Of a stretch of DNA of 64,000 bases, positions 1 to 64,000 are shown in pieces (within the stretch, counting starts at the first letter, position 1; every line of letters starts with the position of its first letter). The stretch is from NCBI GenBank assembly GCA_001898035.1, contig MKRX01000027.1, positions 205,727-269,726 of the forward strand, in the 5' to 3' direction. Source of the stretch: Armatimonadetes bacterium 55-13 (lineage in GTDB: Bacteria; Armatimonadota; Fimbriimonadia; Fimbriimonadales; Fimbriimonadaceae). The translations under genes and the position numbers were made by a program. The notes beneath the pieces are model-generated. The model made no database searches and was not told the origin of the DNA. It saw only the letters and a list, made by a program, of their open reading frames with translations.

Positions 1-2
1 TT

Positions 3-410
3 AGTTGTTGTTTACCAAGGGGTGTGGCAATGTTCGCGGTGGTCCCTGCCTTCATTGGCGCTGCCCAGGGGCCACTCTCCCATGGCCTTGCATATGCCCC
101 CCAAGGACTTTATTCGACCTACCAAGCTTCTCAGGCATTAAATGTCGCGGAGCATGTTGCGTTCTTCGCGAAGCCGACCTTCATTGGTTTCGCCCTCCTC
201 GCCATCGTGGTTTATATCGCCGGCGATCGCTTTTTTAGCCACCAGATTCGAAGGACGCTTCGTTTTAATCGCCAACCGATGGCACTCGTAAACGGAATGG
301 TGGTGTTTGCCGTCACGGGAATAGTGAGTCCGCTCTTTCTGCACGCGTCACTGGCTTGTGCGCTTGGTGCGGCGGCAACGATCCTCTTCGATGCTATCCG
401 GACGCCCTAG
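3..410 (+). CDS. Partial integral membrane protein, 5' end outside the window
   Basis: The reading frame is open from the left edge of the window (codons from base 3), so the visible part is probably the C-terminal portion of a longer protein; a GTG at 24 and an ATG at 30 are possible internal starts but have no clear ribosome site. About four hydrophobic stretches are visible (for example PTFIGFALLAIVVYIAG and MALVNGMVVFAVTGIV), separated by a short basic loop, which indicates an inner-membrane protein. No family motif is recognised. It ends at a CTAG that also holds the stop codon of the convergent peptidase gene (4-bp overlap at 407-410). Confidence 0.55.
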   Translation, partial: SCCLPRGVAMFAVVPAFIGAAQGPLSHGLAYAPQGLYSTYQASQALNVAEHVAFFAKPTFIGFALLAIVVYIAGDRFFSHQIRRTLRFNRQPMALVNGMVVFAVTGIVSPLFLHASLACALGAAATILFDAIRTP

Positions 411-1909
411 CGAGCTAGCCAACCCGCCAAGCGTTGCGCTGTTTCCGGCGAAATCTCCGGATCCCGCACGACGGAATAGCGATTTGCTTTCTTGCTGCCA
501 CTGCCGGGAATAACCTCGCCGGGCTTGATCACCATTAGCCCAATGTCTTGAAGGCGATCGTAGGGAAGTGGCTTGGTGGACCGCACCATATCCATGTACA
601 GGCTTGTCAGATCCGTTCCGGCCACGGTATTGATCGTGGCGATCAGCTCATCTTCTCCATAACCTGGATTGGGCAGCATGCACCTGGCATAGAGAGTTCT
701 CATCACGTCGTCCAAAGACTTCCTGCCTCCAGTGGCCTTTCGAATTTCGGCGTCGAAAATCCAGCCGATCAAGAGTCCCTTCGTGTAGTAGCTGAGATCG
801 CCAACCCCGAAGCCGCCATTTTCCCAGTTTTCGCGACTGGAGTCTTCCACTGTCTTCGTCAGCCGAGTTTGCCCACTTTCGTAATCCGAAATCTGCGCGG
901 CGAGAGACGACAAGAGCCAGTCAGAATCGAACAATCCGCTCGCATAAGTGTGTTTATACGCGTAGTAATCGGTGACGCCTTCTGCGAACCAGAGATTTCC
1001 TGTGCGAACCTGTTTCGTGTAGTCGAATGGACCGAGAACGGCGGGGCGAATCTGCTTCACATTCCACGCGTGAAAGTACTCATGAGTCGCCAAGGTATCC
1101 AGGTTGAGCGGTTTAAGATTTGGTACCGCTTGTACGTTGCAGGCCCGGTGCTCTAAGCCACCAGAGAAATCGCCAACCGCCAAGTGGATGATGTAGAGGT
1201 ACTTCTTAAATGACGCTCCACCAAACATTCGCACCGTTGGAATGCTTTGTTTGCGTAGACGTTCCGTTTCACGGTCCACGTCGCAACGTGGTTTGTTATC
1301 CGGCGCAACGTAGATTGCCTCAAAGGGAATCCCTTCAACGGTAAAGTTGCGACGGACGAATTTTCCGAGTTGAATGGGGTGGTCGATGAACTCGTCGTAC
1401 CCTTCCGCCACGAATTCAGTTCCCTGTGAACTCATCGCCGTGGCTACATCCCATCCGGCCGGTAGTTTTAGTCGGAGAGTTGATCGTTCCGTGAGCCGAC
1501 CGTCCACGTACATAAAAGTGGATGCTCCATTGACAAAGGCCTTGTCATCTCGAACGTTAGCCCCGAAAAAACCTAGTCCTCCATCATCGCCCAGGACACG
1601 GTAACTGAACGTAACCGGGCCCTTGCTCGGATTGGTTACGACCCACTTGCGCTTGTCGACGGGTTCAATGTGAAGTGGCCTGCCTTCTGCATCCGTCGCT
1701 TTAATGTCGCTGATTTTGTCTTGATAATTCATCAGCACGTACATTCCCGGAGTCCAAGCTGGGATACGAAAGGACTCGATGGCTTTCGCATCCTCAAGCT
1801 GAACGGCTACACGAAGACTTTTTGCCGCTGGTAGCGGTTCCAGAGTGTAGTGAACATCGGCGAGCGCGAAGCAGGGGAGGAAGAGAGCCGCGAGAAAATA
1901 GCGCTTCAT
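407..1909 (-). CDS. M61-family zinc aminopeptidase (glycyl aminopeptidase-like), exported
   Basis: Metallopeptidase of the M61 family, which removes N-terminal residues, often glycine. The N-terminus MKRYFLAALFLPCFALA is a signal peptide, so the enzyme acts in the periplasm or outside. The zinc motif HEYFHAWNVKQIRP gives H276-E277-x-x-H280, followed by WFAEG with the likely third ligand Glu, the normal M61 arrangement. The N-terminal beta domain is present (IPAWTPGMY is characteristic). Many family members have a PDZ domain after the catalytic domain; this 500-residue protein ends soon after it, in a segment with no PDZ features that I can see. The next gene upstream on this strand begins about 1.2 kb away, so it is probably transcribed alone. 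Confidence 0.85.
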   Translation of the reverse strand: MKRYFLAALFLPCFALADVHYTLEPLPAAKSLRVAVQLEDAKAIESFRIPAWTPGMYVLMNYQDKISDIKATDAEGRPLHIEPVDKRKWVVTNPSKGPVTFSYRVLGDDGGLGFFGANVRDDKAFVNGASTFMYVDGRLTERSTLRLKLPAGWDVATAMSSQGTEFVAEGYDEFIDHPIQLGKFVRRNFTVEGIPFEAIYVAPDNKPRCDVDRETERLRKQSIPTVRMFGGASFKKYLYIIHLAVGDFSGGLEHRACNVQAVPNLKPLNLDTLATHEYFHAWNVKQIRPAVLGPFDYTKQVRTGNLWFAEGVTDYYAYKHTYASGLFDSDWLLSSLAAQISDYESGQTRLTKTVEDSSRENWENGGFGVGDLSYYTKGLLIGWIFDAEIRKATGGRKSLDDVMRTLYARCMLPNPGYGEDELIATINTVAGTDLTSLYMDMVRSTKPLPYDRLQDIGLMVIKPGEVIPGSGSKKANRYSVVRDPEISPETAQRLAGWLAR

Positions 1910-1951
1910 GGAGGTTTGAGGATTATACGTGCGCGGCTCTTTCGTTGTTGC

Positions 1952-3124
1952 CTACAATCCAGAGGCTGCTAAAGATTGCCGAAGATCTGAAATCAAATCT
2001 TCGGGTTCTTCCAAGCCGCAAAAGAGCCGGATTACCCACCGGGGTTCCAGCCAATCGTCAGGCTTTCCGTAGATAGGAACGACAAGGCTCTCGTACCCGC
2101 CCCAAGAGACGCCTAATTGAAACAGCTCCAGCCCTTCCACAAAGCGCATAATTCTTTCCTTATCCTGCGTCTTGGGCTCGAAAGAGAATAGCGATGTGGA
2201 ACCCCGCATCTGCTTTTCGAACAATTCTCGCTGGGGGAAGTTAGGAAGACCTACGTGAAAAACTCGTTCTACCTGCGATTGCTCATTCATCCAACTGGCA
2301 ACGATGTTGCCAGTTTCTTGATGTCGCTTCATCCGAATACCCAAAGTTCGAAGCCCGCGCATCAAGAGCCAAGCTGGAAATGGGGCGAGGATTGATCCGA
2401 GCAGATTGACTTCTTCCTTGGCCAGACGGTCCATTCGCGCCTTGGTTGTACAAACGGCGCCCGCAGTCAGATCGCTGTGACCGCCAAAGAACTTCGTTCC
2501 GCTATGAATAACAATGTCCACCCCGAACTGGACGGGATTGCTAAATACGGGGGTGCAGTAGGTGTTGTCGATCGCGGTCGTGATGCCTCGTTCACGAGCT
2601 ACCTTAGTGATCGCCTCGATGTCTTGTAGACGAAAAATGATGCTGCTGGGAGACTCCAAGTAGATAAGCGTCGTTTCAGGGGTGATCGCTTCAATTACTT
2701 CATCCGCGGAAAGACCGCTGACGAAGGTGACCTTCACTCCAAAGCGCTTAAGATAGTCCGACAAAAGTGTTCGGGTTGGTCCGTAGCAGGTATCCACGGC
2801 AACCACATGCGCGCCGGACTCAACACAACTCATGATGGCGACCGTTATCGCCCCCATACCGGTGCCGATCAGCTTGCATTCCTCGGTCCCCTCTAGGTCG
2901 GCGATTTTTCGTTCGGCAAGGTCAACTGTGGGGTTGCCAATACGGCTGTAGTGATAGGGTGGTCCTTCCGGATTACCCACGATTCCCGACTCAAACTGGT
3001 CAAAGGTATCAAAGACGAATAGGGAAGTCTGAAAAATCGGTGGAGCTATCGCGCCCTCTAACTTCACATCTTCGCCAAAGTGGGCAAGTCGGGTGTTAAG
3101 ACCCATCTCGGTATGGGAATCCAT
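1952..3124 (-). CDS. PLP-dependent trans-sulfuration enzyme (cystathionine gamma-synthase/lyase family)
   Basis: Cys/Met-metabolism PLP enzyme of fold type I. Visible family motifs are HYSRIGNPT near the N-terminus, the cofactor-contacting stretch IGTGMGAITVAIMS, YLESPSS, and the lysine that binds PLP in HSGTKFFGGHSD (K211 from the chosen start). The 390-residue length is normal. The frame stays open to 3271, but those extra residues do not resemble the family and would overlap hpt, so I take the ATG at 3124 (MDSHTEMGLNTRLAHFG). The sequence does not decide between gamma-synthase, gamma-lyase, beta-lyase or methionine gamma-lyase activity. It is divergent from hpt, with a 109-bp gap. Confidence 0.85.
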   Translation of the reverse strand: MDSHTEMGLNTRLAHFGEDVKLEGAIAPPIFQTSLFVFDTFDQFESGIVGNPEGPPYHYSRIGNPTVDLAERKIADLEGTEECKLIGTGMGAITVAIMSCVESGAHVVAVDTCYGPTRTLLSDYLKRFGVKVTFVSGLSADEVIEAITPETTLIYLESPSSIIFRLQDIEAITKVARERGITTAIDNTYCTPVFSNPVQFGVDIVIHSGTKFFGGHSDLTAGAVCTTKARMDRLAKEEVNLLGSILAPFPAWLLMRGLRTLGIRMKRHQETGNIVASWMNEQSQVERVFHVGLPNFPQRELFEKQMRGSTSLFSFEPKTQDKERIMRFVEGLELFQLGVSWGGYESLVVPIYGKPDDWLEPRWVIRLFCGLEEPEDLISDLRQSLAASGL

Positions 3125-3194
3125 TTCTGGGCTGATTTTGGCAGAATCAGGGAGCAGTTTGGTGCGACCGGACCTACACAGTAGACCGATCTTC

Positions 3195-3224
3195 TTGGAA
3201 CCAACTGATTGGAACGAGTAACCT
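3195..3224 (+). promoter_or_regulatory. Candidate sigma-70-type promoter for hpt
   Basis: TTGGAA (3195-3200), an 18-bp spacer and TAACCT (3219-3224) lie just upstream of the hpt ATG at 3234. The start codon is only 9 nt after the -10 hexamer, so the transcript would have almost no leader. Inferred from sequence match only. Confidence 0.4.
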
Positions 3225-3233
3225 AATTCGGCA

Positions 3234-3770
3234 ATGCCCGTAAAGCTCAACGAATCTCTTTCCATCCTCATTTCGGCCGAGGAAATTCAGGAGAAAATAA
3301 AGGAGCTGTCGCAGAAGATCGAAGCTGACTACGGTGACGAGCCGATTCTGCTGTTAGGAGTTCTCAAAGGTTCGCTCCACTTCATTTCCGACCTGGGAAG
3401 GCTTCTTTCTTCTCAGACTACAGTGGACTTTGTGCAGGTAAGTAGCTATGGGTCTGGCAAATCTAGCACGGGTGTGGTACAAATTCGCAAAGATCTTGAC
3501 GTCAATATCGAAGGATTAAACGTCTTGATTGTTGAAGACATCGTGGATACCGGTACCACGCTCAGTCATCTGCGCGAGTTACTCGGTACGCGTCGGCCCA
3601 AGTCGCTAAAAGTTGTGGCGTTGCTTTCAAAGCCGGAAGCAAGGAAACATCAGACCCAGGTCGAATACGTTGGATTCGAGATTCCGAACGAATTTGTGGT
3701 AGGATATGGATTAGATTACGGTGAAAGGTTTCGTAACCTCCCGTACATCGCCATTCTCCACGAAGGTTAA
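3234..3770 (+). CDS. hpt: Hypoxanthine phosphoribosyltransferase
   Basis: Purine salvage: converts hypoxanthine (and often guanine) plus PRPP to the nucleotide in the cytoplasm. The PRPP-binding signature VLIVEDIVDTGTTL is at about residues 97-110. The upstream PPi loop GVLKGSLHF and the C-terminal motif EFVVGYGLDYGERFRNLPYI are both typical of bacterial Hpt. The length of 178 residues is normal. The start MPVKLNESLSILIS aligns with family N-termini. It is followed 62 bp later by rho. In many bacteria hpt lies next to tilS/ftsH, but that context is absent here. Confidence 0.93.
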   Translation: MPVKLNESLSILISAEEIQEKIKELSQKIEADYGDEPILLLGVLKGSLHFISDLGRLLSSQTTVDFVQVSSYGSGKSSTGVVQIRKDLDVNIEGLNVLIVEDIVDTGTTLSHLRELLGTRRPKSLKVVALLSKPEARKHQTQVEYVGFEIPNEFVVGYGLDYGERFRNLPYIAILHEG

Positions 3771-3832
3771 TTCCCCGCGAGTCAGTCTAAGACCCGCAAC
3801 TCCAATTATCTGAACCTTGCTTCAGGAGCCAA

Positions 3833-5224
3833 ATGACGCATCAGTTTCGTCCCAGAAAGTCCGACGGCGGCGGCGGTGGTCGCCGACGTAGCGGCGGTCG
3901 TAATCGCGAGGGTCTACCCAAGGCCGACCTCCAGTCCGATCTCGAGGCATTGCCCGAAATCGATTACAACCATTTCGATCAAATGACGCCTGCCGAGCTG
4001 CTTAAGGCAGCCAAGGCAGCCAAGCTCGATCCTAAGAGTCTCCTCCGACATGAGCTCATCGAGCTGCTTTTGCAAAAGAAGAATGCCGAATTCGAAGCGA
4101 TTTACGCCAAAGGCATTCTTGAAGTTCTCAACGATGGTTGGGGCTTCTTGCGAAAGGACAACTATCAACCTTCCTCCGAAGACGTCTATGTAAGCCAATC
4201 GCAGGTTAAGCGATTCGGATTGCGCGGAGGCGACACGGTTTTTGGCCAAGTGCGCTTACCGAAAGAAGGTGAGAAGTACAAGGGGATGCTCCGAGTTGAG
4301 AGCGTTAACGGATTTGCGACTGGTTCGCCAGAAATGCAGCGCCGAAAGACGTTCGACGAACTCACGCCCCTCTATCCCGACGAAAGGTTGGTCATGGAGA
4401 CGATGCCGGATAACATTCCGGCCCGAATCGTCGACCTGATCTCTCCGATTGGTAAGGGACAGCGCGCCCTCATCGTTTCGCCGCCCAAGGCCGGTAAGAC
4501 CACGATGATGAAGACGATTGCCAACGCGATCACTTCTAATCACCCTGAGGTCTATTTGATGGTGCTCCTCGTAGACGAGCGACCAGAAGAAGTTACCGAC
4601 ATGCGTCGAGCGGTGCGTGGTCAGGTGATCTCGTCAACTTTCGACGAGCCTGCCGAGAACCACATGCGAGTTGCTGAGCTTTGTCTTGAGCAAGCGAAGC
4701 GACTGGTTGAGACCGGGCGAGACGTGGTTATCGTTCTCGACTCGCTCACTCGTCTTTCGCGAGCTTCTAACCTCACCATCAACCCCAGCGGTCGAACGCT
4801 GACGGGTGGTTTGGATCCTTCCGCTCTTTATCGCCCGCGACGATTCTTTGGCGCGGCACGAAATATTGAGGAAGGTGGATCGCTTACGATCATCGCGTCG
4901 GTACTTGTCGACACCGGTTCTAAGATGGATGAAGCCATCTTCGAAGAGTTGAAGGGTACGGGTAACAGCGAAATCGTGCTTGATCGAGAATTGGCCGAGC
5001 GCCGTATTTGGCCCGCTATCGACATTCGCCGCAGTTCTACTCGCCATGAAGAGTTGCTCTTTAAGAAAGAGGAACTGGAAGGCGTGGTCCAACTTCGCCG
5101 CCTAATGGCAAAGGAAAAGGACAGTGTCGAGGCTACCGACAACCTCATCAAACTTCTCAAGCGTACTCCCACGAACGCCTCGTTCTTGGAGACTATCATT
5201 CAGCGCGTTAAGGCTACGGTTTAA
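3833..5224 (+). CDS. rho: Transcription termination factor Rho
   Basis: Hexameric RNA-dependent ATPase/translocase that ends transcription on unstructured RNA. Domain order: an N-terminal Gly/Arg-rich extension (about residues 5-30, RRRSGGRNREG), a Rho N-terminal helical domain, the cold-shock-like primary RNA-binding domain (GILEVLNDGWGFLRKDNY), then the RecA-like ATPase with Walker A SPPKAGKTTMMK and Walker B DVVIVLDSLTRLSRASN. The arginine-finger and Q/R-loop regions (RRFFGAARN, GGSLTIIASVLVDTGSKMDE) are intact. The 463-residue length exceeds the roughly 420 of E. coli Rho because of the basic low-complexity N-terminus, as in several phyla. A hairpin follows the stop codon. Confidence 0.96.
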   Translation: MTHQFRPRKSDGGGGGRRRSGGRNREGLPKADLQSDLEALPEIDYNHFDQMTPAELLKAAKAAKLDPKSLLRHELIELLLQKKNAEFEAIYAKGILEVLNDGWGFLRKDNYQPSSEDVYVSQSQVKRFGLRGGDTVFGQVRLPKEGEKYKGMLRVESVNGFATGSPEMQRRKTFDELTPLYPDERLVMETMPDNIPARIVDLISPIGKGQRALIVSPPKAGKTTMMKTIANAITSNHPEVYLMVLLVDERPEEVTDMRRAVRGQVISSTFDEPAENHMRVAELCLEQAKRLVETGRDVVIVLDSLTRLSRASNLTINPSGRTLTGGLDPSALYRPRRFFGAARNIEEGGSLTIIASVLVDTGSKMDEAIFEELKGTGNSEIVLDRELAERRIWPAIDIRRSSTRHEELLFKKEELEGVVQLRRLMAKEKDSVEATDNLIKLLKRTPTNASFLETIIQRVKATV

Positions 5225-5242
5225 GCCTTATTTGAATCCGTT

Positions 5243-5271
5243 TTCTCGCCACCGTAATCCGGTGGCGAGAA
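5243..5271. terminator. Perfect 12-bp hairpin after rho
   Basis: Arms 5243-5254 (TTCTCGCCACCG) and 5260-5271 (CGGTGGCGAGAA) are perfectly complementary around a 5-nt loop. No T-run follows on the plus strand, so it is either a U-poor terminator or a 3'-end stabiliser of the rho transcript. Confidence 0.5.
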
Positions 5272-5316
5272 CCAAGAATTCCGCCCAATCGCCCTTTCTC
5301 AAGGTATCGTAAAGGC

Positions 5317-7862
<2,546 letters not shown>

Positions 7863-7879
7863 ATCAGTTCGTCATCCAT

Positions 7880-8734
7880 TTGAAGCCTGGGCATCTTGAT
7901 CTGGACTTTTGCCTTCAGAGTGGCCAGGTCTTCCGTTGGCGAAAGATTGGCAGTGGCTGGGTTGGAGTGGAAGGCGATCATGCCTTTCACATCCGCCAGC
8001 CGGATGCAACAAGGCTCGAGGTCGAAACCTCAGCCAGCCGTGAGCAGGTAGAAAGCTTCTTTCGCCTTGACTGGGACGCTGACGAAGTGGCGGGACGAAT
8101 TCTTGAGAAGGGGCCGGAACTATCTCCCTATTTCGGGGAACTCAGAGGTTTGAGGGTGATGCGACCCAGCAATCCGGTTGAAACCTTCTTTTGCTTTTTG
8201 TGCACAGCAAACAACAATCTGAGCCGAATTGGGCCAATGTGCTGGAAGTTAGGCAGTTACGGGGAAGAGATTGGCGAGATTGAGGGCATCCTACTGCATA
8301 AATTTCCTTCGGTCTCCGGCATCGCTCAAATCCCAGAAGCTGAACTAAGGGAGGCAGGTTTTGGATACCGTGGAGCGACCATTCCTCATGCCGCGATGCA
8401 GGTGCTCGAACGAGGAGCGAACTGGATTCAATCTCTGATAGAAATGCCCTATGCAGAAGCACACGCTGCGCTCGTGGAAGTGAAGGGGATTGGTCCGAAG
8501 CTTGCCGACTGCATCTGCCTTTTCGCCTTGGACAAGTCTGAAGCAGTGCCGCTAGACACCCACATTTGGCAGGCATTTACCAGGCTCTATCATCCCGAGT
8601 GGAAAGGGAAGGCCGTCACTGCCTCGCGATACAGGGAGGCCACTCAGACGTTTCGAGAGCGGTTTGGGGATGTCGCCGGATGGGCACATCAATATCTTTT
8701 CTATGAAAATCTCTTGAACTGGCGGTCCCGGTAG
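7880..8734 (+). CDS. ogg: 8-oxoguanine DNA glycosylase/AP lyase, OGG1 type
   Basis: Excises 8-oxoguanine opposite C and cleaves the AP site. The N-terminal lobe has FCLQSGQVFRWRKI and the OGG1-like FCFLCTANNNLSRIGPM. The HhH-GPD motif GIGPKLADCICLFALDKSEA contains catalytic K207, and D226 in PLDTHIWQ lies 19 residues later, the same spacing as K249/D268 of human OGG1. The 284-residue length matches an OGG1 core rather than MutM or Nth. The start is TTG at 7880; an upstream in-frame CTG at 7859 would overlap ligA. The gene follows ligA directly and is probably in the same transcript. Confidence 0.9.
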   Translation: MKPGHLDLDFCLQSGQVFRWRKIGSGWVGVEGDHAFHIRQPDATRLEVETSASREQVESFFRLDWDADEVAGRILEKGPELSPYFGELRGLRVMRPSNPVETFFCFLCTANNNLSRIGPMCWKLGSYGEEIGEIEGILLHKFPSVSGIAQIPEAELREAGFGYRGATIPHAAMQVLERGANWIQSLIEMPYAEAHAALVEVKGIGPKLADCICLFALDKSEAVPLDTHIWQAFTRLYHPEWKGKAVTASRYREATQTFRERFGDVAGWAHQYLFYENLLNWRSR

Positions 8735-8749
8735 TGCGAAGTCAGCCCG

Positions 8750-8755
8750 TATAAT
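8750..8755 (+). promoter_or_regulatory. Consensus -10 (TATAAT) 7 nt before the start of the next gene
   Basis: TATAAT at 8750-8755 is followed by exactly 7 nt and then the GTG start at 8763, so transcription would begin at or next to the start codon (leaderless mRNA). No convincing -35 hexamer is seen. Confidence 0.5.
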
Positions 8756-8762
8756 TGCAGTC

Positions 8763-9653
8763 GTGAGACTGCTGCCTTCCCTTGCAACTTTATGCGTTTT
8801 TGGTGTTCTTGGATGGTGTACTTTGCCCCAAGTAATTGCACGGGCGGCTCGGCCACGCAGCTTTGGAGCGCCTGCTCCTTTTGCCAAGCTCACCGACACC
8901 CGAATCGACGAAAGCTCTGGGCTCGCTCCCAGTCGAACAATGGCGGGAATCTACTACACACACAATGATAGTGGTGACTCTGCCCGAGTCTTTGCGTTCG
9001 ACAAGACAGGCAAGACTTTGGCCACGATCAACCTTTCTGGGACGAAGGCAATCGACTGTGAAGACATCGCTTCTACTAATTCTCATCTTTACCTTGGAGA
9101 CATCGGGGATAACGCAGAGAAGCGCAAATCGATTCTCATCTATCGATTTGCGGAGCCCAAAAACCTCGATGGAGAGATGACCGTTGAACCTGAAATCTTG
9201 GAACTGAGCTATCCAGACGGTCCTCACAATGCCGAGACGCTCTTGGTTCATCCGTCCACGGGCGCCCTTACGATCGTGACGAAAACTTCCTCTGGCGCCT
9301 CTGGAATCTATCAATTGGAGAATGTCCGGGGTGCGGGTAAGTACACGTGGAAGAAGGTCGGCTCGGTTGAAATCGCTTCTTTCATCAAGGAAGGGAAGCT
9401 TCTGACGGGAGGCGACTACTCGCCCGATGGAAAATTCGTGGTTCTGCGAACGTACCTTCAGGGCTATGAGTACGCAAACCCGGTCAATGGAGAGTGGTGG
9501 AGGTCCAAACCTGCCTCCATCAGAACCGCACTCGAGTTCCAGGGAGAGGCAATCACTTATTCCTCGTCTGGCGATTCAATTCTGACGAGTACGGAAGGGA
9601 AGCCTTGTGCGGTAAGCCAAATTACTGTAAAAAAAAATGATGTGCAACTTTAA
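8763..9653 (+). CDS. Exported protein of unknown function, probable beta-propeller
   Basis: The N-terminus (MRLLPSLATLCVFGVLGWC) is a signal peptide or anchor. The body has the pattern IDESSGLAPSR ... YYTHNDSGDSARVFAFD ... AIDCEDIAS ... LYLGDIGDN ... ILIYRFAEP, which recurs in a family of uncharacterised secreted bacterial proteins thought to fold as beta-propellers. No catalytic motif is visible. The start is a GTG placed 7 nt after a TATAAT hexamer; no Shine-Dalgarno sequence is seen. It stands between the ligA unit and the G5-3D gene, and no function can be inferred from that position. Confidence 0.7.
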   Translation: MRLLPSLATLCVFGVLGWCTLPQVIARAARPRSFGAPAPFAKLTDTRIDESSGLAPSRTMAGIYYTHNDSGDSARVFAFDKTGKTLATINLSGTKAIDCEDIASTNSHLYLGDIGDNAEKRKSILIYRFAEPKNLDGEMTVEPEILELSYPDGPHNAETLLVHPSTGALTIVTKTSSGASGIYQLENVRGAGKYTWKKVGSVEIASFIKEGKLLTGGDYSPDGKFVVLRTYLQGYEYANPVNGEWWRSKPASIRTALEFQGEAITYSSSGDSILTSTEGKPCAVSQITVKKNDVQL

Positions 9654-9767
9654 GTTTTGAATTCACTCTATTAGTGTGAAGTACTTTAAGAGACCTACCG
9701 TTTGAAACCTGAATTCTGGATTTGAGGTACAACCAATCGTCTGCAGCCAGGCAAGAGGAGGTTCCAA

Positions 9768-10418
9768 ATGCGCAACTGCTCACACATAGTGAGTGCGCTT
9801 GTTCTAGCGCTCGCAAGCTCTATAGCAGCTTATGCGGGTGTGAGACAAGAAGAAAATAAGGCGGTCGAAACGAAGGTAGAGACGAAAGAGATCCCTTCGA
9901 CCGTTGAATACCAGCTAAGCCGATTGGTCGGCGCCGGAAGAATTCAGAAAGCCCAAATTGGCAAACCCGGCGAAGTCCGAAGAACTTATGAGGTTATCCG
10001 TAAAGACGGCAAACCAGTTGGCAAGAAGCTGATCAAGGAAGAAAGAATTGAGCCGACCCCTACGATTATCTTGATGGGGAAGGCAGGCTTTGCAACGAGT
10101 CGTGGATCGTATGCTCGAGCAAAAGTCGTAACCATGGAAGCAACGGCATACGATCCGGGGCCACTTTCCTGTGGAAAGTACGCCAATGGTCTGACGAAGA
10201 TGGGGCTGAAAGCTGGATATGGCCACGTCGCCGTCGACCCACGAGTGATTCCTCTGGGAACAATGGTGTTCGTCGAGGGCTACGGTTTTGCGATTGCATC
10301 TGATATCGGAAGCGCGATCAAGGGAAATCGTATCGACCTGTGTTACGCAAGCCGAAAGACCGCAATGGACTTCGGTCGCAAGAAAGTGAGGGTTCATATC
10401 CTCAAAAAACTTGGTTGA
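9768..10418 (+). CDS. Secreted G5-3D domain protein (YabE/Rpf-like cell-wall enzyme)
   Basis: A signal peptide (LVLALASSIAAYAG) is followed by a G5 domain (about residues 30-105, with GKPGEVRRTYEVIRKDGKPV) and a C-terminal 3D domain with its conserved aspartates (VAVDPRVIPLGTMVFVEGYG, ASDIG, GNRIDLCY). The 3D domain is related to MltA/lytic transglycosylase folds, so a peptidoglycan-modifying role is likely. A strong ribosome site GAGGAGG lies 6 nt before the ATG. The gene overlaps rsmA by 8 bp. In Bacillus, yabE-type genes also lie just upstream of rsmA (with rnmV between), so the neighbourhood is partly conserved. Confidence 0.85.
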   Translation: MRNCSHIVSALVLALASSIAAYAGVRQEENKAVETKVETKEIPSTVEYQLSRLVGAGRIQKAQIGKPGEVRRTYEVIRKDGKPVGKKLIKEERIEPTPTIILMGKAGFATSRGSYARAKVVTMEATAYDPGPLSCGKYANGLTKMGLKAGYGHVAVDPRVIPLGTMVFVEGYGFAIASDIGSAIKGNRIDLCYASRKTAMDFGRKKVRVHILKKLG

Positions 10419-11235
10419 TTTAACAGATCCTGGCTCGCTTAAGGCGTTCCTCGGTCGTCACGGCCTCCAGGCCGACAAGCGGCTCGGACAACACTTTTTG
10501 TGTTCGTCCCGAGTCGTAGACGCGATCGAGGAGCGTCTTTCTTCATATCGGGGAATGATGGAAATCGGCCCCGGTCCCGGAGTCATTACTTCTCGCCTGG
10601 CCAACATGGCGGAGAAGACAATCGCCATTGAGCTTGACGATCGAATGATCTCTGCCTTGGGCGAATCTGCCCCAGGGGTCGATGTTCGGAAAGCCGATGC
10701 TCTGAAAGTTGACCTTAAAGCAATTCTGGAAGAGCTGCCTTCGCCTCGCGGTTTGGTCTCAAACCTGCCTTATTACATCACGGGCCCCCTCCTCACGAGG
10801 ATTGCCGAGGTACGCGGTTCCTATGAAAAAGCCGTTCTGATGATGCAGAAGGAGGTCGCGGATCGCGTCCTTGCTGCGGCTCGAACCAGCGCACGGGGCT
10901 CTCTGAGCGTTTACCTGCAATCCCAATTCAGCATCGAAAAAGTCGTTAGCGCCCCTGCAGGCGCATTTCTGCCCCCGCCAAAGGTTGATTCTACGGTTCT
11001 TCAGTTCGTTCCCAAGCCTACGGGGATCGAGGATGAAGAGGGCTATTTCAAGCTTGTTCGACTTGCGTTTACTCAACCCCGAAAGACGCTCGCCAACAAC
11101 CTCGTTGGAGGCTATCACTGTTCAAGGGAACAAGCCTTAGAATGGATCACCGGGAGTGGCCTCGGAGAACTTGCTCGACCTCAGGAGTTGAGCCTTCCCG
11201 AGTGGCATGCGCTTTGGGCGAAAATTGCCGGTTAA
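10411..11235 (+). CDS. rsmA: 16S rRNA (A1518/A1519) dimethyltransferase RsmA (KsgA)
   Basis: Methylates two adjacent adenines in the 3' hairpin of 16S rRNA during small-subunit assembly. The SAM-binding motif MEIGPGPGVIT, the substrate motif NLPYYITGPLL and the N-terminal QHFLCSSRVVDAIE are all present, and the 274-residue length is normal. The start is TTG at 10411, inside the end of the G5-3D gene, which suggests translational coupling. queG follows 9 bp after the stop. Confidence 0.95.
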   Translation: MVDLTDPGSLKAFLGRHGLQADKRLGQHFLCSSRVVDAIEERLSSYRGMMEIGPGPGVITSRLANMAEKTIAIELDDRMISALGESAPGVDVRKADALKVDLKAILEELPSPRGLVSNLPYYITGPLLTRIAEVRGSYEKAVLMMQKEVADRVLAAARTSARGSLSVYLQSQFSIEKVVSAPAGAFLPPPKVDSTVLQFVPKPTGIEDEEGYFKLVRLAFTQPRKTLANNLVGGYHCSREQALEWITGSGLGELARPQELSLPEWHALWAKIAG

Positions 11236-11244
11236 ACTGAATCG

Positions 11245-12186
11245 GTGGAGCCAACCGATCACCTCAAGGAGCAAGCCCGGCAGTTGGGTTTCGACCTTGT
11301 TGGCGTTTGCGAACCAGGAAAGCCTCCGCATCTTGAGGAATACGTTGCTTGGCTGGCTCATGGCTCTCATGGATCGATGGGATATCTGGAGACTCAGCTC
11401 CCTCTTAAATCGGATCCACTTCATCTGCTTCCTTCGGCACGTTCGATCATTGCCGTTGGCTTGAACTACAATCAGGACCCCGAGACCCGTCCAGATCACC
11501 CAAAGATTGCTCGCTATGCTCTTGGACGCGACTACCACAAGGTCATCCGTGGAAAGCTTAAGCGGCTAACCGGGTGGATCGAAGCGAACCACCCGGAGGC
11601 GGAGACGCGAGCTTGCGTTGATTCAGCCCCGATTTTTGAGCGCGACTACGCCAATCTGGCCGGACTTGGTTGGTTTGGCAAGAATACGATGCTCATCAAT
11701 TCCCAACGAGGAAGTTGGTTTTTTATCGGACTCCTCCTAACTTCGGTCGAGTTTCAACCCGATGCGCCAGCGGTGGGTGGCTGTGGCACTTGCCGGAAAT
11801 GCATAGATGCTTGTCCAACCGGGGCCATCGTCCAGCGCGACAGTCGCTGGCAAGTCGATGCCCGGCGCTGTATTAGCTATTTGACCATCGAGCATGCGGG
11901 AGAGATCGAGCCAGATCTATCGAGAGAGGTGGGAACGTGGACGTTTGGGTGTGATGTCTGCCAAGAAGTCTGTCCCTTCAATGCGGTGCGTGAGTCTCAG
12001 CCGCTTCGAGCGATGACGACACGCGAACGAGATTTCTTGAACCGTCGCCAGTGGCCCTCTCTGCGTGATCTTGTGGAGATTTCTTCAGAAGATTGGGACG
12101 GACTTACGCAGGGAAGCGCGGTCCGCCGGACGGGCATCAAGGGCCTCCGACGGAACGCGAGAATCAATTTAGACAATCAGGACTAA
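11245..12186 (+). CDS. queG: Epoxyqueuosine reductase QueG
   Basis: Cobalamin- and Fe-S-dependent enzyme for the last step of queuosine tRNA modification. The two 4Fe-4S clusters are visible as CGTCRKCIDACPTGAI and CDVCQEVCPFN, and the N-terminal catalytic domain has AVGLNYNQ and CVDSAPIFERDYANLAGLG, which contain the conserved acid and cobalamin-contacting residues. The 313-residue length fits forms without a C-terminal HEAT extension. The GTG start lies 6 nt after TAAACT, and TAAACT also contains the rsmA stop. The stop overlaps the convergent glgA stop. Confidence 0.93.
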   Translation: MEPTDHLKEQARQLGFDLVGVCEPGKPPHLEEYVAWLAHGSHGSMGYLETQLPLKSDPLHLLPSARSIIAVGLNYNQDPETRPDHPKIARYALGRDYHKVIRGKLKRLTGWIEANHPEAETRACVDSAPIFERDYANLAGLGWFGKNTMLINSQRGSWFFIGLLLTSVEFQPDAPAVGGCGTCRKCIDACPTGAIVQRDSRWQVDARRCISYLTIEHAGEIEPDLSREVGTWTFGCDVCQEVCPFNAVRESQPLRAMTTRERDFLNRRQWPSLRDLVEISSEDWDGLTQGSAVRRTGIKGLRRNARINLDNQD

Positions 12187-13658
12187 GAAGCCGCAGCGGC
12201 AAGGTCAAGTTTGCGAGCCTCTACGGCACGATAGTAAACGCCTTCGTAGTCCATGGCGCTCTTGGTCCAGGTCAGATCGATCTCCATCCCAGCAAGCATG
12301 AGCTTTTTCCAGAGCGTCTTATCACGGTAAGCGTCGACGGCTCGGTGAACCGTGGCATAGAGTTCAACGGGAGTGCCTTCCTCAAAAACGAACCCATTCT
12401 CGCCATCAAAAATGGTGTCGGCCAACCCGCCCGTTTTTCGAACCACTGGAACCGTTCCGTAGCGCATGGCGATCATTTGCCCGAGACCACAGGGCTCAAA
12501 GGCGCTGGGCATGAGGAATCCATCACAACCTGCGTAGACACGCTGCGCGAGATCGGCATCGAATTTTTGGACAAAGCGAATGTGCTCGGGATGTTTCTTG
12601 CTCAGTTTGGTCAGCTCTTGAGCGAGCCACGGATCGCCAAGACCTTGGACAATGAGCTGAGCAGGAAGCTTGGGGAAGCGATTGGCCATGGCCACCACGT
12701 GGTCCAGGCCCTTTTGAGAACTCAACCGACTGACAACACCAAACAGGGGGGCATCAATATCGGCTAGCCCTAGTTCCTTTCTTAGTCCATCCTTGCAAGC
12801 TTGCTTACCACTCAAGTCTTGGGATGAAAAATGTGTTGGGATCGCGGGATCAGTGGACGGATTGAAGAAATCGATATCAATTCCGTTGAGGATTCCGCTC
12901 AGTCGTCCTTCAGCCCAAAGATGCCGCATCAGGCCGTCCAGAGCGCATCCATAGGCCGGAGTCTGGATTTCTTGCGCGTAATTGGGGCTCACGGTGTTGA
13001 CTTGATCCGAGAACACGCAACCAGCCTTGAGGAAGTTCACTCGGCCCCAGGTTTCGAGCTGGTGCATGTTGTAGAGTCGATGCGGCAGCTCGAGTTCATC
13101 AAGGATCTCAAATCCAAATTCGCCTTGGTAAGCAAGGTTGTGAATGGTGAAGACGGTCCCGACTTCATTCCAGTGTCCCTTCACCTTCTCGCGCATCAAA
13201 GCGGGAATGAGCCCGGTATGCCAGTCGTTGAGATGGACGACGTGGGGGGCAAGCTCGAGTCGATCCGAAACGGCCAGCAGAGCCTGGCTGAAGAAGAGGT
13301 ACTGCTCAACGCCCGGATAGTAGATGGTGTCGTTCGAGACGGACTTCTGAAAGAACTCATCGCCCCCGATGAGAAGGACTCGAACATTTTCGAGCCAAGT
13401 CTCTTTTACCCATGCATTTACTGTCCAAAACGGATTCATGGATACCGGAATCTTTTCTGCGATGGTTTCAATCTTCCAGCGCGGATCGTCCAGCACCATC
13501 TTGTAGGCGGGCATCATGATAGTAACCTGATGACCCCGCTCCACAAGCGCCTTGGGTAGCGAACCTGCGACATCGGCAAGGCCACCTACTTTTGCAAAGG
13601 GCGACACCTCTACCGAAACGAAGAGAACATTCAACGACTTAGACTTCTTGGACCCCAT
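12183..13658 (-). CDS. glgA: Glycogen (starch) synthase, ADP-glucose type
   Basis: GT5 glycosyltransferase that extends alpha-1,4-glucan from ADP-glucose. The nucleotide-sugar loop is VEVSPFAKVGGLADVAGSLP near the N-terminus; the C-terminal lobe has the catalytic-site stretch PSAFEPCGLGQMIAMRYG and RKTGGLADT. The 491-residue length is typical. The start is ATG at 13658. The convergent queG gene overlaps its stop by 4 bp. The thiolase gene upstream on this strand is 122 bp away. Confidence 0.95.
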   Translation of the reverse strand: MGSKKSKSLNVLFVSVEVSPFAKVGGLADVAGSLPKALVERGHQVTIMMPAYKMVLDDPRWKIETIAEKIPVSMNPFWTVNAWVKETWLENVRVLLIGGDEFFQKSVSNDTIYYPGVEQYLFFSQALLAVSDRLELAPHVVHLNDWHTGLIPALMREKVKGHWNEVGTVFTIHNLAYQGEFGFEILDELELPHRLYNMHQLETWGRVNFLKAGCVFSDQVNTVSPNYAQEIQTPAYGCALDGLMRHLWAEGRLSGILNGIDIDFFNPSTDPAIPTHFSSQDLSGKQACKDGLRKELGLADIDAPLFGVVSRLSSQKGLDHVVAMANRFPKLPAQLIVQGLGDPWLAQELTKLSKKHPEHIRFVQKFDADLAQRVYAGCDGFLMPSAFEPCGLGQMIAMRYGTVPVVRKTGGLADTIFDGENGFVFEEGTPVELYATVHRAVDAYRDKTLWKKLMLAGMEIDLTWTKSAMDYEGVYYRAVEARKLDLAAAAS

Positions 13659-13780
13659 ACCTTTACTGGTCTTTCCTGCAAATCCACGGGGATCTGCAGG
13701 TAATACGACGGGGTAGGGGGATCAAATGTTGCGCCTTCCTAACCAAAGACACCCTCGTTCTCCGTCAGAAGCGCAAGAAT

Positions 13781-14959
13781 CTACATAGCTTCCAGCAGGA
13801 CAGCCGTGGCTTCGCCGCCACCGATACATGGTGAGCAAACCGCATACTTTCCGCCTCGGCGTCTCAACTCGTGCAGAGCCGTCAGGATAAGTCGAGACCC
13901 CGTCATACCGATAGGATGTCCGAGGGCGACGGCGCCTCCATTCACATTCAGTTTCTCGTGAGAGATTCCGACTTTTTCTGCCACCACCATGGCGACGACG
14001 GCGAATGCCTCATTGACTTCGAATAGGTCGATATCGCTCACGGACAGGCCGTGCTTGTCCAGAAGTTTCTGAATCGCGAATGCCGGTGCCGTGGTGAACC
14101 ACTCTGGCTCTTGGGCATGCTGGGCATAGCCCACGAGCTTGCCCAGAGGTTGAGATCCTCGTCGCTCAGCTTCCGCAAGTGAGGTCAATACCAGAGCCGC
14201 TCCGCCATCGTTGATGGAACTGGCATTTCCGGCTGTTGTGACTCCATCCTTATCGAATGCCGCGCGCAGGGAAGGGAGCTTTGCCGGATTCCCTTTTCCG
14301 GGCTCCTCGTCCTCAGAGACGATGACTGGGTCGCCTTTTCGCTGAGGTACCGAAACGGGCACGATTTCGTCGGTGAACTTCTGGCCCTCTTGCGCCTCGA
14401 CGGCCCGTCGATAACTTTCTGCGGCGAACTCGTCCAATTGCTCTCGGGTGACATTGAACTCTCGGGCAGTCTTGTCTCCGCAACTTCCCATGTGGACGTT
14501 GTGATAGGGATCCCAAAGACCGTCGTGAATCATCAAGTCGATGAGCGTGCCGTTCCCCATTCGGTAACCGGCACGCGCTTTCTCTAGCGCATAGGGCGCG
14601 TTGGTCATTGACTCCATTCCACCGGCAACCACAATTTGGGCATCGCCCAGGCGAATGGCTTGAGCCGCCATCATGGCCGTCTTCATCCCGCTTCCGCAGA
14701 CCTTATTGATGGTGGTGCAGGGCACAGAGTTTGGAAGACCCGCGCCGAGGGAGGCTTGTCGGGCTGGCGCTTGCCCTACGCCTCCAGTCAAGACGGATCC
14801 CATCAGGACTTCATCGACTTCTGTTGGTTGCACTCCTGCTCGTACGAGCGCCTCTTTGATGGCAATCGATCCAAGTTGAGGACCCGTGAAGCTAGAAAGG
14901 CTTCCTGAGAATGCTCCGATGGGGGTACGGGCCCCGGCAAGAATGACGGCTGTTTCCAT
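13781..14959 (-). CDS. Acetyl-CoA acetyltransferase (thiolase)
   Basis: Condenses two acetyl-CoA or cleaves acetoacetyl-CoA. The acyl-accepting cysteine is C88 in INKVCGSGMKTAMMAA, the histidine motif is NVNGGAVALGHPIGMTGSR, and the second cysteine is in CSPCIGGGEA at the C-terminus. The 392-residue length is that of biosynthetic/degradative short-chain thiolases; the substrate range cannot be told from this. The upstream 53-bp gap to murJ is short, so it may be read from the murJ transcript. Confidence 0.93.
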   Translation of the reverse strand: METAVILAGARTPIGAFSGSLSSFTGPQLGSIAIKEALVRAGVQPTEVDEVLMGSVLTGGVGQAPARQASLGAGLPNSVPCTTINKVCGSGMKTAMMAAQAIRLGDAQIVVAGGMESMTNAPYALEKARAGYRMGNGTLIDLMIHDGLWDPYHNVHMGSCGDKTAREFNVTREQLDEFAAESYRRAVEAQEGQKFTDEIVPVSVPQRKGDPVIVSEDEEPGKGNPAKLPSLRAAFDKDGVTTAGNASSINDGGAALVLTSLAEAERRGSQPLGKLVGYAQHAQEPEWFTTAPAFAIQKLLDKHGLSVSDIDLFEVNEAFAVVAMVVAEKVGISHEKLNVNGGAVALGHPIGMTGSRLILTALHELRRRGGKYAVCSPCIGGGEATAVLLEAM

Positions 14960-15012
14960 ATGAATTTTTAGACCTCGTTGTCAGTGGGAAGTAGTGGGTT
15001 CAGCGTACCCGG

Positions 15013-16686
15013 CTATTCTGAGTGAGCTTCTACCTCGGCAATCGGCCGGAGTTTCTTGTTCACTCGATTCATCGCGCGGGAGAGGTATTCCGTCTCCGGC
15101 ATCTTGAAGGCTCGGGTGATGTAAAAGTAAACCCAAGCAGCCAAGACCAAAACGAATCCGAATGTCAGCACGGCAATGAGCCGAGACATGTGGTGAATGG
15201 AGACGACCTTGAACACGCCGAAGATGAATCCACCCATTGCCGCCGAGGCAATCGCGGTGCGACCAAGAGTTATGAGAAGTCCCTTTCTATCGAGGTGACC
15301 TACGTCTCCCTCAAGGGCGAAGAACAAGATTATCGCCAAGAGAATTGCGGCAATGTTTGTCGCTACCGGGAGTCCAATGTAACCAATATTCAGCACCGTG
15401 TTGGCGTAGCAAAGGATGATGAACAGGGCGGTCATTCCGGTGCTCAGGATGATAGGTTTGAAGGTCTTATGGATAGAGAAGAACCCACGCATCAAAGCCG
15501 GTTGGACGCACCAGGCGACGACGCCAAGGGAGAAGACCTGGAGGCAGACCGCAATCGCGTGATTGGTTTCAACCTCCTTTGCCTGCTTCCCGTATTCGTA
15601 GAGCACGTGAACGATCTGAGGAGCGGCGGACAACATGATGGCTGCCGCGGGAAAGGCGAGATAGATCGTGGTTCTCAGGGTTCGCGAGACTTGGTCTCGA
15701 TACAGGTCCATCCTCTCCTGAGCGTAAAACTGAGCGAGAACAGGGAAGGCAGCCAAGGCAAGAGAATGGCCAAAGATGCCCAGCGGGGCCTGCATCAGGT
15801 TGTTGGACAGGTTGAGGACGGTGTTGATGCCCTCTCCATACATCGATGCAAACTTCGTCGTGATCAATCCGCATACGCTCGGCAATGAAAATCCAAGGAT
15901 GACCGGCAGAAGGAGCTTGAAGAACTTATCGACTCCTGCGATGCTTGTATTGAAGGAGACCTTGAACCGGCTCCCCAACTTGATCATGACGGCGATAGGA
16001 ATGAGGAGATTTCCAACGACGGCGCCGATCAAAGCACCCCATGACATGCCGAAGATCCCGACTCCGAGAATAGGGCCGGCAATCGCTCCCCCGATAATGC
16101 CGAAGTTGTATACGTTCGGCGCTAATCCGGGCGCGGCAAATCGGTGGCGGGCATAGAGGGTGCCGAGCAGGATGGAACCGATTAAGAAAGCGAACTGCGC
16201 CGGGAGCATGATCCGGCTCATCATCACGACATCAGAAATGAATCCCGGACCGACGGGAACTTCAACTCCGTTGACGAGATGGGTCTTTCCCTCTGAGATG
16301 TAACTAGCTACCCATGGGGCGGCGAACCAGGCGATGGTAATGAGGCCAAGGACAATGGCCGAACTCACGCAGACGACAACACTGAAAAGATCCCAAGCCT
16401 CTTCTTCCCGTTCCGTGTGGAAGAACTCGCTAAACACGGGAATGAACGCCGAGCTTAAACCTCCGCCAGCGATGAGCATAAACAGCAGATCGGGAATGGA
16501 GAAGGCGATTCGGTAAGCGTCGGTGGCGAGGCCCGCCTGAAACTGTGAGACCATCACCGTGTCTCTCAGGAGCCCAAGAACTCGACTAAGCGCCAAGCTG
16601 AACATCATGATTCCGCCCGCTTTGGCTACGTTTGGAAGTTTGGCCTTGGTGGGAGGAGGGGGAGGGTTCTGCACAGTGGTGGCCAC
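15013..16686 (-). CDS. murJ: Lipid II flippase MurJ
   Basis: MviN/MurJ-type flippase of the MOP superfamily that moves lipid II across the inner membrane for peptidoglycan synthesis. About 14 hydrophobic segments are spread over 557 residues. The family signatures SRVLGLLRDTVMVSQFQAG and GGGLSSAFIPVFSEF near the N-terminus carry the conserved arginines. A Pro-rich 20-residue cytoplasmic N-terminus precedes the first membrane segment. The start is GTG at 16686. A trxA terminator lies upstream, so murJ probably has its own promoter in the 16687-16715 interval. Confidence 0.94.
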   Translation of the reverse strand: MATTVQNPPPPPTKAKLPNVAKAGGIMMFSLALSRVLGLLRDTVMVSQFQAGLATDAYRIAFSIPDLLFMLIAGGGLSSAFIPVFSEFFHTEREEEAWDLFSVVVCVSSAIVLGLITIAWFAAPWVASYISEGKTHLVNGVEVPVGPGFISDVVMMSRIMLPAQFAFLIGSILLGTLYARHRFAAPGLAPNVYNFGIIGGAIAGPILGVGIFGMSWGALIGAVVGNLLIPIAVMIKLGSRFKVSFNTSIAGVDKFFKLLLPVILGFSLPSVCGLITTKFASMYGEGINTVLNLSNNLMQAPLGIFGHSLALAAFPVLAQFYAQERMDLYRDQVSRTLRTTIYLAFPAAAIMLSAAPQIVHVLYEYGKQAKEVETNHAIAVCLQVFSLGVVAWCVQPALMRGFFSIHKTFKPIILSTGMTALFIILCYANTVLNIGYIGLPVATNIAAILLAIILFFALEGDVGHLDRKGLLITLGRTAIASAAMGGFIFGVFKVVSIHHMSRLIAVLTFGFVLVLAAWVYFYITRAFKMPETEYLSRAMNRVNKKLRPIAEVEAHSE

Positions 16687-16710
16687 GTCGATTGATTAAA
16701 CCTCACCGGA

Positions 16711-16750
16711 CAAAACAAAGGCCCCGGAACTGAATGTTCCGGGGCCTTTG
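16711..16750 (-). terminator. Intrinsic terminator of trxA
   Basis: Perfect 15-bp stem: arms 16716-16730 and 16736-16750 around the loop TGAAT. Read on the minus strand, the hairpin is followed by TTTTG. It lies directly after the trxA stop codon and before murJ. Confidence 0.85.
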
Positions 16751-16767
16751 ACGATATGTCGAAAGCC

Positions 16768-17091
16768 TTAAAGGGCTTTCTTGATCATGTCGGCGTACTT
16801 CTCTTTGGGGGCCATGCCAATCTGCTGATCGACAATCTTGCCGCCCTTGAAGACGAATACGGCCGGGATGCTCATGACTCCATACTGAGTGGCGATGTCT
16901 GGCTCGGTGTCCACGTCTACTTTGTAGACCTTGGCCTGCCCCTCGAACTCGCTGGAAAGCTGCTCGATGGAAGGACCGATCGCCTTGCAAGGACCGCACC
17001 ACTCCGCCCAGAAGTCAACGAGGACGGGGACGTCGGACTTTAAGACCTTGTCTTCAAACTCAGATGTGCTAACTGCTAAACCTGCTGCCAT
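16768..17091 (-). CDS. trxA: Thioredoxin
   Basis: Cytoplasmic disulfide reductant. The active site is C32-G-P-C35 in DFWAEWCGPCKAIGPS; the cis-proline loop is MSIPAVFVFKGG. The 107-residue length is standard and no signal peptide is present. A 12-nt gap separates a GGAG ribosome site from the ATG. A strong terminator follows, so it is probably monocistronic. It is divergent from the Gly-rich secreted protein gene. Confidence 0.96.
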   Translation of the reverse strand: MAAGLAVSTSEFEDKVLKSDVPVLVDFWAEWCGPCKAIGPSIEQLSSEFEGQAKVYKVDVDTEPDIATQYGVMSIPAVFVFKGGKIVDQQIGMAPKEKYADMIKKAL

Positions 17092-17254
17092 AGATGTGAT
17101 TCTCCGTACAACCTTCTGTAAGTCAGGATACCGCAGCCTGGTTCCAGCCTCCGATCAATTTAAGGAGATGCCTGTGACTTCTGGGCCAAAGCGTGCGTCC
17201 ATAATAAACGAAAAGGAATCGTTACCGGTTCGGCAATCAGGAGGACCAACGAAT

Positions 17255-18073
17255 TTGAATAAGAAATGGATTGGCACAACTCTTAGCGTCGTCGCTGCTC
17301 TCAGCGTCGCGCAGGGAGCCTTGGCCCAGAAGAAGAGCGGTGCAGAAACTGGCCTGCTAGGCATTAAGCTTTACGACTCAGGACTTAAAGTAGTGAGCAT
17401 CTACGGAACACCTGATTCGGTGGAATCCGTGAATGGCGGTGGCGGAGCTATTGGCCCTGGCGCTGCTGGTGGCGCACCCGGCCGTGGTGGACCCGGCGGT
17501 CCGGTTGGTGGACCCGCTGGCGCTCCTAGCCGCGGTCCCGGAGGAGGGGGCGGCGCCTTGGCCCCTGGTGACGTTGACAAGAGCTTGAGCCCGTTCCAAT
17601 TTGGAAACGAATTGCTGCGACAACGCGGAGTTCCGATGCCAGGTGGACCTTCTCGCGGTGGTGGAGAAGCTGGAGGACCGGTTGGCCCGTCTGGCGCTGC
17701 TCCCGGTGTGGGTGGCCCTGGCGGCGGCGCTGCTGGCGGCGGCAACAGCGGTCGCATTTTGTATACTCGGTGGGTCTATAACCGAAACGGGTCGAAATAT
17801 GGTTTCGTTTTGGACAAGTCGAATCGAGTGGTCCAGATCGAAGCGATTGGCCTTTCGAACGGCAAAGTGAAGACTGCTCGTGGAGTTACCTTCGGGTCCA
17901 CGTTTGCTCAACTGATTAAGAAGTACAGCGCTCCCGATGGTTACGAGATCAACGGTGATAATGTTGTCGTTCGCTTCCTGGTAAAGAACAAGGTCGCTTT
18001 CAAGCTTTCACGCTTGGGTGCGAACAAGCCTCAGGTTGTAACTGGGATTGTTGTTGCCGCTGGAAAGACCTAA
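17255..18073 (+). CDS. Secreted Gly/Pro/Ala-rich protein of unknown function
   Basis: 272 residues. I chose the TTG at 17255 because CAGGAGG ends about 10 nt before it and the sequence from there (NKKWIGTTLSVVAALSVAQGALAQ) is a clean signal peptide; the frame is open further upstream but runs into trxA. After the signal come a short module (GIKLYDSGLKVVSIYGTPDSVE), a Gly/Pro/Ala low-complexity linker of about 100 residues with an LSPFQFGNELLRQRG island, and a C-terminal module (GVTFGSTFAQLIKKYSAPDG). The two modules share the pattern G-[IV]-x-[LF]-x(6-8)-[VL]-[IV]-x-x-Y-x-x-PD. The function is unknown. It precedes dnaG by 14 bp and may be in the same transcript. Confidence 0.65.
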   Translation: MNKKWIGTTLSVVAALSVAQGALAQKKSGAETGLLGIKLYDSGLKVVSIYGTPDSVESVNGGGGAIGPGAAGGAPGRGGPGGPVGGPAGAPSRGPGGGGGALAPGDVDKSLSPFQFGNELLRQRGVPMPGGPSRGGGEAGGPVGPSGAAPGVGGPGGGAAGGGNSGRILYTRWVYNRNGSKYGFVLDKSNRVVQIEAIGLSNGKVKTARGVTFGSTFAQLIKKYSAPDGYEINGDNVVVRFLVKNKVAFKLSRLGANKPQVVTGIVVAAGKT

Positions 18074-18087
18074 GGTCGAAAATAGCG

Positions 18088-19830
18088 TTGGCAGGTGAAA
18101 TCGAGGAAATCCGAGCGCGGATCAATATTGTCGATCTCGTCAGTCAACGCGTCCAACTGAAGAAAACCGGTAAGAACTATCAGGGCCTCTGTCCGTTTCA
18201 CGACGACAAGAGGCCCTCTTTTACGGTTAATCCCGTTGTCGGTCGCTACCGATGTTGGTCCTGCGGTGAAACGGGGGACATCTTCAACTGGGTAATGAAG
18301 ACCCAGAACGTTCCATTTGCGGAGGCCCTGCAACTCCTTGCTGCTCAGGCAGGAGTTGAACTTACAAATCGGCCCAATCCACAAGAACGATCGGAACGAG
18401 CACTCCACCTTGAAATCATGGAAGAGGCATTGAAGTTCTTTCGTGAGCAGCTTTCTAAGTCTTCAACGGCTCAGGATTACCTCACTCGCCGTGGAATCGA
18501 TGAATCAACTATTGCGGAATGGGAACTTGGATATGCGCCCGATGTAGGTGAGGCGCTGGCCGTACACCTCCGCAAGAAGGCTTACGCTCTTTCAGTATGC
18601 CGTTCATTGTTTTTAGTTGAAGAAGATGCTAGTGGGGGCTACTACGATAAGTTTCGCGGACGTCTCATGTTTCCCATTCGGGATGAAAGAGGTGACCTGG
18701 TGGCCTTTGGAGGACGGGTGCTTGGAGACGGAGTTCCGAAGTACATCAACTCAAGCGATACGCCGGTATACCGCAAGAGTCGGGTGCTGTACGGCCTGAA
18801 TCGAGCACTTGGGCACATCTCAAGAATGAAGCCACGACAGGCGGTCCTCTGCGAAGGCTATCTGGACGTCATTGCCTGTCACAGAGCAGGCGTCAAAGGA
18901 GCGGTAGCGTCCCTTGGAACTGCGTTAAGCGAGGACCACGCTAAGCTGCTAGCCCGATGGTCCGACGAAGTCGTCATTTTGTACGATGCCGACGCAGCCG
19001 GTCAAAAAGCAGCCGAGCGGGCTATAGAGGTTTTAAGACCCGAAAAAGTGCAACTCAGAGTTGCCCTGATGCCGCCAGGCGAGGATCCGGACACCCTCTT
19101 GAGGAGTCAGGGACCCGTCGCGATTGAGAATGCGGTAAAAGGGGCAACCTTACCGACCGAATTCAAACTCGATCAAGTCATCGCTAGTCATGCGGAAAAA
19201 GGACAGGCGTTCTGGGCCGCCGTCGTCGATGTCATCGCGCAAGCTTCCCACATTGCGGAGATGGAACGTCACATCGAAAGAGTGGTGAGCCAATACTCAG
19301 GGGTAGAAGATCAACTTTATCTCCGAGAGTCCATTCGAAAGCAGGTGTTGACACGACGTAGGTCAACGAAACAATCGATGCAGGAGGAGTATCGTCCTGT
19401 GCCGGCCATTCAGTTCACGGTTTCGGCCCTCCAACCGGCGGAGGCGACTCTGATCGCGTGTTTGCCGACAAGACACTTGCGTGTTATTGCTCACGAAGCT
19501 CTGAGCTTGCCCGAATTATTCCTCTCCGAAGTCGGTCGAGCGTTTTCTGGTGAATATGCTAGGATTTTCGAAGATAACCCCCCAGAAGGGGAAATTTCGG
19601 TGTGGTTGTCAAGGCTCTCGGAGCCGATGCAAGACCTGGTAGATCAATGTGTCAGTGACCCTCGATTTAGTCAACTTGATGAAAGATTTGTAAAGGATTC
19701 AGTTGGAAAGCTGGAGAAAGAATTGCAAAAGCGAAGATTGCAATTTATTAAGAAGGGCGCAGATTCGGATCGTCTCAAGCAAATTGAACAAACATTGCGA
19801 AAACTCAAAGGGGAGCGAGATTCAAATTAA
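18088..19830 (+). CDS. dnaG: DNA primase
   Basis: Makes RNA primers at the replication fork. The CHC2-type zinc finger uses C35, H38, C56 and C59 (LCPFHDD ... YRCWSCGETGD). The TOPRIM core shows VLCEGYLDVIACHRAG and VILYDADAAGQKAAERA. The 580-residue length is close to other primases; the C-terminal helicase-binding part is divergent. The start is TTG at 18088 (reads AGEIEEIRARINIVDLVSQ). rpoD follows, as in the classic macromolecular-synthesis operon, but with a separate promoter between. Confidence 0.95.
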   Translation: MAGEIEEIRARINIVDLVSQRVQLKKTGKNYQGLCPFHDDKRPSFTVNPVVGRYRCWSCGETGDIFNWVMKTQNVPFAEALQLLAAQAGVELTNRPNPQERSERALHLEIMEEALKFFREQLSKSSTAQDYLTRRGIDESTIAEWELGYAPDVGEALAVHLRKKAYALSVCRSLFLVEEDASGGYYDKFRGRLMFPIRDERGDLVAFGGRVLGDGVPKYINSSDTPVYRKSRVLYGLNRALGHISRMKPRQAVLCEGYLDVIACHRAGVKGAVASLGTALSEDHAKLLARWSDEVVILYDADAAGQKAAERAIEVLRPEKVQLRVALMPPGEDPDTLLRSQGPVAIENAVKGATLPTEFKLDQVIASHAEKGQAFWAAVVDVIAQASHIAEMERHIERVVSQYSGVEDQLYLRESIRKQVLTRRRSTKQSMQEEYRPVPAIQFTVSALQPAEATLIACLPTRHLRVIAHEALSLPELFLSEVGRAFSGEYARIFEDNPPEGEISVWLSRLSEPMQDLVDQCVSDPRFSQLDERFVKDSVGKLEKELQKRRLQFIKKGADSDRLKQIEQTLRKLKGERDSN

Positions 19831-19867
19831 CCATAATTCAGAAACAATCGTTTTTTTGAAAAGCCTT

Positions 19868-19896
19868 TTGGGGTTCGATAAAACGTCTGCTATATT
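19868..19896 (+). promoter_or_regulatory. Promoter for rpoD with extended -10
   Basis: TTGGGG (19868-19873), a 17-bp spacer and TATATT (19891-19896), with TG at 19888-19889 forming an extended -10. The predicted start near 19903 leaves a leader of about 84 nt before the rpoD ATG, containing a possible small stem (GCTAG ... CTAGC around 19914-19932). Confidence 0.55.
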
Positions 19897-19986
19897 GAAA
19901 TGCCTTTGGCCAGCTAGAGAGGGCAGGCTAGCGTGAACCGGATGTGCTTGCATATCCAAAAGGGTCCGCTTGAAAGATAACGGAAT

Positions 19987-20982
19987 ATGGTCCAAGCCAA
20001 CCTACTCGATCAAGTCCACGGAGAAAGCGAGCCAAGTGCTAGCCACTCGCGGACCAATCTCAGCAAGATTCGAGGGTTCGATGCTCCTGTAGCTGAAGAA
20101 TCTCACGAACTTGAACTCTCCTCCACCTCTCCCTACGTCGACAGTGATCTACACTCCGTCGACGATTCGGTGAAGATGTGGCTCCGCAAAATTGGGAGGA
20201 TTCCACTTCTAACGGCGGAACAGGAACTTGTCTTGGCTCGAGCCGCGCAAGGCGGATGTGTCGACTGCAAGCAGGTTCTAATTGAATCCAATTTGCGCCT
20301 GGTTGTCAGCATTGCGAAGAAGTTCTTAGGACGCGGTCTTTCGATGCAGGACCTGATCCAGGAAGGAAATATGGGGCTCATCCGCGCGGTGGAGAAGTTT
20401 GATGCCGATAGAGGATTCAGATTTAGCACTTACGCTACCTGGTGGATTCGGCAAGCTATTTCTCGCGCCATAAGTGACCAGGGAAGAACAATCCGCGTTC
20501 CCGTTCATACCCTTGAGGCCGTCAATCGTTTGATGCGCGTTGCCAACCAACTGCAACAGCGTTTTGGGCGAGAGCCAACTCCCCAAGAACTGGCTGACGA
20601 ACTCGGAATCAGCGAAGACAAAGTTCACGATTTTTTCCGTGCAATTACGGAGCCTCTTTCCTTGGAGACCCCAATCGGAGAGAGTGAGGATTCGACTCTT
20701 GCCGAGTTTATAGTGGATGGCGTGGCCGAAACTCCGGCGGAAGCTGCATTGCGTTCCGTCCTTCGGCGCCGAATCGACGAGGTGCTGGATGCCCTAACCG
20801 ATCGCGAGAGAGAAGTGATCCTCATGCGATTCGGTTTGCTGGACGGACAGCCCCACACGCTTGAAGAGGTCGCGCGGAGTTTCCAGGTGACGCGGGAGCG
20901 AATTCGGCAGATTGAGCAGAAGAGTCTCAAGAAGCTCAAGCATCCCTCTCGATCAAAGCATCTGCAAGAATTGATCGACTAA
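19987..20982 (+). CDS. rpoD: RNA polymerase sigma-70 factor, primary (RpoD/SigA) type
   Basis: 331 residues with region 1.2 ([21 protein letters not shown]), region 2 ([20 protein letters not shown], then [17 protein letters not shown] for -10 recognition), region 3 ([13 protein letters not shown]) and region 4.2 ([20 protein letters not shown]). Region 1.1 is missing or vestigial, which is normal for short SigA proteins. [11 protein letters not shown] differs from the near-universal PVHMIETINKL, so a group 2 sigma is possible, but the position after dnaG favours the primary factor. Confidence 0.88.
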
Positions 20983-21010
20983 TTCGGCGAACTGCGCGTA
21001 GAACATACGA

Positions 21011-21529
21011 ATGCAAGCGCCCGAACTCACGGTTATGCTTGACGATGGAGCCAGTGTCTCCCTTTCTTCATTGTATGAAGGGGCCCCATTGGCGATTGTT
21101 TTTCTGCGTCATTTTGGATGTGTCTTCTGCCGCTATCAAGTTTCTCAACTTAGGAAAGATGCGGACCTAAACCTCGTGTTTGTCTGCATGGAGCCCCCAT
21201 CCGAGGCCAAGGCTTTCAAGGAAAAACTGCGTTCTCCTCATCGATTTATTTGTGACTCTGACCGTCGTCTTTATGAGTCTTTCGGGATTTCGAGAGCCAC
21301 GATGTCTCAAGTGTTTAGCCTCAGGACCGTGAGGAGAGGCATGCAGGCAATGCTGGCTGGTTCGCGGCAATCAAGACCTACGAGTGATCCCATGCAGCTC
21401 TCAGGAGCATTCTGCCTGGATAAGACAGGGAAGACCCGATGGAGCCACTATGCTCAGGATGTCTCGGATATCGTTTCTGGCGATCGTCTGCGCACCGAGT
21501 TAGCTCGCATCAGTCAGGTGGAATCCTGA
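21011..21529 (+). CDS. AhpC/TSA-like redoxin (PRXL2-type)
   Basis: 172-residue thioredoxin-fold protein with a CxxC site, C37-V-F-C40, in FLRHFGCVFCRYQ. The rest (FICDSDRRLYESFGI, GAFCLDKTGKTRWSHYAQDVSDI) matches the AhpC/TSA antioxidant-like group that includes eukaryotic PRXL2. A thiol-redox role is likely; the substrate is unknown. It begins 28 bp after rpoD and probably shares its transcript. Its 3' end overlaps the convergent phosphatase gene by 30 bp. Confidence 0.75.
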   Translation: MQAPELTVMLDDGASVSLSSLYEGAPLAIVFLRHFGCVFCRYQVSQLRKDADLNLVFVCMEPPSEAKAFKEKLRSPHRFICDSDRRLYESFGISRATMSQVFSLRTVRRGMQAMLAGSRQSRPTSDPMQLSGAFCLDKTGKTRWSHYAQDVSDIVSGDRLRTELARISQVES

Positions 21530-22267
21530 TCCTTCCGGGAAGATGATCCATGGCTTTCTGAACGGCGTTCCACGCACTAGATTAGGGATATCTAACGTGG
21601 ACCCATCGGCATAGCGCACCTCAGCGCCAAGCTCTTGACAGATAAGGACGGCGGCTGCTACATCGTAAAGTCTCTCGTTCTTTCCGATCATGCCACGGAA
21701 TCTTTGCTGAGCGGTAAAGGTGCCATCAATCACAAAGGCGCCTGTGCAACGCATCTTGCCAGGAATCGACTGATTCTGATATTGGCGGAGGATGCCGTCG
21801 TGATAACTCACCAGTTCGTGACTCTTGATTTCGCCAGCCGGGATGCGCGAGAGCGGCTCCCGATTGCAGACAGCACCTTGACCTAACTCTGCCAAATAGA
21901 ACTCATGAAGGTCTGGCAGCGCAATGGCCCCCAACTCTATTCGGTCTCCCACCGCCAGCGAGATACTCACTCCCCAGAGAGGCGATCCGAAGGCGAAGTT
22001 CGAGGTGCCATCGATGGGATCTATAAGCCAAAGACCATTGGGGCCTTCGTCACCCCGTCCGAACTCCTCCCCCCAGAATCCAGTTCCTGTAAACGAGGCA
22101 GCAAGCTCTTTGCGTAAGAATGTCTCCACCTCGCGATCGGCGTTGGTTACGATTGATCGATCTGACTTCAATTCAATTTGAAGGATCTGCCGTGATTGAA
22201 GAGCGATGTCTACGGCCCTTTCCGTAATGCGGGCGAGTTCGACGAGACGATCTGAGAATGAAGACAC
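21500..22267 (-). CDS. Inositol-monophosphatase-family phosphatase
   Basis: Mg-dependent phosphatase of the IMPase/FBPase superfamily. Motifs: GEEFGRGDEGPNGLWLIDPI, DGTSNFAFGSPLWGVSISL (metal-binding D-P-I-D-G-T), and VAAAVLICQELGAEV replacing the usual W-D-x-A-A-G motif (here YDVAAA). The substrate could be inositol phosphate, histidinol phosphate or 3'-phosphoadenylate; the sequence does not decide. The start is GTG at 22267, 6 nt after CATAAT on the minus strand. Confidence 0.82.
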   Translation of the reverse strand: MSSFSDRLVELARITERAVDIALQSRQILQIELKSDRSIVTNADREVETFLRKELAASFTGTGFWGEEFGRGDEGPNGLWLIDPIDGTSNFAFGSPLWGVSISLAVGDRIELGAIALPDLHEFYLAELGQGAVCNREPLSRIPAGEIKSHELVSYHDGILRQYQNQSIPGKMRCTGAFVIDGTFTAQQRFRGMIGKNERLYDVAAAVLICQELGAEVRYADGSTLDIPNLVRGTPFRKPWIIFPEGSGFHLTDAS

Positions 22268-22299
22268 AAGAAAATTATGCCCGGTTTGCCCAAAGGGTA

Positions 22300-22328
22300 T
22301 TCATATTCAAGAGAAGACCGGGTATAAC
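22300..22328 (+). promoter_or_regulatory. Candidate promoter of the tRNA-Gly gene
   Basis: TATAAC at 22323-22328 lies 11 nt before the tRNA 5' end, with a weak -35 (TTCATA, 22300-22305) 17 bp upstream. Confidence 0.4.
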
Positions 22329-22339
22329 TCTAACCCGTT

Positions 22340-22414
22340 GCGGGCATAGCTCAGTGGTAGAGCGATTCCTTGCCAAGGAATAGGTCGCGCGTTCGAATCG
22401 CGTTGCCCGCTCCA
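22340..22414 (+). tRNA. tRNA-Gly (anticodon GCC)
   Basis: Full cloverleaf: the acceptor GCGGGCA pairs with TGCCCGC, D arm GCTC...GAGC, anticodon stem ATTCC/GGAAT around the loop TTGCCAA (anticodon GCC at 22372-22374), and T arm GCGCG-TTCGAAT-CGCGT. The discriminator T is followed by an encoded CCA (22412-22414). A strong terminator follows 14 bp later, so it is a single-tRNA transcript. Confidence 0.97.
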
Positions 22415-22427
22415 AGAATTACAAAGA

Positions 22428-22460
22428 AGCACAGTCGTTAGACTGTGCTCTTTTTATTTT
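22428..22460 (+). terminator. Intrinsic terminator of tRNA-Gly
   Basis: Stem AGCACAGTC (22428-22436) / GACTGTGCT (22441-22449), loop GTTA, followed by CTTTTTATTTT. A textbook Rho-independent terminator. Confidence 0.9.
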
Positions 22461-22484
22461 GATTCGTCTTCGTTGGAAAGACAT

Positions 22485-22506
22485 AAGGCCGCCATACGGC
22501 GGCCTT
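22485..22506. terminator. 9-bp GC-rich hairpin between tRNA and small membrane gene
   Basis: AAGGCCGCC (22485-22493) / GGCGGCCTT (22498-22506), loop ATAC. No clear T-run on either side. It lies 61 bp after the stop of the minus-strand gene and could end that transcript. Confidence 0.45.
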
Positions 22507-22567
22507 TAGATTGCGAAGTCCCATCATCCCAACATCTGGGGCTCGCTTCGAATGAAGTTGTTTGGGG

Positions 22568-22864
22568 TTAGTTGCCGGTTGGTGGCGTGAAGTTCTTATA
22601 GGGATCTGGCCGCTCGCCAGCACCACCTCCATATCTTTGTTGGGTAGACATGCCGCTCTGCTCAGATCGCTGGTTGAGCAATTGACGGTCTGAGTCAGAT
22701 AGTTTGGTAGTGTCGCCTTTAGAAGCCTCCAACTTTTTGATCAGGTCTGCTTCCGAGGCGCTGACTGCTCCTTGGTTACCGTCTGGCCAGAAGTAGTAGA
22801 CTCCTGCTCCGGCCAACAGCACGACCAGACAGACGACGCCGATGGTGATGAGTTTCCTATCCAT
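22568..22864 (-). CDS. Small single-pass membrane protein, unknown
   Basis: 98 residues. One transmembrane helix at about residues 6-26 (ITIGVVCLVVLLAGAGVYYFW) is followed by a charged/Gln-rich tail (LNQRSEQSGMSTQQRYGGG, ending in a Pro-rich stretch) that would face the periplasm. It begins 15 bp after the prepilin stop codon, so it is probably co-transcribed with it and may be an accessory part; this is inference from position only. Confidence 0.6.
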   Translation of the reverse strand: MDRKLITIGVVCLVVLLAGAGVYYFWPDGNQGAVSASEADLIKKLEASKGDTTKLSDSDRQLLNQRSEQSGMSTQQRYGGGAGERPDPYKNFTPPTGN

Positions 22865-22879
22865 GGGTTGTGCGCATCC

Positions 22880-23707
22880 TTACTTGCTGTACTCGTCTAT
22901 GTCCACGCATCCATAGTCGCTCGTCTGATAGCCAGGCGTAGCGCCCTGCTGCCAAGATCGGAGAACATTCGAATCGGGACCGGACCACCATTCCCATAGA
23001 AAGTCCTCGGCAGGTTCTTGTCCCGGTAGCCATTGGAGTTTTCCGAAGGTCGAACATGGGTTGATGGATTTCCCGTGACCGTCAAAAAATGCCCAGTTCG
23101 CAACACGAGAGTAGGCCACATAGGTGCCCTTGCCAGGATATTGAGGAGTGCCGAGCCAGGTTTTGTAGATGGTCCAAGTTCCAACGTCGCCATATTGGTA
23201 CCTCGACGTGACAAGGGAGACTAAGCCAGCTACGCGCGGAATCGTTCCCATGTTCAGCCCGTTCGGAGCGTAGCCGGGATGAGCCCAACTGTGGATGCCT
23301 GCAATACCCATGGAGATGCCTTGGCGGTAATCCTCGTACCACGTCTGATAGTCCAGCATCACTGGGCCTGACTGGGAGCCCATTCGAAACCCTGGCGGCT
23401 CGAAAATGTTTTTGCTCTTGATATATGGCATCACACTGAGTCGCCATGTATGCCATTTCCAACCTACCACCGGCTCATCTCCACCCCAGCCGCCAACAGG
23501 CATCACGTCATCGTAGTCGCTGACATACATAAGGAGTCCGAGCATGGACTGCTTCATATTCGACATATCAACCGACTTCTTTGCCGCGTTCTTTGCCTGC
23601 GCAAACACGGGGAAGAGAATGGCCGCCAGTATCGCGATGATTGCAATGACGACCAGGAGCTCAATAAGAGTGAACCCCTTACTCTTCTTATTTGTTGCGT
23701 TAATCAT
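22880..23707 (-). CDS. Type IV prepilin-like protein with large C-terminal head
   Basis: A class III-type signal, SKG|FTLIELLVVIAIIAILAAILF, is followed by PVFAQAKNAAKKSVDMSNMKQ, typical of the prepilin-like secreted proteins greatly expanded in Planctomycetes and Armatimonadota. The C-terminal part contains NWAFFDGHGKSINP, the F-x-DGH tail found in such proteins. I use the ATG at 23707 with TAGGG about 9 nt upstream; a TTG at 23728 would add seven residues. A TATAAT hexamer lies about 35 nt upstream. The protein is probably processed by a prepilin peptidase and exposed outside; its actual role is unknown. Confidence 0.8.
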   Translation of the reverse strand: MINATNKKSKGFTLIELLVVIAIIAILAAILFPVFAQAKNAAKKSVDMSNMKQSMLGLLMYVSDYDDVMPVGGWGGDEPVVGWKWHTWRLSVMPYIKSKNIFEPPGFRMGSQSGPVMLDYQTWYEDYRQGISMGIAGIHSWAHPGYAPNGLNMGTIPRVAGLVSLVTSRYQYGDVGTWTIYKTWLGTPQYPGKGTYVAYSRVANWAFFDGHGKSINPCSTFGKLQWLPGQEPAEDFLWEWWSGPDSNVLRSWQQGATPGYQTSDYGCVDIDEYSK

Positions 23708-23741
23708 ACTTAACCCTATGCTTAGCAAGAATACGCTAGGG

Positions 23742-23747
23742 ATTATA
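23742..23747 (-). promoter_or_regulatory. TATAAT -10 element for the prepilin gene
   Basis: Minus-strand TATAAT (23747 down to 23742), predicted transcript start near 23735, about 28 nt of leader. No good -35 is seen. Confidence 0.4.
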
Positions 23748-23835
23748 ACGCAGGAATGACAGAAATGAGACTATAGCAATTAAATTAAAAGTAAATGTTT
23801 GATTGAAAGATAGGTTATTGCCTTTGCCTGTTGGA

Positions 23836-24909
23836 TTAGGCGGCGCTGAATTCTCGATCGGCAAAGGGAGCAATAGTTGCCGATATTCGAATAGGGCCAC
23901 CAGGTACGGGAATTTGATCGAAGAGTGAATAAAGGCGTTGCATGGCAGTCAAGCTAATCCGATCAACTTGCTGTCGCACCCGGATGAGCCGTCGGGGATA
24001 GCGGAAGAATCCTTCGCCAAAGTCGTTAAAGGTGGCGATTTTGAAGTTGACGCCAACTTCCAGCCCTTCCGCATTGCAGGCAACGATGAGTGCCTGAGCC
24101 AACCAGTCCTGCGTGCAGAATGCGCCATCGAGATCAGGGAACTTGAGTCGCATTGTTACCAATGCGTCGTTGACAGCCTGATACATGGATTCGGAATTGT
24201 CTTCCAGGCTCATGTGAATCCAGCGTTCTAGTCGCGGGTCAATGGATTCAACGGCTTGTTCATAGCCAACGCGACGCTCTCGATTGCTCATGGCGCGGTC
24301 ATTGCTATTTCCAAAGAAGGCGATTCTATGACAGCCCCTCTCTGACAGACACTTCACAGCTAGCTCGGACGAAAGAACGTTGTCGGTCAGGACAACCATG
24401 TCTTCACAGCCTCTTGGAGCGCGGTCGATGAGAACAACAGGGAATCCCTTGGCTTGAATTTCCTTGAACAGGGCGGCGTTTTCGTCTCCTTCGGCTGGAT
24501 AAACGATGAGTCCGTCGACTTCAGACAGAAGTGAGCGCAAGTGTTCGGCTTCTAAAACCGGGTCATTCCGAGACGTCGCCACAAGTAGCCGGTCGCCCTC
24601 TCGTAACGCGAGCTCTATGTGACTGAGCAATTGCGTTTGGAATTGATTCGTCGTAAAGTCGACGACATAGCCGATTCTGTGCTTCTTTAGCCGCGGACGT
24701 TCCGCGACGACGGTGCCCCACCGTCTTTGCCGAACAACGAGTCCTTCTCGCTGTAATTCGTGGATAGCCTTGTGGACGGTATGGCGCGATACTCCGAGTC
24801 GTTCAGCCATTTCGGACTCTGACTCAATCTTGGTGCCGGGCGGAAGCTCACCAGAGACAATCCTACGTGTGATCTCGTCGGCAATGCCACGCCAAACAGT
24901 TACTTGCAT
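23836..24909 (-). CDS. GntR/LacI hybrid transcriptional regulator (AraR-like)
   Basis: An N-terminal GntR winged helix-turn-helix (about residues 1-70: IADEITRRIVSGELPPGTKI, SEMAERLGVSRHTVHKAIHE) is fused to a periplasmic-binding-protein/LacI-type sensor domain (IGYVVDFTTNQFQTQLLSHI, DGLIVYPAEGDENAALF, VLIDRAPRG, AFFGNSND). This architecture is known from AraR and typically responds to sugars. The ATG at 24909 follows TATAAT by 8 nt on the minus strand, suggesting a leaderless mRNA. The prepilin and small membrane protein genes follow on the same strand and might be a target, but no operator was recognised. Confidence 0.87.
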   Translation of the reverse strand: MQVTVWRGIADEITRRIVSGELPPGTKIESESEMAERLGVSRHTVHKAIHELQREGLVVRQRRWGTVVAERPRLKKHRIGYVVDFTTNQFQTQLLSHIELALREGDRLLVATSRNDPVLEAEHLRSLLSEVDGLIVYPAEGDENAALFKEIQAKGFPVVLIDRAPRGCEDMVVLTDNVLSSELAVKCLSERGCHRIAFFGNSNDRAMSNRERRVGYEQAVESIDPRLERWIHMSLEDNSESMYQAVNDALVTMRLKFPDLDGAFCTQDWLAQALIVACNAEGLEVGVNFKIATFNDFGEGFFRYPRRLIRVRQQVDRISLTAMQRLYSLFDQIPVPGGPIRISATIAPFADREFSAA

Positions 24910-24970
24910 CGGAGATCATTATACAAAGGCGCCGACAAACTTAATATTGTCTATGCTATATGCAATCAAA

Positions 24971-25010
24971 ACAAAAAAGTGAGGCAAGCTATGGTGAGCT
25001 TGCCTCACTT
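24971..25010 (-). terminator. Intrinsic terminator of the nadC-birA-tatA unit
   Basis: Perfect 14-bp stem, arms 24977-24990 and 24997-25010, loop ATGGTG. On the minus strand it is followed by TTTTGTTTTG, so it ends transcription just after tatA. Confidence 0.88.
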
Positions 25011-25018
25011 GGTTCCAA

Positions 25019-25189
25019 TCAGTCTTGTCTTAGCGAGTCGTCCAGACTGCGCTTTCCTTCTTCAAGTCCCTTCTTGAGCTCTCCGATACCCTTACCCACG
25101 CCTCGCATAAGTTCAGGAATCTTCTTGCCGCCGAAGAGAAGTACGACGACGACGAGCACGATCAGCATCTCAGATGAGCCAAGATTCAT
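25019..25189 (-). CDS. tatA: Twin-arginine translocase subunit TatA/TatE
   Basis: A 56-residue gene. [20 protein letters not shown] (short N-terminal membrane helix) is followed by [20 protein letters not shown], the TatA FGxxxxPE hinge and amphipathic helix, then an acidic tail ending DDSLRQD. TatA forms the pore for folded Tat substrates. It lies 52 bp after birA with a GGAAGA ribosome site and is followed by a strong terminator, so it is the last gene of this unit. No tatB or tatC is seen in the window. The short length is normal for minimal TatA. Confidence 0.88.
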
Positions 25190-25241
25190 TCTTCCAATTC
25201 TCCTTAGGTCCCGAAGGCCTACCTCTATTGTGCGCTATTTG

Positions 25242-25961
25242 TTACGACGTCGACTGGGCTCCAAAGATCGCCTCTGCTGCCATAACCGATGTAGATTCTC
25301 CGTTTACGGCACAAATAAGGGCCCCTTCCGGTCCAACGCCTAAGGCAACTCCCTCGTTCCCATCGGCCATGCGATAGGACTTACCTGGAGTGTGGTCAAA
25401 CAACATCCAAACAGGCTTTAGGTCGGCCCATGTGAGCAATTCGGGTAGTTTTGGCAATCGATCGAGGATTGCCCTGCCCATGGCTTCGGGCTCATAAACC
25501 CCTCCACTGTAAATTGCAAGACTTGTTGCGCGATCAGCAATCTCCAGCGGAAAGTGCTTTTGGTTAAGATTGATTCCTACGCCAACCACCGGCGTGGACT
25601 GTCCCTTTTCGTTCGGCAAAAGCTCGGTCAGAACTCCCCCCACCTTCTTGCCCTCAAAAACTAGATCGTTCGGCCACTGTAACTCACAATGCAAGACTGC
25701 CGCCGCTGCCGTGGCAACACCCATTCCAATCAAATGGGGCGCCGGATGGTTGACATAGTCTCGAAAGATGAGCGACATCGTGAGTGAATCGCCCTCAGAG
25801 CTGACCCATACTCGGCTGAATCGCCCCTTCCCGGCATTCTGATGTCGCGCAAAAATCACTCCAACGGGTTCGTCTCGCAAGAGATGTTCGGCAGCTACGG
25901 TCTGCGTGGACGATACTTCATCGAAGGACACCCAAATCCCCATGTCGAGGGGAGACTTCAT
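25242..25961 (-). CDS. birA: Biotin--[acetyl-CoA carboxylase] ligase
   Basis: Attaches biotin to the carboxyl carrier protein via biotinyl-AMP. Core motifs are VSFDEVSSTQTVAAEHL, RHQNAGKGRFSRVWVS (equivalent to the GRGRxGR biotin/AMP loop), LQWPNDLVFEGKKVGGVLTE and VVGVGINLNQ. At 239 residues it lacks the N-terminal DNA-binding domain of E. coli BirA, so it should be an enzyme only and not a repressor. Its ATG overlaps the nadC stop (ATGA), indicating translational coupling. Confidence 0.93.
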   Translation of the reverse strand: MKSPLDMGIWVSFDEVSSTQTVAAEHLLRDEPVGVIFARHQNAGKGRFSRVWVSSEGDSLTMSLIFRDYVNHPAPHLIGMGVATAAAAVLHCELQWPNDLVFEGKKVGGVLTELLPNEKGQSTPVVGVGINLNQKHFPLEIADRATSLAIYSGGVYEPEAMGRAILDRLPKLPELLTWADLKPVWMLFDHTPGKSYRMADGNEGVALGVGPEGALICAVNGESTSVMAAEAIFGAQSTS

Positions 25962-26812
25962 CGGAACTCCATGTGGAGAGGTAAGCCGACCGCTGAGTGC
26001 GTTAACGCGCCGACGGAAATGATGTCCACGCCAGTCTGGGCAACTCCTCTGACCGTATCCAAATTGATACCGCCACTTGCTTCAAAGAGGCAGCGACCCT
26101 TAAATTGCCTCACGACGTCACGCATCATAAATGGGTCCATATTGTCGAGAAGAATCACATCTGCGCGGGCCCCAATTGCTTCTGCAACTTGTTCTACGGA
26201 CTCGCACTCGACTTCGATCTTCGTCATGTGTGAGGCGTAACGTCGAATTGCATCTACCGCCGCTGTTATCGACCCCATAGCCGCAATATGGTTATCCTTT
26301 ACCATCGCGCCGTCGAACAACCCCATTCGGTGGTTATGCCCCCCTCCGCAGCGAACCGCATACTTCTGAAGGGTCCTCAATCCGGGAATCGTCTTACGAG
26401 TATCGACAATTCGAGCATCCGTGCCTTCAACCTTTGACACAAATTGAGAAGTCAGGGTCGCCACCCCGCTCAAGTGCATCAGGTAATTCAACGCCGTTCG
26501 CTCGGCGACCAACGCCCGTTTTGCAACCGCTAGACCTTCGAGCAGAATATCGCCACGACTGATCGCCTCTCCGTCGACTTTCCTGACCTCGACTCGGCAT
26601 CGCTCCGGATCTTGGGGGGCAGGAGAGAGGAGATACTCGGCGATACCCGCGCCGGAAAGAACGCCATCGGCCTGGGCTTCGATTTGCCATTCCACAAGCA
26701 GGTCTTCGGGAAAACAGCTTGCACTAACATCTCCAAAGCCAACGTCTTCGGCTACGGCGTCTTCGACATGATTCCACCAGTCGATGGGTTCGGGTTGCAA
26801 CCAAGTACTCAC
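25958..26812 (-). CDS. nadC: Quinolinate phosphoribosyltransferase (decarboxylating)
   Basis: Converts quinolinate and PRPP to nicotinate mononucleotide in NAD synthesis. Motifs: AERTALNYLMHLSGVATLTS, DTRKTIPGLRTLQKYAVRCG, HNHRMGLFDGAMVKDNHIAA, ILLDNMDPFMM and FEASGGINLDTV. The 284-residue length is normal. It overlaps the upstream unknown gene by 4 bp and the downstream birA by 4 bp. nadA and nadB are not in the window. Confidence 0.95.
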   Translation of the reverse strand: MSTWLQPEPIDWWNHVEDAVAEDVGFGDVSASCFPEDLLVEWQIEAQADGVLSGAGIAEYLLSPAPQDPERCRVEVRKVDGEAISRGDILLEGLAVAKRALVAERTALNYLMHLSGVATLTSQFVSKVEGTDARIVDTRKTIPGLRTLQKYAVRCGGGHNHRMGLFDGAMVKDNHIAAMGSITAAVDAIRRYASHMTKIEVECESVEQVAEAIGARADVILLDNMDPFMMRDVVRQFKGRCLFEASGGINLDTVRGVAQTGVDIISVGALTHSAVGLPLHMEFR

Positions 26813-27309
26813 AAGTGTTCGAGGTTTACCCTAGACCGAGCGCACAACTCCTCGATGAGTAGTTCGTATGGCACTTCCATGCCGTTTCGACTCCAACCCA
26901 CCGGAACCTTAACCCTCCCGGAAACGATGTAAGCGTGGGGTTTAATCGTGATGGATCCCTTGTCAAGCTTAAAGGTAAAGGTGTCGCCCTTCATGGTCAC
27001 CTGTTCCACGCGATCGTAGGCCACGGTCTTAATTGCGGTTCCATTCACGACGTCGAAGTGGTGCTCCTGAAGAACAAACTCGCTGGCTTCGGCTTGTCGG
27101 TGCAGCATATCCGCCCACGCGCCCTTACCGTAGTCATAGAGCGCACTGGCAGCGTCGGCTACATTCTGTCCAACCTTCTTGAAGTCACTTCGATCGCGCT
27201 TTAGATCGACCGCTTCCTTTCCCTTCGACTTCGCGGTCTTTCGATAGCTATCTGCAGCGGTCTCCAGCCACCGAATGGCCTCCCCCGGTTTGTAGCGAAT
27301 TGGTTCCAT
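26809..27309 (-). CDS. Unknown cytoplasmic protein, first gene of the nadC unit
   Basis: 166 residues from the ATG at 27309 (a TTG at 27315 is an alternative). The N-terminal half is helical and basic (ETAADSYRKTAKSKGKEAVD); the C-terminal half alternates beta strands (VEQVTMKGDTFTFKLDKGSI, IKPHAYIVSGRVKVPVGW) and could be a small PH-like or beta-barrel fold. No family is recognised and no membrane segment is present. Its stop overlaps the nadC ATG (ATGA). A minus-strand TATAAT ends 11 nt before the ATG. Confidence 0.65.
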   Translation of the reverse strand: MEPIRYKPGEAIRWLETAADSYRKTAKSKGKEAVDLKRDRSDFKKVGQNVADAASALYDYGKGAWADMLHRQAEASEFVLQEHHFDVVNGTAIKTVAYDRVEQVTMKGDTFTFKLDKGSITIKPHAYIVSGRVKVPVGWSRNGMEVPYELLIEELCARSRVNLEHL

Positions 27310-27422
27310 CAACAAGGCCGATTATAAGCTGACCCATCCGAAACGAAAAGCAAATGTGGACATGAGCCCTATCGCCGATGAAGTGCCAGAATCGGCGTAG
27401 ATCACCAAAGGGAGGATTTGAC

Positions 27423-28391
27423 TTGGAATACAAAAGACTCGGCCGCACTGGCCTTAAGGTGAGCCCACTCTGTTTGGGAACAATGAATTTTGGTCCGCAT
27501 ACAGAGGAGGGCGATAGTTTCGCCATCATGGATCGGGCATTGGAGTTGGGAATCAACTTCTTCGATACTGCCGACGTGTACGGCTGGAAGAAAGGCGAAG
27601 GTATCACAGAGCAGATATTGGGGCGCTGGTTTGAACAGGGCGGGAATCGTCGTGAAAAGGTCGTTCTGGCAACCAAAGTCTACGGGGACATGGGCGATTG
27701 GCCCAATACGGGTCGACTTTCTGCGTTGCACATCAGAAAGGCTTGTGACGATTCGCTGAGAAGGATGAAGACCGATTATATCGATCTCTACCAGTTTCAC
27801 CACATTGATCGAAATACCCCGTTTGAAGAGATATGGCAAGCCTGTGAAATCTTGGTTCAACAGGGAAAAATTCTGTACGTAGGGTCTTCTAATTTTGCCG
27901 GGTGGCACATCGCCATGGCTAACGAACTTGCATCGAAGCGTGGTTTTATGGGGCTGGTCTGCGAGCAGTCGCTCTACAATCTCAACGCTCGGACGGTAGA
28001 GTTGGAGGTCATTCCGGCTTGCGAAAAATACGGTCTTGGTCTTATTCCGTGGAGTCCCCTGGGTGGCGGTCTTTTGGGCGGAGTTTTGCAGAAGATCGAG
28101 GAAGGAAGGAGAGCATCGGAACATGTTCAAAAGTCGATAGAAGCGAATCGGCCAAAACTTGAAATGTGGGAAGAACTTTGTCGTCAGGTGGGCGAGAAAC
28201 CCGCGGACGTTGCGTTAGCCTGGCTGCTTAACAATCCGATTGTCACGGCACCTATCATTGGACCTCGAACGCGAGAGCAGCTCGATGGTTCCTTAAAGGC
28301 TCTTGAGATCAAACTAGAAGCAGAGACGCTGCAGAAGATCGACGAAATCTTTCCGGGTTTCAAGACCGCGCCCGAACATTACGCTTGGTAA
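27423..28391 (+). CDS. Aldo/keto reductase
   Basis: NADPH-dependent (beta/alpha)8 oxidoreductase of the YajO/Kv-beta-like group. The catalytic tetrad residues are in FFDTADVYGW (Asp, Tyr), VLATKVYG (Lys) and YQFHHID (His); the cofactor loop is PIIGPRTREQ. I take the TTG at 27423 (reads EYKRLGRTGLKVSPLCLG) because GGGAGG ends 7 nt before it; the upstream ATG at 27378 adds residues absent from the family. 322 residues. A 7-bp inverted repeat (27373-27379/27391-27397) lies in the leader. The substrate is unknown. Confidence 0.88.
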   Translation: MEYKRLGRTGLKVSPLCLGTMNFGPHTEEGDSFAIMDRALELGINFFDTADVYGWKKGEGITEQILGRWFEQGGNRREKVVLATKVYGDMGDWPNTGRLSALHIRKACDDSLRRMKTDYIDLYQFHHIDRNTPFEEIWQACEILVQQGKILYVGSSNFAGWHIAMANELASKRGFMGLVCEQSLYNLNARTVELEVIPACEKYGLGLIPWSPLGGGLLGGVLQKIEEGRRASEHVQKSIEANRPKLEMWEELCRQVGEKPADVALAWLLNNPIVTAPIIGPRTREQLDGSLKALEIKLEAETLQKIDEIFPGFKTAPEHYAW

Positions 28392-28397
28392 GAATTG

Positions 28398-28427
28398 AAT
28401 GAGCCTCCCTTCCGTGGGAGGCTCATT
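28398..28427. terminator. Bidirectional terminator between AKR and fliL
   Basis: Perfect 12-bp stem AATGAGCCTCCC (28398-28409) / GGGAGGCTCATT (28416-28427), loop TTCCGT. It sits between two convergent genes, and the plus strand reads into TTTTG. Confidence 0.75.
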
Positions 28428-28433
28428 TTGGAT

Positions 28434-29006
28434 TCACTGCGTCGCAAAACTGACAAAGAGCACTTTGAGAACCGGTCCTTCTGCAGAATCCCATCCCTCC
28501 GGGATTTCTACTTCCCCGTCTTCGTCATCTTCCGACTTCTTCTTTTTCTTCTTTTTAGAATCCTCGTCTTTTTCTTTGTCCTTGTCTTTTTCTTCTTTGG
28601 GTTCGTTTTCCTTCAGCAGTTTATTGATGGAAGTCGCCAGGGACTCTTTCAAATGCCTCATTCCCGCGGGGGTTGAGACGTCCTTGGGGCTCGTCGCCTG
28701 GAGTTGCATGTTGATGACGTCCTGAATGGCTGCCATCTCTTCTTCAAGGTGTTCGGCCTTGAAGTCCTTGCGGAACTGAAGCGAAATCTTTGTGCGAACG
28801 TAGCTCGTGCGATCCGCCATATTGGTCAGAAACTCATCTTTGATTTCGACAATTGGACCAAGCTCAATTTTTGGCTCTTCTTTCTTAGCGTCACCGCCAC
28901 GCATTTTCATGCCAAAGAACCCACCTGCGCCAAGGACGATGGCGAGGATTAATACGACTGGAAGTTTGCCTTTCTTCTTAGGCTCGTCAGCTGCTTTTTC
29001 AGACAT
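28434..29006 (-). CDS. fliL: FliL-like membrane protein with a long charged insert
   Basis: Flagellar basal-body-associated FliL family: Lys-rich cytoplasmic N-terminus, one membrane helix (LPVVLILAIVLGAGGFFGM), then GPIVEIKDEFLTNMADRTSY and VRTKISLQFRKDF. The final part (EGPVLKVLFVSFATQ) matches the FliL C-terminal strand. Between them lies a Lys/Glu/Asp low-complexity segment of about 45 residues that is not usual. No other flagellar gene lies in the window, so the link to a flagellum is inference. Confidence 0.75.
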   Translation of the reverse strand: MSEKAADEPKKKGKLPVVLILAIVLGAGGFFGMKMRGGDAKKEEPKIELGPIVEIKDEFLTNMADRTSYVRTKISLQFRKDFKAEHLEEEMAAIQDVINMQLQATSPKDVSTPAGMRHLKESLATSINKLLKENEPKEEKDKDKEKDEDSKKKKKKKSEDDEDGEVEIPEGWDSAEGPVLKVLFVSFATQ

Positions 29007-29135
29007 ACCCTGTACCCAACCTGTTCATTCCACAAACCCCCGCAGATTTCACATGGCCCGGACCCATTTGAGATACTTGCGGCACTAACCGCAGATTCTG
29101 GATGGGTGATTGCCACGGTAAACTCTTCGACCTCC

Positions 29136-30140
29136 ATGGACCTAATCGAGCAGCTTGAACGTGAAGCCACTTCCGAAGTGCAGGCAGCGGATTCAACCGC
29201 GACACTGCGCGAACTTGAGATCAAGTTTCTTGGAAAGAGTGGGCTCTACACCGGCTTGCTCCGACAAATAGGTCAATTGCCCGCCGAGGAGAAGCCGAAG
29301 TTTGGCGCAAAGGTGAACGAAGCGAAGGCGCGTCTCCAAGCAATGATCGAGGAACGATCGGCAGACTTAAAGTCAGGTGAGAGATCTGCCCAATTTGAAG
29401 CGGAACGAATCGATGTCACCATGCCGGGAAGACCCTTGCGAGTGGGATATGAGCACGTACTTCAACTGACTACCAACAAGATCAAGCGAGTTCTTGGCGG
29501 AATGGGCTTCGTTTACAAAGAGTCACCGGAACTTGAAGAGTTTCGTTACAACTTCGATGCCCTCAATTACCCACCGGATCATCCGGCCATGGATGAGCAG
29601 GACACGTTTTATGTGGATGATCAGTATGTTCTGAGAACTCAGTGTACGGACCTTCAAGGGCGAACATTCGAAACTTCTCGTCCGCCGCTGCGGGTATTTA
29701 CCGTTGGGAGAACATACCGAAACGAAGCCGTGGATCGAACGCATTCCCATACCTTCCACCAAGTCGATTGCTTTATGGTGGATGAGGGAATTTCAATGGC
29801 TCACCTCAAGGGCACTCTAGGAGCCTTCGCCAGAGCTATGTTTGGCGACGACGTGAAGATTCGATTCCGTCCCGACTTTTTTCCATTCGTTGAGCCAGGA
29901 GTGGACTATGCCATTTCTACCCCCAAGCTCTTCAACGGTCGGTGGGTGGAATTGGGAGGTGCAGGCTTGATTCATCCCAATATTCTTGAGAATTATGGAA
30001 TCGACACCGAGCGCTACAGCGGCTTTGCCTTTGGCCTCGGCGTTGAGCGAATTCCGATGATGGCCTATGGAGTTGACGACCTCCGCCAGTTCTTGGAGAA
30101 CGATCTGCGTTTCCTGGAACAGTTCAGAGCGATGGCCTAG
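29136..30140 (+). CDS. pheS: Phenylalanyl-tRNA synthetase alpha subunit
   Basis: Class II synthetase catalytic subunit. An N-terminal coiled coil (IEQLEREATSEVQAADS) precedes LEIKFLGKSGLYTGLLRQIG; motif 2 is VGRTYRNEAVDRTHSHTFHQ and motif 3 is GFAFGLGVERIPMMAYG. I use the ATG at 29136 (MDLIEQLE), which matches family N-termini; an in-frame GTG at 29106 would add ten residues. 334 residues. The gene is divergent from fliL. pheT starts 46 bp after the stop. Confidence 0.95.
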   Translation: MDLIEQLEREATSEVQAADSTATLRELEIKFLGKSGLYTGLLRQIGQLPAEEKPKFGAKVNEAKARLQAMIEERSADLKSGERSAQFEAERIDVTMPGRPLRVGYEHVLQLTTNKIKRVLGGMGFVYKESPELEEFRYNFDALNYPPDHPAMDEQDTFYVDDQYVLRTQCTDLQGRTFETSRPPLRVFTVGRTYRNEAVDRTHSHTFHQVDCFMVDEGISMAHLKGTLGAFARAMFGDDVKIRFRPDFFPFVEPGVDYAISTPKLFNGRWVELGGAGLIHPNILENYGIDTERYSGFAFGLGVERIPMMAYGVDDLRQFLENDLRFLEQFRAMA

Positions 30141-30186
30141 GCACGTCCGAACCCACTTACTGAGAACCTTAGAAGAAGAACCCCGC

Positions 30187-32247
30187 ATGAAATTTCCGAT
30201 CTCGATGCTTCGTGATTTCGTCCAAACGGACCTGAATGCCGATCAGTTAGGTGATCTGCTTACCATGGCTGGCTTTGAGCTGGAAGGTATCGAAGAAGTC
30301 GACGGTGACTCCGTCCTTGATATTAAAGTCGTCAGCAATCGGGGAGATGGACTGAGCGTCTTTGGTTTGGCCAGGGAAGTTCTTGCGAAGGATTCTGAGG
30401 CCAAGTCCACCGCCCTCTATGAGGAGGCAAGGATTGACTTTGCCGTTGCCCCAGATCTCCAGCGCGTACCTTCGCTTTCGATCGATGAAGACATCGCAGC
30501 CATTGAGTCCGAGGATTGCAATCGGTTCGCATGTCGCGCTTTCGACCATGTCGATGCAGCAGCAAAGTCTCCCGATTGGATGCAAGTCCGGCTTTCCCAA
30601 GCGGGGATTAGGCCAATCTCAATTCTGGTCGACATTACCAACTACGTCATGTTGGAACTTGGGCAGCCTCTACACGCCTTCGACCGAGACAAACTAGCGG
30701 GGGACAGGATCGTTGTTCGTTATGCCGGATCGGGCGAAAGACTGACGACCCTGAATGGTCTGGAGCATGAGCTTGACGGCCAGATGATGATCTGTGACGC
30801 TGAAAAACCGGTAGGCGTTCCCGGAGTCATGGGCGGGCTGGACACCGAGGTGACAGATGCCACGACTCGTCTTCTTCTAGAATCGGCGAACTTCAAGAAC
30901 ACTAATGTCCGCAAGACGCGAAAGCAGCTTGGCCTAAACACGGAAGCCAGTTATCGATTTGAGCGGAGCGTCGATCCAAACGGCGTGGTGCGGGCGATTG
31001 AACGGTTTACGGATCTGCTTCTTCAGTCTCAACCCAATGTCCAGATTTCGAATGTGGTCGATCACTACCCTGGTCGGGTTCAGTTCGAGCCGTTGATTCT
31101 CAGGGTGGCTCGGTCGTCTGTTCTGCTGGGAATGGAGATTTCGGTCGATCAGGCAAAGTCCTACCTTGAACGATTGGGAATGGATGTGACGGACCAAGGG
31201 GACGGTTCCTTGAGCGTGGTTCCTCCCTCTTGGCGACCGGATATCGTTCGGGAAATCGACCTCGTCGAGGAACTTGGGCGGGTTCACGGTTATGAGCGGA
31301 TTCCAGAAGAGTTGCCCATTGGCCATACGCCTGTTGGTGGAGTCATCGGCGAATATTTGGATCGAGATCGACTAAGGGAGGCAGCGGTAAGAGCTGGCTT
31401 CATCCAGATATGGTCTCACTCTTTGCGAGATCTTCACCCCCTTGATGCGGGAGGGCAAAGAGTTGGACCAAGAAATCCAGCGTCGCCGGAGATGGCCCAT
31501 TTGAGGAACTCGCTTTGGCCCTGCTTGGCAGATGCGGCACAGCGAAACGGAGGAAGGGATCTGCATCTTTTCGAACTCGCGAATGTATTTTCGCGGTCGG
31601 ATCAAGGGTATCTCGAGCGCGTAGAGCTTGCTCTCTGGAGTTCGGGTGCCTTACTTCCCACCAGTCGTCAGGGCGAAAAGAACCCGGAGGCGGATTTCTT
31701 TTCACTCAAGCAAAGTGTCGTGGAAATCGTTGAAAATCTCGCGGTCGAAATAAGATTTGAGTCGCCAAACAAATCGGACGCTCGGCTCCACCCGACCCGT
31801 CAAGCCGTAATCCTCTCTGAATCGGGCAAGGCGTGCGGCACGTTGGGGCAATTGCATCCGGACATTGCGGAGGAATTGGGACTCCCCATCCAATCGTTGG
31901 TTGCTGCGCTGGATGTCGCTACGCTCTTCGAAAGTTCGTCTCGTACTGTTCGACTGAAGCAAATTAGCCGAAACCCCGCCGTTCGTCGGGACATCTCATT
32001 CGAAACGCCCAAATCGATACCCTTTGCCACATTAGAATCGGCGATCAAAACAGCTTGTGGAGATGTGCTTGAGAGACAATGGCTTTTTGATGTTTATGAA
32101 GGGAAGGGAATTGCCGATGGCAATCACTCTTTGAGTGTGGCGCTGCAATTGCGAAAACCCGGCGAAAACTTTACGGATGAGGAAGCGAACCAGGTGCGGG
32201 AGCAAGCCGTTCAGGCGCTTGTCGCGCTGGGGGCGAAACCGCGATAA
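30187..32247 (+). CDS. pheT: Phenylalanyl-tRNA synthetase beta subunit, apparently lacking the EMAPII-like tRNA-binding domain
   Basis: Structural/editing subunit. The start MKFPISMLRDFVQTD aligns with the usual N-terminus, but after MAGFELEGIEEVDGDS the sequence passes directly to VLDIKVVSNRGDGLSVFGLA, the part equivalent to the stretch after the tRNA-binding insert in E. coli PheT. About 105 residues (the B2/EMAPII-like domain) are thus absent, and the total is 686 residues against nearly 800 usually. The B3/B4 editing region (SILVDITNYVMLELGQPLHA), the B5 domain, the core-like domain and the C-terminal FDX-ACB domain (RKPGENFTDEEANQVREQ) are present. The last 77 bp overlap a convergent gene. 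Confidence 0.93.
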   Translation: MKFPISMLRDFVQTDLNADQLGDLLTMAGFELEGIEEVDGDSVLDIKVVSNRGDGLSVFGLAREVLAKDSEAKSTALYEEARIDFAVAPDLQRVPSLSIDEDIAAIESEDCNRFACRAFDHVDAAAKSPDWMQVRLSQAGIRPISILVDITNYVMLELGQPLHAFDRDKLAGDRIVVRYAGSGERLTTLNGLEHELDGQMMICDAEKPVGVPGVMGGLDTEVTDATTRLLLESANFKNTNVRKTRKQLGLNTEASYRFERSVDPNGVVRAIERFTDLLLQSQPNVQISNVVDHYPGRVQFEPLILRVARSSVLLGMEISVDQAKSYLERLGMDVTDQGDGSLSVVPPSWRPDIVREIDLVEELGRVHGYERIPEELPIGHTPVGGVIGEYLDRDRLREAAVRAGFIQIWSHSLRDLHPLDAGGQRVGPRNPASPEMAHLRNSLWPCLADAAQRNGGRDLHLFELANVFSRSDQGYLERVELALWSSGALLPTSRQGEKNPEADFFSLKQSVVEIVENLAVEIRFESPNKSDARLHPTRQAVILSESGKACGTLGQLHPDIAEELGLPIQSLVAALDVATLFESSSRTVRLKQISRNPAVRRDISFETPKSIPFATLESAIKTACGDVLERQWLFDVYEGKGIADGNHSLSVALQLRKPGENFTDEEANQVREQAVQALVALGAKPR

Positions 32248-33589
32248 CGCAAAGCTCCCAAACACCCCACGCCAGGCAAGAGACATAGAGAGATCTGAGT
32301 GCCATTGGCCAGTAGTGATAGTGATCGAACTGGTTGAGCCAAGCCATGGGAAGGTATGCGAAGAAAGACAACGCAAATCCGGTAAGCGCCAGCTGCCAGT
32401 GTCTAAGCGCGGCCTGAAGGCTTGCCAGATTGCTGTATGCGAACCACACAGCGCCATATAAACGATCGGTAATCAGTAGGGTCCAGCCAAGATCAAGGGA
32501 TTTGAAGAATAGGTAAATGGAGCTGGCGGCGGGAAACAGGTAAGCCAGCAACGAGAAGTAGACTCCCGGGCCTGACCGGAATTGCTGGGCTTGGTACCCA
32601 GAAACATCGGACGGGACATAGGCATGTCGGACGAGCCAATACGCTACCAAAAGACTCCAAAAGCCAACTTGCCAACCCCAACGCACCCGGAAGCGTCGGA
32701 TGCGGAACGAGACGGCGATTCCCAAGAGAGCGGTTGGCAGCATGACCGCTTGCTCGTAACTTGCTAGTGCCAGAGCTCCCGATAAGGTGGCCAAAATGGG
32801 CCAAGCCCAGTTAGCACGCGAAGGCCCGGCGTCCTGAACGGAACTCTTCGTTGCCGGTTCGTCCGTTGCCGTCGGACGGACGGGATCGAAACGCGCGGAG
32901 GTCCGTTCATATCTAGCGTAGGCCGCCATAGATATCAGGCAAAAAACCGTCATGACGGAAGCGGTTCGCCCCGGAATCCAATCGATCATCCGAAATTGCA
33001 GACCAACGATTCCGTCCAAAGCACCCGACAAAAAGTAGAGCGCTCCACAGGCAGGTAACCAACGACCCCATTCCATGTCTCTCCAAAGATTGACTTTGGG
33101 GCGTCCAACTGCTAGGGAAGGAACATAGCGTCTCAGAAGTCTCCAAAAGAAACTAACCGCAACAAATGCTTGGGCTAGCAAGGCAATCCAGGGAGAAATC
33201 CTGCCAAGTCCATTCCAATGCCACAGGGCGAAAAGGGCTGTGCCACCGCAGGTCAGTGCCACGCTGTCGGTTACTTCACGCCATAGCCACGCAACTAGAA
33301 GTATGCACGCGACGCAGAGTAAGCAATTGGTCCAACCATAACCTGCCGCGCTATCGCCATAGAGGCGGTTGTCTAGCTCAAAAGGGAGAGTGGAGATCGG
33401 ACGATAGAAATGATTGCCGAGGGGCCAATCGCTGGTAAACCAGCTTATCGGGGCCCGCTTCTCACGAATTACTTTAAGGAGAAACGCGGTATCGCTATCC
33501 GCCAAAAGCGCAGGGCTTGTGGCGTGGCGAAGAAGGACCGGTATGCAGGAGAGCACCGCAACAATTAAGGCCGTGCCCCAGCGTTTCAT
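32171..33589 (-). CDS. Polytopic membrane protein, possible glycosyltransferase-like
   Basis: 472 residues with about ten membrane helices. The N-terminal region has ADSDTAFLLKVIREKRAPIS and WPLGNHFYRPIS, an acidic-loop arrangement like that of PMT/ArnT-type membrane glycosyltransferases, but no decisive motif. The ATG at 33589 lies exactly 7 nt after a minus-strand TATAAT, suggesting a leaderless transcript. The last 25 codons lie inside the 3' end of pheT on the opposite strand and are Pro/Ala-rich, which suggests read-through into former intergenic or pheT sequence rather than a selected tail. Confidence 0.65.
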   Translation of the reverse strand: MKRWGTALIVAVLSCIPVLLRHATSPALLADSDTAFLLKVIREKRAPISWFTSDWPLGNHFYRPISTLPFELDNRLYGDSAAGYGWTNCLLCVACILLVAWLWREVTDSVALTCGGTALFALWHWNGLGRISPWIALLAQAFVAVSFFWRLLRRYVPSLAVGRPKVNLWRDMEWGRWLPACGALYFLSGALDGIVGLQFRMIDWIPGRTASVMTVFCLISMAAYARYERTSARFDPVRPTATDEPATKSSVQDAGPSRANWAWPILATLSGALALASYEQAVMLPTALLGIAVSFRIRRFRVRWGWQVGFWSLLVAYWLVRHAYVPSDVSGYQAQQFRSGPGVYFSLLAYLFPAASSIYLFFKSLDLGWTLLITDRLYGAVWFAYSNLASLQAALRHWQLALTGFALSFFAYLPMAWLNQFDHYHYWPMALRSLYVSCLAWGVWELCVIAVSPPARQAPERLAPAPGSLPHP

Positions 33590-33596
33590 CGGGGAG

Positions 33597-33602
33597 ATTA
33601 TA
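33597..33602 (-). promoter_or_regulatory. Consensus -10 (TATAAT) 7 nt before a start codon
   Basis: Minus-strand TATAAT (33602 down to 33597), 7 nt, then ATG at 33589. Identical geometry to the elements at 8750 and 44477. Confidence 0.5.
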
Positions 33603-33651
33603 GCAACCCGATGGAACGCGCTGTGGCTCGTTGGAGTACCGTAGACGTGAA

Positions 33652-34173
33652 ATGCTGAAACGAGTCCTGACCATCCCGCTGATGCTTCTGTCCGTTCCCC
33701 TGTTTTCTCAGGACGTTGAATTTCCGGTTTACAAGTTCCGAAATAAGCCTATGCCAGACTTCAAAATGGTAAGCACCAAGGGCAAGCCCTACAGTAAGTC
33801 CAGCCTGAAAGGAAAGGTCATCCTCATGGATTTTTGGGCGACATGGTGCGGGCCTTGTATAGGTGCGATGCCGACGATGGAGAAACTGCACAAGAAGTAC
33901 GCCGGGAAGGGGCTCGTGGTCATTGGCGCGAATATTCTGGAAAATCGCAATAAGGAGCAAATGGCGGGGAAGTTTTTGAAATCGAAACCGTTCACCTATG
34001 TTTTTACTAAGGACACGCCCAACAATGAGGCACTTGCCAAAAAGCTTGAAATTCAAGGCATCCCAACTTTGCTCTTAATTGACAAGAAAGGCACAGTGCG
34101 TTGGGTCAAGTGCGGCTTTGAGCCCAAAGAAGAGAAAGAGCTCGCCGCACAGATCGAAAAACTTCTTAAATAG
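33652..34173 (+). CDS. TlpA/ResA-like exported thioredoxin
   Basis: A signal peptide (LKRVLTIPLMLLSVPLFSQ) is followed by a TlpA-type thioredoxin fold with C66-G-P-C69 in FWATWCGPCIGAMPTME and the cis-proline loop IQGIPTLLLIDKKG. This points to periplasmic disulfide reduction, as in cytochrome c maturation or rescue of reduced proteins. 173 residues from the ATG at 33652; an in-frame TTG at 33631 would place charged residues before the signal. A perfect hairpin follows the stop. Confidence 0.87.
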   Translation: MLKRVLTIPLMLLSVPLFSQDVEFPVYKFRNKPMPDFKMVSTKGKPYSKSSLKGKVILMDFWATWCGPCIGAMPTMEKLHKKYAGKGLVVIGANILENRNKEQMAGKFLKSKPFTYVFTKDTPNNEALAKKLEIQGIPTLLLIDKKGTVRWVKCGFEPKEEKELAAQIEKLLK

Positions 34174-34184
34174 CCAGTTCCTTG

Positions 34185-34216
34185 GATCCTTCCAATTCGG
34201 ACTAATTGGAAGGATC
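34185..34216. terminator. Perfect 13-bp hairpin between convergent tlpA-like and manC genes
   Basis: GATCCTTCCAATT (34185-34197) / AATTGGAAGGATC (34204-34216), loop CGGACT. No T-run on either strand; probably a shared 3' end. Confidence 0.6.
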
Positions 34217-34219
34217 TCG

Positions 34220-35302
34220 CTATCTCAAGTGTGAGTCGGCCGGGAGTCGCTGGAGAATCTCCTTGACCCTCTGCGCGTCATTTTTGTGGCAAACCATGAC
34301 TGCGCCATTTGTAACCGCGATAACGATGTCTTGAAGACCTATCGCCGTGACAAGAACATCCTCCGTGTCGTTGTAGACGATTGCGCCAGTGGTGTCCACC
34401 ATCAAGGCTTGGCCCTGAACGACATTTGCTTGAGAATCACCCGGCATCGATCTCTGTAGGGCATCCCAAGCCCCCACGTCGTCCCAGGGAAAGTCTCCTG
34501 CAACGGTATATACCTGGCTCGCTTTTTCCAGGAGTGCGTAGTCGATCGATTCGTTAGGGAGGCTTTCAAACGAGCGAATTGCCGCTTCCTGGTCACCCTC
34601 CGCCAGACCATTGGCGATCTGAAGGATTGTCTGATAGACCTCAGGATTGGCGTGACTCATCTCCTTCATAAACCCACGCAGTGTCCAAAAGAACATTCCG
34701 CTGTTCCAGAGGTAGTTTCCAGAGGCAACATAATGTTCGGCGGTTGCCGTATCTGGCTTCTCCCTGAACCGGTTCACTTGAAAAACGGTAAGGGAGCCTG
34801 TCTGCACTGTCGAACCAAGTTCGACATATCCGTATCCTGTCTCGGCCCTCGTGGGTTTGATTCCGATCGTTACAATCCCCCCGGTGCGTGCAGCCGTATC
34901 CATCGCCAATTGAACGGTTTCGCGAAATCTATCGGGTTGGCCAATCTTGTGATCGGCAGTCAGAACGGCCATGACGATCTCACCGTCGTTGCCTTCGTTT
35001 TCCGAGAGTAAGTTGGCGGCCGCCCAGGAAAGACAGCCCAGGGTATTTCGCCTCGCCGGCTCGGCAAGAACTCGATTTTCTGGAACGAGACCCTCTTCTT
35101 GAACTGCCTTTCGGAGGGGGAGGCTGGTAGCGATGTAGACGCTTTCCCTGGAAATAAGGGGCGCTATCCGGTTGACGGCTTCTTCCAGCAGAGTCTCATC
35201 GGGATGGGTCAGCTTCAAAAGCTGTTTGGGGCGATCCTTTCGGGAAACCGGCCAGAATCTCTCCCCAGAGCCTCCGGCCATGATCACAGCAAAACTTTTC
35301 AT
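34220..35302 (-). CDS. manC: Mannose-1-phosphate guanylyltransferase
   Basis: Makes GDP-mannose from mannose-1-phosphate and GTP for surface polysaccharides. Nucleotide-binding N-terminus: VIMAGGSGERFWPVSRKDRP. Further motifs are RFREKPDTATAEHY, SGNYLWNSGMFFW and AGDFPWDDVGAWDAL. At 360 residues it is the single-domain form without the C-terminal phosphomannose-isomerase domain. An AAGGA ribosome site precedes the ATG at 35302. Confidence 0.93.
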   Translation of the reverse strand: MKSFAVIMAGGSGERFWPVSRKDRPKQLLKLTHPDETLLEEAVNRIAPLISRESVYIATSLPLRKAVQEEGLVPENRVLAEPARRNTLGCLSWAAANLLSENEGNDGEIVMAVLTADHKIGQPDRFRETVQLAMDTAARTGGIVTIGIKPTRAETGYGYVELGSTVQTGSLTVFQVNRFREKPDTATAEHYVASGNYLWNSGMFFWTLRGFMKEMSHANPEVYQTILQIANGLAEGDQEAAIRSFESLPNESIDYALLEKASQVYTVAGDFPWDDVGAWDALQRSMPGDSQANVVQGQALMVDTTGAIVYNDTEDVLVTAIGLQDIVIAVTNGAVMVCHKNDAQRVKEILQRLPADSHLR

Positions 35303-35383
35303 GGATTCCTTACTGATTATGGGTTCTCGCAGTTAGGTTCCTTCCGTCTCGTGAAGAAACCTTTAAACGAGTAAGATCCTTCT

Positions 35384-36142
35384 ATGCCTAGCCGCAAGCC
35401 AAAGATCGACGTGGAATCTTTGCTGGCGAGACTAGAAAATGAGTTTGGCCGTCCCCGGATGATCGCTCGATTCGATCCCATTGAGGAGTTAGTCAGTTGC
35501 ATCATGAGCCAACACACGAGCGATGCGAACTCCTTTCCGACTTTCACTCGGCTGCGGGAGACATTTACCGATTGGCAGGACATCGTCGATGCGGGAGCCG
35601 ACCGCATTGCTGACACGATTCGCCACGCTGGACTCGCCAATCAGAAGTCCAAAAATATAGTTGAGTCTCTGAAACGGATTAAGTCTGAATTTGGGGATTA
35701 CACTTTGGAACCATTAAGGTCAATGACCCTGGTCGGAGCTCGAGATTGGCTGGTACAGTTGCCAGGTGTGGGGCCGAAGACGGCATCCATTGTCTTATGT
35801 TTCAGTTTCGGTATGGGAGCGATCCCGGTGGATACACACATATTTCGAGTTTCTTGGCGTTTGGGGCTGATCGATGAGTCGATTGGTGAGAGCAAATCTC
35901 ATGATGCCCTCCTCAAACTTGTGCCGCCAAAGGATGCCTTTCGCTTCCACGTGCTACTTATCCAGCAGGGCCGGATCGTGTGTCGGGCGCCACTTCCGGA
36001 ATGCACAAAGTGCGTCGTCCAAGACCTGTGCCCATGGCATGCCAAAGGTGGTCCTGAGAAGCGACGAACTGAATTGGCGAAGAATCGATTGAAGGCAAAG
36101 GAAAAGTCTGCAAAGCGTGCGGTTGGGCGGCGGCTCTCGTGA
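35384..36142 (+). CDS. nth: Endonuclease III-like DNA glycosylase/AP lyase
   Basis: Removes oxidised pyrimidines. HhH motif LPGVGPKTASIVLCF with the catalytic lysine, then the GPD aspartate in IPVDTHIFRVSWRLG. The 4Fe-4S cluster follows the C-x6-C-x2-C-x5-C rule (CRAPLPECTKCVVQDLC). 252 residues with a Lys/Arg-rich tail of about 25 residues beyond the cluster. The ATG lies 6 nt after TAAGAT. Its stop overlaps the glnE start (GTGA), making it the first gene of a unit that runs to 43.7 kb. Confidence 0.92.
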   Translation: MPSRKPKIDVESLLARLENEFGRPRMIARFDPIEELVSCIMSQHTSDANSFPTFTRLRETFTDWQDIVDAGADRIADTIRHAGLANQKSKNIVESLKRIKSEFGDYTLEPLRSMTLVGARDWLVQLPGVGPKTASIVLCFSFGMGAIPVDTHIFRVSWRLGLIDESIGESKSHDALLKLVPPKDAFRFHVLLIQQGRIVCRAPLPECTKCVVQDLCPWHAKGGPEKRRTELAKNRLKAKEKSAKRAVGRRLS

Positions 36143-38784
36143 GCTTGTTCCGCGACGATGAGACGGCTAAGAGAACCCTGGCTCGGTTGGAGGCATCTTC
36201 AGGAGTGGTTCTGCCGTCATCATTTCAAAGAATCTTTGGGGACAACGCGAACGCTGACCTAGCCTTAACGAACTTAGAAAGGTGGCTCGCTGCCACATCA
36301 AGCCCGACCCTACACCTACAGCAACTGGTCGTCTATCCTGCCTTGGCGAAGCACTTGGCCACGATTTTTGGAGCCAGTCAGCCCCTTACGGATTCTCTGA
36401 TTCAGAATCCTGAGCTTGCTTCGATCGTTCTGGAGCCCAATGAGCTTTCTCATCACCCAACTTTGGACGGGGTGATGGCCGAGGGTGAAGCCTTGTTGCA
36501 GAACACGACTTCGTATAGCCACGCTCTTGACCGACTGCGGTTTCTCAAGCAGCGCTGGACTTTGCCAATTGTCATCAACGACCTTGCTGGCACGTGGACC
36601 GAGGAGTCGGTATGGGAAGCGCTTTCAGATTTGGCGGAAGCGATTATTCGTTTGACGGTAGGCGTGGTTTGGCGAGAGTACGCGTCTCAGAAGGAACTTC
36701 CAGGCGATTGTCCAGTCATGGTGGTTGGATTTGGAAAGCTTGGTGGAAGAGAGCTGAACTACAGCTCTGATATTGATCTTGCCTACGCCATTCCTGATGG
36801 GCTCAGCGAACAGTTCGATATCCATGCAACGAGGTTCTGTGAGCTTTTGGGGCGCGCTTTCAGTGATCGTATGGGGCGTGGCTCCCTTTACCGGATTGAT
36901 TTACGACTTCGGCCATACGGCAGTGCTGGCCCGCTCGTCGCGAGCATGCGGGCCTTCGAGACTTACTACCGACTGTATGCCGAGCAGTGGGAAGTTCAAG
37001 CGCTTATCCGGACACGTCCCATGGCAGGGCCGCCGGAATTGATTCAACGCTGGCGCTCGATGAGAAAGGAGAGATGTTTCCGTCCAACTTTAAGCGAGCC
37101 GGAGTTGGAAGCGATGTTGGCGATGAAGTCTCGAATCGAGGAGCGTGCTGATGGAGGGGATCTCAAACGAGGCGCGGGCGGTATTCGGGACGTTGAGTTC
37201 TTGGTCCAGGCTCTTCAGTTGTTGCACGGTCACCGCGTCCCGGCTCTGCAGACAGAAGGAACAATCGAAGTACTTCATGTTCTGGAAGAGAATGCGCTCC
37301 TCGATCATGCCGTGGCATCGGGATTGCGCGAAGGTTATACTTTCCTGCGTCAACTGGAGCACCGCTGTCAATTGGTAGGCGATCAGCAAACCCACAGCAT
37401 TCCGACCGACCCCCAAAGCCGTGAGCGTCTGTCGAAACTGATGTCCCTCGCAAAATGGCGGGAGTTAAGCGCCAAGCTGGAGGCTCACCGGCGTACAATT
37501 CAGACCTTGTACAAGTCCATCCTCCAGCCAGAACCACTACAAGAGGATAATCGCGCCAAGGTGGCGGCCAAATTGGGCTCGCTTGCTCCAAGTGTGTTGC
37601 AGTGGTTCGATTCGTTGCCAGCCGCCGAGGCGTTCTATTCGAGCCTTGCCGAAAACCGCGATAGCATCGAACGAGTTCGAAAGATCGCTCTTTGCGCCCC
37701 GAGATTAATCCACGATCTGAAGGAGTCGGTAAGCCTTACTGAAATGGTGCTTAGTGGAGAGGTTGAAGAGCAAGCTGACGTGGCGGAGAATTTACGGCAG
37801 CTGACGGTTGGAACTCCCCTGCAATCGGTTGCAAATGCCTTCTCTCGCGGGAGAGCGACTTTGCTGTTGCGATGGACTCTCTCTCCCTACCACGAAGTCT
37901 TTTGCGAAGTATCTCGTTTGGTCGATACTGTCGTCGAACATGTAGCTCGACGACTAGAGGTTTCATTTGACGTAATCGCGTTGGGAAGCTACGGAGCAAG
38001 AGAAATGGGCTTCGATTCGGATGCGGACTTCCTGTTCTTGGTTGAAGACACCCAGAAGCAGAGAACGGCCGAGTCCCAAGCTCAGCAGTTTCTGGGCCAA
38101 CTCTCTCAGCTAAAGCGCATGGGGATGCCGTTTGGCGTCGATCTCCGACTCCGTCCGGACGGAGGGAAGGGAATGTTGGTCCGCTCTTACGAGGCCTTTG
38201 GCCACTACGACTTGGACGGAATGGAAATGTGGGAGAGGTTCGCTTTGGGACAAGCACGTCTCGTAATGGGGAACAAGGCTGCCAGATCATTGGTGGATAA
38301 AGCCGCATATGCTCAGCCACTGACTCCCGATGGACTCTCCGAACTCCTCGCTATGAAGAAGCGCGTCGAGACTGAACGGGTGCGACCACAATATCAGCGG
38401 AGAGACATCAAGCTCGGCTCGGGGGGGCTCAACGACATCGAGTGGCTCGTTCACCTAGTTGAAATGAGACGCTCTGGCGAGCGACACGGCGACGGGTTTG
38501 TGGATATGGAGGACCGTATTCGAGCTATAGCTCAAACTGGGGAGCTTAATACGGTTGAGATAGAGCAATTAGTGGACTGGAGACGATATCTTCTGGAACT
38601 CCGATTGCGCCTGGCCCTCTTGGGGTTTGAGAAAGATGTTATTCCAGAGAATCCTGACAAACTCAATCGACTAGCAGAAAGTATGAACCTTGAGGATGGA
38701 AACCACTTTTTGTCGCGACACAATCAAATCATCGACGCAATAAGAGCGATCTATCTGGGCATCATCGAACGTCTGCGAGCATAA
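36139..38784 (+). CDS. glnE: Glutamine synthetase adenylyltransferase/adenylyl-removing enzyme
   Basis: Controls glutamine synthetase by adenylylation and deadenylylation. Two nucleotidyltransferase domains are seen: the first with VVGFGKLGGRELNYSSDIDL (about residues 194-213), the second with ALGSYGAREMGFDSDADFLF (about 615-635). Each is followed by an R-G-A-G-G-I-R-D-V-E-F-type block (KRGAGGIRDVEFLVQ, KLGSGGLNDIEWLVH). 881 residues, near normal. The start is GTG, overlapping nth by 4 bp. plsY follows after 3 bp. Confidence 0.94.
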   Translation: MSLFRDDETAKRTLARLEASSGVVLPSSFQRIFGDNANADLALTNLERWLAATSSPTLHLQQLVVYPALAKHLATIFGASQPLTDSLIQNPELASIVLEPNELSHHPTLDGVMAEGEALLQNTTSYSHALDRLRFLKQRWTLPIVINDLAGTWTEESVWEALSDLAEAIIRLTVGVVWREYASQKELPGDCPVMVVGFGKLGGRELNYSSDIDLAYAIPDGLSEQFDIHATRFCELLGRAFSDRMGRGSLYRIDLRLRPYGSAGPLVASMRAFETYYRLYAEQWEVQALIRTRPMAGPPELIQRWRSMRKERCFRPTLSEPELEAMLAMKSRIEERADGGDLKRGAGGIRDVEFLVQALQLLHGHRVPALQTEGTIEVLHVLEENALLDHAVASGLREGYTFLRQLEHRCQLVGDQQTHSIPTDPQSRERLSKLMSLAKWRELSAKLEAHRRTIQTLYKSILQPEPLQEDNRAKVAAKLGSLAPSVLQWFDSLPAAEAFYSSLAENRDSIERVRKIALCAPRLIHDLKESVSLTEMVLSGEVEEQADVAENLRQLTVGTPLQSVANAFSRGRATLLLRWTLSPYHEVFCEVSRLVDTVVEHVARRLEVSFDVIALGSYGAREMGFDSDADFLFLVEDTQKQRTAESQAQQFLGQLSQLKRMGMPFGVDLRLRPDGGKGMLVRSYEAFGHYDLDGMEMWERFALGQARLVMGNKAARSLVDKAAYAQPLTPDGLSELLAMKKRVETERVRPQYQRRDIKLGSGGLNDIEWLVHLVEMRRSGERHGDGFVDMEDRIRAIAQTGELNTVEIEQLVDWRRYLLELRLRLALLGFEKDVIPENPDKLNRLAESMNLEDGNHFLSRHNQIIDAIRAIYLGIIERLRA

Positions 38785-38787
38785 GGG

Positions 38788-39501
38788 ATGGAATTGGTAG
38801 CACTGTTAATTGGGGCATATTTCTTAGGATCTGTCCCGGTGGGCGTTCTGGTTGTCAGGGCTCACGGAAAGAACATCTTTGAGATTGGAAGCGGAAACAT
38901 TGGTGCTACTAATGTAAAGCGAGCCATTGGCACTCGCGGCGCCGTTCTTGTGTTTCTGCTCGATCTATTGAAAGGGCTGGCTCCCGCGCTGGTTGCAAGG
39001 AACCTCTTCCCGGAACGTCAAGAACTTTGGATGGCGGCGGGGTTCGCCGCTGTGATTGGCCATACCTTTTCTCCCTTTTTGAAATTCAAGGGTGGCAAAG
39101 GCGTTTCAACGGCCCTGGGCATGGCGATCGGCTCCACACCACTCGTTGCACTCATCGCCTTTGCACTCTTTATCGTCACTCTACAGGTTTTCCGATTCGT
39201 TAGCCTTTCCAGTATCATCGCCGTCATCAGCACCATCCCTCTGTGCCTCGCCCTCAATCAGTCTCCATGGGTATCCGTTGGCTATGGGTTTCTGACCGTC
39301 TATATCATTTTTAAGCACCGATCGAATATCGCTCGATTGAGAGACGGTACTGAATCGAAATTCTCGTGGCGATCAAAGCCAACAGACGACGACCCGGGAG
39401 ATGGTGGACAGTCGTTGGCAGTGGCAGTGTCCCCAAAGCCTCCCAGTTCAGCCCCAGGAGAGCGGAAAAACCTACCATCGGGTGACGATCTTGCTTCGTG
39501 A
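38788..39501 (+). CDS. plsY: Glycerol-3-phosphate acyltransferase PlsY
   Basis: Membrane enzyme that transfers the acyl group from acyl phosphate to glycerol-3-phosphate, the first step of phospholipid synthesis. Conserved loops: GSVPVGVLVVRAHGKN, IGSGNIGATNVKRAIG and GHTFSPFLKFKGGKGVSTALG. Five membrane helices are followed by a hydrophilic, Pro/Ser-rich C-terminal tail of about 45 residues that is not conserved. The end overlaps the next gene. Confidence 0.94.
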   Translation: MELVALLIGAYFLGSVPVGVLVVRAHGKNIFEIGSGNIGATNVKRAIGTRGAVLVFLLDLLKGLAPALVARNLFPERQELWMAAGFAAVIGHTFSPFLKFKGGKGVSTALGMAIGSTPLVALIAFALFIVTLQVFRFVSLSSIIAVISTIPLCLALNQSPWVSVGYGFLTVYIIFKHRSNIARLRDGTESKFSWRSKPTDDDPGDGGQSLAVAVSPKPPSSAPGERKNLPSGDDLAS

Positions 39502-40294
39502 CCAAATCTTTAATCATCCAGGCTCCCTCATGGCTGGATGCCTGATTTGGGTTCCCATCGGGATATGGGTTTTGGCTCTTGTCCAGTGGGCGGTTCAGGG
39601 AGATATCGATGTCCTGAGCGCGTTTGCGGGCATATTGGTTGGAGTCGGTTTGGGGATGACCGCGCTGCTTGCAAAGGAGCCTTTCATGGCTCCCCTGATC
39701 TTCACCGCCGTCGTCATCACTCTCATCGCATTTCCATTTGTTCGAGGGGCGCTCAACCGGCGGGCCTTGGCGCAAGTGGATGTGGATGCGATTGAGAGGG
39801 CCTATGAGATACTTGGACAAAAGCCCGGTAATGCTGCTGCCAAGTTCAAGCTCGCCAAGCTTATCTATTCCAAAGGCATGCCTGGCCACGCCCTTAGCAT
39901 TGCCGAAGACGCAATCCAACAAATGCCTGAGTCGGTGTTCGTGGAGGAGCACCGAATTCTGAAAAGTTGGCGGCACTATCGGATGCAGCCGGGGCAACTC
40001 CAACCTTTGAGTTGCCTGCAATGTAGTCACCCAAACGCCCCGGGTTTGATTTTCTGCGAAAAGTGCGGCTCAAAGTTCTTGCTCGATCACGCTCGGGGCG
40101 CGTGGGTGGGACCCGTTTTGGCCCGCAAATTGGTCGCCGCTTGGGTAGGCATTATTGTGGGTCTTGTAGGTATTCCATTTGCCGCCGCCACTCTCCCGCC
40201 CGCCGCTGCTCTGGTGGTGATTGTGGCCCTTATGGGGCTCTCGATCGCCGTGCTTGTCCTGGCCTTTAGGAATACGGGAGCTACGGCGAGTTGA
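39482..40294 (+). CDS. Membrane protein with central zinc ribbon, unknown
   Basis: About 270 residues. Layout: two or three N-terminal membrane helices (AGCLIWVPIGIWVLALVQWA), a soluble helical stretch with TPR-like pattern (GNAAAKFKLAKLIYSKGMPG), a C4 zinc ribbon (CLQCSHPNAPGLIFCEKCGS) and two C-terminal helices. The start is uncertain: GTG 39482, TTG 39491 and ATG 39530 are in frame. The TGA stop overlaps the TTG of the LptF/G gene, so it is translationally coupled to a lipopolysaccharide-export component. The function is unknown. Confidence 0.65.
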   Translation: MTILLRDQIFNHPGSLMAGCLIWVPIGIWVLALVQWAVQGDIDVLSAFAGILVGVGLGMTALLAKEPFMAPLIFTAVVITLIAFPFVRGALNRRALAQVDVDAIERAYEILGQKPGNAAAKFKLAKLIYSKGMPGHALSIAEDAIQQMPESVFVEEHRILKSWRHYRMQPGQLQPLSCLQCSHPNAPGLIFCEKCGSKFLLDHARGAWVGPVLARKLVAAWVGIIVGLVGIPFAAATLPPAAALVVIVALMGLSIAVLVLAFRNTGATAS

Positions 40295-41364
40295 AAAAGC
40301 TAGATCGGTACTTGCTTAAGGAACTCTTTGTTCCATTTCTCATCGGGACGCTTTCTGTCCTCCTGATGTTTCAGGCAAATCAAGTCATCTATATTCTCAA
40401 GACCTTCACGCCGCAAAACGTCCCGATGTCGGCCGTCTTCCAGATGGTCATTTATAAAACCCCCTATTGGGCGACCATGACTCTTCCGGTTGGCACTTCA
40501 TTAGGCGCCTCCCTAGCGATGTCTCGCTTGGTTCGGGAGAGTGAACTTACGGCAATACGTTCTGCGGGAGCCAAGATTCTCCGGGTTATCGCCCCCATTG
40601 CGCTTTTTGGCGTTTTGCTTTCGGTGGGACACTTCGTACTGGGTGAAAAGGTGATGCCCAATGCGGAGAAAGCATTTAATAAACTTCAGTCGGAAGTAAT
40701 TCAAGCCGCCGGACTCCCAACCTTCAACCAGAACATTGGCCTAAAGATCAACAACTGGTATGTGAATATTGGTGGCGTCCAGCGAGGGAGTGCGGGAAAT
40801 CTTATTCTCAGCGACATCGTGCTGTTCGAAAGAGCTCAACCGAAACAAGTGGTAATTACGACGGCGAAGAAGGGTTCCTATGACAAGGGCAATTGGATCC
40901 TGACCGACACCTTCGTGTGGGTGATCCAAGATCAGACATTAGCGAGCGCCAAGGCAGGGAAGCCCATGACGATCCACCAGCCCATTGAGATATCCTCCCT
41001 TTTTGGGCAGAACCTCCCCGATGAGAAGTCCGTGGAAGAACTCAAGGCGGCAATTGAGCGGAACAAGAAGGCCGGGATGGATACGCGATACGACGAGGTT
41101 CAATACCACAACCGTTTTGCCGCACCCGCGGCCTGTATGGTTTTCGCGCTTGTTTCTCCGATTTTTGCCGTTTGGTTTGCCCGAAGTGGCGCATTCATGG
41201 GAGTTCTGCTGAGCATGATCCTAGTCCTGCTTTACTACAACGCCTACGTGATTTGCACCGAGGTGATCGGTAGGTATGGCTGGACATCTCCTCTTGTCGC
41301 CGCTTGGCTGCCGAATGTGCTCTTTGTGGGCCTTGGCTTGCTTGCCATCCGGAGGCTGGAGTGA
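40291..41364 (+). CDS. LptF/LptG-family permease
   Basis: Inner-membrane permease of the LPS-extraction ABC complex (YjgP/YjgQ family). The N-terminal helix block LDRYLLKELFVPFLIGTLSV and IYKTPYWATMTLPVGTSLGA is typical; a periplasmic beta-jellyroll lies in the middle (LKINNWYVNIGGVQRG) and three helices are at the C-terminus. 357 residues. The TTG start overlaps the previous stop, and its stop overlaps the GTG of the LptD-like gene. Only one permease is seen here; LptB and a second permease are not in the window. Confidence 0.9.
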   Translation: MKKLDRYLLKELFVPFLIGTLSVLLMFQANQVIYILKTFTPQNVPMSAVFQMVIYKTPYWATMTLPVGTSLGASLAMSRLVRESELTAIRSAGAKILRVIAPIALFGVLLSVGHFVLGEKVMPNAEKAFNKLQSEVIQAAGLPTFNQNIGLKINNWYVNIGGVQRGSAGNLILSDIVLFERAQPKQVVITTAKKGSYDKGNWILTDTFVWVIQDQTLASAKAGKPMTIHQPIEISSLFGQNLPDEKSVEELKAAIERNKKAGMDTRYDEVQYHNRFAAPAACMVFALVSPIFAVWFARSGAFMGVLLSMILVLLYYNAYVICTEVIGRYGWTSPLVAAWLPNVLFVGLGLLAIRRLE

Positions 41365-43670
41365 GGCGTCACACCAGTATCGTCATTCTGGTTTTTGTTT
41401 CGGCAACGGCTCCTGCACAAAATATTGGGGGAGCACTTCAGGGCGTTGTCAAACAACTCAAAGACAAGGAGCTACTTCCCAAGCCGCCGCAGATTTCGCC
41501 TACGCAACCGCAAGTTAACGATCCCAAGATACGTGCCGGCGAACTCCCTTCGCCAGACCGGACGGTGGAGAACCCAAACAAGTTAGTCGTCAATCATGGC
41601 GATGCCGATCTTAAGGGACCACTGATTGTTGTTACAAATGGCGCGGAGATCGCTTATCGTGGCTACGAGATTTTTGGCGACCGGATTGAAGGAAACAGCA
41701 AGACTCAGATATTCAAGGCTATTGGGCATGTGATGGTCCTAGGATTGGACGCCTTCGTCAAAGGCGATGAGGTCACCGTTAATCTTCGTAACGGAACGTT
41801 TTTGGCCAAAGATTCCTTCGTTGAGGCGCGACCGAGTCTTCTTGGCGGCAACATTCAACGAAACCTTTATGTTCGCGGCGGACAAACCTATGGAACGCGC
41901 AATGAGATTTTTGGAGAAGCTTGCGACGTTACCTCATGCGATCTAGAGCACCCTCATTATCACTTGCAGGCGGCAAAGGCGACGATTCGTCCGGGCAGAA
42001 GGGCGATCTTTAGAAAAGTGTCCGTGGTGGTGCTGAATAAGACGATCTTCAAATTGCCCTATCTGTCCATACCACTCGATGAAAGAACCTATCGCTACAT
42101 GCCTGAAGTAGGACAGACCTTTGACGAAGGTTACTACGCGAAATTCAAGTTTGGAATACCTCTCAAAGGGGACTTCAATTTTCTCGACAGCCACGTCGAC
42201 TACTACACCAAGAAGGGGGCGGGACTCGGGCTCGACTATAGCTACAATGCTCCCAATACTCGTGGTATCGCAACCATTTATAGCGTCTTGGGGAGCGACA
42301 AAACTCTCAATATCACGTCACGGCATCGCTCTGATTTCAGGTTTGGCACACTAACGGTCGATACAAATTATCAGCAAAATAACTATCTCAGCACTCCTGA
42401 TTCCGCTATCCTATCTTCTCGTATTGGTTTCCTCATTCCGCAAGCGAGAGGCGTGAGTACTCGACTTGGAGTCCTCTACAACAGCAACAACTCCGGTGGG
42501 TACACAAGTGAGTCTCAGACATTCACGGTAAACGATCTGCGTCGGTGGACCTCCGATTTTAAGACCACTCTCGACTTGGGGTTCGCGAAGAGCGCAAGTT
42601 CGAGTGGTTCTTTTTCTACTGAACGCTCTCAACTCGATGTGAAGTTTCGGGCCGAGCAAGATCTTCACCGAGCCACGGCTCAATTCGACTATCAACGATC
42701 CATTCCCGTCGGCGACACTTCAGGCTTCTTCAGCGGCTCGGATCGGACCCCAGTTATCTCCTTGCTTTCGGATTCCAGGAGGCTGTTTGGGCGGGGAAGG
42801 AACTTTCCTCTCCCGTTCAACGCCGAACTTTCACTTGGCGAATTTGCGAACACGCTCGACAAGAATCGGGTGACGCGTGCGAATTTCGATTTCAACGTCA
42901 GTCGTCCAGATCGTAGTAATAAACGTCTGAAGCTCGATGTGAACGGGCGATTTAAGCAAGGAATCTATAGCGACGATACCGCCCAATACGTTCTGGGCTT
43001 GGGGATGGTAGCGAGTTATTCCCTCGGATACGACACTAGTTTCAATATCCGCTACAACAATTTGCGTCCCTATGGATTCTCCCCGCTTTCGATCGATAGG
43101 ATTGGAAAGACAAACCTTCTCACGGCCGACTTGAGCACCAGACCTTATCGAACCCTCTTGGTGGGAGCCCAAACTGGGTACGACATGCTCCAGCTAGAAA
43201 AGAAGAGCACGGCGTGGCAGACGATTGGCACGCGATTGGAATACATGCCGACCAGCTATATCTCATTTCGATCCGTTGCCACTTACGATACTTTCCAAGG
43301 GGTTTGGAATAACCTTCGCGTCGACCTGGCTTACCGTCCCGGAGCGACTTTTGTAGGCGTAGGCGCTAAATACGATGGCGTTCGCAAGGTTTGGAGTTCA
43401 GCAGAGGCATTTGTCGACGGATTCAAGTGGGGCAGACTCCGGACAAGCGCCATGCTGAACTATAACGGCTACCTGAAGCGGTTCGAGGCGAGGCATTTCC
43501 AATTTACTTACGATCTACACTGTGCCGAGGCTGTTCTGACGGTTATCGACAATCCAATTGGATTTCGTTCCGGAACCTCCATCAATTTCATGCTTCGATT
43601 GAAGGCGTTCCCATTTAATACCGCGTTTGGAACCGGGACGAGTGGACAGCCAGTGAGCTTGGGGAACTAG
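41361..43670 (+). CDS. LptD/OstA-like outer-membrane protein
   Basis: 769 residues from the GTG at 41361, chosen for the upstream GGAGG, the 4-bp overlap with the permease gene, and the signal peptide (RRHTSIVILVFVSATAPAQ). Residues of about 70-220 form an OstA/LptA-like beta-jellyroll (AEIAYRGYEIFGDRIEGNSK, KGDEVTVNLRNGTFLAKDSF, CDVTSCDLEHPHYHLQAAK, the last with two close cysteines as in LptD). The rest alternates strands typical of a beta-barrel. Together with the permease this indicates LPS or a similar glycolipid delivered to the outer membrane. It shares a CTAG with the convergent permease gene. Confidence 0.8.
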   Translation: MRRHTSIVILVFVSATAPAQNIGGALQGVVKQLKDKELLPKPPQISPTQPQVNDPKIRAGELPSPDRTVENPNKLVVNHGDADLKGPLIVVTNGAEIAYRGYEIFGDRIEGNSKTQIFKAIGHVMVLGLDAFVKGDEVTVNLRNGTFLAKDSFVEARPSLLGGNIQRNLYVRGGQTYGTRNEIFGEACDVTSCDLEHPHYHLQAAKATIRPGRRAIFRKVSVVVLNKTIFKLPYLSIPLDERTYRYMPEVGQTFDEGYYAKFKFGIPLKGDFNFLDSHVDYYTKKGAGLGLDYSYNAPNTRGIATIYSVLGSDKTLNITSRHRSDFRFGTLTVDTNYQQNNYLSTPDSAILSSRIGFLIPQARGVSTRLGVLYNSNNSGGYTSESQTFTVNDLRRWTSDFKTTLDLGFAKSASSSGSFSTERSQLDVKFRAEQDLHRATAQFDYQRSIPVGDTSGFFSGSDRTPVISLLSDSRRLFGRGRNFPLPFNAELSLGEFANTLDKNRVTRANFDFNVSRPDRSNKRLKLDVNGRFKQGIYSDDTAQYVLGLGMVASYSLGYDTSFNIRYNNLRPYGFSPLSIDRIGKTNLLTADLSTRPYRTLLVGAQTGYDMLQLEKKSTAWQTIGTRLEYMPTSYISFRSVATYDTFQGVWNNLRVDLAYRPGATFVGVGAKYDGVRKVWSSAEAFVDGFKWGRLRTSAMLNYNGYLKRFEARHFQFTYDLHCAEAVLTVIDNPIGFRSGTSINFMLRLKAFPFNTAFGTGTSGQPVSLGN

Positions 43671-44452
43671 CTACTAGCGCTGGTGTAGTGACGTAGCGCA
43701 AATCGCCAAAACCAACGAGAGGCGAGCAAGGCCACCAGAGCCCAGGTCAGACCCATGGCGACCATATTCCACTGAACCTGGCGTACAAGTTGCGACGATG
43801 GCACGGTTGCAATGAATCCCAGCGGTACGACAAACGTCAGCAGGCGTCTTAAGCCCAATTCATAAATGTCCATGGGAAATCGGGCGACCTGGGTCGCCGA
43901 TTCGGTAAGAACCCAAAGGTTGTCGACTCTCACCAGCCAAACTCCCGTCGTCATCAAAATCAAGCAGAAAGAGTAATAGATGGCAAGAGACGCAGCAACA
44001 AGCAGGACATATGCCAGCCATTGGTTAGCTGAAGGAGTGATATGAGTCTGAGCCAATCCAAAGATCAGGAGCGCGATTCCAGCAAGCAAATTACCAATCT
44101 GATCGAAATTGAATCGGCGAGTCGATATCCAAAACTGAGTGTCGATTGGCTTCGTGATCACGAAGTCCAACGTTCCTTGCCGAACTTGCTGCGGAATTTC
44201 CATCAACGACATGAAGAATGCCGCCGAGATCGACGTCATGATGAATATAGTTGCGGCAAGGATAAACGAGTCGGCGCGAGACCAACCGGCCACCGAGTCC
44301 GTGTTGCCGTAAATTACCAGAAGGATCAATACGAAAAACGCGATCCAAACGATACTTTGAAGGATTTTGGCGAAGAAGTTGGCTCGGAATTCCAACTCAC
44401 GGGCAAATGACGAGACGAAGAAAGTTCGGTAGATCCGCCAATACCGCCGCAC
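43667..44452 (-). CDS. ABC-2 type transporter permease
   Basis: 261-residue protein with six membrane helices. The pattern SFARELEFRANFFAKILQSI, QQVRQGTLDFVITKPIDTQF (the loop before helix 3) and the C-terminal WALVALLASRWFWRFALRHY matches the ABC2_membrane_6 permeases, whose partner ATPase is usually next door. No ATPase gene is adjacent here, so the partner must be elsewhere or beyond recognition. The stop overlaps that of the LptD-like gene by 4 bp. Confidence 0.85.
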   Translation of the reverse strand: MRRYWRIYRTFFVSSFARELEFRANFFAKILQSIVWIAFFVLILLVIYGNTDSVAGWSRADSFILAATIFIMTSISAAFFMSLMEIPQQVRQGTLDFVITKPIDTQFWISTRRFNFDQIGNLLAGIALLIFGLAQTHITPSANQWLAYVLLVAASLAIYYSFCLILMTTGVWLVRVDNLWVLTESATQVARFPMDIYELGLRRLLTFVVPLGFIATVPSSQLVRQVQWNMVAMGLTWALVALLASRWFWRFALRHYTSASS

Positions 44453-44476
44453 GCTCGAATATTACTCGTCCGGGCG

Positions 44477-44482
44477 TATAAT
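44477..44482 (+). promoter_or_regulatory. Consensus -10 (TATAAT) 7 nt before a start codon
   Basis: TATAAT at 44477-44482, 7 nt, then ATG at 44490. No good -35. It predicts a leaderless transcript. Confidence 0.5.
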
Positions 44483-44489
44483 TTCCGCC

Positions 44490-46424
44490 ATGCTCGGCGT
44501 CTTGATCAGCTTCTTGGCGACTTTGTCCGCCATCCTCCTCGGTCGCCGACTGTTCCGGGAAACCCTCGCAGGTCTCGATCCTGCGGCCCACTTTGGCCTA
44601 TCTGGCCTTATCGGCTTGGCGCTAGTGGGCAGTTTCACTTTTTTGTGCGGACTTTTCGGTCAGTTCATGATCGCTGTTGTCGGCGTATTCTTAGCGGGTG
44701 CAGTCGCGTTTGCTTCAGACGTGAATTTCCTAAAGGACTCGAGGTGGAAATTCAAAAAGCCCGAGGGATCAGATTTGATTTTTCCGGTCGTGATTGGACT
44801 CGCGATGCTGCTGTGTCTTTTCGCGGTGTTGGCGCCCAGCGACTCGAACGATTGGGACACCCTTGCCTACCACTTGGCGGTACCAAAGCTTTGGTTGCAA
44901 GCGGGAAAGATCAGCGTTATCGATTTCATCCACCAAAGCAATTTTCCCTTCACGGTCGATAGCCTCTACATTCTTGGCCTCAAGTGGGGCGGAGCTGCGG
45001 GCGCGAAAGCCTTTAACTGGTTCTTCACCGGTTTGGGAGCGATCACTCTTTTTGGTTTAGGGAGGCAGCGGTATGGCCAACGAGCGGGATGGTGGGCCGC
45101 CCTCGCATTTTGCTCCGCACCGGTCGTGCTGCTCGAAACTGGAACCGGTTACATTGATGTAGCGCATGGTCTCTACGCAGGGCTTGGGATTGTTTTGGCC
45201 TGTTGGTGGCTTGAGAACCAAGATCGACGACTAGCTGTATTGAGTGGAATCATGCTCGGATTTGCCACCGGCACGAAATACACCGGGCTTCAGACCATTG
45301 CCGTGGTCGGAATCGTCATGCTTATCGGTGCCGTCATTTGGAAGCGAGACATAAAGTGGGTCTTCTTGGTGGGGCTGCTCGCCATTCTGATCGGCGCCCC
45401 CTGGTATGTAAAAAATGCGCTCTGGAAAGAAAACCCCGTGTTCCCCTTTTTCTACAGCAAACTGGGCGGCAAGGACTGGGATCAAAGGCGAGCCGATGCC
45501 TACACGAACGAGCAGAATGGATTCGGCGTGGGGAGAGAGGCGCCACCAGCCGGAAAGATCGAACCTGGCCGACTAGGACACAGCGTTCTAGGATTGGCTT
45601 ATCAACCGGGACGATACATCAACCCAAGGCAAACGATGGGCCTGGGAGATCCGCTTGGTGCAGTAGGAATGGCGCTCATGGCGACGCTAACTCTTGCTCT
45701 TTTCGGTGGATTGAAGAGCATTTTTCAGAAGTCAACTATGGCGTCCGTGCTTCTTAGTCTCTTGATCTGGTTTGTACTAACTCAACAAAGCAGGTACATC
45801 ATCACCCTGGCGGTTCCATTGGCCTTGCTTGCCGCCGAACTGAGCCTAAGACGTATCTTGGGATTGGTGGTGACGGCCCTTATTGGGCTCCAGGCAGCGT
45901 ACTCCTTGGGATTGCTTCATCTCCAAAGGTCTGCCGACCAAATGCAAGTCGTTCTGGGAAAGGTAACCGAGGAGGAATATTTAACTCGGAGATTGGGCTT
46001 CTATGTACCCAGCAAGGCCATCAATCAGCTGGGGCCAGAGTCGAAGACCGCGCTCTATGACGAAGTATTTGGCTACATGCTGGACGTGCCCTACTATTGG
46101 GCCAATCCGGGCCACAGCACTCTTATCACTTACGATTCGATGCAGGATGGAAGGTCATATGCAGATGGAATGCGGAGGCTAGGTTTCACTCATGTCTATA
46201 TGAATTTAGGAAGACTGGTCAAATCTGATGAGGACGTCCAGACGATTTTGGGAGTCATGGGGGGGCAACCGTTTGCGGCGAAGAAACGAGAAGAATGGAT
46301 GAATAACTGGGAAGTAAAGTTCAATGCGCTCATTCCTGAGGCAGTGGCCGCCGGGGAACTTGAGATCGTGCAGGTGTTCGGAAATACCCAGCGTCCACAG
46401 GCAATTCTCTTGAAATTCAAATAA
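44490..46424 (+). CDS. ArnT/PMT-like polytopic membrane protein
   Basis: 644 residues with 12 or more helices. The large first periplasmic loop carries PSDSNDWDTLAYHLAVPKLW and HQSNFPFTVDSLYILGLKWG, the D-x-L-x-Y-H-L ... N-x-P pattern of GT-C membrane glycosyltransferases that use polyprenyl-phosphate sugars. The C-terminal 170 residues form a soluble domain. A role in surface glycan or lipid modification is likely; the donor and acceptor are unknown. It is expressed from its own start with TATAAT 7 nt upstream. Confidence 0.75.
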   Translation: MLGVLISFLATLSAILLGRRLFRETLAGLDPAAHFGLSGLIGLALVGSFTFLCGLFGQFMIAVVGVFLAGAVAFASDVNFLKDSRWKFKKPEGSDLIFPVVIGLAMLLCLFAVLAPSDSNDWDTLAYHLAVPKLWLQAGKISVIDFIHQSNFPFTVDSLYILGLKWGGAAGAKAFNWFFTGLGAITLFGLGRQRYGQRAGWWAALAFCSAPVVLLETGTGYIDVAHGLYAGLGIVLACWWLENQDRRLAVLSGIMLGFATGTKYTGLQTIAVVGIVMLIGAVIWKRDIKWVFLVGLLAILIGAPWYVKNALWKENPVFPFFYSKLGGKDWDQRRADAYTNEQNGFGVGREAPPAGKIEPGRLGHSVLGLAYQPGRYINPRQTMGLGDPLGAVGMALMATLTLALFGGLKSIFQKSTMASVLLSLLIWFVLTQQSRYIITLAVPLALLAAELSLRRILGLVVTALIGLQAAYSLGLLHLQRSADQMQVVLGKVTEEEYLTRRLGFYVPSKAINQLGPESKTALYDEVFGYMLDVPYYWANPGHSTLITYDSMQDGRSYADGMRRLGFTHVYMNLGRLVKSDEDVQTILGVMGGQPFAAKKREEWMNNWEVKFNALIPEAVAAGELEIVQVFGNTQRPQAILLKFK

Positions 46425-46485
46425 CTGCAAGAAAAAGGAAAATCGATATTGACTGTCGAATCGTCCTTCTCTGTTAGGTAGCGAA

Positions 46486-46980
46486 ATGGACGAAAACAAC
46501 ACGCCCCCCTCGAACGAGCCAACTCCGACTCCGGAACCGGAAACGCCTCCGACTCCTCCGGCGCCAGAACCTGCGCCCGCTGCGACAAGTGCATATCCTC
46601 GTGATGTGCCTGCCGGGAAAGGGCCGGTGCCTTGGTCAAGTGCGCCTGATCCCTCAATCCCAAGCGATCAGAAGATGCATGCTCTTTTGTGCTGGGTATT
46701 GAGCTTGTTTGCCAGCTTCATTGCTCCGCTCGTCTTTCTTTTGATCTCGAAAGATAAGCCGTTTGTCTACCATCATGCCGCGCAATGCTTGTCGCTGGCG
46801 ATTGTGACGACGGTGATCGCCATTATCTGCATCGTCACTTGCGTTGGAATGGTGTTGCTACCGTTTCTGAGCTTGGCGGTGCTTGCAGTGGTTATCATGG
46901 GTGCGATTGCGGCCAACGCCGGATCGCATTTCGATCCGCCGCTCACCGGGAAGATCAGCAAGTCCCTGTTTAAGGCCTAG
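46486..46980 (+). CDS. DUF4870-like membrane protein with Pro-rich N-terminus
   Basis: 164 residues. The first 60 residues are a Pro/Glu/Thr/Ala-rich, unstructured segment. The following part (DQKMHALLCWVLSLFASFIA, FLLISKDKPFVYHHAAQCLS and two more hydrophobic stretches) matches the DUF4870 family of small membrane proteins, whose function is unknown. A TTGACT at 46449 and a TTAGGT ending 6 nt before the ATG could be its promoter. A 12-bp hairpin lies just after the stop. Confidence 0.75.
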   Translation: MDENNTPPSNEPTPTPEPETPPTPPAPEPAPAATSAYPRDVPAGKGPVPWSSAPDPSIPSDQKMHALLCWVLSLFASFIAPLVFLLISKDKPFVYHHAAQCLSLAIVTTVIAIICIVTCVGMVLLPFLSLAVLAVVIMGAIAANAGSHFDPPLTGKISKSLFKA

Positions 46981-46986
46981 GTTAGG

Positions 46987-47013
46987 TTCCAGGGGGTAAC
47001 CTACCCCCTGGAA
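46987..47013 (+). promoter_or_regulatory. Perfect 12-bp hairpin touching the AKR start codon
   Basis: TTCCAGGGGGTA (46987-46998) / TACCCCCTGGAA (47002-47013), loop ACC. The last base is the A of the ATG at 47013. A weaker alternative stem (TAGGTT 46983-46988 / AACCTA 46998-47003) is mutually exclusive with it. It could terminate the upstream gene and also hide the translation start of the aldo/keto reductase. Confidence 0.6.
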
Positions 47014-47972
47014 TGAACTATCGAAAACTGGGGCGATATGGCCTCAAGGTGAGCGAAGTCGCCCTTGGTGGCTGGCTGACCCATGGGCGCAGTCTAGACG
47101 ACGGCGCCACAACGCAAATCGTTAATCGCGCCTTTGATCTCGGCATCAACTTCTTTGATACCGCAGACGTTTACAATCAGGGCGAGGCGGAAAAATCTCT
47201 TGCAATTGCGATTAAGTCCTTCCGCCGTGATGACTTAGTCATTGCGACGAAGTGCTTCTTCCCTATGAGCGATCGCCCAAATGATCGTGGCTTGAGTCGA
47301 AAACACATTGTCGAGTCGGTAAATCATTCCCTTGAACGGCTCCAGGTTGATTACATCGACCTAATGCAGTTCCATCGCCTTGACTTGGATACTCCGATCG
47401 ATGAGACCGTGCGCGCCATTGATGATCTCATTCGTCAAGGCAAGGTCTTGTACTGGGGAACCAGCGAATGGCCAGCTCACAAGATTACCGAGGCTGTGTT
47501 AACCGCGAAGGAACTGAACGCCAATCCGCCGGCGAGTAATCAGCCTGCCTACAATATGTTGCACCGTGGAATAGAAGCGGCCGTACTCCCTGTTTCAGAA
47601 CAATACGGGATTGGCAACGTGGTTTTTTCGCCCCTTGCACAGGGTGTGCTTACGGGTAAGTACTTCCCGGGACAGATGCCCGCATCTGGCACGCGAGCCG
47701 CCGACGAAAAGTCGAACATGTTCATGAAGAATCTTATGAGCGACGAGACTCTTTCTCGTGTTCAGAGCCTCAAGGCTTACGTTGAGGGACTGGGATATAC
47801 CATGCCCCAGTTTACGTTGGCCTGGTGCCTACGGCAGCCGGCGGTCAGTTCCGTCATCATCGGCGCGACCAGCCCGGAGCAGGTCGAAGAGAACGTGAAA
47901 GGCAGTGGACTCCAACTTGATCCAGAGATTTGGTCTCAGGCTGAAGGAATCCTCTTAGGCAAGGCAGAGTAG
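47013..47972 (+). CDS. Aldo/keto reductase, Kv-beta-like
   Basis: 319 residues. Tetrad regions FFDTADVYNQGEAE, VIATKCFFPM and LMQFHRLDLD are intact; the cofactor motif is VIIGATSPEQ. WGTSEWPAHKITEA and VFSPLAQGVLTGKY are typical of the potassium-channel beta-subunit/YghZ group. It is a paralogue of the reductase at 27.4 kb but clearly distinct. Its ATG is at the base of a strong hairpin. It directly abuts the ACT-domain gene (zero spacing), so it shares a transcript with lysC. Confidence 0.9.
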   Translation: MNYRKLGRYGLKVSEVALGGWLTHGRSLDDGATTQIVNRAFDLGINFFDTADVYNQGEAEKSLAIAIKSFRRDDLVIATKCFFPMSDRPNDRGLSRKHIVESVNHSLERLQVDYIDLMQFHRLDLDTPIDETVRAIDDLIRQGKVLYWGTSEWPAHKITEAVLTAKELNANPPASNQPAYNMLHRGIEAAVLPVSEQYGIGNVVFSPLAQGVLTGKYFPGQMPASGTRAADEKSNMFMKNLMSDETLSRVQSLKAYVEGLGYTMPQFTLAWCLRQPAVSSVIIGATSPEQVEENVKGSGLQLDPEIWSQAEGILLGKAE

Positions 47973-48464
47973 ATGGCGCAGCAGCAAAAACTCTCGGTCA
48001 AGGAGACCGCATTTGAGAAGCAACGGGGCATTAGTCAGATTGATGTTCGTGGTGGATTCGCTCAGGTTCACGTTTCAAGATTGAAGGATCCTCTTGTGGA
48101 GAGCCGACTGCAAGTTCTGAAGGCGGTCGCTGAAGCGGGGGTTAGCGTTGACTTCATGAAACTCACTCCGTCTGGAGTCTCCTTCCTGATTGCAGAGGCA
48201 AACTCAGGAGACGTTGAAGCGGCGTTGGAGAACATTGGCGTTCACTACACCATTCGAAAAGACCGCTGCGTAGTCTTGGTTCATGCGGTGAATATGCGCG
48301 ATGAAGAAGGGCTGACGGCGAGCGTCGTTCAGCAGGCGATCGCCAGCGGCGCCATCGTCGATCACATCAGCGATATGCACGACCGCATGCTTATTGTCGT
48401 TGAGTCGAAGTTCGCCGAGACTCTAGCTTCCCAATTGAAGGAGGCTAACCATGTCGGAGAGTAA
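47973..48464 (+). CDS. Tandem ACT-domain protein upstream of aspartate kinase
   Basis: 163 residues. After about 20 residues, two ACT folds of the aspartate-kinase type follow: DVRGGFAQVHVSRLKDPLVE with VDFMKLTPSGVSFLIAEANS, and DRCVVLVHAVNMRDEEGLTA with IVDHISDMHDRMLIVVESK. No catalytic domain is attached. It overlaps lysC by 14 bp. I infer a regulatory subunit or amino-acid sensor for the kinase, similar in idea to the separate beta chain of some aspartate kinases, although the LysC here carries its own ACT pair. Confidence 0.75.
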   Translation: MAQQQKLSVKETAFEKQRGISQIDVRGGFAQVHVSRLKDPLVESRLQVLKAVAEAGVSVDFMKLTPSGVSFLIAEANSGDVEAALENIGVHYTIRKDRCVVLVHAVNMRDEEGLTASVVQQAIASGAIVDHISDMHDRMLIVVESKFAETLASQLKEANHVGE

Positions 48465-49809
48465 CTTGCGAATCAAGGTAATGAAATTTGGCGGTACAAG
48501 CGTCGCCAAGCATGAAGCTCGCGTTCAATCCGCTCTCAAAGTGATATCGGCCAAAGAACAAGGCTTTTCGCCCGTCGTTGTTGTGAGCGCAATCGGTCGA
48601 AAGGGAGCCCCGTACGCAACTGACACACTCATCAACATGCTGAGGGAGATTGATCCGGCCGTTGAGCCGGATGCACGTGAACTTGACCTGTTGGTGGCAT
48701 GCGGCGAGATTCTTAGTTCGGTGATTTTCGCCCACACCCTAAAGACCTTGGGCTATCACGCGATGGCTTTCCGAGGTGGCCAGGCTGGAATCCGGACAGA
48801 TGGAGTTTATGGCAATGCCCGGATCGTGGGAATTAACCCAATAAGCTTGCTCCGAACCGTCGAGCAGGGAAGTATTCCGGTCGTTTGTGGCTTCCAAGGG
48901 GTTTATGTGCCTGGCGATGGTGCTCCCGGTGGCGAACTGACGACACTGGGCCGAGGCGGCAGCGACACCACTGCCTCTGCGGTTGGAGCTGCGCTCAAAG
49001 CTGAAGCGGTGGAGATCTTTACGGATGTGGATGGAGTCAAGACCGCCGATCCAGACTCCGTTCCCAATGCGCCAACCCTGCGCAATGTGACTTACGATGA
49101 AGTAGCAGAGATCGCTCACCTTGGGGCAAAGGTGCTTCACCCCCGAGCGGCCGAGATCGCCATGAACTTCGATATTCCGCTTTGGGTTAAGAACACGTTC
49201 TCTGACGATCAAGGGACCGAAATCGTACGTCGTGACCGTTTCCCAGGTAGACGTGTAACGGGCGTAACCCACACTGGCAAGCTCGTCTATCTTCAATTTG
49301 ACCTGAAGGATGCAACGGGAGAGCATCGTCGTATTTTGGAGAGTCGAATCTTCGAAACGATGGCAAGGTACGGACTCAACCTGTTTATGTTGAATTTGAG
49401 TCCAAGCGGAACCGGCTTTGCCGTGCCGAGATCACAGTTTGCGATGCTCGCTGGAATTCTCGACTCATTGGTTGTTCCGGTCGATGGTCAAATCTACTTG
49501 CTCCAGGTGGGCGCTCAACCATCAAAGGACGTCGAGAATCAATTACGGCTATTGGCTCCTATGGGGACAGTGAAGACTGTGGTGGCGGAGTTAACCGAAG
49601 GTTGCACAATGGTGAGCTTAGTCGGTCACGATTATATGCAACAGCCAGGCGTGTTCTTTGATGTGCTCTCGGCACTCCATGAGGCGCAGATTCCTGTCTT
49701 GCAAACCACCGACAGCGATTATTCGCTGAGTGTTTTGATTCCTGAGTCGGAAACAAACAGGTGCGTGAAGAGTCTGCATGAGCGATTCAAACTCTCTGAG
49801 ATCATTTAG
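48451..49809 (+). CDS. lysC: Aspartate kinase
   Basis: First step of the Lys/Thr/Met pathway. The catalytic N-terminus shows VMKFGGTSVAKHEARVQSA, then LTTLGRGGSDTTASAVGAAL and FTDVDGVKTADPDSVPNA; two C-terminal ACT domains follow (about residues 265-452). The length of 452 is typical of a monofunctional enzyme. The start lies within the ACT gene and the end overlaps folP by 32 bp, so the three genes are probably translated together. Confidence 0.95.
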   Translation: MSESNLRIKVMKFGGTSVAKHEARVQSALKVISAKEQGFSPVVVVSAIGRKGAPYATDTLINMLREIDPAVEPDARELDLLVACGEILSSVIFAHTLKTLGYHAMAFRGGQAGIRTDGVYGNARIVGINPISLLRTVEQGSIPVVCGFQGVYVPGDGAPGGELTTLGRGGSDTTASAVGAALKAEAVEIFTDVDGVKTADPDSVPNAPTLRNVTYDEVAEIAHLGAKVLHPRAAEIAMNFDIPLWVKNTFSDDQGTEIVRRDRFPGRRVTGVTHTGKLVYLQFDLKDATGEHRRILESRIFETMARYGLNLFMLNLSPSGTGFAVPRSQFAMLAGILDSLVVPVDGQIYLLQVGAQPSKDVENQLRLLAPMGTVKTVVAELTEGCTMVSLVGHDYMQQPGVFFDVLSALHEAQIPVLQTTDSDYSLSVLIPESETNRCVKSLHERFKLSEII

Positions 49810-50644
49810 CTTTCCTGCAGGACGTCCGGCGTTGATGGGAATACTTAACGTCACGCCGGATTCTTTCAGCGATGGAGGGCTTTATCTTGAGCCCAAAATA
49901 GCGGTTGATGCGGGCCTGAGAATGATCAAAGAAGGGGCCGATTTGGTGGATGTCGGGGGCGAATCAACTAGACCGGGAGCGGTGCCTGTGTCCGTGGATG
50001 AGGAATTGGATAGGGTGATTCCTGTCGTTGAGCAGCTTGCACGGCATGGAGTCAATATTTCGATCGACACGATGAAACCGGCGGTCGCGCGGAGGGCGAT
50101 TCTTGCGGGGGCGATCTTGATCAACGATGTGTCTGGATTTCGAAATCCTGAGATGATCAAAGTCGCAAGGGACACTGGAAGCTATGCGTGCGTGATGCAC
50201 ATGCTCGGTGAACCACAAACCATGCAGGACTCACCTAAATATGTCGATGTCGTCCAAGAAGTCAGGAATTACCTCTTAAGACAAGCCGAGACTCTGTTGG
50301 CAAGTGGCGTTTCGCGAGAAAGGATCTGGCTTGATCCGGGTATCGGATTTGGCAAGACCACCGAACACAATCTTGACCTCATTCGAAACCTGGATGTTTT
50401 GAGAAAGGAGGGATATCCGGTCATGCTTGGCGTGAGCCGCAAGTCGTTCATCGGTAGATTACTTGGCAATGAAAACGGTCCATTATCGTCGGAAGATCGA
50501 CTCGAAGGAACGTTGGTCGCCCAGGTGATCGGTCAACAGAACGGAGCACAGATTATTCGGTCTCACGATGTCAGAGCTTCACGTCGAGCGATGGATATGG
50601 CGGCATATCTCAAACCTGAGCCGTCTTCCACTTCCCCTGCTTAA
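49778..50644 (+). CDS. folP: Dihydropteroate synthase
   Basis: Folate pathway: joins p-aminobenzoate to the pterin pyrophosphate. Motifs: LMGILNVTPDSFSDGG, DLVDVGGESTRPGAVPV, CVMHMLGEPQTMQ, IWLDPGIGFGKTTEHN and GVSRKSFIGR. 288 residues from the ATG at 49778 inside the end of lysC. The 3' end overlaps the convergent MATE gene by 35 bp. Confidence 0.95.
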   Translation: MSDSNSLRSFSFPAGRPALMGILNVTPDSFSDGGLYLEPKIAVDAGLRMIKEGADLVDVGGESTRPGAVPVSVDEELDRVIPVVEQLARHGVNISIDTMKPAVARRAILAGAILINDVSGFRNPEMIKVARDTGSYACVMHMLGEPQTMQDSPKYVDVVQEVRNYLLRQAETLLASGVSRERIWLDPGIGFGKTTEHNLDLIRNLDVLRKEGYPVMLGVSRKSFIGRLLGNENGPLSSEDRLEGTLVAQVIGQQNGAQIIRSHDVRASRRAMDMAAYLKPEPSSTSPA

Positions 50645-52010
50645 ACGCGATCAGACAAAGGATCCCTTGTATGCCTTGGGTCAGCGACATTGAAATCCAC
50701 GCCCCATAGGACCCAAGACCGAAACCAAGCGCCAATAACCAGGCTAGTGGCACGCGAATTCCCCAAAGCGAAGCCACGGATATCCAGAGAGGTCGTTTCG
50801 TGTCCCCCGCGCCCTGCATGGCACCAACGATCACCATGGCATAGGCGAAGAGCACCTCCGTTAGGCATAGCAGACGAAGGAACCTCACTGTTTCCAAAAT
50901 GAGGTCGGGTTTATCCTGCAGGATAATCGAACAGATTTGGGGAGCGAAGGCGAAGATTGGCAACGAAAGAAAGAGCGTAACAAGTGCTCCATGGTGGCTG
51001 GCAGTCCATCCCAATCTTTCAGCTCGATTTGGATCTTCCATTCCCAAACTTTGTCCTACCAAGGCGCTAGCCGCAACGGCAAGACCAAATGACGGCATGA
51101 ACATGATGGACTCGATGCCAAACGCAATGGGAAGAGCGGCGATGGCGACACTCCCATTGGGAACGTAGTTCAGAAGAAATGTAAACACGCTGAGCGAGAG
51201 AACCCTCAACACGGCCATCGTTGCGGCGGGGACGGCCACACGCAAGATGCGTTTCATCCAATCTAGACTTGGAAGCAGCAAAATCGAAGCTTGTCCGAGA
51301 GGAGTCCGACCGCTGTAGATCACATAGATGATGGCTGAAACCCAGGCGCTTGAGCTGAGGGCCGTAGCAGCGCCGACCACTCCGAGGTTTGCGCCCGGAA
51401 TGACCAGATTGCCAATTTGGTGAGAAGGGAAGATAAGGAGAAAATTAAGAACGATGTGGAGAAGAATCTGAATGCCTGAAATCACCATCGGACTCTTCGT
51501 GTCGCCGATACCTCGCAAAGAGCCCGCCAAGGTTTGAATGACGAAGATCGCAGGCAATCCGAATCCATAGGCGACAATGAATCGCGACATGATGTGAATC
51601 GACTCAGCGTCGCTTTGCTTGAGCATCGCTTTGGCCAAGATGCCACTCAAAAAAATGGTGATTCCAGATACGACGATTCCACCCATCCAAGCCATCCCAA
51701 AGGCTTGCCGACTAGCCGCGCGAAACTCGGAGTAATTATCCGCTCCGTAGGCCCTTGCCACAATCGCGGTCGCTCCAGTGGAGAGCGCCATGGCGAGCGA
51801 GAACATGAGGAACATCACTGAAGTCGCTCCCCCCAAAGCAGTTAGCGAGGACTGGGGAAGATGTCCGACAAAGAATCGATCAAGCAGCGTGTTGATGACT
51901 TGAAGGGAATTGAGCGCGACCGCTGGCCATGCTAGCGCCCACACGATTCGGGCTGCCTGGCGGTTGTTGGCGATGGGCTGAAGTAACGATGGTTCGACAG
52001 TCTCCGCCAT
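50610..52010 (-). CDS. MATE family efflux transporter
   Basis: 466 residues with 12 helices in two similar halves. Family stretches: IVWALAWPAVALNSLQVINT, DRFFVGHLPQSSLTALGGAT, GDTKSPMVISGIQILLHIVL, SALVGQSLGMEDPNRAERLG and GAMQGAGDTKRPLWISVASL. It exports cationic drugs or metabolites using a Na+ or H+ gradient; the substrate is unknown. The ATG is 8 nt after TACCAT on the minus strand. Confidence 0.9.
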   Translation of the reverse strand: MAETVEPSLLQPIANNRQAARIVWALAWPAVALNSLQVINTLLDRFFVGHLPQSSLTALGGATSVMFLMFSLAMALSTGATAIVARAYGADNYSEFRAASRQAFGMAWMGGIVVSGITIFLSGILAKAMLKQSDAESIHIMSRFIVAYGFGLPAIFVIQTLAGSLRGIGDTKSPMVISGIQILLHIVLNFLLIFPSHQIGNLVIPGANLGVVGAATALSSSAWVSAIIYVIYSGRTPLGQASILLLPSLDWMKRILRVAVPAATMAVLRVLSLSVFTFLLNYVPNGSVAIAALPIAFGIESIMFMPSFGLAVAASALVGQSLGMEDPNRAERLGWTASHHGALVTLFLSLPIFAFAPQICSIILQDKPDLILETVRFLRLLCLTEVLFAYAMVIVGAMQGAGDTKRPLWISVASLWGIRVPLAWLLALGFGLGSYGAWISMSLTQGIQGILCLIAFKQGKWKTAQV

Positions 52011-52180
52011 GTCGTCAAATGGTACCAGCCGGTGGATATATGTCTAGGCCCGGACGAACGCTTACACCGGTAAATTGTCGTAACCCTTTGGATGCCATAT
52101 GCGTATTCAGTTCAAGCTCGATCCGGAGAGAAGTCGTGTGAGGGCAGGACCGCAATGATTGAAAAGGATTTCTTAGCTCA

Positions 52181-52924
52181 ATGAGAGGGGGTACTCCGAA
52201 AGGTATTTACAGCCAAATCGTAGCGATGAACACGGGAGGACAGTGGTCTGGCGAAGAAGCCTTGGCTCTGGATAGGCTGGCCGTTCAAGCCAGCGGAAAG
52301 ACGCGACCCTGGGCCGTTTGCATCGCTTCGGCTAGCCATGATAGCCCTGAAGTTTGCGATTCTTTTGGCGCACTGTTTGGCGACGAACTTCGGTGCAGAA
52401 CGGATTTTATCCGCGTGTTTAGGGGAACTCAAGATGGGGACGATTACGCGCGAAAGATTCGGCGTTCAGAGATTGTTTATCTTGCGGATGGGGATGGGCA
52501 GGCCCTGATGGATAGTCTTCACCGATTTGGACTCGAGGAAGAAATCCGTCAAGCGTATGAAAGAGGCGTCATTCTCTGCGGAGACGGCGCGGGGGCCATC
52601 TGCTGGGGAAAAGAAATCCCGAATTTGAACAGCAAAGTTGGATTGGGCTTCCTGCCCCTTGCTATTCACTTGATTAAAGACGAACTATCGTCGATGGCCC
52701 TGACGAACGGGACTGAAGCCCGCGCCCATCCGCATCTTTTTCTTTCGAAGGGATCAGCAATCCATTTTGAAAGCGACTCTTTGAGGGTGGTAGGGAAACC
52801 AGGTAGCAATAAATCGGCTTTGGTGGAGATTGATGGAACCGTCCGAACACTATCCGTGAACAAAGACATCGTACGTTTCCACGGTCAGGGCGAAAACGTA
52901 CAAGCTGTCACTATCCGCCGGTAG
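52181..52924 (+). CDS. Peptidase S51/cyanophycinase-like protein lacking the nucleophile serine
   Basis: 247 residues with the class I glutamine-amidotransferase-like fold of peptidase E: AMNTGGQWSGEEALALDRLA, IASASHDSPEV, a degenerate YLADGDGQALMDSL in place of the usual GGGNT motif, and CGDGAGAICWG where family members have G-x-S-A-G-A. The nucleophile position is Gly136 (GGC) instead of Ser. LGFLPLAIHLIKDE matches the region before the His. It is therefore probably inactive as a peptidase, or a different enzyme. The 3' end overlaps the convergent gene by 14 bp. Confidence 0.72.
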   Translation: MRGGTPKGIYSQIVAMNTGGQWSGEEALALDRLAVQASGKTRPWAVCIASASHDSPEVCDSFGALFGDELRCRTDFIRVFRGTQDGDDYARKIRRSEIVYLADGDGQALMDSLHRFGLEEEIRQAYERGVILCGDGAGAICWGKEIPNLNSKVGLGFLPLAIHLIKDELSSMALTNGTEARAHPHLFLSKGSAIHFESDSLRVVGKPGSNKSALVEIDGTVRTLSVNKDIVRFHGQGENVQAVTIRR

Positions 52925-53759
52925 CGCGGGGGCTGGCAATGGGACGCGCGTTGGCCGGGGGAACGAAAACAAAATTGCCGTTGGAAGGCAGAACTCCCGT
53001 GTAAACGTCTATTGTCCAGTCAACGGTGCGATCTACGCTACCGATCCGTGTGGTTTCAGTCTGGTAAATCTTCTTTAGATCCCACTGGTTAGTGTCCTGG
53101 TTGTATTCGGTCTGAAACGTTAGAGACTTGGTAACGACTCCCGAACGTGTCAGCCAGTACACGTAGTATTTGGTTGAGTCTGAAGAAACGTAAATGCGCG
53201 ATGAAACGAGTGGATCGGGAAAGCTATCTCCTACCCCTTCCACGGTTCGCTCAGAACGATTGGACGAAGCAGGGATCCAAGGACGAAATAGCGAGTCATC
53301 TCCCGCCCAAACCTCCAGACAAAGTCGGCTAAGCCATGCGCTTTGCCCTGAAGCCATAAGATTGATGGCCTGAAGTCCGTTTTGAACATAGTTGGTCGGG
53401 GTGGTTGTGGCGTAGCTGCCATAAATGGAGGATTGGTAGGTGTTCTTGATCGGATCTACTCCCCAGACATACTTCCCGTCCGCTACGATTCTTCGAGATT
53501 GCAAGTTGGCTCGGCTTTCGACGATCTCCAATTTCATGTCCTGTGCGGTTGAAGCAAGAGGACGACTCCAAAAAACGTCGACGGCAATTGGCGTGGTCGA
53601 CTTCCCGAAGTATTCGTTGCCGTTCAGGCGAAAATAGACCTTATCGAGACCTCTTAAGTTGGCGAATGTCTGGGTGATCTCCGACTCAGCGTTCGTCTGT
53701 CCCAATGCCATTGAGGAGGCCAGGGTCGCTACGATGGTGGCAAGTGCGATGCTCTTCAA
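52911..53759 (-). CDS. Secreted LolA-like/DUF2092-type protein, unknown
   Basis: 282 residues. Signal peptide: KSIALATIVATLASSMALGQ. The middle resembles the half-barrel LolA/LppX fold: NLRGLDKVYFRLNGNEYFGK, MKLEIVESRANLQSRRIVAD, DGKYVWGVDPIKNTYQSS, then a C-terminal series of strands with YYVYWLTRSGVVTKSLTFQ. Such proteins bind lipids or lipoproteins in the periplasm, but no function can be assigned. It is divergent from the RHS gene with a 189-bp gap. Confidence 0.65.
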   Translation of the reverse strand: MKSIALATIVATLASSMALGQTNAESEITQTFANLRGLDKVYFRLNGNEYFGKSTTPIAVDVFWSRPLASTAQDMKLEIVESRANLQSRRIVADGKYVWGVDPIKNTYQSSIYGSYATTTPTNYVQNGLQAINLMASGQSAWLSRLCLEVWAGDDSLFRPWIPASSNRSERTVEGVGDSFPDPLVSSRIYVSSDSTKYYVYWLTRSGVVTKSLTFQTEYNQDTNQWDLKKIYQTETTRIGSVDRTVDWTIDVYTGVLPSNGNFVFVPPANARPIASPRATGG

Positions 53760-53880
53760 TTCGATGTATCCGTAGGGAGAAATTTGGTTTCGAGTCTTTG
53801 ACTTGGATTCTTTAGCAAAGGTTCGAAATAGGACTTTCGAAAAGAGTCTCTCGGTTTACCGCATTAGTTACACGTTGAAA

Positions 53881-53931
53881 TTAACATTGTGTAAAAAATC
53901 GATATAGATATTGTCTTCGGTACCGTATAGT
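53881..53931 (+). promoter_or_regulatory. AT-rich promoter region of the RHS gene
   Basis: Two candidate -10 elements: TATAGA (53903-53908) with TTAACA (53881-53886) 16 bp upstream, and TATAGT (53926-53931) without a good -35. The segment is much more AT-rich than its surroundings. Confidence 0.35.
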
Positions 53932-53948
53932 TCTTTCATGTTGCGGAA

Positions 53949-56900
53949 ATGGTTGGGCATTTTACTGGGTTACTGGGTTCTTTGGTTCTTGTTTCCAGCG
54001 TTTTAGGTCAGGCGGTTTCGGACGCGACCAATATCGACACGCGTTGGAATCGTTCATGGCCGGCGGGTCCGTTCTCAGAAGTAAGCACGTCTTGGGGGGT
54101 CTTGCAAACCTCGGTTCCGCTCTTTAGTCTGGAGGGGCCGGCCGGGACTTCCATCGGCTTTTCCATTTACCATCGCAGCAACCAAAACTCTTCGGCGATG
54201 CTCGCTTACACGGACGGCGGCGCAGGGCGTGGGTTTGTGACGAGCGTGACGCAGACGATGCAGGCGGGAACCTCGGCGGTGACGTGGTACCAAGGCGGCA
54301 ACTCGACGGCAAGCTGGACGGTGGCTTCGGTCAGCGGGGGCGTTCCTACTTACTCGCGTACGGCGGGCACCCGGGCCGACCTCTATCCCTACATGTCGGG
54401 CGGAAAGATCCAAGGCTGGGACGTGGTGGACCAGTCGACGAAGGCGGTTTACAAGTTTCGCCAGGAACTGGTGGACCAGGTGGTTTACCGCCTAACCCAG
54501 ATCGTCGACACCCACGGCAACACGGTCAACTACCAATACGACAGCGCCAACCGCCCTACCAGGGTGACGGACGCGAGCGGCGTTCGGTACGTGCAGGTGT
54601 ATTACACCTCAGGCTGGGGGAACGAGCAGGTGGCGGGGATCACGCTCAACTATCCGGGTGGCAGTCGCACCTGGGACTTCTACTACAGCAGCTTCTACCT
54701 GGACCACATCGACTTTCCGGCGCCGACGACGGGCGGGGCTCGTCCGAAGGTGGGATTCCACTATACGTCCAACTCCAACATCGACGACGTTTACGACCTC
54801 AAAGGGTATCGCTGGCACTATACGTATGGGACCGTGTTCACGGGTTACCAAGGGGTGACGAAGGCGTATCCGCCCTCTTTGAGTTCTCCGACGACCTCTT
54901 ACGATTCGACGGGAACGGGGTTTGCATGGTCGACTTACACAAGCGGTCCCGCCTCGGGATGGACGAAGACCTGCACCATTAACGACCGCCGTGGTTGGAA
55001 CTGGAAGCACGTTTACTACAACAACGGTGGCAACGACTGGTTTAGCTGCCCCATCAAGGAGACTTGGGATGGAGGGCTGGTGTCTCACGACACCTACGTT
55101 TGGAACTACTCGGACGCGACTTTGGCGAGCCATACGGACCGGCGGGGCTGGACGACGAGCTTTACCTACGACACGGGCAACCGCGGGTTGATGCTGACCA
55201 AGACGGACCGGGAGGGCTGGCTTTGGCGGTACCTGTACTACCAGGACAAGCTGGTGACGCAGATTGACCCGACCACGAACCGCACGACGTATGCGTACTA
55301 CACGCCGAGCTGGGATCTGGCGACGGTGACGGTGGATCCCAAGACGGATCCTTTCGATGGCGGCTACAGCAAACCCTCGGGCGTGGCGCTCAAGACGACG
55401 TATACGTACACGGCGAGCGGAGAACTGGCGAGCCAGTACGCGGGCACGGATTCTCCGGTGCAGTATTCCAACTTCGACGCCTACGGAAATGCGCGCACGG
55501 TGACGAGTCCAGCGGGGAACAACGCGACCTTTACGTTTGACGATCTCAACAACAAGCTGAGCTCGACGGAGCTCGCTCCGGGGGGCACGACGAACTTCAC
55601 GTACGACAACTGGAACCGCCCCTTGCGCACGACGTTCCCGGGGGGTTCTTACGCGGAGAAGTCTTACGACAACAACTCCAACGTGGTGAGTGTGCGGGAT
55701 GCGAACGGCCACACCTCGACGATGGCTTACGACTCAATGAACCGCCTGACGAGTACGACCCAGCCGGTGGATTCGGTGGCGGCGAACAACATCGTGACCG
55801 GCTATGGCTACGATCTGGACTCCAACCAGACGAGCGCGACCAACGGCCGGGGGAAGGTGACGACGTACACCTTCAATTCCCGCAGCCAGCTCACGCAGAT
55901 TACGTATCCGGACACCACCACGCGCAAGTTTGACTACGACAACAACGGCAACCGCATCAAGCGCTGGGATGGACAAAACCGTTTGACGAATTACACGTAC
56001 GACAAGGAGAACCGCCTGACGGTGACCTGCTTGCCCGATGCTACGAGCACCACCAACACCTGGCGCTCCGATGGTCTAAGGGACAAGTATGTGGATTGGA
56101 ACGGGACGACGCAGTACACCTACAACGGGGCGAAGCAGCTCCTGACGGTGGCGCAGCCCATCCCCAACAAGACGGTGACGTATACGTACGACACCGGCGG
56201 ACGCAAGAAGACGATGAATGTGGGTTCGATGACCTGGACCTACAACTTCGACTCGGGTCTGCGGCTTTCTTCGGTGGCGCAGACGGTGGGCGCGGCGACT
56301 CCGGTGACGTTCTCTTACAACGCGAACGATTCGATGGCGTACCGCACGCTTGCGAACTCGACGAAGACGGTTTACGACTACGATACGCGGGGACGGGTGA
56401 ATTACATTTCTCACCAAACGTCCTCGGGTACGGAGCAGCAGCGTTTGAGCTACACCTACGATGACAACGGGAACGTTTTGACGTACCGTGACAACATCAT
56501 CGGAGGGAACAACTGGCTGACGACGCACACCTTCGACTGGGCGGACCGGCTTGGCACGGAAACGCGCACGGGCGGTTCGAGCTTCAACTTCACGAACGTT
56601 TACGCCTACGACAAGAACGGGAACCGCACGAGCGTAACGCGGGGTGGTTCTTCTTCTTCGTACACGGTGGACGACAACGACAAGCTTTTGTCGGGCGATG
56701 GGTTTACGTTCTCCAGCTACTCGCTGGACGGCAATCCGGGGAGCGTAGCCTCCGGCGGGGTGACGAAGACGTTTACCTACGACACGGAGAGCCGGGTGAA
56801 GACGATCGCCTACTCATCGGGTGGTTCTAGCGACACGTTTAAGTACAACGGGGACGGTCAGCGGGTGGAGAAGGTGGAAAACGGTACCACCACGCGCTTC

Positions 56901-57821
56901 GTCTACGACGGTTCGACGGTGATCGCGGAGACGAACGGCTCGGGCACGATTACGAACTACTTCCTTCCAGGGATTGGCTGGGTGGCGGGGACCACGCAGC
57001 GTTACTACCGTGAGAACGGTCTTGGCTCGAACGTGACGACGATGACTTCATCGGGAAGCGTTGACTCCCGAACGGAGTACGATGCTTATGGCGTCGAATA
57101 TAACGTGAGTAGTGGTACGAAGAGCCAGTTTAGGTTTGCCGGCAAGCACGGCTACTACACGGACGACCGCTCGGGGTTGCAGCTTCTGGGCGCGAGATAT
57201 TACATGCCCGCGCTGGGGAGGTTTCTCACGCAAGACCCCATCGGGCATGAGGCGGGACTCAATCTCTATGCCTACTGTGGAAACAACCCCCTCAGCAAAG
57301 TCGATCCAGATGGAAAAGACTTCTTTGACACTTGGTTTGGACAGATGTTTGTAGGGGAAAACTGGAGCAAAGGACTTACTACCTCCATGGCAGCGCTAGG
57401 AACCGTAGGCTCGAACACCGCTATTGGCATGGTTAAGATGGGGACCGTCGGCGGTGATTATATCTTTAAGGATGTTCAAGGGTGGGACGGTGGAGCACAC
57501 AAGCATGATCCAGGATTTCGACAATCCACAATAGCCTGGGATATCGCAAGTGAGTCCATTCAAATGCTAATTGGGGCAAAACTATCTAGCGTAGATGGTA
57601 TTGTGTGCAGAAAACTCCCATCGGGTGGTTTTACCTGGACTCGAGTGGATCAGGCCGGAAAGCAACTCGGAAGATTTGATTGGCACCGCTTACCGAAAGA
57701 TGCGTCTCAATATAAAGATATTAAGAAAATATTAGAGTGGGCTAGAGGAAGAAGTCTCCCGCATATTCACCGCAGAATGAGCGGGGGGATTGGCAGACAT
57801 TGGCCCTGGGAGGGTAAATGA
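53949..57821 (+). CDS. Secreted RHS/YD-repeat polymorphic toxin with variable C-terminal tip
   Basis: 1290 residues. A signal peptide (VGHFTGLLGSLVLVSSVLGQ) is followed by a long shell of YD repeats (for example YDSANRPTRVTDASG, YDNNSNVVSVRDANGH, YDTRGRVNYISH). The RHS core ends with ARYYMPALGRFLTQDPIGHE and NPLSKVDPDG (about residues 1083-1120). The last 170 residues are an unrelated tip: a hydrophobic part, then GRFDWHRLPKD and PHIHRRMSGGIGRHWPWE. The H-rich end resembles tips seen in other RHS proteins; I recognise no named toxin family. No VgrG or PAAR domain is present, so export is probably Sec-dependent. The gene overlaps the next gene by 4 bp (ATGA), as toxin-immunity pairs do. Codon use shifts to AT-rich after about 57,300. 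Confidence 0.88.
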   Translation: MVGHFTGLLGSLVLVSSVLGQAVSDATNIDTRWNRSWPAGPFSEVSTSWGVLQTSVPLFSLEGPAGTSIGFSIYHRSNQNSSAMLAYTDGGAGRGFVTSVTQTMQAGTSAVTWYQGGNSTASWTVASVSGGVPTYSRTAGTRADLYPYMSGGKIQGWDVVDQSTKAVYKFRQELVDQVVYRLTQIVDTHGNTVNYQYDSANRPTRVTDASGVRYVQVYYTSGWGNEQVAGITLNYPGGSRTWDFYYSSFYLDHIDFPAPTTGGARPKVGFHYTSNSNIDDVYDLKGYRWHYTYGTVFTGYQGVTKAYPPSLSSPTTSYDSTGTGFAWSTYTSGPASGWTKTCTINDRRGWNWKHVYYNNGGNDWFSCPIKETWDGGLVSHDTYVWNYSDATLASHTDRRGWTTSFTYDTGNRGLMLTKTDREGWLWRYLYYQDKLVTQIDPTTNRTTYAYYTPSWDLATVTVDPKTDPFDGGYSKPSGVALKTTYTYTASGELASQYAGTDSPVQYSNFDAYGNARTVTSPAGNNATFTFDDLNNKLSSTELAPGGTTNFTYDNWNRPLRTTFPGGSYAEKSYDNNSNVVSVRDANGHTSTMAYDSMNRLTSTTQPVDSVAANNIVTGYGYDLDSNQTSATNGRGKVTTYTFNSRSQLTQITYPDTTTRKFDYDNNGNRIKRWDGQNRLTNYTYDKENRLTVTCLPDATSTTNTWRSDGLRDKYVDWNGTTQYTYNGAKQLLTVAQPIPNKTVTYTYDTGGRKKTMNVGSMTWTYNFDSGLRLSSVAQTVGAATPVTFSYNANDSMAYRTLANSTKTVYDYDTRGRVNYISHQTSSGTEQQRLSYTYDDNGNVLTYRDNIIGGNNWLTTHTFDWADRLGTETRTGGSSFNFTNVYAYDKNGNRTSVTRGGSSSSYTVDDNDKLLSGDGFTFSSYSLDGNPGSVASGGVTKTFTYDTESRVKTIAYSSGGSSDTFKYNGDGQRVEKVENGTTTRFVYDGSTVIAETNGSGTITNYFLPGIGWVAGTTQRYYRENGLGSNVTTMTSSGSVDSRTEYDAYGVEYNVSSGTKSQFRFAGKHGYYTDDRSGLQLLGARYYMPALGRFLTQDPIGHEAGLNLYAYCGNNPLSKVDPDGKDFFDTWFGQMFVGENWSKGLTTSMAALGTVGSNTAIGMVKMGTVGGDYIFKDVQGWDGGAHKHDPGFRQSTIAWDIASESIQMLIGAKLSSVDGIVCRKLPSGGFTWTRVDQAGKQLGRFDWHRLPKDASQYKDIKKILEWARGRSLPHIHRRMSGGIGRHWPWEGK
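56737..57258 (+). repeat. RHS core segment, copy 1 of a direct duplication
   Basis: This part of the intact RHS gene is repeated at 58414-58905 with near-identity, apart from a 1-bp loss, a 27-bp deletion and scattered substitutions. It provides homology for exchange of C-terminal tips. Confidence 0.85.
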
Positions 57822-58171
57822 CGCGAAAGGAAGTAATTGTAGAAGTTCAAAGTGCTGTAAGGCGGGCGATGGATGGCTGGAAATATGGTTCTCTCTATTC
57901 CAATTTCCATCTAGACGAAAACTTGGATATCCGAAAGGCAGTCAAAGACTTTGATGACATCTTTGAAGTTGTGGTGTTTGCAGACGAGTTCTTTTTGAAT
58001 TATGCTCATGCAGATGAATTTGCTAATCTATCCTGGGAGGAAGCCAAGGAAAGGCTGTACTTAATGTTGAAGTCTCTCGCAGAAGAAGCCGGAATTGAGA
58101 AAATTACGATGGCAGAATTAAACGGAGACAGGGTGAACGACGACGATATCAGACAAAAAGACGGCGTTTAG
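57818..58171 (+). CDS. Putative immunity protein of the RHS toxin
   Basis: 117 residues, acidic, no signal peptide or membrane helix, so it is probably cytoplasmic. Helical with motifs AVKDFDDIFEVVVFADEFFL and NLSWEEAKERLYLMLKSLAE. I recognise no immunity family. The assignment rests on position: its ATG overlaps the stop of the toxin gene by 4 bp, it is small, and it is AT-rich like the toxin tip. A cytoplasmic location suggests the toxin tip acts in the cytoplasm. Confidence 0.65.
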   Translation: MTRKEVIVEVQSAVRRAMDGWKYGSLYSNFHLDENLDIRKAVKDFDDIFEVVVFADEFFLNYAHADEFANLSWEEAKERLYLMLKSLAEEAGIEKITMAELNGDRVNDDDIRQKDGV

Positions 58172-58302
58172 GCAAGAAAGGTTGATTAGCGGAGTAGCTT
58201 TGGTTTCCCTGACATGGGCTAGGAGAATTTGACTTGCTGCCTTTAATGTTTCAAGTGTTAGTATCGGTATGTTGACTCGAAATCAGGATATCGAAGGTCG
58301 CG

Positions 58303-58342
58303 AAGGAGAATTAGTGTAGAAAGGAAAGGAGAATTAGTGTAG
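58303..58342 (+). repeat. Two direct copies of a 17-bp sequence, 23-bp period
   Basis: AAGGAGAATTAGTGTAG occurs at 58303-58319 and 58326-58342. It lies in the 242-bp stretch between the immunity gene and the orphan RHS end (58172-58413), where I see no other gene. It may be a relic of the duplication that produced the orphan. Confidence 0.6.
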
Positions 58343-58413
58343 CAAGGAGTAGATCCTCAATTATTTATGTGAGATCTCAGTGTAGCGAGCATTACCTGGG
58401 AGTCGAGGAACGC

Positions 58414-59520
58414 GGGAAGCGTAGCCTCCGGCGGGGTGACGAAGACGTTTACCTACGACACGGAGAACCGGGTGAAGACGATCGCTTACTCATCGGGGGG
58501 TTCTAACGACACGTTTAAGTACAACGGGGACGGTCAGCGGGTGGAGAAGGTGGAAAACGGCACCAACCGCGCTTCGTCTATGACGGTTCGGGCACGATTA
58601 AGAACTACTTCCTTGCGGGGATTGGCTGGGTGGCGGGGACCACGCAGCGCTATTACCGTGAGAACGGTCTTGGTTCCAATGTGACGACGATGACTTCATC
58701 GGGAAGTGTGGACTCTCGAACGGAGTACGATGCTTATGGCGTCGAATATAACGTGAGTAGTGGTACGAAGAGCGAGTTTAGGTTTGCCGGCAAGCACGGC
58801 TACTACACGGACGACCGCTCTGGGTTGCAGCTTCTGGGTGCTCGTTACTACATGCCCGCGCTGGGCAGGTTCCTCACGCAAGACCCCATCGGGCATGAGG
58901 CGGGATCCAACCTATATCAGTATTACGCTAATAACCCGCTGGTTAAAACAGACGCTACTGGATTGGACTGGATTCTCTACCGGGGGCAGTCTCTAACGTA
59001 TTATCGAGGTAAATACGGTGGTGCCCAACGTCCAATATTTACTATTGCCGCCACCTCTGGCCTGTCCGGAGATCAGGAGACGAGGTATTCAAACATAAAT
59101 GCGGAAAATGCCGGAATTGACAATTCTGGAGGACCGATACCTGCGGGGCGATATCGAATCGACTTAGGGAAAAAGCCAAGAACGGCAGATCAAGTGCAGA
59201 TTGACGGTGACTATTATCTCGCTGCATCTAATGGTATTAGCTATATGCCGAAGGACTCCGACAGCAATTCTGAATACCCTAATTGGGGAACATGGCGGGC
59301 AAGATTGGAGCGTGTAAGGGGAAAAATATTTGGAAGAGGGAACTTTTACCTTCACGATTCGGGCAAAGGGTATTCTCATGTCAGTATTGAGTCATCGCGG
59401 TCAGGTGGCGATATGCTCCTAAAGCGCCTTCTCTATGCACGACGATCTGGAATCAAATCAATTGATGTAAGGGTGGAATACGAAGGCACTTCAACCAGGG
59501 GAAACACGACAGGAAATTAA
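58414..59520 (+). pseudogene. Orphan RHS C-terminal end with an L,D-transpeptidase-like tip
   Basis: 58414-58905 copies the end of the RHS core. Against the intact gene it has lost 1 bp near 58565-58572 (frameshift) and 27 bp after GACGGTTCG near 58595. There is no signal peptide or proper start; the second frame could begin at a GTG at 58630 and run to 59520 (296 residues). After ARYYMPALGRFLTQDPIGHE the tip is new: FTIAATSGLSGDQ, GGPIPAGRYRID, NFYLHDSGKGYSHVSIESS. This is the layout of Tlde1/DUF2778-type L,D-transpeptidase effectors, where the last motif should read SHGCIE. It looks like a reserve or displaced tip cassette. Confidence 0.75.
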
Positions 59521-59545
59521 CGTAAGTGAAAAGGAGATGACAATT

Positions 59546-59977
59546 ATGAACTTGTTCTCACATTTGATATCTTATTTTCTTGTGCTCCTGAGTCTGTTCG
59601 TTGGTCCTTCAACTTCTTCAGGTGGAAGCCTTGAATTTAAGAGATTAGGTGAATCTTATTCATTTGATTCTCACATAAAATTTTCTATTAAGAATAACTC
59701 TAAACAGATGATCAAAGGTTTTGTCGGCCTACAAGAATGGCAAAAAGAATCGGATGAGTATCGGCTTGATTCCGTTGATGTCTTTGCGAAAGACTATAAG
59801 GCGCGTCCACATCGTTGGGATTTTAGGCAAGGCGAGGAAAAGCACTTTGACTGGAATCTTGATCAAAAAAGGAATAGCCTAGCGAGAAAGGGAATGCGTG
59901 TTAGGTTAGTTTTTCTGGCAGACAATAAGAAAGGTCTTATGACTGTCGCGAGAAGCTCGCCTTTTACAATCCACTGA
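59546..59977 (+). CDS. Putative exported immunity protein for the orphan tip
   Basis: 143 residues from the ATG at 59546, for which AAGGAG (59531-59536) is at a good distance; an ATG at 59537 is too close to it. The signal peptide NLFSHLISYFLVLLSLFVGP is followed by a beta-rich domain (SHIKFSIKNNSKQMIKGFVG, GMRVRLVFLADNKKGLMTVA). A periplasmic partner is what an effector attacking peptidoglycan would need, and it starts 25 bp after the orphan tip. No family is recognised; the assignment is by position and export signal. Confidence 0.6.
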   Translation: MNLFSHLISYFLVLLSLFVGPSTSSGGSLEFKRLGESYSFDSHIKFSIKNNSKQMIKGFVGLQEWQKESDEYRLDSVDVFAKDYKARPHRWDFRQGEEKHFDWNLDQKRNSLARKGMRVRLVFLADNKKGLMTVARSSPFTIH

Positions 59978-60145
59978 AACAGAAACGCGGCCCATTACAT
60001 TTTGGCCCCAATCAAGATGAGTTCGTAGCCGTGTGAAGTCCAAGAATTCAGGATGAATGGAAATTTGTGTTTGTCCATATCTTCGCCATAGTTCAAATGA
60101 CTTGGTAATCAATGACATGATAGAGGTTTTTGAATGGGAAACTAG

Positions 60146-60533
60146 TTGGACTCAAGAGAACTTTTCCATACCGTTAGCGTTACTCTATTGCTAATAATGT
60201 CTGGAATAAACCCGCGATGGCGTCAGGCGAAAGTTGAGCCATTTTACGGCGATCCAGATCCAGGGAGTTATCTATCGCGGTTAATGGAGTCAATTGGTCG
60301 ATGGTCTCCTCGTAATAGGCGTCTCTTGGAAAAGAGGAGCATAGAAGAATCAGTCTGGGTTGGCTAAAGTCAAGATACAGCGCTTTTCAAGATGATGACG
60401 AGATTGCTCAGATATGTTTGACGAAGCTGGTCGCGAGAAGCCTCCCAAAAACGATCTGCTTGTCAAGGTAGCAACAAGTTTAGCTGCTTGGTCACAGAAC
60501 AATTCCAGTTCATTTGAAAGGACTTATGGTTGA
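60146..60533 (+). pseudogene. Decayed reading frame, possible former immunity gene
   Basis: Three protein-like fragments lie in different frames: one from a TTG at 60146 to 60367 (ending LEKRSIEESVWVG), a second across 60362-60410 (WLKSRYSAFQDDDEIAQ) and a third from 60414 to 60533 (MFDEAGREKPPKNDLL, ending SSSFERTYG). Joined by two frame changes, they would give one protein of about 125 residues whose stop overlaps the next gene in the form TGATG. I read this as a degraded gene. The alternative is that only the first 73-residue frame is used. Confidence 0.4.
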
Positions 60534-61072
60534 TGGAAGAAAGGAAAGTGAGAACTGTGCTTTCATACGGTCTGTTGATGCTCATGGCGTGTAGCTTCGC
60601 TTGTCACAAAACCAAACAAACACCGCAATCAAGCGTTCTTGGGCGATCAGCCTCCAAGAGCATTGTTGGTCAGTTGGCTCCACCTAACGATATGGGAGCA
60701 ATGTTTGAGACTGAAGTAATTTATGGTGTTTACGCAGTTTTAAGAAGCCATGGTCTATGTTCTGTGGTGCCGCTCATAGACACCGGTCAGAGTCTGCCAT
60801 CCTTTAACGATGAAGAACGGGCCTGTCTTTTAAAGTATGCACCGAGCCTCATTGAGGATCTCAAGTCCTTACCTAAGTCGCGATACATTATCCAAACTCA
60901 TCAAACCGCTGTTGGAAAAGCATTTAGTGACCTATCTAAAGATGACGTCATCTTCGTAACCTACTCACGTCGAGATGATATTCCAATTTCTTACAGTACA
61001 AAGAAGTATCCTTGGATCTTTTTACAATCAGAGTCTCTAAAACTTAGTCGCTATATGCGGAGGGCAAAGTGA
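60533..61072 (+). CDS. Putative lipoprotein in the toxin-immunity region
   Basis: 179 residues from the ATG at 60533, with AAAGGA about 10 nt upstream. The N-terminus VLSYGLLMLMACSFAC carries a lipobox-like LMAC, so it is probably a lipid-anchored envelope protein. The body includes AMFETEVIYGVYAVLRSHGL and DVIFVTYSRRDDIPISYST. No family is recognised. The gene overlaps the broken Imm8-like gene by 4 bp (GTGA). Base composition is AT-rich like its neighbours. Confidence 0.6.
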   Translation: MEERKVRTVLSYGLLMLMACSFACHKTKQTPQSSVLGRSASKSIVGQLAPPNDMGAMFETEVIYGVYAVLRSHGLCSVVPLIDTGQSLPSFNDEERACLLKYAPSLIEDLKSLPKSRYIIQTHQTAVGKAFSDLSKDDVIFVTYSRRDDIPISYSTKKYPWIFLQSESLKLSRYMRRAK

Positions 61073-61443
61073 CAAGAAGAACTCTAACTGGTCTGCCCCC
61101 GTTGGTGAAGAATATGGAGTACGTATTGCACAGCGCGGACGTAGACAATCTGCGGTTATGGGAACCTGAATCCAATTCTCCATGGCAAATCAATGTTCAA
61201 GTCTTGATCGAGGGAGAGAATTGTCAGTTTCAATTGACTTCGCAGCAATAGCTCGAAGAGCAAATCGCTAAGGATGGGTGTGTGATGCTTGGCCGCCGAG
61301 CGGTGGTTGACAAATACAGCTATGAGAAGCTCAAACAGTCGGTGGATCAGATTATTGCCGAATGCGATTCAGCAACTTGGAGTGAATTTGCCAGGTGTTT
61401 GAATTGGTACATGCAGTGGGATGGTGAACTCTTCCGGGGTTAA
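61069..61443 (+). pseudogene. Imm8-like immunity gene interrupted by an in-frame TAG
   Basis: From the GTG at 61069 the frame reads EYVLHSADVDNLRLWEPESN ... FQLTSQQ, stops at TAG (61249-61251), and then continues in the same frame without another stop to TAA 61441-61443: LEEQIAKDGCVMLGRR, VVDKYSYEKLKQSVDQIIAE, TWSEFARCLNWYMQWDGELF. The two parts together match the layout of Imm8 immunity proteins, in which the position of the TAG normally holds Trp before LEE. A single G-to-A change (TGG to TAG) explains it. Full length would be 124 residues. Confidence 0.72.
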
Positions 61444-61476
61444 GTTCTTATCTTCAAAGGGACAAAGATAGAAGAG

Positions 61477-61743
61477 ATGAAGATCGTTAGGGCATGCGTG
61501 ATTGGTTTTTTGCTCTTGATGATGTTGAGCTACCTTCGCCTTCTGCCCGTGGTCGAAGTCACTACGAGGCCTTCTCTTAACGACGCGGATCCGGAGGCGG
61601 TCTACTGGGTCTTGAGGGCGATCTGGCCCGGGATTCTTGGCTTTATTGGACTGGTTGCGACCGTGTTGTGGCGGTTCGTAACCCAAACGTCAGGACAAGA
61701 ACAGGTGGACAGGTCTGACCAGTCAAAAAGCCCCGCCCCTTAA
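61477..61743 (+). CDS. Small membrane protein, unknown
   Basis: 88 residues with two predicted membrane helices (VRACVIGFLLLMMLSYLRLL and WPGILGFIGLVATVLWRFV) and a short hydrophilic tail. No family is recognised. It lies between the toxin-immunity region and thrS, 33 bp after the broken Imm8-like gene. No strong ribosome site is seen (AGAAGAG near the ATG), so confidence is moderate. Confidence 0.45.
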   Translation: MKIVRACVIGFLLLMMLSYLRLLPVVEVTTRPSLNDADPEAVYWVLRAIWPGILGFIGLVATVLWRFVTQTSGQEQVDRSDQSKSPAP

Positions 61744-61766
61744 CCGGCTCTTCAAGTCTCGTGCGA

Positions 61767-61772
61767 TATACT
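61767..61772 (+). promoter_or_regulatory. -10 element of thrS
   Basis: TATACT at 61767-61772, about 44 nt before the thrS ATG. The leader contains a good ribosome site (GGGAGGG, 61801-61807), 8 nt from the ATG. No good -35 is seen. Confidence 0.45.
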
Positions 61773-61815
61773 TTCTCCTGACAACTCATTCCCATTGTCT
61801 GGGAGGGATAAACGC

Positions 61816-63684
61816 ATGAGCGAAAACTACGAACAATCCTATCTGTATCGTCTCCGCCACTCGGCCGCCCACCTCATGGCCCAGGCGGTTACCGAACTCT
61901 ATCCTGGCGCCAAACTTTCCATCGGCCCCCCCATTGAGAACGGCTTCTACTACGATATCGATTTCCCGACCCCCCTGAAAGAAGAGGATCTGCCAAAGAT
62001 CGAGCAGAAGATGAAAGAGCTTGCCAAGCTCGATCAGCGAATCAATCGAATCGAGGTCTCCCGAGAAGAAGCCAAGAATCTCATCTTGGACGAGAAAGTG
62101 CCTGGCATGGGCTCGGATGTCGCTGAGTACAAACTGCAACTGCTGGACGCCATTTCTGAGGGTGAAACGATCTCTTTCTATGACCAACAGCGAACGGACC
62201 GCGATGGCACCCTTCACCGGTTCCTCGATCTTTGCCGTGGCCCGCATGTGGATACGACCAAGGAGATCAAGAATTTCAAGCTAATGAACTTGGCGGGCGC
62301 CTATTGGCGTGGCGATGTCAAGAACAAGCAGTTGACCCGAATCTACGGGACGGCCTTTGAGACTCCAGAAGAGCTTCAGAACTATCTCACCATGCTGGAG
62401 GAGGCAAAGAAGCGCGACCACCGCATCTTAGGACGTGAACTTGGTCTGTTCATGTTCTCTCCGCGGGTTGGCACTGGTCTGCCGTTGTGGCTGCCGAAGG
62501 GCGCGACTTTGCGCGAGACGATGACCCAGTTCCTGAGAGACGAGCAGGTGAAACGAGGTTACGAGCCGGTTATCACCCCGCATATCGCCAGCATCAAGCT
62601 GTATGAGAAGTCTGGCCACATCATCACGTTCAAGGATAAGCTATTCCCGTTTATGGAGGATGAGGAGAAGGAAACCTACATCCTCAAACCAATGAACTGC
62701 CCGTTCCACATTGAGATCTATCAGTCTCAGATGCGGTCATACCGAGATCTTCCAGTTCGGTACGCAGAGTTCGGAACGGTTCACCGTTACGAGCAGAGTG
62801 GAGAAGTGACCGGTATCCTCCGTGCCCGCGGGTTTACGCAGGACGACGCTCACTTGTTCGTGCGTCCCGACCAACTCCTTGAGGAGTTCATCGGCGTTGT
62901 GGATCTGATGAAGGTGGTGCTGAACAAGCTCGGCCTGAAGGACTTCCGCGCTCGCTTGGGCACGAAGGATCCGGCAAGCGCCAAGTACATCGGCCACGAT
63001 GACAACTGGAAGGCAGCGACGGATGCCATCGAAGCGGCATGTAAGCAGATGGACATGGACTACTTTGTGTCCCCTGGAGACGCCGCGTTCTACGGTCCGA
63101 AGCTCGACCTGATCATTAAGGACGCGTTGGGACGAGATTGGCAAATGGGAACGGTCCAGGTGGACTACAACCTGCCTGAGCGGTTTGAGTTGGAGTACAT
63201 CGGGGAGGACAGCAAGCCTCACCGACCGATCATGATTCACCGAGCGCCCTTTGGCTCGATGGAGCGAATGATTGGACTTTTGACCGAGCAGTACGCCGGG
63301 GCATTCCCGTTCTGGCTCTCACCGGTACAAGTCGCCATCCTGCCGATCGCAGATCGCCACATTCAGGCGGCCTATGAGGTGGCGGAAGCTCTTCGAGGAC
63401 CTGGACACAAGCATCCTGAAGCTGCTCCAGAGTTCCCGCACTTCCCGTCGGATGCTCTCGAAGCGGCAGGGGCCGGAAACAAGTTCCGACTTCACATTGA
63501 TGATCGGCGCGAGACCTTGGGCAAGAAGATTCGCGAGAATCAGATGCAGAAGGTCCCTTACATGCTCGTTATTGGCGATCGAGATATTGAAAATGGAACC
63601 GTTGGCGTCAGAAGTCGCGAAGAGGGAGACCTCGGCGCGATGTCGCTGGCGGAAGTGATCAAAAAACTTCAGGCAGAGCTCTAA
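61816..63684 (+). CDS. thrS: Threonyl-tRNA synthetase without TGS domain
   Basis: 622 residues from the ATG at 61816, set by GGGAGGG 8 nt upstream. It begins directly in the editing (tRNA_SAD) domain (RHSAAHLMAQAVTELYPGAK, IGPPIENGFYYDID, DLCRGPHVD), so the usual N-terminal TGS domain of about 60 residues is absent. The class II catalytic core follows (KPMNCPFH with the zinc Cys, RGFTQDDAHLF, GDAAFYGPKLDLII, MIHRAPFGSMERMIG). The anticodon-binding domain has an extra segment of about 25 residues (GPGHKHPEAAPEFPHFPSDA) between EVAEALR and RLHIDDRRETLGKKI. A terminator follows the stop. Confidence 0.95.
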   Translation: MSENYEQSYLYRLRHSAAHLMAQAVTELYPGAKLSIGPPIENGFYYDIDFPTPLKEEDLPKIEQKMKELAKLDQRINRIEVSREEAKNLILDEKVPGMGSDVAEYKLQLLDAISEGETISFYDQQRTDRDGTLHRFLDLCRGPHVDTTKEIKNFKLMNLAGAYWRGDVKNKQLTRIYGTAFETPEELQNYLTMLEEAKKRDHRILGRELGLFMFSPRVGTGLPLWLPKGATLRETMTQFLRDEQVKRGYEPVITPHIASIKLYEKSGHIITFKDKLFPFMEDEEKETYILKPMNCPFHIEIYQSQMRSYRDLPVRYAEFGTVHRYEQSGEVTGILRARGFTQDDAHLFVRPDQLLEEFIGVVDLMKVVLNKLGLKDFRARLGTKDPASAKYIGHDDNWKAATDAIEAACKQMDMDYFVSPGDAAFYGPKLDLIIKDALGRDWQMGTVQVDYNLPERFELEYIGEDSKPHRPIMIHRAPFGSMERMIGLLTEQYAGAFPFWLSPVQVAILPIADRHIQAAYEVAEALRGPGHKHPEAAPEFPHFPSDALEAAGAGNKFRLHIDDRRETLGKKIRENQMQKVPYMLVIGDRDIENGTVGVRSREEGDLGAMSLAEVIKKLQAEL

Positions 63685-63692
63685 GCTGAAGA

Positions 63693-63718
63693 GGTGGCCC
63701 TTGAAGGGCCACCACTTT
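63693..63718 (+). terminator. Intrinsic terminator of thrS
   Basis: GGTGGCCC (63693-63700) / GGGCCACC, loop TTGAA, followed by ACTTTTA. It lies 8 bp after the thrS stop and just before the end of a convergent gene. Confidence 0.7.
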
Positions 63719-63721
63719 TAT

Positions 63722-64000
63722 CTAGCGCAGTGATCCTTGAGAATCATCGAAAGCATTATTGCTAACGTTGGTCACGCCTGATCCATCTGAATTCATTAAG
63801 AATATTTGATAGGTCGCACCCCGATCCGAGGTGAAAACAATCTTTCCGTTTGCTCCGAAGTGGGCGCTTTGATCGATTGCCGCGTTGTTAGTGAGGTTGG
63901 TTTGGTTGGAACCATCAGCTTCCATGATGTAGATTTCAGAATTGCCGTCTCGATCACTGGTGAAGACGATCTTGGCGCCGTCTGGGCTGAATCCAGGTAA
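63722..64000 (-). CDS. TolB-like beta-propeller protein, C-terminal part only
   Basis: The frame is open to the right edge of the window, so the N-terminal part lies outside. Visible sequence consists of PD40/WD40-like blades: [67 protein letters not shown]. Such propellers occur in TolB and many secreted proteins with a regulatory or peptidase domain; which one this is cannot be told. It is convergent with thrS. Confidence 0.75.

What the first reader, a model, noticed from the sequence alone, without database searches (positions are those of the whole stretch)
58918..59520. L,D-transpeptidase-like effector tip without any cysteine
The orphan tip has the GPIPAGRYRI and NFYLHDSGKGYSH signatures of Tlde1/DUF2778-type effectors, but the expected SHGCIE reads SHVSIE (codons GTC AGT at 59380-59385), and the whole tip contains no Cys. 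Those enzymes need the Cys. The tip is thus inactivated, or a Ser has taken over, which would be new chemistry for the fold.
Basis: partly seen in the sequence, partly recalled or inferred. Interest (0 to 1): 0.6.

Follow-up and report, generated by a model that had tools for sequence, protein, structure and literature searches.

The report
Dead Tlde1-like toxin in orphan cassette
A leftover toxin cassette behind a larger Rhs toxin gene still folds like a known wall-attacking enzyme but has lost both residues at the heart of its active site, so it is almost certainly a disarmed relic beside its protective gene rather than an enzyme with new chemistry.

Summary
Window 58630-59520 is an open 296-codon frame ending in a Tlde1-like domain (58954-59517). 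It reads SHVSIE (59374-59391) where relatives read SHGCIE, and the domain has no Cys. The AlphaFold model matches Salmonella Tlde1a (Z 20.3, 161 residues). Ser144 aligns with catalytic Cys131 and Val143 with Gly130.

Gly130 is the floor of the D-amino-acid pocket, and in published Tlde1a work changing either Gly130 or Cys131 abolishes toxicity. In LdtMt2 the Cys-to-Ser change gives no product. A scan of about 85,000 species genomes with a motif allowing G or V, then C or S, found 24 relatives. In the 23 whose motif could be read (one is frame-broken) it is G-C. The exact variant occurs in 1 of 291 genomes of the phylum: this one.

The cassette is an orphan: its Rhs core copy lies behind a full-length Rhs, is frame-broken, and is followed by an intact exported immunity-like ORF. 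A fragment in the same bacterial family is also broken (a stop codon) yet keeps its Cys.

Verdict: an inactivated, displaced toxin/immunity cassette. Serine chemistry is not excluded experimentally but nothing supports it.

The parts
53949..57821 (+). full-length Rhs protein (1290 aa) with its own, different C-terminal tip; N-terminus looks like a signal peptide
   Evidence: ORF; RHS_repeat and Rhs_assc_core hits; signal peptide judged by eye
57818..58171 (+). ORF overlapping the end of the full-length Rhs, candidate immunity gene for its current tip
   Evidence: position and overlap; no family hit
58413..58953 (+). orphan Rhs core fragment: 473 of 533 columns identical to the end of the full-length core but 28 nt shorter in two places, so its reading frame is broken near 58567-58590; no full 5' part
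   Evidence: blastn; dN/dS against the full-length core 0.087
58630..59520 (+). open frame (GTG, 296 aa) holding the rest of the core and the Tlde1-like tip
   Evidence: Rhs_assc_core E 1.8e-20
58954..59517 (+). Tlde1-like (LD-carboxypeptidase/transpeptidase fold) tip
59374..59385 (+). active-site tetrapeptide S-H-V-S in place of S-H-G-C; Val at the Gly130 position and Ser at the Cys131 position of Tlde1a
59537..59977 (+). intact ORF (146 aa) with a signal-peptide-like start, candidate periplasmic immunity protein
   Evidence: best non-member of 3,581 ORFs (E about 1e-3 to 7e-4) for a profile built from ORFs behind Cys-bearing tips in L008, L009, L010

Best explanation
This is a displaced (orphan) Rhs C-terminal toxin/immunity cassette. 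Its toxin domain descends from a Tlde1-type enzyme that in its active form trims or exchanges the terminal D-Ala of peptidoglycan stem peptides through a Cys thiol. Here the Cys is Ser and the Gly next to it, the floor of the D-amino-acid pocket, is Val, so the domain should fold but not catalyse (inferred). The core copy in front of it is frame-broken, so it is not made as a full Rhs protein (shown in sequence). The downstream exported ORF is intact and probably the cognate immunity gene (weak sequence evidence); if anything here is still selected, protection against neighbours carrying the live toxin is the likeliest part (inferred).
For: Fold: AlphaFold pLDDT 83.8; Tlde1a best by Foldseek (E 1e-10) and Z 20.3, rmsd 2.1 over 161 aa. 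Position: HMMER aligns SHVS with SHGC without gaps. Function of the two residues: Tlde1a G130Q and C131A non-toxic (PMC9638812); LdtMt2 C354S gives no product (PMC11410929). Conservation: G-C in 20/20 aligned relatives, in the 23 of 24 genome-scan relatives whose motif is readable, in 11 distant Burkholderiaceae hits and in the Nonomuraea record. Orphan state. Relic state of the only same-family relative, with a stop codon in the domain. Precedent: orphan CT/immunity modules often lack start signals while the orphan immunity protein is made (PMC3150448).
Against: The tip frame is open and most other near-invariant positions are kept (26 of 30; G143V, C144S, F155L, L158R differ, the last two in a gapped stretch), which is cleaner than free decay would give after a long time. 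The orphan toxin modules tested in PMC3150448 were still active. Immunity assignment is weak (17 bits). No activity was measured.
Confidence: 0.82

Rival explanations
1. Serine has taken over as nucleophile and the domain is an active Ser-dependent peptidase or transpeptidase of the LD-transpeptidase fold.
For: Ser sits at the Cys position with both motif His kept; open frame; a Ser-dependent beta-lactam activity exists in a YafK protein of the superfamily (PMC13400389).
Against: Cys-to-Ser kills LdtMt2; the adjacent Gly, needed in Tlde1a, is Val; variant found nowhere else; in the YafK case the Ser is elsewhere in the fold and the Cys is still present.
Confidence: 0.04
2. A kept pseudoenzyme: the domain still binds stem peptides or the immunity protein and has a non-catalytic role.
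For: Most of the cleft is preserved; the LdtMt2 C354S mutant protein was crystallised with substrate; the changes remove catalysis without breaking the predicted fold.
Against: No start signal of its own is evident and the core is frame-broken, so expression is doubtful; no family of such variants exists in the genomes searched.
Confidence: 0.08
3. A local assembly or sequencing error produced GTC AGT where the organism has an intact Gly-Cys pair.
For: At least two base differences within four bases; single genome; no reads available.
Against: Frame and all surrounding codons fit the family; the genome is 99% complete in 27 contigs, and clustered substitution errors without indels are unusual.
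Confidence: 0.05

Closest known systems
Tlde1a (type VI effector of Salmonella Typhimurium; PDB 7uma, 7uo3, 7uo8; Pfam PF10908)
   Same: Fold over 161 residues at 32% identity; W93, R99, R115, Y119, H121, S128, H129 all matched in the HMMER alignment (numbering from PMC9638812).
   Different: Cys131 is Ser and Gly130 is Val; carried on an Rhs core instead of being a free type VI cargo; below the Pfam cut-off (17.3 against 30.1 bits).
Orphan Rhs-CT / CdiA-CT toxin-immunity modules (PMC3150448, PMC3967940)
   Same: Partial core copy behind a full-length gene, no evident start signals, followed by an immunity-like ORF.
   Different: The orphan toxin modules tested there were still active; here the catalytic pair is lost. 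The bacterium is an armatimonadote, far from the enterobacteria studied.
Lpg1514, YafK protein with Ser-dependent beta-lactam activity (PMC13400389)
   Same: YkuD superfamily; a Ser reported as catalytically required.
   Different: The Ser is outside the Cys site and the Cys is retained; no such arrangement is shown here.
LdtMt2 C354S (PDB 8pxy, PMC11410929)
   Same: Ser at the Cys position of the fold.
   Different: Laboratory mutant of a housekeeping enzyme, inactive on its substrates; its Gly is intact.

Membership tests
Tlde1 / PF10908 LD-carboxypeptidase-transpeptidase effectors | Tlde1 variant of the LD-transpeptidase fold | tested here: met
Tlde1 / PF10908 LD-carboxypeptidase-transpeptidase effectors | HXX14-17-(S/T)HGC motif with catalytic Cys | tested here: not met
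   SHVS, no Cys in the domain
Tlde1 / PF10908 LD-carboxypeptidase-transpeptidase effectors | Score above the curated Pfam cut-off | tested here: not met
   17.3 against 30.1 bits
Tlde1 / PF10908 LD-carboxypeptidase-transpeptidase effectors | Cleaves or exchanges D-Ala4 of stem peptides | not testable with these tools
   needs a biochemical assay
Orphan Rhs-CT/immunity module | Partial Rhs core plus tip downstream of a full-length rhs gene, without the delivery part | tested here: met
Orphan Rhs-CT/immunity module | Followed by its own immunity gene | tested here: inconclusive
   intact exported ORF with weak profile similarity to ORFs behind related tips; pairwise E 0.027 to the L002 ORF
Orphan Rhs-CT/immunity module | Toxin active when expressed | not testable with these tools
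   predicted inactive from the two lost residues

The most novel reading that the evidence does not exclude
The domain is a natural serine-nucleophile member of the LD-transpeptidase fold, with the Gly-to-Val change reshaping the exchange pocket for another substrate.
Probability: 0.04. Interest if true: 0.7.

Novelty: new member of a known kind. Interest (0 to 1): 0.2.

Why it matters
It shows a Tlde1-type tip on an Rhs core in Armatimonadota and an example of an orphan cassette whose toxin lost its active site while the fold and the neighbouring immunity-like gene stay intact. That fits the idea that orphan cassettes can persist for their immunity genes. It is not evidence for serine chemistry.

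Tried and rejected
Viral contigs and phages: no relative. Plasmids: one relative, on a Nonomuraea record, with Cys. Phylum hits L003, L005, L006, L007 were spurious alignments outside real domains. Phylum survey around the Verrucomicrobia relative: only itself in 337 genomes. Immunity ORF in 291 phylum genomes: only itself. A structure of the immunity ORF was not attempted because its alignment was poor. Whether the tip frame itself is under selection was not testable: no close intact relative exists.

Full report
Observation. Window 58630-59520 is an open frame of 296 codons, GTG start, no internal stop. Its first part is the end of an Rhs core (Rhs_assc_core); from about 58954 it is a separate tip. 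The tip reads GGPIPAGRYRI ... NWGTWRARLE ... GRGNFYLHDSGKGYSHVSIESS and holds no Cys. The codons are GTC and AGT at 59380-59385.

Family. Pfam gives the Tlde1 domain weakly (17.3 bits, cut-off 30.1). phmmer against solved structures gives only Tlde1a (E 3e-7). An AlphaFold model on an alignment of 21 relatives has pLDDT 83.8 and pTM 0.83. Foldseek ranks the three Tlde1a entries first (E 1e-10), VIA-align gives Z 20.3 over 161 residues at 2.1 A, and other LD-transpeptidase-fold proteins follow at Z 12 and below. In the HMMER alignment with the numbering of PMC9638812, window H134, S141, H142, V143 and S144 correspond to Tlde1a H121, S128, H129, G130 and C131. I could not superpose coordinates, so Ser at the Cys position rests on a gapless sequence alignment inside a confident fold match.

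Two hits, not one. The Gly before it is also gone. [quoted passage not shown] the variants that misfolded in that study were S128A and R99A. In LdtMt2, C354S gives no product on any tested substrate, and the authors conclude that serine cannot replace the cysteine. Either change alone would be expected to kill the enzyme.

Is the variant found elsewhere? A scan of genome contigs (84,980 species) used, among its two patterns, the motif KG[YH]S[HM][GV][CS][VI]E, which allows all four combinations, and gave 24 relatives. Where the motif can be read it is G-C in every one; L029 is frame-broken across it. Eleven more distant Burkholderiaceae loci all have G-C, as does the Nonomuraea plasmid record. 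A back-translated SHVSIE pattern occurs in 1 of 291 genomes of the phylum, this one. Among 30 columns nearly invariant in the other 20 proteins, the window departs at 4: G143V, C144S, F155L and L158R; the last two lie in a stretch with gaps. The Verrucomicrobia Rhs tip L010 departs at 8 yet keeps G-C.

Context. The tip sits behind a full-length Rhs gene (53949-57821) that has a different tip and an overlapping small ORF (57818-58171). The orphan core fragment is 89% identical over 533 columns to the end of that gene, and 28 nt shorter in two places, so its frame is broken. Over 141 aligned codons dN/dS against the full-length core is 0.087: the two cores diverged mostly under selection, so the displacement is likely recent. 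That is few codons, and says nothing about the tip itself. This is the layout of orphan CdiA-CT/Rhs-CT modules, whose toxin part often lacks start signals while the orphan immunity protein can be made (PMC3150448).

Immunity. The ORF at 59537-59977 is intact and starts like a secreted protein. A profile of the ORFs behind the Cys-bearing tips of L008, L009 and L010 finds it as the best non-member of 3,581 ORFs (E about 7e-4); with L002 also in the profile it scores 17.4 bits against a best of 4.3 in 500 shuffles of itself. With L008 and L009 alone the signal is lost. The pairwise match to the ORF behind L002 is 23% with E 0.027. I call it a candidate, not shown.

Relative in the same family. 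L002/L013, from a genome of the same bacterial family (an Armatimonadetes MAG), carries only the last part of the domain, with a TAG at the second Trp of NWGTW, and still has SHGCVE. The two copies of this tip known in the family are therefore both broken, by different routes.

Reading. The simplest account is a displaced toxin/immunity cassette whose toxin has been inactivated. The clustering of two changes on the catalytic pair, with the rest of the fold kept, hints that loss of toxicity was favoured or came as one clustered event, but one genome cannot tell. Serine takeover has no positive support. A 2026 paper reports Ser-dependent beta-lactam turnover in a YafK protein (PMC13400389), but through another Ser with the Cys still present, so it is a loose precedent only. 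Bench tests proposed use the native domain and natural intact relatives in laboratory strains.

Noticed in passing
window 53949-57821 and 57818-58171: Full-length Rhs with a signal-peptide-like start and an unrecognised tip ending in LPHIHRRMSGGIGRHWPWEGK, overlapped by a 117-aa ORF, a candidate immunity gene.
   Followed up: no
L058, L059, L060 (G000 contig C26) and L061 (contig C8): Further Rhs core copies elsewhere in the same genome at 36-38% identity, three of them within about 4 kb.
   Followed up: no
L002 1000-2240: In a genome of the same family, a fragment of a related tip with an in-frame stop sits between two Rhs fragments, followed by a lipoprotein-like ORF.
   Followed up: partly
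L010 3001-3510: Verrucomicrobia Rhs protein with a Tlde1-like tip whose motif region reads KDETSGCVE: Cys kept, but the usual GYSH is replaced.
   Followed up: no
L045-L055: Burkholderiaceae Tlde1-like hits read S-x-G-C with Ile or Ala in place of the second motif His (for example GSIGCID), a different active-site pattern.
   Followed up: no
window 60530-61072: Lipoprotein-like ORF of 180 aa without family hits, downstream of the orphan cassette.
   Followed up: no
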